16,039 nt of DNA. Origin: an uncultured Butyricicoccus sp. (lineage in GTDB: Bacteria; Bacillota; Clostridia; Oscillospirales; Butyricicoccaceae). The stretch spans positions 1 through 16,039 of the forward strand of contig UQVU01000030.1 of assembly GCA_900544475.1 (NCBI GenBank). The letters are read 5' to 3'. This document shows, piece after piece, positions 1 through 16,039 of the stretch. The notes beneath the pieces were generated by a model. The model worked only from the letters and a program-made list of their open reading frames with translations, did no database searches and was not told the origin of the DNA. The number at the start of each line of letters is the position of its first letter. Within the stretch, counting starts at the first letter, position 1. Both the position numbers and the translations under genes were made by a program.

Positions 1-162
1 ATAAGGAGAAAACCCGTCTGCACAATCTGGCATTATAAAAATAACGCGGACTGACCCTTTTATACAAGTCAGAGGCAGTGTAAGATAGAAGCATAAGAGG
101 AATAAACCGCCCGAAAAAATTTCGATTTCGGCGGGATGAAAAAAGAAACGAAGGTGTAACAC
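1..162 (+). promoter_or_regulatory. Leader region of the ECF S-component gene
   Basis: No gene is visible in this stretch. A hairpin with one bulged C forms between CCGCC-C-GAAA (107-116) and TTTCGGCGG (126-134), about 16 bases before the Shine-Dalgarno AAGGTG (151-156). A short dyad CTGAC (51-55) / GTCAG (68-72) surrounds an AT-rich TTTTATACAA. A weak -10-like TAAGAT sits at 81-86 without a convincing -35. S-component genes are often controlled by riboswitches, but I could not match this leader to a class I know, and the left edge of the window may cut off part of it. Confidence 0.35.
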
Positions 163-714
163 ATGAAAAACGTAAGTCTGAGAAAGATTGTATTCGCGGC
201 GCTGATGGCGGCGCTGACCACGGTAGCTACCATGATCATCCGCATCCCGACGCCGACGCAGGGATATATCCACCTCGGTGACGGCATGGTTCTGCTGTGC
301 GGCGTGCTGCTCGGCCCGGGCATGGGTGCGCTCGCGGCAGGCATCGGCTCGATGCTGAGCGACCTGTTCGCTGGCTACATGAGCTACGTTCCGGGTACGT
401 TCGTCATCAAGGCGCTGACCGCGCTGGTCGGCGGCTGGCTGTATTGCCGCCTGACCTCGGGCAGCACCAAGCGCCCGACGCCGGTTCGCGTTGCGCTCGC
501 CGGTATCCCGGCGGAGGCCGTCATGGTCATCGGCTACTTCCTGTATGAGATGGGCATGGAAATCGCCATGGGCAGCAACGCAGCGGCAGCGGCTACTGCG
601 GTCGTTGTCGGCGTGCCGATGAACATCGTTCAGGGCGTTGCGGGCGTTATCGTCTGCGCGGTCCTGCTTCCGGTACTGAGCCTGCACAAGGGCATCGTCA
701 CCGCAAAAAACTGA
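163..714 (+). CDS. ECF transporter S component (substrate-binding membrane subunit)
   Basis: This is the substrate-capture subunit of an energy-coupling factor vitamin transporter. It would work in the membrane with the shared EcfT and EcfA ATPase subunits, which are not in this window. The 183-residue protein is almost entirely hydrophobic, with about five to six membrane segments. The N-terminal half carries the PF07155-like signature: basic MKNVSLRK, helix 1, then GYIHLGDG (34-41), a Gly-rich GPGMGALAAGIGS helix and LSDLFAGY (65-72), followed by a helix starting GTFVIKALTAL. The start is the ATG six bases after AAGGTG. The gene stands alone on its strand and ends at a terminator at 737-782. 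The substrate cannot be read from the sequence; relatives carry riboflavin, pantothenate, thiamine precursors or similar compounds. The family call is fairly sure, the ligand open. Confidence 0.85.
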   Translation: MKNVSLRKIVFAALMAALTTVATMIIRIPTPTQGYIHLGDGMVLLCGVLLGPGMGALAAGIGSMLSDLFAGYMSYVPGTFVIKALTALVGGWLYCRLTSGSTKRPTPVRVALAGIPAEAVMVIGYFLYEMGMEIAMGSNAAAAATAVVVGVPMNIVQGVAGVIVCAVLLPVLSLHKGIVTAKN

Positions 715-736
715 CACATCTATCCGTACTGATAAA

Positions 737-782
737 GAAAACCACCGCTTGACGCTTTTTACGGCGTTTCGCGGTGGTTTTC
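737..782. terminator. Bidirectional rho-independent terminator between convergent genes
   Basis: A perfect 12-bp stem pairs GAAAACCACCGC (737-748) with GCGGTGGTTTTC (771-782). An inner stem GACGC (751-755) / GCGTT (764-768) includes one G-T wobble. The A-run on one arm and T-run on the other give a U-tract in both directions, so it can end both the S-component transcript and the glgB transcript, whose stop codon lies only 15 bases beyond it. Confidence 0.9.
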
Positions 783-796
783 GTTATGTTTTCTTT

Positions 797-2545
797 TCAG
801 ATGCGCAGCAGCATGCCGCTGTACGGGGGAAGGATGAGCGGCTTTTCGAGATTGAGGTCGCTCTCCTCGGTGTCACCGCCGAACTCGGTCATGTCGGTGT
901 GCAGCAGCAGAACGGGCGTCTCGCCGAGCTCACCGTCATAGACCGCCGGTGCGTCGCCGAAATTGCACAGCGCGAGCAGCGTTTCGCCGCCGCCGCGGCG
1001 GACAAGGCCGAAAAGGGACGGCTCGTCCATGCGGTTTTCCGCCCACGCGAAGCTGTCTGGGGCGTAATCGGCGTGCAGCGCGGAGTTATCCCGATAAGTT
1101 CTGCACAGGCTGTGGAAAAATCGGTGGAATGGGCGGTCGGCCAGTGCGCCGTCGAGCGTTCCGGCCTCGTTCCATTCGTACAGCTGACCCAGCTCGTTGC
1201 CCATGAAGTTGAGCTTTTTGCCGGGGTGGGCGAACATATAGAGGTACATCGTCCGAGCCTGCGCGTACTTGTCCTTTTCGTCCGCGCCCCACATCTTCTG
1301 CACGATGGCGGCCTTGCCGTGCACGACCTCGTCATGCGACAGCGGCAGAAGATAGTGCTCGTTCGCGAAATAGTGCATCGACCAGAGCAGCTTGCCGCGG
1401 TCACGCGGCCGCATATCCGGCTGCGTCCGGCAGTATTCGAGCGTGTCGTGCATCCAGCCGAGGTCCCATTTGTAGTCGAAGCCGAGGCCGCCCTCGTCAA
1501 CCGGACGGGTGACGCCGGGGTAGGCGGTCGAGTCCTCCGCAATCAGCAGGGCGGAGGGGTGGCGTGCCTTCAGGCCGCGGTTCATGTTCTTGAGAAAGTC
1601 GAGCGTATCGCCGTTGACGCCGCGCTGCGGGTCGCCCTGCCAGTAGATGAGGCGGGAGACCGCGTCCATGCGCAGGCCGTCGAAATGGAACTCCTCGAGC
1701 CAGTAATTCGCGGCGGACTGGAGAAAACAGCGCACCTCGCGGCGCGAATGGATGAAGTTGTAGCTGCCCCACTCGCTCTCGCCGACCGCGCTGTGCGGAT
1801 ATTCGTAAAGCGGCGTGCCGTCATACTTCGCGAGGCCGTAGGAGTCCACCGCGAAGTGCACGGGCACGAAATCCATGATTGCGCCGATTCCGGCGTGATG
1901 CAGGCGGTCGATGAGCAGCCTGAGCTGCGCCGGGGTGCCGTAGCGCGAGGTCGGGGCGAAAAATCCGGTGTTCTGGTAGCCCCACGAGCCGTCAAACGGG
2001 TGCTCGGACAGCGGCAGGAATTCCACGTGGGTGTAGCCGCCGTCTAAAAGATAGGGGATAAGGCGGTCGGCCAGCTGCTCGTAGGTGAACCAGCCGTTCG
2101 CGTTTTCCGAATTGCGCTGCCACGAGCCGAGGTGCATTTCGTAGATATTGAGCGGCGCGTCGGGCGAGGCCGTGCGCGACTGCATCCATTTTTCGTCCGT
2201 AAAGCGGTACTCGTCCGGGTTTGTCACGATTGAGCAGCACGCCGGGCGCAGCTCCATGGCGAAGCCGTAGGGGTCGCAGTGCTCGGTCACAGAGCCGTCG
2301 GCGGCATAGATGCGGTACTTGTAGAGCTGCCCTGCCTGCGTGCCGGGGACAGAAACCTCCCAGAAGCCGCTGCGGCCGTCCTGATGCAGGTCGGTCTCGG
2401 TCCAGCCGTTCATCGCGCCGGTCAGCGTGATACGCGAGGCGTTGGGCGCAAATGTGCGGAAAACAGCGGCATCGCCGGTGAGGTGAGCGCCGAACCAGCG
2501 GTAGGCGTCGAAAACCGCGCCGTTAAAGAATTGCTGCTTGTCCAA
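797..2545 (-). CDS. glgB: 1,4-alpha-glucan branching enzyme
   Basis: It makes alpha-1,6 branches in glycogen by cutting an alpha-1,4 chain and transferring the piece. The 582 residues comprise a CBM48-type beta domain (about 15-105, with FAPNASRI and MNGW), a GH13 barrel (about 130-480) and a C-terminal beta domain. Catalytic residues are visible: nucleophile D294 in GLRMDAVSR, acid/base E337 in LLIAEDST, and D405 in LPLSHDEVVHGK. Region I reads DFVPVHF (225-231). The protein is shorter than the 620-730 residues of E. coli-type GlgB and lacks the extra N-terminal domain, as in many Clostridia. The start is TTG (2543-2545), supported by AAAGGAG (2553-2559) seven bases upstream. It lies 18 bases after the alcohol dehydrogenase gene, so the two are probably one transcript. 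No other glycogen gene is in the window. Confidence 0.95.
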   Translation of the reverse strand: MDKQQFFNGAVFDAYRWFGAHLTGDAAVFRTFAPNASRITLTGAMNGWTETDLHQDGRSGFWEVSVPGTQAGQLYKYRIYAADGSVTEHCDPYGFAMELRPACCSIVTNPDEYRFTDEKWMQSRTASPDAPLNIYEMHLGSWQRNSENANGWFTYEQLADRLIPYLLDGGYTHVEFLPLSEHPFDGSWGYQNTGFFAPTSRYGTPAQLRLLIDRLHHAGIGAIMDFVPVHFAVDSYGLAKYDGTPLYEYPHSAVGESEWGSYNFIHSRREVRCFLQSAANYWLEEFHFDGLRMDAVSRLIYWQGDPQRGVNGDTLDFLKNMNRGLKARHPSALLIAEDSTAYPGVTRPVDEGGLGFDYKWDLGWMHDTLEYCRTQPDMRPRDRGKLLWSMHYFANEHYLLPLSHDEVVHGKAAIVQKMWGADEKDKYAQARTMYLYMFAHPGKKLNFMGNELGQLYEWNEAGTLDGALADRPFHRFFHSLCRTYRDNSALHADYAPDSFAWAENRMDEPSLFGLVRRGGGETLLALCNFGDAPAVYDGELGETPVLLLHTDMTEFGGDTEESDLNLEKPLILPPYSGMLLRI

Positions 2546-2563
2546 GTGAGCACTCCTTTCCGC

Positions 2564-3742
2564 TTACTCCGCGAGATGGTAGATTTCGATAATTGCCTTT
2601 TCGTCGAGCGGGGAATAGCTCTTGACCGGGCCGTTTACGGTGCGCACCGTGTTGGCGGCGAGTTTTTCGTAGTTTTCCGGCTTGATGCCGAGCAGCGAAA
2701 GGTGGGTCGGCATGCCGATCTCCTCGAAGAAGCGGCGGAGCGTGCGGATGCCCTCGCGAGCGGTGCGTTCGGGGTGCGCGAAATCCATCTCTACGCCGAG
2801 CACGCGGTTTGCAAACTGCGCGAAACGGGGATAATCATACTGCATTTCGTGCTCCGCCCACGCCGGGAACAGCACGGAAAGGCCCGCGCCGTGCGCGATT
2901 TCGTCGCGGAACGCGGAAAGCTCGTGTTCGAGCTTGTGTACCGGGAACAGGCGCTTGCGGCCGCAGCCGGTGTAGTCGTTGTGTGATACGCTGCCTGCCC
3001 ACATGAGGGTCGCGCGGGCTTCGTAGTCGCGCGGATTTGCGATGGCGCGGCGGCCGGCGTCGCGGGTCGCGATGAGCAGACCCTCCGCGATGCGGTCGGT
3101 CAGGTCGCTCTCGCCGCCCTCCGGCGTCAGATAGCGCTCCAGCGTGTGCATCATGATGTCCACGATGCCGCAGCCGGTCTGGAACTTGGAAACGGTGAAC
3201 GTGTTCTCCGGGTCGAGGAAGGAGATGACCGGGCGGTTGGTTTCGCTCGTGATGCCGCGCTTTTCCTGGGTTTCCTCGTTCGTCAGCACGCAGGAGTTGC
3301 TGGTCTCCGAGCCGGACGCCGCAAGCGTCAGCACGGTCGCGACCGGAAGGGTCTTATCCGGTTTCGTGCCGGTCGAGGCGAATTCCCACGGGTCGCGTCC
3401 GGTCGCGGCTCCCATGGCGATGGCCTTCGCTGAGTCGATGACCGAGCCGCCGCCGACCGCCAGGACGAAATCCAGTCCCTCGCGTCGGCAGAGCGCGACG
3501 CCCTTGCGGACGAGGGAAACCTTGGGGTTGGGGGATACGCCGCCGAGCTCGACAAAGGACAGGCCGGCGTCAAACAGGCTGCGCTCCACGCGGTCGAGCA
3601 GACCGGAGGAACGGGCGCTCGCACCGCCGAAATGAACGAGAACGCGGTGCGCACCGTATTCCTTGATGCGCTCGCCGATGCCGTCCTCGATGTCCCGTCC
3701 AAAGACGACTTCGGTCGGCGTTTTAATAGTAAAATTCAACAT
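2564..3742 (-). CDS. Iron-containing (group III) alcohol dehydrogenase, butanol dehydrogenase-like
   Basis: It would reversibly reduce aldehydes to alcohols with NAD(P)H in the cytoplasm, a typical fermentative step. The 392 residues show the family order: nucleotide-binding fold with GGGSVIDSAKAIA (97-109), then metal-ligand candidates D195 and H199 in the GIVDIMMHTLERY segment, H269 in VHKLEHEL and H284 in IAHGAGL. It most resembles the BdhA/YqhD branch (SHN..TG.GR, HELS, HGAGLSVLFPAW). FGGAS at 38-42 lacks the Asp that favours NAD in FucO/GldA relatives, which hints at NADP(H) (inference). The H269-H284 spacing is 15, one longer than the 14 I recall for relatives. It is the first gene of the operon with glgB and has its own strong promoter (3782-3810). 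The substrate is unknown. Confidence 0.92.
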   Translation of the reverse strand: MLNFTIKTPTEVVFGRDIEDGIGERIKEYGAHRVLVHFGGASARSSGLLDRVERSLFDAGLSFVELGGVSPNPKVSLVRKGVALCRREGLDFVLAVGGGSVIDSAKAIAMGAATGRDPWEFASTGTKPDKTLPVATVLTLAASGSETSNSCVLTNEETQEKRGITSETNRPVISFLDPENTFTVSKFQTGCGIVDIMMHTLERYLTPEGGESDLTDRIAEGLLIATRDAGRRAIANPRDYEARATLMWAGSVSHNDYTGCGRKRLFPVHKLEHELSAFRDEIAHGAGLSVLFPAWAEHEMQYDYPRFAQFANRVLGVEMDFAHPERTAREGIRTLRRFFEEIGMPTHLSLLGIKPENYEKLAANTVRTVNGPVKSYSPLDEKAIIEIYHLAE

Positions 3743-3781
3743 ATAGCGTTACCTGCCCTTCGTGTAAAAAATCATACTTCC

Positions 3782-3810
3782 ATTATAGTAGTCCTCTTGA
3801 AAAAAGTCAA
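3782..3810 (-). promoter_or_regulatory. SigmaA promoter of the alcohol dehydrogenase-glgB operon
   Basis: Read on the minus strand, TTGACT (plus-strand 3805-3810) is followed by exactly 17 bases and a perfect TATAAT (3782-3787). Transcription would start near 3775, about 33 bases before the ATG. Its -35 hexamer lies two bases from the -35 hexamer of the opposing promoter at 3797-3825. Confidence 0.85.
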
Positions 3811-3825
3811 AAGATTAGATAAAAT
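3797..3825 (+). promoter_or_regulatory. SigmaA promoter of the CmpB-family membrane protein gene
   Basis: TTGAAA (3797-3802), a 17-base spacer and TAAAAT (3820-3825) give a good sigmaA promoter, with the start expected near 3832. The spacer contains the -35 of the divergent promoter, so RNA polymerase cannot occupy both at once. Confidence 0.75.
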
Positions 3826-3835
3826 ATAGGAATGC

Positions 3836-3857
3836 CGCCGCAGGAGGAAACGCGGCG
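3836..3857 (+). promoter_or_regulatory. 5'-UTR hairpin displaying AGGAGG in its loop
   Basis: CGCCGC (3836-3841) pairs perfectly with GCGGCG (3852-3857). The 10-base loop presents AGGAGGAAAC. This perfect anti-16S sequence is 28 bases from the annotated ATG (3876), too far to be its standard ribosome site. The nearer AAAGGAT (3861-3867) fits better. The hairpin could be a ribosome standby or regulatory site. Confidence 0.5.
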
Positions 3858-3875
3858 CTGAAAGGATGAAAAGCA

Positions 3876-4892
3876 ATGGGTTACAGCTATTCCGCTCCGC
3901 AGTGGCTGCTGGTATTCTTCCTGTACTGTGTACTCGGCTGGTGCTTCGAGTCCACGGTCGTTTCGGTAAAGCAGCGGCATTTTGTCAACCGCGGCTTTCT
4001 GCGCGGCCCGATGCTGCCGATTTACGGCTTCGGCGCGGTCATTCTGCTGCACGTTTCGCTGCCGCTTTACGACAAGCCGGTTGCGCTGTTCCTCGCGAGC
4101 ATGGTCGCGGCCACGGTTTTCGAGTATATTGTCGGTGTAATCATGGAAAAACTGTTCAAGGTGAAATACTGGGACTATTCCACCCACCGGTTTCAGTTTC
4201 AGGGGCGCATCTGTCTGCAATCCTCGCTCTGCTGGGGCTTTCTCGGGCTGATTCTCGTGCGCTGCATTCACCGGCCGGTCGAGTGGGTGATCGCCTTCCT
4301 GCCGTTCTGGGCGCTGGTCGCGGCGGACATCATCTGGTCGGCCGCGTTCCTCTCGGACGTTGTTGTATCCGTCCGTGCGGCTCTCGACCTTGCCAAGCTG
4401 CTTGAGGAACTCGACCGTCTGCGCGAGCAGGGCGCCGAGCTTCGTCAGGAGCTGAGCGAAACCGCGCTGACGCGCCTGACCAATCTCTCGTACCGCGTCG
4501 AGGAAGCCGCCGGCGAGCTGGCCGAGCGCACCCGCGACGCGCGGGAGGAGGCACAGGCGCGTACCGCCGCCGCAGCCATGCGTGCCGCCGACCTGCGTGA
4601 GGACCTCGAGCAGCGGCTTGACGAGGCGAAGGGCGAGCTTAGCGAGCGCACCCGCGATGTCCGCGAGGAAGCCGCCGCACGCCGCGCCGCCGCAGCCATG
4701 CGTGCCGCCGACCTGCGCGAGGATATTCAGAACCGTCTCGACGAGCTTCAGCGCCGCTTTGACGAGCGCGCCGCACGCCTCAGCCGCACGAGAAAGAGCC
4801 TGCTGCGCGGCAACCCGACCGCCCGTTCCGCACAGTACGACGTCGTTCTCCAGAAGCTGAAAAAACACCTCGACAGCCCTGAGAAGCATTAA
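3876..4892 (+). CDS. Putative ABC-transporter type IV family (CmpB/DUF1113) membrane protein with duplicated helical tail
   Basis: The first 170 or so residues match the PF06541-type family, labelled a putative ABC transporter permease although the function is unproven. Visible are the YC.LGW.FE motif in helix 1, FVNRGFLRGPMLPIYGFG (about 37-54) and FEYIVGVIMEKLF, with about five membrane segments. From about residue 170 the protein becomes a charged, Ala/Arg/Glu-rich helical tail, probably coiled coil and cytoplasmic. It contains two adjacent 40-residue repeats (214-253 and 254-293, 30 of 40 identical) beginning ELAERTRD and ELSERTRD. The start is the ATG after AAAGGAT. No ABC ATPase is nearby, so a transport role is not supported by context. 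The family call is good, the role unknown. Confidence 0.8.
   Translation: MGYSYSAPQWLLVFFLYCVLGWCFESTVVSVKQRHFVNRGFLRGPMLPIYGFGAVILLHVSLPLYDKPVALFLASMVAATVFEYIVGVIMEKLFKVKYWDYSTHRFQFQGRICLQSSLCWGFLGLILVRCIHRPVEWVIAFLPFWALVAADIIWSAAFLSDVVVSVRAALDLAKLLEELDRLREQGAELRQELSETALTRLTNLSYRVEEAAGELAERTRDAREEAQARTAAAAMRAADLREDLEQRLDEAKGELSERTRDVREEAAARRAAAAMRAADLREDIQNRLDELQRRFDERAARLSRTRKSLLRGNPTARSAQYDVVLQKLKKHLDSPEKH
4515..4754 (+). repeat. 120-bp in-frame tandem duplication inside the CmpB-family gene
   Basis: Two units, 4515-4634 and 4635-4754, each encode 40 residues. Bases 4565-4597 are identical to 4685-4717 (33 of 33), while the flanks have drifted. This indicates an in-frame unequal duplication that lengthens the helical tail. 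Confidence 0.9.
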
Positions 4893-4896
4893 AGCG

Positions 4897-4980
4897 GACG
4901 AAACCGGCGGCTAAAAAGATACAAAATGCACAAAGTAATGCAAAAACCGCCCTGCTGTGCGTCTTGTTTCGTCAGTTTTT
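4897..4980 (+). terminator. Possible long-armed terminator after the CmpB-family gene
   Basis: GACGAAAC (4897-4904) pairs with GTTTCGTC (4966-4973), followed by AG and TTTTT (4976-4980). An inner stem GGCGG (4906-4910) / CCGCC (4947-4951) stacks directly inside. GCACA (4928-4932) could also pair with TGTGC (4956-4960) as a pseudoknot. The loop is much larger than in ordinary intrinsic terminators, so the terminator role is tentative. Confidence 0.45.
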
Positions 4981-4983
4981 CAC

Positions 4984-5021
4984 TTGCTAAAATGCCCGTT
5001 TCGGGTGTATATTAGATATAC
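4984..5021 (+). promoter_or_regulatory. nifS promoter with overlapping palindromic operator candidate
   Basis: TTGCTA (4984-4989), an 18-base spacer and TATATT (5008-5013) form a plausible sigmaA promoter. A perfect interrupted palindrome GTATAT-TAG-ATATAC (5007-5021) covers the -10 and start point, and CCCG-TTT-CGGG (4995-5005) lies in the spacer. A repressor bound at 5007-5021 would block transcription. No known iron-sulfur regulator site was recognised. Confidence 0.6.
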
Positions 5022-5024
5022 GAA

Positions 5025-5094
5025 ATGAACCTACCGTTTTACTGGTAATTCATAGGGCGGCCCCGCAGGGGAAAACGCCTGTATGCGTGAGCAT
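5025..5094 (+). promoter_or_regulatory. Structured 5' leader of nifS
   Basis: Three consecutive hairpins follow the likely start point. The first is ATGAA-TACC (5025-5035) with GGTA-TTCAT (5044-5053). The second is GGCG (5056-5059) with CGCC (5076-5079) enclosing CCCC-GCA-GGGG (5061-5071). The third is ATGC with a GTGA (GNRA) loop and GCAT (5083-5094), then a short T-run. They fill most of the leader, ending about 30 bases before the start codon. I did not recognise a riboswitch class. Confidence 0.4.
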
Positions 5095-5123
5095 CCTTTT
5101 TAGGAAAGAAAGGCAGATATAAA

Positions 5124-6365
5124 ATGGAAAAGAGATTTGTATATGCGGACAACGCGGCGACGACCCCGCTGTCCGAAATCGCGTTTAACGCGATGAAGCC
5201 GTGGCTGACCGAGCACTACGGCAACCCGTCCTCGCTGTATCGCATGGGCCGCGAGGCGAAGGAGGCCATCAACGAGGCACGCCGCGTCGTTGCCAAGTGC
5301 CTGAACGTTGCGATGCCGGTCAACGAGCGCAACGACTACGCGCCGGGCGAAATCCTGTTCACCGGCGGCGGCTCGCAGGCGGACAACCTCGCTATCCGCG
5401 GCTTTATGCACGGTCCGTCCGCAAAGGGCCGTAAGCACATCATCACCTCCAAGATCGAGCATCACGCGGTTCTGTATACCTGCGAGGCGCTCGAAAAGGA
5501 AGGCTTCCGCGTCACCTACCTGAACGTTGACAAGGAAGGTCATGTTGACCTCGAGCAGCTGAAGCGCGAGCTTTCCGAGGACACCGCTCTGGTTTCCGTT
5601 ATGGCGGCGAACAACGAAATCGGCACCATTCAGCCGCTCAAGCAGATCTCCGAGCTGGCGCACTCGGTCGGCGCGGTTTTCCACACCGACGCCGTACAGG
5701 CAGTCGGCCATATGCACATCGACGTACAGGAAATGGGCATCGATATGCTGTCGCTCGCCGGCCATAAGTTCCGCGGCCCGCGCGGCACCGGCGTGCTGTA
5801 TGTCAAGAACGGCATTCAGCTTGAGCCGCTGGTTTACGGCGGCGGTCAGGAGCGCGGTCTGGTTTCCGGCACCGAGAACACCGCAGGCTTCATCGGTCTG
5901 GCGGCTGCGATGCAGGATGCGTGCGAGCATCTGGACGAAAAGATGGGCTACGTCAAGAAGCTGACCGACAAGCTCGTTAAGGGCATCATGGAGAACATTC
6001 CGTATGCGCACTACACCGGCGACCCGGTCAACCGCCTGCCCGGCACGGCTTCGTTTGTATTTGAGGCGATCGAGGGCGAGGGCCTGATCCTCCGTCTGGA
6101 CAACGCAGGCGTCTGCGGCTCGACCGGTTCGGCGTGCTCGACCGGCTCGCTCGACCCGTCCCATGTCCTCATGGCAATCGGCCTGCCGCACGAAATCGCG
6201 CACGGCTCTCTGCGCCTGACCCTCGGTGAGCAGAACACCGAGGAAGATGTAGATTACGTCATCGAGACCGTTACCGACGTCGTTAAGACCCTGCGCTCGA
6301 TGAGCCCGGTCTGGGAGAACGGCAAGCCGAATCTGACGGCGGCGACCGAGCTGCATGCGCATTAA
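5124..6365 (+). CDS. nifS: Cysteine desulfurase, NifS/IscS family
   Basis: A PLP enzyme that takes sulfur from cysteine and passes it as a persulfide to the scaffold encoded next door. At 413 residues it is the usual length. Seen are the N-terminal YADNAATTPL, the SKIEHHAV segment with H114, NNEIGT (163-168), FHTDAVQAVGH, the PLP lysine K215 in SLAGHKFRGPRG, and the sulfur-carrying Cys338 in GSACSTGS on the flexible loop. The phosphate-binding turn reads TGGGSQADN where a Glu or Thr-Glu is usual. The start is the ATG (5124) after GGAAAGAAAGG. nifU follows 63 bases later, and together they supply iron-sulfur clusters. Given the lack of nitrogenase genes, general cluster assembly is more likely than nitrogen fixation. 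Confidence 0.96.
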   Translation: MEKRFVYADNAATTPLSEIAFNAMKPWLTEHYGNPSSLYRMGREAKEAINEARRVVAKCLNVAMPVNERNDYAPGEILFTGGGSQADNLAIRGFMHGPSAKGRKHIITSKIEHHAVLYTCEALEKEGFRVTYLNVDKEGHVDLEQLKRELSEDTALVSVMAANNEIGTIQPLKQISELAHSVGAVFHTDAVQAVGHMHIDVQEMGIDMLSLAGHKFRGPRGTGVLYVKNGIQLEPLVYGGGQERGLVSGTENTAGFIGLAAAMQDACEHLDEKMGYVKKLTDKLVKGIMENIPYAHYTGDPVNRLPGTASFVFEAIEGEGLILRLDNAGVCGSTGSACSTGSLDPSHVLMAIGLPHEIAHGSLRLTLGEQNTEEDVDYVIETVTDVVKTLRSMSPVWENGKPNLTAATELHAH

Positions 6366-6428
6366 GTGCGCAGAAATGTTCCCCATAACATAATATTTCG
6401 TTTGATTGGACAAAAAGGAGATATATTT

Positions 6429-6863
6429 ATGCAGTACAGTGAAAAGGTACTTGATCATTTTACCCATCCGCGCAATGTTGGTGAGATTGAGGACGCAAAC
6501 GGCGTCGGCGAGGTCGGCAACGCAAAGTGCGGCGACATCATGAAGATTTACCTCAAGGTTTCGGACGACGGCATCATTGAGGACGTCAAGTTCAAGACCT
6601 TCGGCTGCGGCGCGGCAATCGCGACCAGCTCGATGGCGACCGAGATGGTAAAGGGCAAGAGCCTCGAAGAAGCGCTCAAGCTGACCAACAAGGCGGTTGC
6701 CGAGGCGCTGGACGGTCTGCCCCCGGTAAAGATGCACTGCTCCGTGCTCGCTGAGGAAGCACTGCGCTCCGCGATTTCCGACTACTACAAGCGCATGGGC
6801 AAGGACCCGGCGGAAATTCTCGGCTGCGACGCGGACTGTGCGGCTTGCCACAAAGAAGGCTAA
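6429..6863 (+). CDS. nifU: Iron-sulfur cluster assembly scaffold, NifU N-terminal/IscU type
   Basis: This 144-residue scaffold assembles Fe-S clusters from sulfur delivered by NifS. The three ligand cysteines are present: C34 in NAKCGDIMKIY (with D36), C60 in FGCGAAIATSS, and C104 in KMHCSVLAEEA. It has the IscU-like domain only, with no C-terminal Nfu domain. The last residues add C133, C137 and C140 (GCDADCAACH), a short cysteine-rich tail seen in Clostridial relatives. The start is chosen at ATG 6429 because AAGGAG (6415-6420) lies eight bases upstream and MQYSEKVLDHF is the family's normal start. A GTG directly after the nifS stop would add 21 unrelated residues. A terminator follows. Confidence 0.95.
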   Translation: MQYSEKVLDHFTHPRNVGEIEDANGVGEVGNAKCGDIMKIYLKVSDDGIIEDVKFKTFGCGAAIATSSMATEMVKGKSLEEALKLTNKAVAEALDGLPPVKMHCSVLAEEALRSAISDYYKRMGKDPAEILGCDADCAACHKEG

Positions 6864-6889
6864 TCGCTACGCAATAACACATATTCATC

Positions 6890-6916
6890 AGGGCAGATTG
6901 AAAAATCTGCCCTTTT
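6890..6916 (+). terminator. Rho-independent terminator of nifS-nifU
   Basis: A perfect 10-bp stem AGGGCAGATT (6890-6899) / AATCTGCCCT (6904-6913) with a GAAA loop, followed by TTT. Confidence 0.92.
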
Positions 6917-6978
6917 GGTGTCATGTTCGAAAAATTTTCGGCATAGGCATATATGTAATCTAATCGCGGAAGTATACC

Positions 6979-7059
6979 GTAGGGCGGGGTGCCCTCACCC
7001 CGCCGCTGTAAATCCGTGCAGACCGTTCAAAACGGCGGGCTGAGGGCAGCCCGCCCTAC
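6979..7059. repeat. 81-bp inverted-pair element of two GC hairpin repeats upstream of mfd
   Basis: Two 26-base copies of a GTAGGGCGGG repeat (6979-7004 forward, 7034-7059 reversed) face each other, with arms extending one base further on each side (6978, 7060). Each copy is itself a hairpin: GGCGGGGTG/CACCCCGCC with loop CCCT, and GGCGGGCTG/CAGCCCGCC with loop AGGG. One stem pair is flipped (G-C to C-G) between copies. The middle holds CCGTT-CAA-AACGG (7023-7035). An outer pairing AAATCCGTGC (7010-7019) / GCACGGATTT (7067-7076) gives an alternative fold enclosing the second copy. The look is that of a small non-autonomous or REP-like repeat. Confidence 0.85.
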
Positions 7060-7117
7060 GACAGGCGCACGGATTTTCTGATAATAATTTATAAACACGC
7101 TCACGGGAGGTGAACGC

Positions 7118-10100
7118 ATGACGGAGATTACAAAAAGTATAACATTCCTGAATGAATACAAACAGTTGAAGAAAGCGCTCGAAGAGGGGAAAACGCCGGT
7201 GCTGGCGGTCGGACTCGCGGCCATTCACAAGGCGAACCTCGCCGCGGCGCTCGGCGCAGACCTGAAGCGCCCGGTTCTGGTGCTGACGGACGATGACAAC
7301 GCCGCGAACCGCTTTGCCGCCGACCTGCGCGGCTTTTCCGAGCGCGAGGTCGTGGTTCTGCCGTCCCGCGAGCTGGTCATGGCGGATGTGGCCGGTGTGT
7401 CGCGCGGCTACGAGCAGGCACGTCTTGCCTCGCTCGCGGCGCTCCCCGGCGCGGCTTTCGCGGTCGCGTCCGTGCAGGCGGCGGCGCAGCGCACCATGCC
7501 GCCCGAGCTGCTGCGCTCGTCTGTCGTTACGCTGACGGCGGGGGAGAGCGCACCGCTCGATGAGCTGACGCGCGGTCTGGTCAGCGCCGGCTACGAGCGC
7601 TGTGCGCAGGTCGAGGGAGCGGGCCAGTTCTCGGTGCGCGGCGGCATTCTGGACATTTTTCCGCCGCAGTCGGCGAACCCGTACCGCGTGGAGTTCTGGG
7701 ACGATGAGATCGACTCGATTTCGACCTTCGACGTCGGCAGTCAGCGGCGTCTGGAGCAGTGCGACACACTGCGCTGCCTGCCGTGCATGGAAACCATTCC
7801 GGCACTCGCGAAGGGCGGCGCGGCAGGACTTGCGAAAGCGGTGCTGGCGCTTGTTTCCACCCGTCGCAAGAAGCAGCACGCCGAGCTTCAGAAAAATCTG
7901 GAGCGCGACGCGGAACGTCTGCGCGAGAGCGGCACGCTCCCGGCGGCGGACAAGTATATGCCGCTTATTTACCCGGAAATAACGACTGCGTTCGATTATC
8001 TGGCGGAAAACACGCTCGTGCTCATCGAGGACACGCCCCGTCTGCGCGACGCGGCCCGCGACTTTCACGCCCGTATCGCGGACGATGTGACGGCGCTCAT
8101 GGAGCGCGGCGAGATGCCGGGCGGTCTGGACGGCTACGCCCTTGATTTCGCCGGTATCTGCGGCGTAAAGCGGCAGATCGTGCGTCTGGACAGCTTTCTG
8201 AACAACGTTTCCGAGCTTGCGCCGCAGCACCTTGAGAACTTCGTTGCCAACCAGATGAACGCCTACGGCGGCAATCTGGACATGGCCTCCGCCGACATCC
8301 GCAGCTACACCGAGCAGGGACGCGCGGTGGCGGTCGTGTGCGGCAGCGAGCTGCGGTGCCGGAATATGCTCGACGCGCTGACGGACAGCGGTCTGCGTGC
8401 GCAGCTGAGCGACCTGCTGCCGAAGGGCGGCTGCGTCAACATCATGGAGGGCACGCTGTCCGCCGGTTTCGAGTACCCCGACCTCGGTCTGGTGGTCATG
8501 ACCGAAGGACAGGTGCTCGCGCGGCGCAAAAAGGCCAAGGTCAAGCGCTCGAACCGCGACCGCGTCAAGTCGTTCACCGACCTGTCGCCCGGCGACCTCG
8601 TCGTGCACGAGCACCACGGCATCGGCCGCTTTATCGGCATGGAGCGCATGACGGTGGACGGTTCCGAGCGCGATTTCATCAAAATCGCCTTCGCCGGCAC
8701 GGATTTTCTCTATGTCCCGGCGACCTCGCTCGACCTTATCTCCAAGTACATCGGCTCGGGCGACACCGAGCGCGTGCGGCTGAGTAAGCTCGGCGGCACG
8801 GACTGGGGCAAGGCCAAGGCACGCGCCAAGGCGGCGGCGAAGGAGCTGGCGGACGGGCTTATCAAGCTGTACGCTGCCCGCGCTAAGGTCAAGGGCTTCG
8901 CCTTCCCGGAGGACGATGCATGGCAGCGCGAGTTCGAGGAGGCGTTCCCGTATGAGGAAACCGACGACCAGCTGCGCTGCATCGCGGAGATCAAGGACGA
9001 TATGCAGTCCGACCGGCCGATGGACCGCCTGCTGTGCGGCGATGTCGGCTTCGGCAAGACCGAGGTCGCGCTCCGCGCCGTGATGAAGTGCATCCTCGCG
9101 GGCAAGCAGGCGGCCATCCTCGTGCCCACGACCGTGCTCGCGCGGCAGCACTATCTGACCGCGCTTCAGCGCTTTCAGGGGCATCCGGTGACGATCGAGC
9201 TGCTGACGCGCTACAAGACCGGCGCGGAGCAGACAAAGCTGCTCAAAAAGCTCGAAGCCGGTTCGGTCGATTTAGTTATCGGCACGCACAAGCTGTTCAA
9301 CAAGAAGATAAAGTTCAAGGATCTCGGTCTGCTCGTCGTGGACGAGGAGCAGCGCTTCGGCGTCGGCCACAAGGAAACGCTCAAGGAAATGAGCAGGAAC
9401 GTGGACGTTCTGACGCTTTCCGCGACGCCCATTCCTCGCACGCTCAACATGGCGCTCTCGGGCATCCGCGATATGTCCTCCATCGAAGAGCCGCCGATGA
9501 ACCGCCATCCGGTGCAGACGTTCGTCCTCGAACAGAACGACGGCGTGCTGCTCGACGCGATACGGCGCGAACTGGCGCGCGGCGGTCAGGTCTACTACCT
9601 GCACAACCGCGTCGAGTCCATCGAAAAGTGCGCGGCGGCGTGGCAGGCGCGTCTGCCGGACGCCCGCATCGGCATCGTCCACGGCAAGATGGGGCAGAGG
9701 GAAATCGCAAACGTCATGAACGAGATGGCGGACGGCGAGATAGACATCCTCATCTGCACGACCATCATCGAAACCGGCATCGACATCCCGAACGCGAACA
9801 CGCTCATCATCGAAAACGCGGACAACATGGGTCTGGCGCAGCTGCACCAGATCCGCGGCCGTGTCGGCCGTTCCTCGCGCCACGCCTATGCCTATCTGTG
9901 CTACCGCCGGGGCAAGGCGCTGAGCGAGATCGCGCAGAAGCGCCTGTCCGCGATACGCGAGTACGCGGCGTTCGGCTCGGGCTTCAAAATCGCCATGCGT
10001 GACCTCGAAATCCGCGGCGCGGGCAACGTGCTCGGCCCGGAGCAGTCCGGCCACATGATGAGCGTCGGCTATGACCTGTACCTCAAGCTGCTCGAAGAAG

Positions 10101-10573
10101 CCGTGCAGGAGGAAAAGGGCGAAACGCCGAAGCCGCGCGTGGACTGCGCCGCCGAACTGCTGCTCTCGGCCAACCTGCCGAACGAGTATGTCCCGGACGC
10201 GGGTCAGCGCATCGACCTCTACCGCCGCATCGCGCTCATCCGCACCGAGGAGCAGCGCAGCGATATGCTCGACGAGCTGATCGACCGCTTCGGCGAGCCG
10301 CCAGAGGAGGCGGTGGCGCTGCTCGATATTGCGCTGCTGCGCTCGCAGGCGAGCGAAAAGGGCATTGCGGAAATCAAACAGCAGGACGGCCGTCTGCTGC
10401 TGACCTTTGCGGAAACCGACTTCGCGCGGCTGTCCGCTCTGTGCGGCGACAGCGCGTTCAAGGGACGCCTGCTGCTCAATGCAGGCTCGTCGCCCTACCT
10501 GTCGCTGCGGCTTGAGCGGAACGAAAGGGCGATGGATATGGCGCGGCTTCTGGTTGACAAATACAGCGCGTGA
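7118..10573 (+). CDS. mfd: Transcription-repair coupling factor
   Basis: Mfd is a DNA translocase that removes stalled RNA polymerase from lesions and recruits UvrA. At 1151 residues it has full family length. The N-terminal UvrB-like part includes GGILDIFPP followed by the YRVEFWDDEIDSI segment (about 170-200). The RNA-polymerase-interacting domain has VHEHHGIGRFIGMERM (about 494). The translocase has Walker A GDVGFGKTE (about 641-650), DEEQ box VVDEEQRFG (about 740), LSATPIPRTL, and motif VI with HQIRGRVGRS. The TRG region RGAGNVLGPEQSGHM (about 966) is followed by the C-terminal TRCF domain. The start is ATG with GGGAGGTGA just upstream. No promoter stands out in 6917-7117; TGATAATAAT near 7079 is a weak -10 candidate. 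A MarR gene follows 17 bases after the stop. Confidence 0.97.
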   Translation: MTEITKSITFLNEYKQLKKALEEGKTPVLAVGLAAIHKANLAAALGADLKRPVLVLTDDDNAANRFAADLRGFSEREVVVLPSRELVMADVAGVSRGYEQARLASLAALPGAAFAVASVQAAAQRTMPPELLRSSVVTLTAGESAPLDELTRGLVSAGYERCAQVEGAGQFSVRGGILDIFPPQSANPYRVEFWDDEIDSISTFDVGSQRRLEQCDTLRCLPCMETIPALAKGGAAGLAKAVLALVSTRRKKQHAELQKNLERDAERLRESGTLPAADKYMPLIYPEITTAFDYLAENTLVLIEDTPRLRDAARDFHARIADDVTALMERGEMPGGLDGYALDFAGICGVKRQIVRLDSFLNNVSELAPQHLENFVANQMNAYGGNLDMASADIRSYTEQGRAVAVVCGSELRCRNMLDALTDSGLRAQLSDLLPKGGCVNIMEGTLSAGFEYPDLGLVVMTEGQVLARRKKAKVKRSNRDRVKSFTDLSPGDLVVHEHHGIGRFIGMERMTVDGSERDFIKIAFAGTDFLYVPATSLDLISKYIGSGDTERVRLSKLGGTDWGKAKARAKAAAKELADGLIKLYAARAKVKGFAFPEDDAWQREFEEAFPYEETDDQLRCIAEIKDDMQSDRPMDRLLCGDVGFGKTEVALRAVMKCILAGKQAAILVPTTVLARQHYLTALQRFQGHPVTIELLTRYKTGAEQTKLLKKLEAGSVDLVIGTHKLFNKKIKFKDLGLLVVDEEQRFGVGHKETLKEMSRNVDVLTLSATPIPRTLNMALSGIRDMSSIEEPPMNRHPVQTFVLEQNDGVLLDAIRRELARGGQVYYLHNRVESIEKCAAAWQARLPDARIGIVHGKMGQREIANVMNEMADGEIDILICTTIIETGIDIPNANTLIIENADNMGLAQLHQIRGRVGRSSRHAYAYLCYRRGKALSEIAQKRLSAIREYAAFGSGFKIAMRDLEIRGAGNVLGPEQSGHMMSVGYDLYLKLLEEAVQEEKGETPKPRVDCAAELLLSANLPNEYVPDAGQRIDLYRRIALIRTEEQRSDMLDELIDRFGEPPEEAVALLDIALLRSQASEKGIAEIKQQDGRLLLTFAETDFARLSALCGDSAFKGRLLLNAGSSPYLSLRLERNERAMDMARLLVDKYSA

Positions 10574-10590
10574 AAAAGGAGAAAAACACC

Positions 10591-11043
10591 ATGAAAAACA
10601 CCGATATTCACCGTCTGCTGTCGCGGTACTACGAAACGTGGGCAGGCATCAACGCGGCCTACGACCGCATCGCGGCGAGGTGCGGCGTGACCTCCAACGT
10701 TCTGTATCTGCTCGACACGCTGTACTGCGCCGAAGCGCCCATGACGCAGAGCGAAATCGGTGCGCGGCTCGGCCTGCCCAAGCAGACGGTCGCGAGCATG
10801 GTGAGCACGCTTGAACGCCGGGGGTACGTGGTGCGCGAGGTAGCGAAGGACGACCACCGCCGCCGCCACGTCCTGCTGACGGACGAAGGCCGCGCCTATG
10901 CAAAGCCGCTCAGCGAAACCGTCTGTGCCTTCGAGCAGGCCGCTTTCGAGCGGATGGAGCCGGACGAGCGGCTCGCCCTCGTGGAAACAAGCGAAAAATT
11001 GCAGAAAGCGCTGAATGCCGTGCTGGATTCAGCACAGGATTGA
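10591..11043 (+). CDS. MarR-family transcriptional regulator
   Basis: A 150-residue DNA-binding regulator, expected to act as a dimer. The winged helix lies at about 51-100: MTQSEIGARLGLPKQTVASM (recognition helix), LERRGYVVRE, and the wing KDDHRRRHVLLTDEG. Flanking helices would form the dimer. The start is ATG 10591 with AAGGAG (10576-10581) nine bases upstream. A GTG overlapping the mfd stop (10570) is in frame but would place the ribosome site inside the gene. The short 17-base gap suggests co-transcription with mfd, with a terminator right after (11055-11084). The ligand and targets are unknown. The inverted repeat at 11113-11154 downstream is a candidate binding site. Confidence 0.9.
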   Translation: MKNTDIHRLLSRYYETWAGINAAYDRIAARCGVTSNVLYLLDTLYCAEAPMTQSEIGARLGLPKQTVASMVSTLERRGYVVREVAKDDHRRRHVLLTDEGRAYAKPLSETVCAFEQAAFERMEPDERLALVETSEKLQKALNAVLDSAQD

Positions 11044-11054
11044 CTGCATACCGG

Positions 11055-11084
11055 GACCGGAGTCGCAAGACCCCGGTCTTTTTT
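11055..11084 (+). terminator. Rho-independent terminator after the MarR gene
   Basis: A 10-bp stem with one A-C mismatch, GACCGGAGTC (11055-11064) / GACCCCGGTC (11069-11078), a GCAA tetraloop and TTTTTT. It starts 11 bases after the stop codon. Confidence 0.92.
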
Positions 11085-11112
11085 ACATGATTTTTCCACC
11101 CAAATGAAACAT

Positions 11113-11154
11113 AAGTGTAACATTTCTCCGCCTTGTGTCATGTTTGTTACACTT
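11113..11154. promoter_or_regulatory. Operator-like inverted repeat upstream of the 11167 promoter
   Basis: AAGTGTAACA (11113-11122) and TGTTACACTT (11145-11154) are perfect inverted copies 22 bases apart. Between them GTGTCA (11135-11140) forms a further imperfect dyad with TTACAC (11147-11152). The right half ends 12 bases before the -35, a usual position for an activator or repressor site. The cognate protein is unknown; the adjacent MarR product is one candidate. Confidence 0.55.
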
Positions 11155-11166
11155 GCCCCGGTTTCC

Positions 11167-11195
11167 TTGTGTGAAGGGATACAAGGCGGTATAAT
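11167..11195 (+). promoter_or_regulatory. SigmaA promoter of the WG-repeat/SLH gene leader
   Basis: TTGTGT (11167-11172), a 17-base spacer and a perfect TATAAT (11190-11195). Transcription should start near 11202, giving a leader of about 255 bases before the next gene. A six-base dyad CCTTGT/ACAAGG (11165-11170 / 11181-11186) overlaps the -35 and spacer and may bind a regulator. Confidence 0.75.
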
Positions 11196-11236
11196 TTTAA
11201 CTGGACAACTGCTGAAATAAAATCAGTATCAGCTTC

Positions 11237-11311
11237 CGCGCGACAGCGCGCATAAAATACAAGCCGCGCAGCGGCTTGATAAAAACCGGGAGCATGTATC
11301 ACGGTTTTTAT
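11237..11311 (+). repeat. Three-hairpin structured element, copy A
   Basis: Hairpin 1 is CGCGC-GACA-GCGCG (11237-11250). A nine-base linker CATAAAATA follows (11251-11259). Hairpin 2 is CAAGCCGC-GCA-GCGGCTTG (11260-11278). Hairpin 3 pairs ATAAAAACCG (11279-11288) with CGGTTTTTAT (11302-11311) around a 13-base loop. The second copy at 15930-16004 has the same length and layout with compensatory stem changes. The T-run in the last arm could act as a weak terminator. Confidence 0.85.
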
Positions 11312-11329
11312 ACTGTTTCACCTTTCCAC

Positions 11330-11355
11330 GTAGGGCGGGGTGCCCTCACCCCGCC
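11330..11355 (+). repeat. 26-base GTAGGGCGGG hairpin repeat, third copy
   Basis: Identical in all 26 bases to 6979-7004. It folds as GGCGGGGTG / CACCCCGCC with a CCCT loop. It stands alone here, between the three-hairpin element and the ATGGGAACTTTC motif (11361-11372). Confidence 0.88.
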
Positions 11356-11456
11356 GCCGCATGGGAACTTTCGGACGTCCGTGTTTTGCGAAGTCAAAAC
11401 ACAGACCCGCGGCAAAACGTTAGTTTTGCGACAGGCTTACAAGGATGGAAAATGCT

Positions 11457-13709
11457 ATGATGAAAAAACTTTTCTGCACCGTTTTTGCGGTGTTTGCCGT
11501 CATGACGGCGGCGGGCGCTGTGGGAAATATCTTCCCGGCGAGCCGCACGGATATTGACGGCGTGACCCGTTCGGGTTATCTCGATGAGGACGGACGCACG
11601 GTTCTGTCGTTCTCTTATGCTACGGCGGGCGATTTCGCGCCCTGCGGACTCGCGGCGGTCGAGGACGACAAGTGGCAGACGGCGGTCATCGACCGTGAGG
11701 GCAAGCTCGTCATCGACTACACTGAGTCGCCGGTTTCGGTCGATTTCTCGGACGACATGGTGGCCTACCGCTACGCCGATCACAGCGTCTACTACACGCT
11801 CTCTGGCACGAAAATCGGCTCGTATCCGGGCGCGGAGGGCTTTTTTGAGGACGGTCTGCTGCTGTGCAGGGACGCCTCGACCGGCCTTTACTCCTTCGTC
11901 AAGCAGGACGGCACGGCGGCGTTTTCCGCGTCCTTTGCCGCAGCCGGCGCGTTTTCGGACGGCCTTGCGCTCGTGCGCAGCGCGGACAGCGGCTATCTCG
12001 TGCTCGACACGGAGGGCAAAACCGTTGCGGCGCTGGAGGCCGGCGCGGACCCCGCGTACTATACGGTCTACGGCGGCGATACGGTCGTGATGACGAACGG
12101 CACCAACTACGCGCTCTATTCGATTTCAAAGGGCGCGTACCTGACGGATTTTCTCTATAACGTCGTGTCCGAGTTCCATGACGGCGCGGCCATGGTGCGC
12201 CAGATCAACCGCTGGGGCATCATCGACACGAAAGCCAAGCTGCTGACCAATCCGACCTATTACTACCTCAGCTACATGGGCGAGGGCCTGTACGCCGCGC
12301 GAAGCGAGGACGGCTCGGTCGCGGCGGTGGACGCAAGCGGCAACATCGCCTACCGCACGCTCACCTATATCGGCGGCTTCAACGAGCTGCGCTACGGCCT
12401 GTCGTGGCACGGCATGGCGGACGGCAGCCTGATTTTCTTCAAGAAGAACGGCGGCTACTTCGCAAGCCTCAAAAACGCTGAAAATCCGACGCTTCTGAGC
12501 GAAAACGTCGTCCGCGTCACGCAGGACGGCACCATCAAGTACATCAATCTCTCGACCGGCACGACCCTGCTTTCGCAGGCGACCTCGTTCGACCTCGGCA
12601 GCGGCATCACCGCGAAAACCGTGCACTACGAGAAGTTCATGGGCTATCAGTCGGACGGCACCGAGCACGGCTGGAACGTCGATTTCCCGGAAATCAGCGG
12701 CCTTGCGGACGCAGAGGTGCAGAAAACCATCAACGCCGACATCCGCGCGTTCTTCCTCAAGGGCCCGTCCGTCACGGCGGAATACGAGGCGCTCGAGGGC
12801 ACCTACGGCGCGTCTGTCGAGGGTTCGGTGCTCGTTGTCTGGGCGAACTGCGTCAGCGGACGCGGCATGGGCGCGGCGGTCTGGAACAACAGCCTTGCCT
12901 TCGATATGAACACAGGAAAACAGTACCGCCTGACCGACCTGCTGACGGGCGACTATATCGAAACGGTAAAGAAGCTGCTCCCAGCGGAGCACGAGGTCTA
13001 TCTGTACAGCTTCCCGCGCATCAGCGCCAAGGGCGTTACCTATTACTATAACGAATACGAGAGCGCAACGCGCCGCGCGTATACCGAAAGCTATCTGCTG
13101 ACCTACGAGGCGCTCGGCGCTGCGGTCGACCGCAAGAGCGCGTGCTATGCGGCGCTGCTGACGCCGTACACCCGTCCGGCTGCGGCGGCAAAGATCACGT
13201 TTTCGGACGTTCCCGCGTCCTACTGGGCGGCGGAATATATCGAGCAGGCGGCATCGGACGGCCTGATGACCGGCTCGCAGGGCGAGTTCCGCCCCGAGGC
13301 GACCATCACCGAGGCTGAGGTCTGCATGACGCTCGCACGCCGCGAGGGTCTGGATACCGCCTCGAACAGCACGGTCTGGTACGCGGGCGCGATGTCCTCC
13401 GCAGAGAACGCCGGTCTGCTCGACGGAGTGACCGCCGCTCCCGAAAAGGCGATGACCCGTGCCGACACCATGCAGGTGTTCGCGAACGTGCTCGTGCGCG
13501 GCGGCGCAGCGCTTCCCGATGAGCAGCAGACCGCCGACACCCTGAAAAACGTAAAAGACGCGGTCTCCATCCCGGCGGATCGCCGTGCGGCTGTGGCGCT
13601 CTGCATGGAGCGCGGCCTGATCTCCGGCTACGAGGACGGCACCATCCGTCCGCAGCAGACGATCAACCGCGCCGCCTTCGCCAAGCTGATGGTGACGGCG
13701 GAATTTTAA
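11457..13709 (+). CDS. Secreted WG-repeat, DUF4163/DUF3298 and S-layer-homology protein
   Basis: A surface protein of about 750 residues. A signal peptide (MMKKLFCTVFAVFAVMTAAGA) is followed by WG/KWG-type beta repeats (about 35-380) marked by repeated units such as GLAAVEDDKWQTAVIDREGKL and RQINRWGIIDTKAKL. Next is a DUF4163-DUF3298 module (about 386-575, with FDMNTGKQYRLTDLL), related to the extracellular part of RsiV and PdaC. Three SLH domains (about 581-750; FSDVPASYWAAEYIEQAA, ending NRAAFAKLMV) would anchor it to cell-wall polymer. The start is uncertain among ATG 11445, 11457 and 11460; AAGGATGG at 11441-11448 favours 11457 or 11460. It has its own promoter and a strong terminator. 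Ligand-sensing or wall-associated roles are inference. Confidence 0.85.
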   Translation: MMKKLFCTVFAVFAVMTAAGAVGNIFPASRTDIDGVTRSGYLDEDGRTVLSFSYATAGDFAPCGLAAVEDDKWQTAVIDREGKLVIDYTESPVSVDFSDDMVAYRYADHSVYYTLSGTKIGSYPGAEGFFEDGLLLCRDASTGLYSFVKQDGTAAFSASFAAAGAFSDGLALVRSADSGYLVLDTEGKTVAALEAGADPAYYTVYGGDTVVMTNGTNYALYSISKGAYLTDFLYNVVSEFHDGAAMVRQINRWGIIDTKAKLLTNPTYYYLSYMGEGLYAARSEDGSVAAVDASGNIAYRTLTYIGGFNELRYGLSWHGMADGSLIFFKKNGGYFASLKNAENPTLLSENVVRVTQDGTIKYINLSTGTTLLSQATSFDLGSGITAKTVHYEKFMGYQSDGTEHGWNVDFPEISGLADAEVQKTINADIRAFFLKGPSVTAEYEALEGTYGASVEGSVLVVWANCVSGRGMGAAVWNNSLAFDMNTGKQYRLTDLLTGDYIETVKKLLPAEHEVYLYSFPRISAKGVTYYYNEYESATRRAYTESYLLTYEALGAAVDRKSACYAALLTPYTRPAAAAKITFSDVPASYWAAEYIEQAASDGLMTGSQGEFRPEATITEAEVCMTLARREGLDTASNSTVWYAGAMSSAENAGLLDGVTAAPEKAMTRADTMQVFANVLVRGGAALPDEQQTADTLKNVKDAVSIPADRRAAVALCMERGLISGYEDGTIRPQQTINRAAFAKLMVTAEF

Positions 13710-13717
13710 GGAGACTC

Positions 13718-13759
13718 TTTCCCGGCTTCCCGAAAAAGGAACGCCGGGAAATTTTTTTT
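13718..13759 (+). terminator. Rho-independent terminator of the SLH gene
   Basis: TTTCCCGGC (13718-13726) pairs perfectly with GCCGGGAAA (13743-13751), with an inner TTCC/GGAA stem, followed by eight Ts (13752-13759). Confidence 0.93.
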
Positions 13760-13784
13760 GAACCGAAATCCTCCTCGCGGCTCT
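13759..13784 (+). promoter_or_regulatory. Possible ECF-type autoregulatory promoter of the sigma-factor operon
   Basis: TGAACC (13759-13764), 16 bases, then CTCT (13781-13784) resembles the TGAAC-N16-CGTC layout of ECF sigma promoters, though the -10 match is poor. The -35 overlaps the last T of the preceding terminator. TATATA at 13785-13790 has no -35 at a usual sigmaA distance. Downstream the leader contains a perfect hairpin GCAGGT-CGCGC-ACCTGC (13805-13821) before the ribosome site. Confidence 0.35.
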
Positions 13785-13840
13785 TATATACAGATGCATC
13801 GAAAGCAGGTCGCGCACCTGCAAGGAAAGGACAGGATAAG

Positions 13841-14398
13841 ATGACAGATTGTGAACTCGTCCGGCGGATGCAGCAGGGCGATATGCAGGCGTTCGACGCG
13901 CTTTACGAGCGCTACCGGGACGATGCGTACCGGCTCGCCTGCCTCATCACCGGCAGCCGGACGGACGGCGAGGACCTCGCGCAGGAGGCGTTCGTCACCT
14001 GCGTGCAGTCGATCCGCTCGCTGAAGGACGGGTCGAAATTCCGCCCGTGGCTGCTGCGGACGCTCTCGCGGTCGGCGTGGAAATACTGCCGCAAGGCGAA
14101 GCGTGAAACGCCCGTCAGCGAGTTTTTCGAGGGGGAAACCGGAGAAAGCGCGCTTTCCGCCGTGCTCCGGACCGACGAGCAGCGCCGGCTGTACGCCGCG
14201 CTCGACACGCTCGACGAAAAACGCCGCGTGACGGTCGTGCTCTACTACTTTGACGACCGCTCCGTAAAAGAAATCGCACAGGCGACCGGCGTGACCGAAG
14301 GCACGGTCAAGAGCCGCCTGTTTTCCGCCCGCCGCCATCTGCGGCAGGCGCTGACCGACCGGGAAAGCAGACCAAAGGAGGTCGCATCACATGAATAA
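13841..14398 (+). CDS. ECF-subfamily RNA polymerase sigma factor
   Basis: A 185-residue group 4 sigma factor that directs RNA polymerase to a small regulon, usually for envelope stress. Region 2 is at about 8-80: QQGDMQAFDALYERY, CLITGSRTDGEDLAQEAFV, and FRPWLLRTLSRSAWKYCRK. Region 4 is at about 120-175: LDTLDEKRRVTVVLYYFDD, then the helix-turn-helix VKEIAQATGVTEGTVKSRLF. Length and two-domain layout are normal. The start is ATG 13841 after AGGACAGG. Its last eight bases overlap the next gene, which indicates translational coupling with its probable antagonist. The regulon and inducing signal are unknown; the neighbouring RsiV-related surface protein suggests an envelope signal (inference). 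Confidence 0.95.
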   Translation: MTDCELVRRMQQGDMQAFDALYERYRDDAYRLACLITGSRTDGEDLAQEAFVTCVQSIRSLKDGSKFRPWLLRTLSRSAWKYCRKAKRETPVSEFFEGETGESALSAVLRTDEQRRLYAALDTLDEKRRVTVVLYYFDDRSVKEIAQATGVTEGTVKSRLFSARRHLRQALTDRESRPKEVASHE

Positions 14399-15155
14399 GA
14401 CGGAATTTGACGAAAAGATGAAGAATATGCTGCATGAGTGCGCAGATGACCTGCACGCGCCGGACACGATGAAAACGCGCGTTGACTTTGCGCTGAGGAG
14501 CGCACAGGTAAAGCCGCGCCATCGCTGGGGCAAGCGTATCGCCGTTCTCGCGGCGGTCGCCGCTATCGCCGTCACGGGCGCGTTCGCCGCAGGCGGTCTC
14601 GGCAGCATCACGAGCCATTCGTGGGCAAATCAGCGCATGAGCCTTGCGCAGACGCAGGAGCACATGGACCAGGCGGGCGTAGAATTTACTCTGCCCGAGA
14701 GCATCGGCGGCTTTACGTTCTCCCACGGCTATGATGCGGATACGCTCGCGGAAAGCGCCGCCGGTGAGCGCGAACAGGTCAAGGAGGTCAACGCCGAGTA
14801 CGAAAAGGACGGCGTAACGCTGAATTTCAGCGCACACAAGGTGTATACCGTGTTCTCCGACGAGGAGAGCAGCGACCCGGAGCCGGACGAGGTGCAGGAG
14901 GTAAACGGCGTGACGCTTTCCTTCCGGGACTCGCATTACCGCTTCGTTCCGCCCGACTACGAGCCGAGCGACGAGGAAAAGAAACTGGAGCGCCGCGGCG
15001 AGCTGACCATCAGCTATGGCTCGGATGAGGTCGAGGACAGGCAGTTCCAGTCGGTAATCTGGGAGAAGGACGGCATGAGCTACATCCTGTACGGCTTTGA
15101 TACCGGCCTTGACAGCGAAGAAATGCTGTCGATGGCGGCGGAACTCGTGAAATAA
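14391..15155 (+). CDS. Single-pass membrane protein with DUF4367-like domain, probable anti-sigma factor
   Basis: A 254-residue protein expected to hold the ECF sigma factor inactive at the membrane. The N-terminal 45 or so residues are cytoplasmic and charged, with FDEKMKNMLHECADDLHAP and MKTRVDFAL, as in relatives of this type. There is no HxxxCxxC zinc anti-sigma motif, only one Cys in that part. One membrane helix spans about 49-68 (RIAVLAAVAAIAVTGAFAAGG). The outside part (about 70-254) ends in SVIWEKDGMSYILYGFDTGL and EEMLSMAAELVK, which fits a DUF4367 C-terminus. The start ATG overlaps the sigma stop (ATGAATAA). The role rests on gene order and topology; direct proof is absent. Confidence 0.8.
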   Translation: MNKTEFDEKMKNMLHECADDLHAPDTMKTRVDFALRSAQVKPRHRWGKRIAVLAAVAAIAVTGAFAAGGLGSITSHSWANQRMSLAQTQEHMDQAGVEFTLPESIGGFTFSHGYDADTLAESAAGEREQVKEVNAEYEKDGVTLNFSAHKVYTVFSDEESSDPEPDEVQEVNGVTLSFRDSHYRFVPPDYEPSDEEKKLERRGELTISYGSDEVEDRQFQSVIWEKDGMSYILYGFDTGLDSEEMLSMAAELVK

Positions 15156-15179
15156 AGTTTCCCGGCGGCTCATGATTAC

Positions 15180-15205
15180 GGCGGGGTGGGGTCACCCCGC
15201 CCTAC
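15180..15205 (-). repeat. 26-base GTAGGGCGGG hairpin repeat, fourth copy (reversed)
   Basis: Read on the minus strand it starts GTAGGGCGGGGTG like the other copies, with the same nine-bp stem but a changed loop (ACCC in place of CCCT). It lies 24 bases after the anti-sigma gene and 24 bases before the terminator. Confidence 0.85.
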
Positions 15206-15229
15206 GGAATAAGAGGCTTGGACAAACGA

Positions 15230-15274
15230 AAAGCGTTCCCGTGAGAGAAAATCTCAAGCGGGAACGCTTTTTTT
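15230..15274 (+). terminator. Strong two-tier terminator of the sigma-factor operon
   Basis: AAAGCGTTCCCG (15230-15241) pairs perfectly with CGGGAACGCTTT (15259-15270). Inside, TGAGA (15242-15246) pairs with TCTCA (15252-15256). TTTT follows. The A-run before the left arm could also let it stop transcription in the reverse direction. Confidence 0.95.
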
Positions 15275-15343
15275 CGGGAAATACAGCCGTCACAAGTGTT
15301 CATTTCCTCCCTGCGCGCTTCGGCACGGCTCGCGGCGGCGTCG

Positions 15344-15352
15344 TGATACAAT
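15344..15352 (+). promoter_or_regulatory. Possible extended -10 promoter of the last gene
   Basis: TG-A-TACAAT (15344-15352) matches an extended -10. No good -35 is seen, which extended -10 promoters can tolerate. It lies about 70 bases before the proposed start codon. The rest of 15275-15420 shows nothing else. Confidence 0.45.
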
Positions 15353-15420
15353 AGGCATCCGCCGCAGACAAAGCACGCTGCGGCAATTCAAGGCAAACGG
15401 AGGAACCGGACACGATTACA

Positions 15421-15921
15421 TTGACAGAGAAACGGCACAGAACGGGTGAAAACAGCGGGGAAAACGCGGAAAAGACGGCCGTCCGGGTCGCGCGGCGCTG
15501 TGTCAGCCTGCGGCAGGGAGGCGAGGCGGCGCTCTGCGTCCTCGATACCGGCGACGCGCCCGAGCGGGAGCGCGACAGCCTGACGAGCGTAGGGGAGGGC
15601 ATGGTGCTCGACAGCGAGGCGGTGCGGCTCGGGGAGCACGGCACGGTGCACGAGCTGGCGGAGGGCGAGCTGTTCCGCTGGGCCTATATACGCGGCTTTG
15701 ACGAGCTGCGCTTTACGCACCCGATCGCGCTCAGCGCCGGGCAATGCATGGTGCACCTGCGGCTGACCAACGCGCGGGTCGGCATGGAGCAGATTGTTTT
15801 CTATACCGCGCTCGGCGGCGGTCTGGCGCGCGTGGACAGGCTGTGGCGCACCTTCGCCGGAAAAGAGGAACGCTCGCAGTCCTTTGACGCCGCCGCCGCG
15901 GCGCTGATGGCAGCGGGGTGA
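15421..15921 (+). CDS. Hypothetical protein, family not recognised
   Basis: A 166-residue soluble protein that I do not recognise. It has no signal peptide or membrane helix. The first 25 residues are charged and look disordered (TEKRHRTGENSGENAEKTA). The remainder alternates short beta-like segments, such as CVSLRQGGEAALCVLDTG, GMVLDSEAVRLGEHGTVHEL and RWAYIRGFDELRFTHPI, then VHLRLTNARVGMEQIVFYTALGGG and an Ala-rich end. Codon use and GC match the neighbours, which supports a real gene. The start is weak: TTG 15421 is 17 bases from the clear GGAGG (15399-15403), and no ATG or GTG is in frame before a stop at 15352-15354, so a rarer start such as ATT 15415 is possible. It sits alone between two terminator-like structures. 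Confidence 0.6.
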   Translation: MTEKRHRTGENSGENAEKTAVRVARRCVSLRQGGEAALCVLDTGDAPERERDSLTSVGEGMVLDSEAVRLGEHGTVHELAEGELFRWAYIRGFDELRFTHPIALSAGQCMVHLRLTNARVGMEQIVFYTALGGGLARVDRLWRTFAGKEERSQSFDAAAAALMAAG

Positions 15922-15929
15922 GGGAAAGT

Positions 15930-16004
15930 CGTGCGCAAGCACGCATAAAATACAGTTTGCGGCGCAAATTGATAAAAACCGGGGACATGCGCCTCGGTTT
16001 TTAT
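15930..16004 (+). repeat. Three-hairpin structured element, copy B
   Basis: Hairpin 1 is CGTGC-GCAA-GCACG (15930-15943). The linker is CATAAAATA (15944-15952). Hairpin 2 is CAGTTTGC-GGC-GCAAATTG (15953-15971), with one G-T wobble. Hairpin 3 pairs ATAAAAACCG (15972-15981) with CGGTTTTTAT (15995-16004) around a 13-base loop. It starts eight bases after the stop codon of the preceding gene, so here it occupies the 3' end of a transcript. Confidence 0.85.
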
Positions 16005-16019
16005 ACTTCCAGAGGGAGA

Positions 16020-16039
16020 AAGTTCCCGAATGGGAACTT
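16020..16039. repeat. Inverted repeat at window end linked to the hairpin element
   Basis: AAGTTCCC-GAAT-GGGAACTT is a perfect eight-bp stem cut by the window edge. Its right half ATGGGAACTT also occurs at 11361-11370, downstream of copy A, so the motif travels with the three-hairpin element. Confidence 0.7.

Follow-up and report, generated by a model that had tools for sequence, protein, structure and literature searches.

Two copies of a folded element at one locus

The window analysed here, the whole stretch of 16,039 nt from a contig of an uncultured Butyricicoccus sp., carries on its + strand two 75-nt copies of a three-hairpin element (copy A, 11237–11311; copy B, 15930–16004), which raises the question of whether the fold belongs to a structured RNA, to a dispersed terminator or processing site, or to a REP-like mobile repeat. 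The two copies could be aligned without gaps and, as originally predicted, have in common the nine-base linker CATAAAATA, the loop lengths (4, 3 and 13) and the hairpin-3 stem. The compensatory changes on which that prediction relied were also recovered: pair 3 of hairpin 1 is C-G in one copy and T-A in the other, both sides being changed with pairing kept; pairs 4–6 of hairpin 2 go from G-C, C-G and C-G in copy A to T-A in copy B, again on both sides; and pair 3 of hairpin 2 goes from A-T to G-T.

Folding and alignment of the copies place hairpin 1 of copy A (5 bp, GACA loop) at 11237–11250 and hairpin 2 (8 bp, triloop), for which covariation was also used, at 11260–11278; the linker, placed by alignment, occupies 11251–11259, and hairpin 3 (CAUG loop), located with the additional help of a comparison with relatives, 11279–11311. 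In copy B the same kinds of evidence, with folding and alignment for hairpin 2, put hairpin 1 at 15930–15943, the linker at 15944–15952, hairpin 2 at 15953–15971 and hairpin 3 at 15972–16004, all on the + strand. The + strand RNA folds at −33.0 kcal/mol (z −5.6) in copy A and −30.5 kcal/mol (z −4.6) in copy B, and for both copies 0 of 200 shuffles folded as well. Most of the 13-nt loop of hairpin 3 is taken up by further pairing in the relatives, so that 7 nt are left as loop.

The 75-mer, which had been taken as the whole unit, proved to be only the 5′ part of a longer element. The 3′ half of copy A (11312–11429, + strand) holds further hairpins, including GCAAAAC-GTTA-GTTTTGC and GGAACTTTCGGACG, the latter common to some copies of genome G294, and is closed by an imperfect right inverted-repeat end, GACAGGCTTA (11430–11439, + strand), which comparison with orthologues identifies as the right insertion boundary; to the right of this point the orthologues carry on with CAAGGATGG or a one-base variant of it. 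On the left the expected TCAGnCTGTC is not intact, and TCAGCTT (11229–11235, + strand) is tentatively taken, from the sequence only, as a possible remnant of the inverted repeat. Copy B is cut by the end of the window, so that only the beginning of its 3′ half (GAGGGAGAAAGTTCCC...GGGAACTT; 16005–16039, + strand) is present and its far end lies beyond.

The two placements were as described beforehand, in a 5′ leader and at a gene end. Copy A sits between a TATAAT (11190–11195, + strand), present in 12/12 orthologous upstream regions (L145–L156), and the ribosome-binding site of a gene with SLH and WG-repeat domains (11445–13709, + strand; Pfam SLH and WG_beta_rep, and orthologues), in a leader and not in a terminator. 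The copy is missing from all 12 orthologous leaders, and is a lineage-specific insertion in the 5′ leader of the SLH gene; comparison with these leaders revealed no hairpin target duplication around it. An open frame with no Pfam match (15421–15921, + strand, from the ORF call) has its stop codon 8 nt ahead of the start of copy B.

The fold recurs in related genomes and had no Rfam match

Further copies, which the original prediction proposed to seek with a covariance model, were found across related genomes. The two-sequence model gave strong matches (E ≤ 1e-5) in 27 of the 87 genomes of the nearest family and matches at E ≤ 0.1 in 33/87, the best having E = 5e-17; genome G297, a single contig of 4.0 Mb, holds 48 copies at E < 0.01. 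The helices covary over 86 related matches, with 98.9% of cells paired, in agreement with the idea that the fold itself is selected. From a set of 86 matches we left out L033, L035, L036 and L037, whose positions are already covered by longer loci, together with L055+ and L056+, which are weak and on the opposite strand; from a further set of 83 matches the duplicates L103, L104, L127 and L157 were left out. After these exclusions 159 copies were available, 158 of them distinct once one identical sequence was removed; for G294–G296 part of the detected copies was fetched, and for G297 all 48 at E < 0.01. Since the copies are related, the counts given here are not counts of independent events.

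The full element is gene-less and spans mostly 214–270 bp between inverted-repeat ends, with extremes of 187 and 343, and an alignment of 20 copies makes visible the ends, additional hairpins and the hairpins that flank the insertions. Inside the ends, the core is laid out as hairpin 1 (H1), an AU-rich linker, hairpin 2 (H2), hairpin 3 (H3) with a CAUG or CGUG loop, and further stems. The + strand was the more stable in 94/94 full-length elements and in 124 of 141 three-hairpin parts, its z-score was the better one in 10/10 chosen relatives, and the pairs themselves were asymmetric (20 G-U cells vs 9 A-C cells).

That no described family would be recognised was borne out by Rfam, which returned no match at gathering score in the window, nor for the element in seven related loci, where only a SAM riboswitch and tRNA were matched. 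The families tsr31 and CrfA, the only ones to appear at relaxed E-values, were far below threshold and were rejected. A search of GTDB representative contigs gave 21 exact-pattern matches, which we judged to be due to chance because none of them folds like the element.

Insertion usually duplicates a host hairpin

Both ends were recognised, at 10 or more of 13 positions, in 95 of the 158 distinct copies, the other 63 failing this test. In 79/95 two-ended copies a host hairpin occurs in duplicate, once on each side of the element and stopping at its ends, and the duplication scores at least 15, vs 1 in 1000 mismatched flank pairs; 16/95 have no such duplication. The duplicated segments measure 20–44 bp (median 31), 76/79 are at least 60% self-paired, and 68/79 (49 + 51 − 32) have a T-tract on the right or an A-tract on the left. 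Copies bearing the duplication are intergenic in 76 of 79 cases and lie at a median of 30–36 bp from frames. Two insertions were tested against G297, and at both of them G297 has an empty site with a single copy of the hairpin.

In five of the 79 duplication pairs the two members are unequal in length, and these were left unclassed as direct or inverted. Loop-inverted duplications were observed in four element copies (L126, L171, L174 and L166) and in one insertion sequence (IS) locus (L236); we presume that they may be ordinary template-switch mutations, and therefore no mechanism was built on them.

The ends are those of IS1182-family insertion sequences

The element ends, TCAGnCTGTCrAA and TTyGACAGnCTGA, match those of IS1182-family ISs in the same bacterial family: an IS end of G296, TCAGACTGTCAAAGAACC, recurs unchanged as the left end of the copy that G297 has in L073, and a G294 copy agrees with the IS of L230 at 19/19 end bases. 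The ends, 12–19 bp, are all that element and IS have in common, no similarity of the core to the ISs having been found beyond them. Both ends together with a hairpin duplication occur in 10 of the 33 IS1182-type loci examined; L231, L233 and L250 have both ends, yet no duplication. With the IS1182 equivalog model NCBIfam NF033551 (cut-off 270), transposases of three of the ten loci, L139, L234 and L236, passed with 403.5, 401.7 and 385.8 bits, the fragment L137 scored 91, and L132, which has other ends, 365. In element-bearing genomes, such an end stood beside a hairpin in 5/16 IS1182 loci examined (G296, G298, G302, G304 and G312). Some IS1182 transposase match was present in 15 of 25 element-bearing genomes, in 1/25 over the cut-off of the model, and G297, with its 48 copies, gave no match at E ≤ 0.001. 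L132 of G294 was rejected as a helper, as it encodes an IS1182-type transposase but has other ends (GGGGCTGTCGCAC by eye).

IS-matching ends, no internal transposase gene and target duplication, features expected of a MITE of an IS1182-family IS, are present at family level; in copy A of the window the right end alone matches, imperfectly, and neither window copy has an intact left end or a visible duplication. The element is, in all likelihood, a gene-less MITE with IS1182-type ends and a covarying core, which usually duplicates a host terminator hairpin on insertion. Against this reading count the two-ended copies and IS loci that lack a duplication, the copies that failed the end test, the state of the window copies and the leader position of copy A, the lack of a transposase match in G297, and the short stretch that element and IS have in common. 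Because its ends are those of IS1182 ISs in the same family, an IS1182 transposase would most likely move it in trans. The target is usually a hairpin of the host, in most cases an intrinsic transcription terminator, and cuts at the two feet of this hairpin would cause the whole stem-loop of 20–44 bp to be duplicated; the duplications and empty sites are observed, and recognition of the target as a cruciform may account for them. The likeliest role of the core, suggested tentatively, would be that of a structured transcript, an insulator or a passenger, making gene-adjacent insertions tolerable.

Hairpin 3 occurs in other repeats of the Clostridia

Multi-copy repeats with H3 were also found more widely in the class, in 17/391 genomes at E ≤ 0.001, G297 included. 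H3 is present in all 31 class loci outside G297, with the loop CATG in 16, CGTG in 14 and CACG in 1; among 141 distinct three-hairpin sequences the loop is CATG in 92, CGTG in 18, something else in 19 and unassignable in 12. An invariant CAUG loop, as seen in a sample of 29 sequences (27 rows and the two window copies), was rejected, that sample having been picked by CATG; a CATG-only pattern overlooks H3 in 19 of 32 class loci. In most of the 31 loci a layout recurs, compared by eye and without a model outside H3: a hairpin is followed by an AU-rich linker, by H3, by CCUU or a similar stretch, and by a stem whose inner hairpin varies. The scores of IS1182-type ends in the 31 loci are close to those in shuffled flanks. 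Thirty H3-only elements examined for flanking direct repeats gave a mixed picture: about two thirds had none, 8 mismatched control pairs also scored at least 14, hairpin-derived repeats of 15–16 bp stood at L308 and L283 and longer ones at L217 and L261, and the others had tandem or dispersed repeats; no conclusion was drawn from them.

A possible, though on balance not favoured, alternative is that the core functions as a structured RNA, or RNA family, which would serve the host or the element, the IS1182 ends being one of several vehicles. The occurrence of H3 in other multi-copy repeats with a recurrent layout and ends no better than shuffled, a core unlike the ISs beyond the ends, and the folding bias towards the + strand all speak for it, but parasitism is suggested by the copy numbers and by the polymorphism of sites, and the layout outside H3 was matched by eye. 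In its full form, which we regard with similar reserve, an undescribed structured RNA class of the Clostridia, with the CAUG/CGUG-loop layout, to which several genomes add a CGUAAGCGnAAGCG strand, would ride several unrelated mobile repeat families, the MITE of the window being one; a fold selected on one strand would aid the spread of the element or its insulation. The IS1182 vehicle would insert where terminators extruded as cruciforms have their feet, which would make every terminator a potential target and restore it after insertion. We regard the covarying core, with one hairpin common to other repeats, as a candidate new RNA class.

It is improbable that the three hairpins are themselves dispersed terminators or processing sites under selection at gene ends, in spite of the A-rich 5′ arm and CGGTTTTTAT-like 3′ arm of H3 and the short distance of the duplication-bearing copies from frames. 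Several copies break the T-run yet keep the pairing, e.g. CGGAATTTAT; copy A precedes a gene; and near-identical genomes differ at both positions tested. A simple terminator scan calls H3 in neither window copy, which says little, as the T's of H3 are paired with A's in the stem and an intrinsic terminator has its T-run unpaired after a GC stem. The terminator proposed at the outset applies to the usual target, the duplicated host hairpins being mostly terminator-like. The element is mobile, as had been suggested, but not demonstrably REP-like: a repeat of the REP/BIME type, mobilised by a RAYT (Y1) transposase, would also be dispersed, palindromic and mostly intergenic, and is very unlikely given a length of 215–270 bp, inverted-repeat ends in common with a DDE-type IS, and long target duplications. 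Group IIC introns insert beside terminator hairpins and are retroelements not known to duplicate their target; they were rejected on this ground, with no Rfam match in the window. A chance likeness of two hairpin-rich stretches is refuted by the family-wide matches and best E-value given above, and its probability is negligible.

Comparison with known systems

The preferred reading, a MITE with IS1182-type ends that duplicates terminator hairpins, can be set beside several described systems. Prokaryotic MITEs, in the available text of a review (PMC10969869), are short and gene-less, with inverted-repeat ends and stable transcript folds; a hairpin or terminator target duplication, and a hairpin common to other repeat families, set the present element apart from that general picture, and the term IS1182 has no match in the same text. 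No IS1182 MITE with whole-hairpin duplication was found in a literature search of open-licence papers, mostly at listing level. BOX, RUP and SPRITE of Streptococcus pneumoniae, according to the accessible parts of their description (PMC3049150), are likewise small and mobile; they fold as RNA, have features of MITEs and are overrepresented between convergent genes, and SPRITE resembles a terminator; as described there, they differ from our element in organism and ends, and no hairpin-duplicating insertion is reported in those parts.

The 79 MITE copies and 10 IS loci show whole-hairpin duplication as it occurs in nature at IS1182-type ends, and with them it can be tested directly whether a DDE transposase chooses its targets by structure. 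An element that enters terminators and duplicates them in doing so could reach some 50 copies close to gene ends without much cost.

A close likeness is seen with IS1272 and TnSha1 (IS1182 family, Staphylococcus), which, in the portions of the reports at hand (PMC4923244, PMC5678879), target hairpins, many of them terminators, with no primary sequence specificity; the element has the same type of ends and also inserts into hairpins, many of which are terminators. IS1272 is described in these portions as replacing or deleting the target hairpin, leaving no duplication, and duplication of the whole hairpin is drawn there solely as a possible alternative, the hypothetical pathway b (PMC5678879). 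Our element, unlike IS1272, has the whole hairpin on both sides in 79/95 cases, and the empty sites, 2/2, hold one hairpin.

The three-hairpin copies and their relatives

The two 75-nt copies were confirmed at 11237-11311 (copy A) and 15930-16004 (copy B), both on the plus strand. They align without gaps and, as described in the original prediction, differ at four pairs altered on both sides with pairing retained, and at a further pair which is A-T in one copy and G-T in the other. On the plus strand, the fold of copy A has a z of -5.6 and that of copy B of -4.6, each beating 200 of 200 shuffles. Rfam had no family at gathering score within the window, in agreement with the first impression that no described family could be recognised. 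The observation of two copies is right; the unit, its mobility and its target are newly worked out here.

To reach relatives, Mfd was searched for in 291 genomes belonging to one class; the best match, in genome G120, had 66% identity. The search of related Clostridia proposed originally, performed with a covariance model built from copies A and B only, gave further copies in 33 of the 87 nearest-family genomes at E<=0.1 (27 at E<=1e-5, the remaining six weak, from 4e-5 to 0.096). Many of these 33 genomes have tens of copies, and in G297, assembled as one 4.0-Mb contig, there are 48 at E<0.01. In an even draw of the order, matches at E<=0.001 were found in 21 of 394 genomes. Eight of these 21 are outside the family; their matches are weak, at 33-47 bits, and depend on hairpin 3 (H3).

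In an alignment of 86 matches (77 distinct), 98.9% of the cells are paired, while slid controls are at most 54% paired. The suggestion that the fold is selected is supported by two-sided changes at 21 of the 23 pairs, in an alignment fitted to the structure and made of related copies, so that independent events are overstated. Four Watson-Crick pair types at a single pair, seen at several pairs of hairpin 2 (H2), cannot come from the fit alone.

Copy A is placed between a TATAAT (11190) and the ribosome-binding site of the SLH/WG gene. In the 12 orthologous leaders fetched, a subset of 23 close full-length matches to this gene, TATAAT is always present and the element always absent; the joint sequence is CAAGGATGG in ten and a one-base variant of it in two, which sets the right boundary of copy A at 11439. 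Since its left end is degenerate and a target duplication, looked for in its flanks, was not seen, copy A is an insertion that is either older or atypical. Copy B lacks a left end, starts 8 nt past a stop codon and has its right end beyond the window. Because of these features of the two copies, the family-level account is stronger than that of the window copies themselves. An extra GC-rich hairpin (GGGCGGGGTGCCCTCACCCCGCC) at 11333-11355, within the fourth stem of copy A, was not observed in those G294 copies that were inspected. By eye, a terminator-like hairpin with T6 was also observed at 11055-11084, after the MarR-like frame that precedes copy A.

The full unit and its insertion sites

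Reading outward from the copies, the unit is longer than the 75-mer: in G297 it runs from a left end like TCAGnnTGTCAAA through hairpin 1 (H1), the linker, H2, H3, a two-part stem and a hairpin to a last hairpin ending TTTGACAGTCTGA. Both ends, with at least 10 of 13 matches, are present in 95 of 158 distinct copies. At most of the loci L063-L082 the left end recurs in inverted orientation ahead of the right end (CAGACTGTCAAAA...TTTTGACAGTCTG), forming an end-to-end palindrome of ~34 bp.

In 79 of these 95 the two flanks, directly beyond the element ends, duplicate each other (score at least 15; median 28 over the 95), a score reached by 1 of 1000 mismatched flank pairs. The duplications, mostly beginning and ending exactly at the element ends, are 20-44 bp long (median 31, n = 79) and are hairpins, at least 60% self-paired in 76 of the 79, with identical hairpin copies in 40. 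A T-tract on the right in 49, an A-tract on the left in 51 and both in 32 show that the element usually targets a terminator-like sequence, in many cases one that is so on both strands; no preference of orientation was observed (17 right-only vs 19 left-only).

All 79 come from G294-G297, with open frames defined by length only: 76 lie between frames (24 convergent, 41 tandem, 11 divergent), one within a frame and two at a frame edge, at median distances to the frames of 36 and 30 bp. A 12-kb stretch of G296 with two copies is 98-99% identical to G297, from which both copies are missing; one hairpin remains at each empty site (2/2 tested).

In the duplications at L126, L166, L171, L174 and L236, the two hairpin copies have loops that are reverse complements of each other. 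Some flanking hairpins (L073 3781, L208 1766, L075) contain CTCGCGCCGCAGCGCGAG or a near variant, similar to H1, as if H1 derived from hairpins of this sort or the element inserted into sequences like itself.

The putative helper insertion sequence

The same ends, in the same family and order, are found on IS1182-type transposase loci. Both ends with a hairpin duplication of 20-35 bp occur in 10 of 33 such loci (L230, L232, L234, L236, L237, L238, L245, L249, L255 and L258, the last three being copies of a single IS that G553 carries five times), and nine of the ten have a near-full-length transposase frame, L245 matching only part of the query. At L231 (a fourth G553 copy), L233 and L250, which have both ends, the duplication was looked for and not found. 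Three transposases carrying these ends pass NF033551. When the core was compared with 14 IS loci, no similarity past the ends was found except short matches of 13-19 bases (E 0.008 or worse).

In genomes bearing the element, such an end lies beside a hairpin at 5 of the 16 IS1182 loci looked at (G296, G298, G302, G304, G312). On the other hand, among 25 element-bearing genomes, 15 have some IS1182-model match; only G294 is over the model cut-off, with a locus (L132) having other ends, and no IS1182 transposase match was found in G295 or G297. The helper is thus mostly lost, fragmentary or missed in the assemblies. Many of the 48 copies in G297 have perfect duplications, although no IS1182 transposase matched there at E<=0.001.

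Strand bias of the core and H3 in other repeats

The plus strand fold is the more stable in every one of the 94 distinct full-length copies (mean -94.6 vs -84.5 kcal/mol) and in 124 of 141 distinct three-hairpin parts. G-U cells number 20 vs 9 A-C cells, and z is better on the plus strand in 10 of 10 chosen relatives. This bias, among copies that are not independent, points to RNA, and not to DNA hairpins only, for the core.

H3, with a CAUG or CGUG loop, was also observed in other multi-copy Clostridia repeats (L216-L223, L259-L277, L280-L310), and Rfam gave no match to the element at L216 and L218. Over 29 sequences of both repeat kinds, selected by the CATG loop, H3 is 98.1% paired with two-sided changes at 12 of 13 pairs; among the 141 parts the loop varies (CATG 92, CGTG 18). 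R2, the H3 covariance model, matched 17 of 391 class genomes, including G297, and six others have 8-17 copies among the matches listed, with at most 17 scored in any genome. All 31 loci taken from R2 matches (L280-L310) have H3, 30 with a C[AG]TG loop; their best matches to IS1182-type ends, 8-11 of 13, are much like the 7-11 given by shuffled flanks. By eye, the order in most is a hairpin such as CTCGAAAGGGAACTCCCTTTCGA, then an AU-rich linker, H3, CCUU or similar and finally a stem that encloses a variable inner hairpin; the 3' side of this stem often carries CGTAAGCGnAAGCGCCC. A few (L289, L305-L307) differ on the 3' side.

Comparison with IS1272

According to PMC4923244 and PMC5678879, IS1272, of the IS1182 family, inserts into hairpins and terminators and deletes the hairpin without duplication, whereas here the whole hairpin is duplicated. 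The transposition machinery would recognise an extruded cruciform. As the duplication length tracks the hairpin and not a fixed stagger, the present elements fit the whole-hairpin duplication pathway which PMC5678879 draws for IS1272 only as hypothetical.
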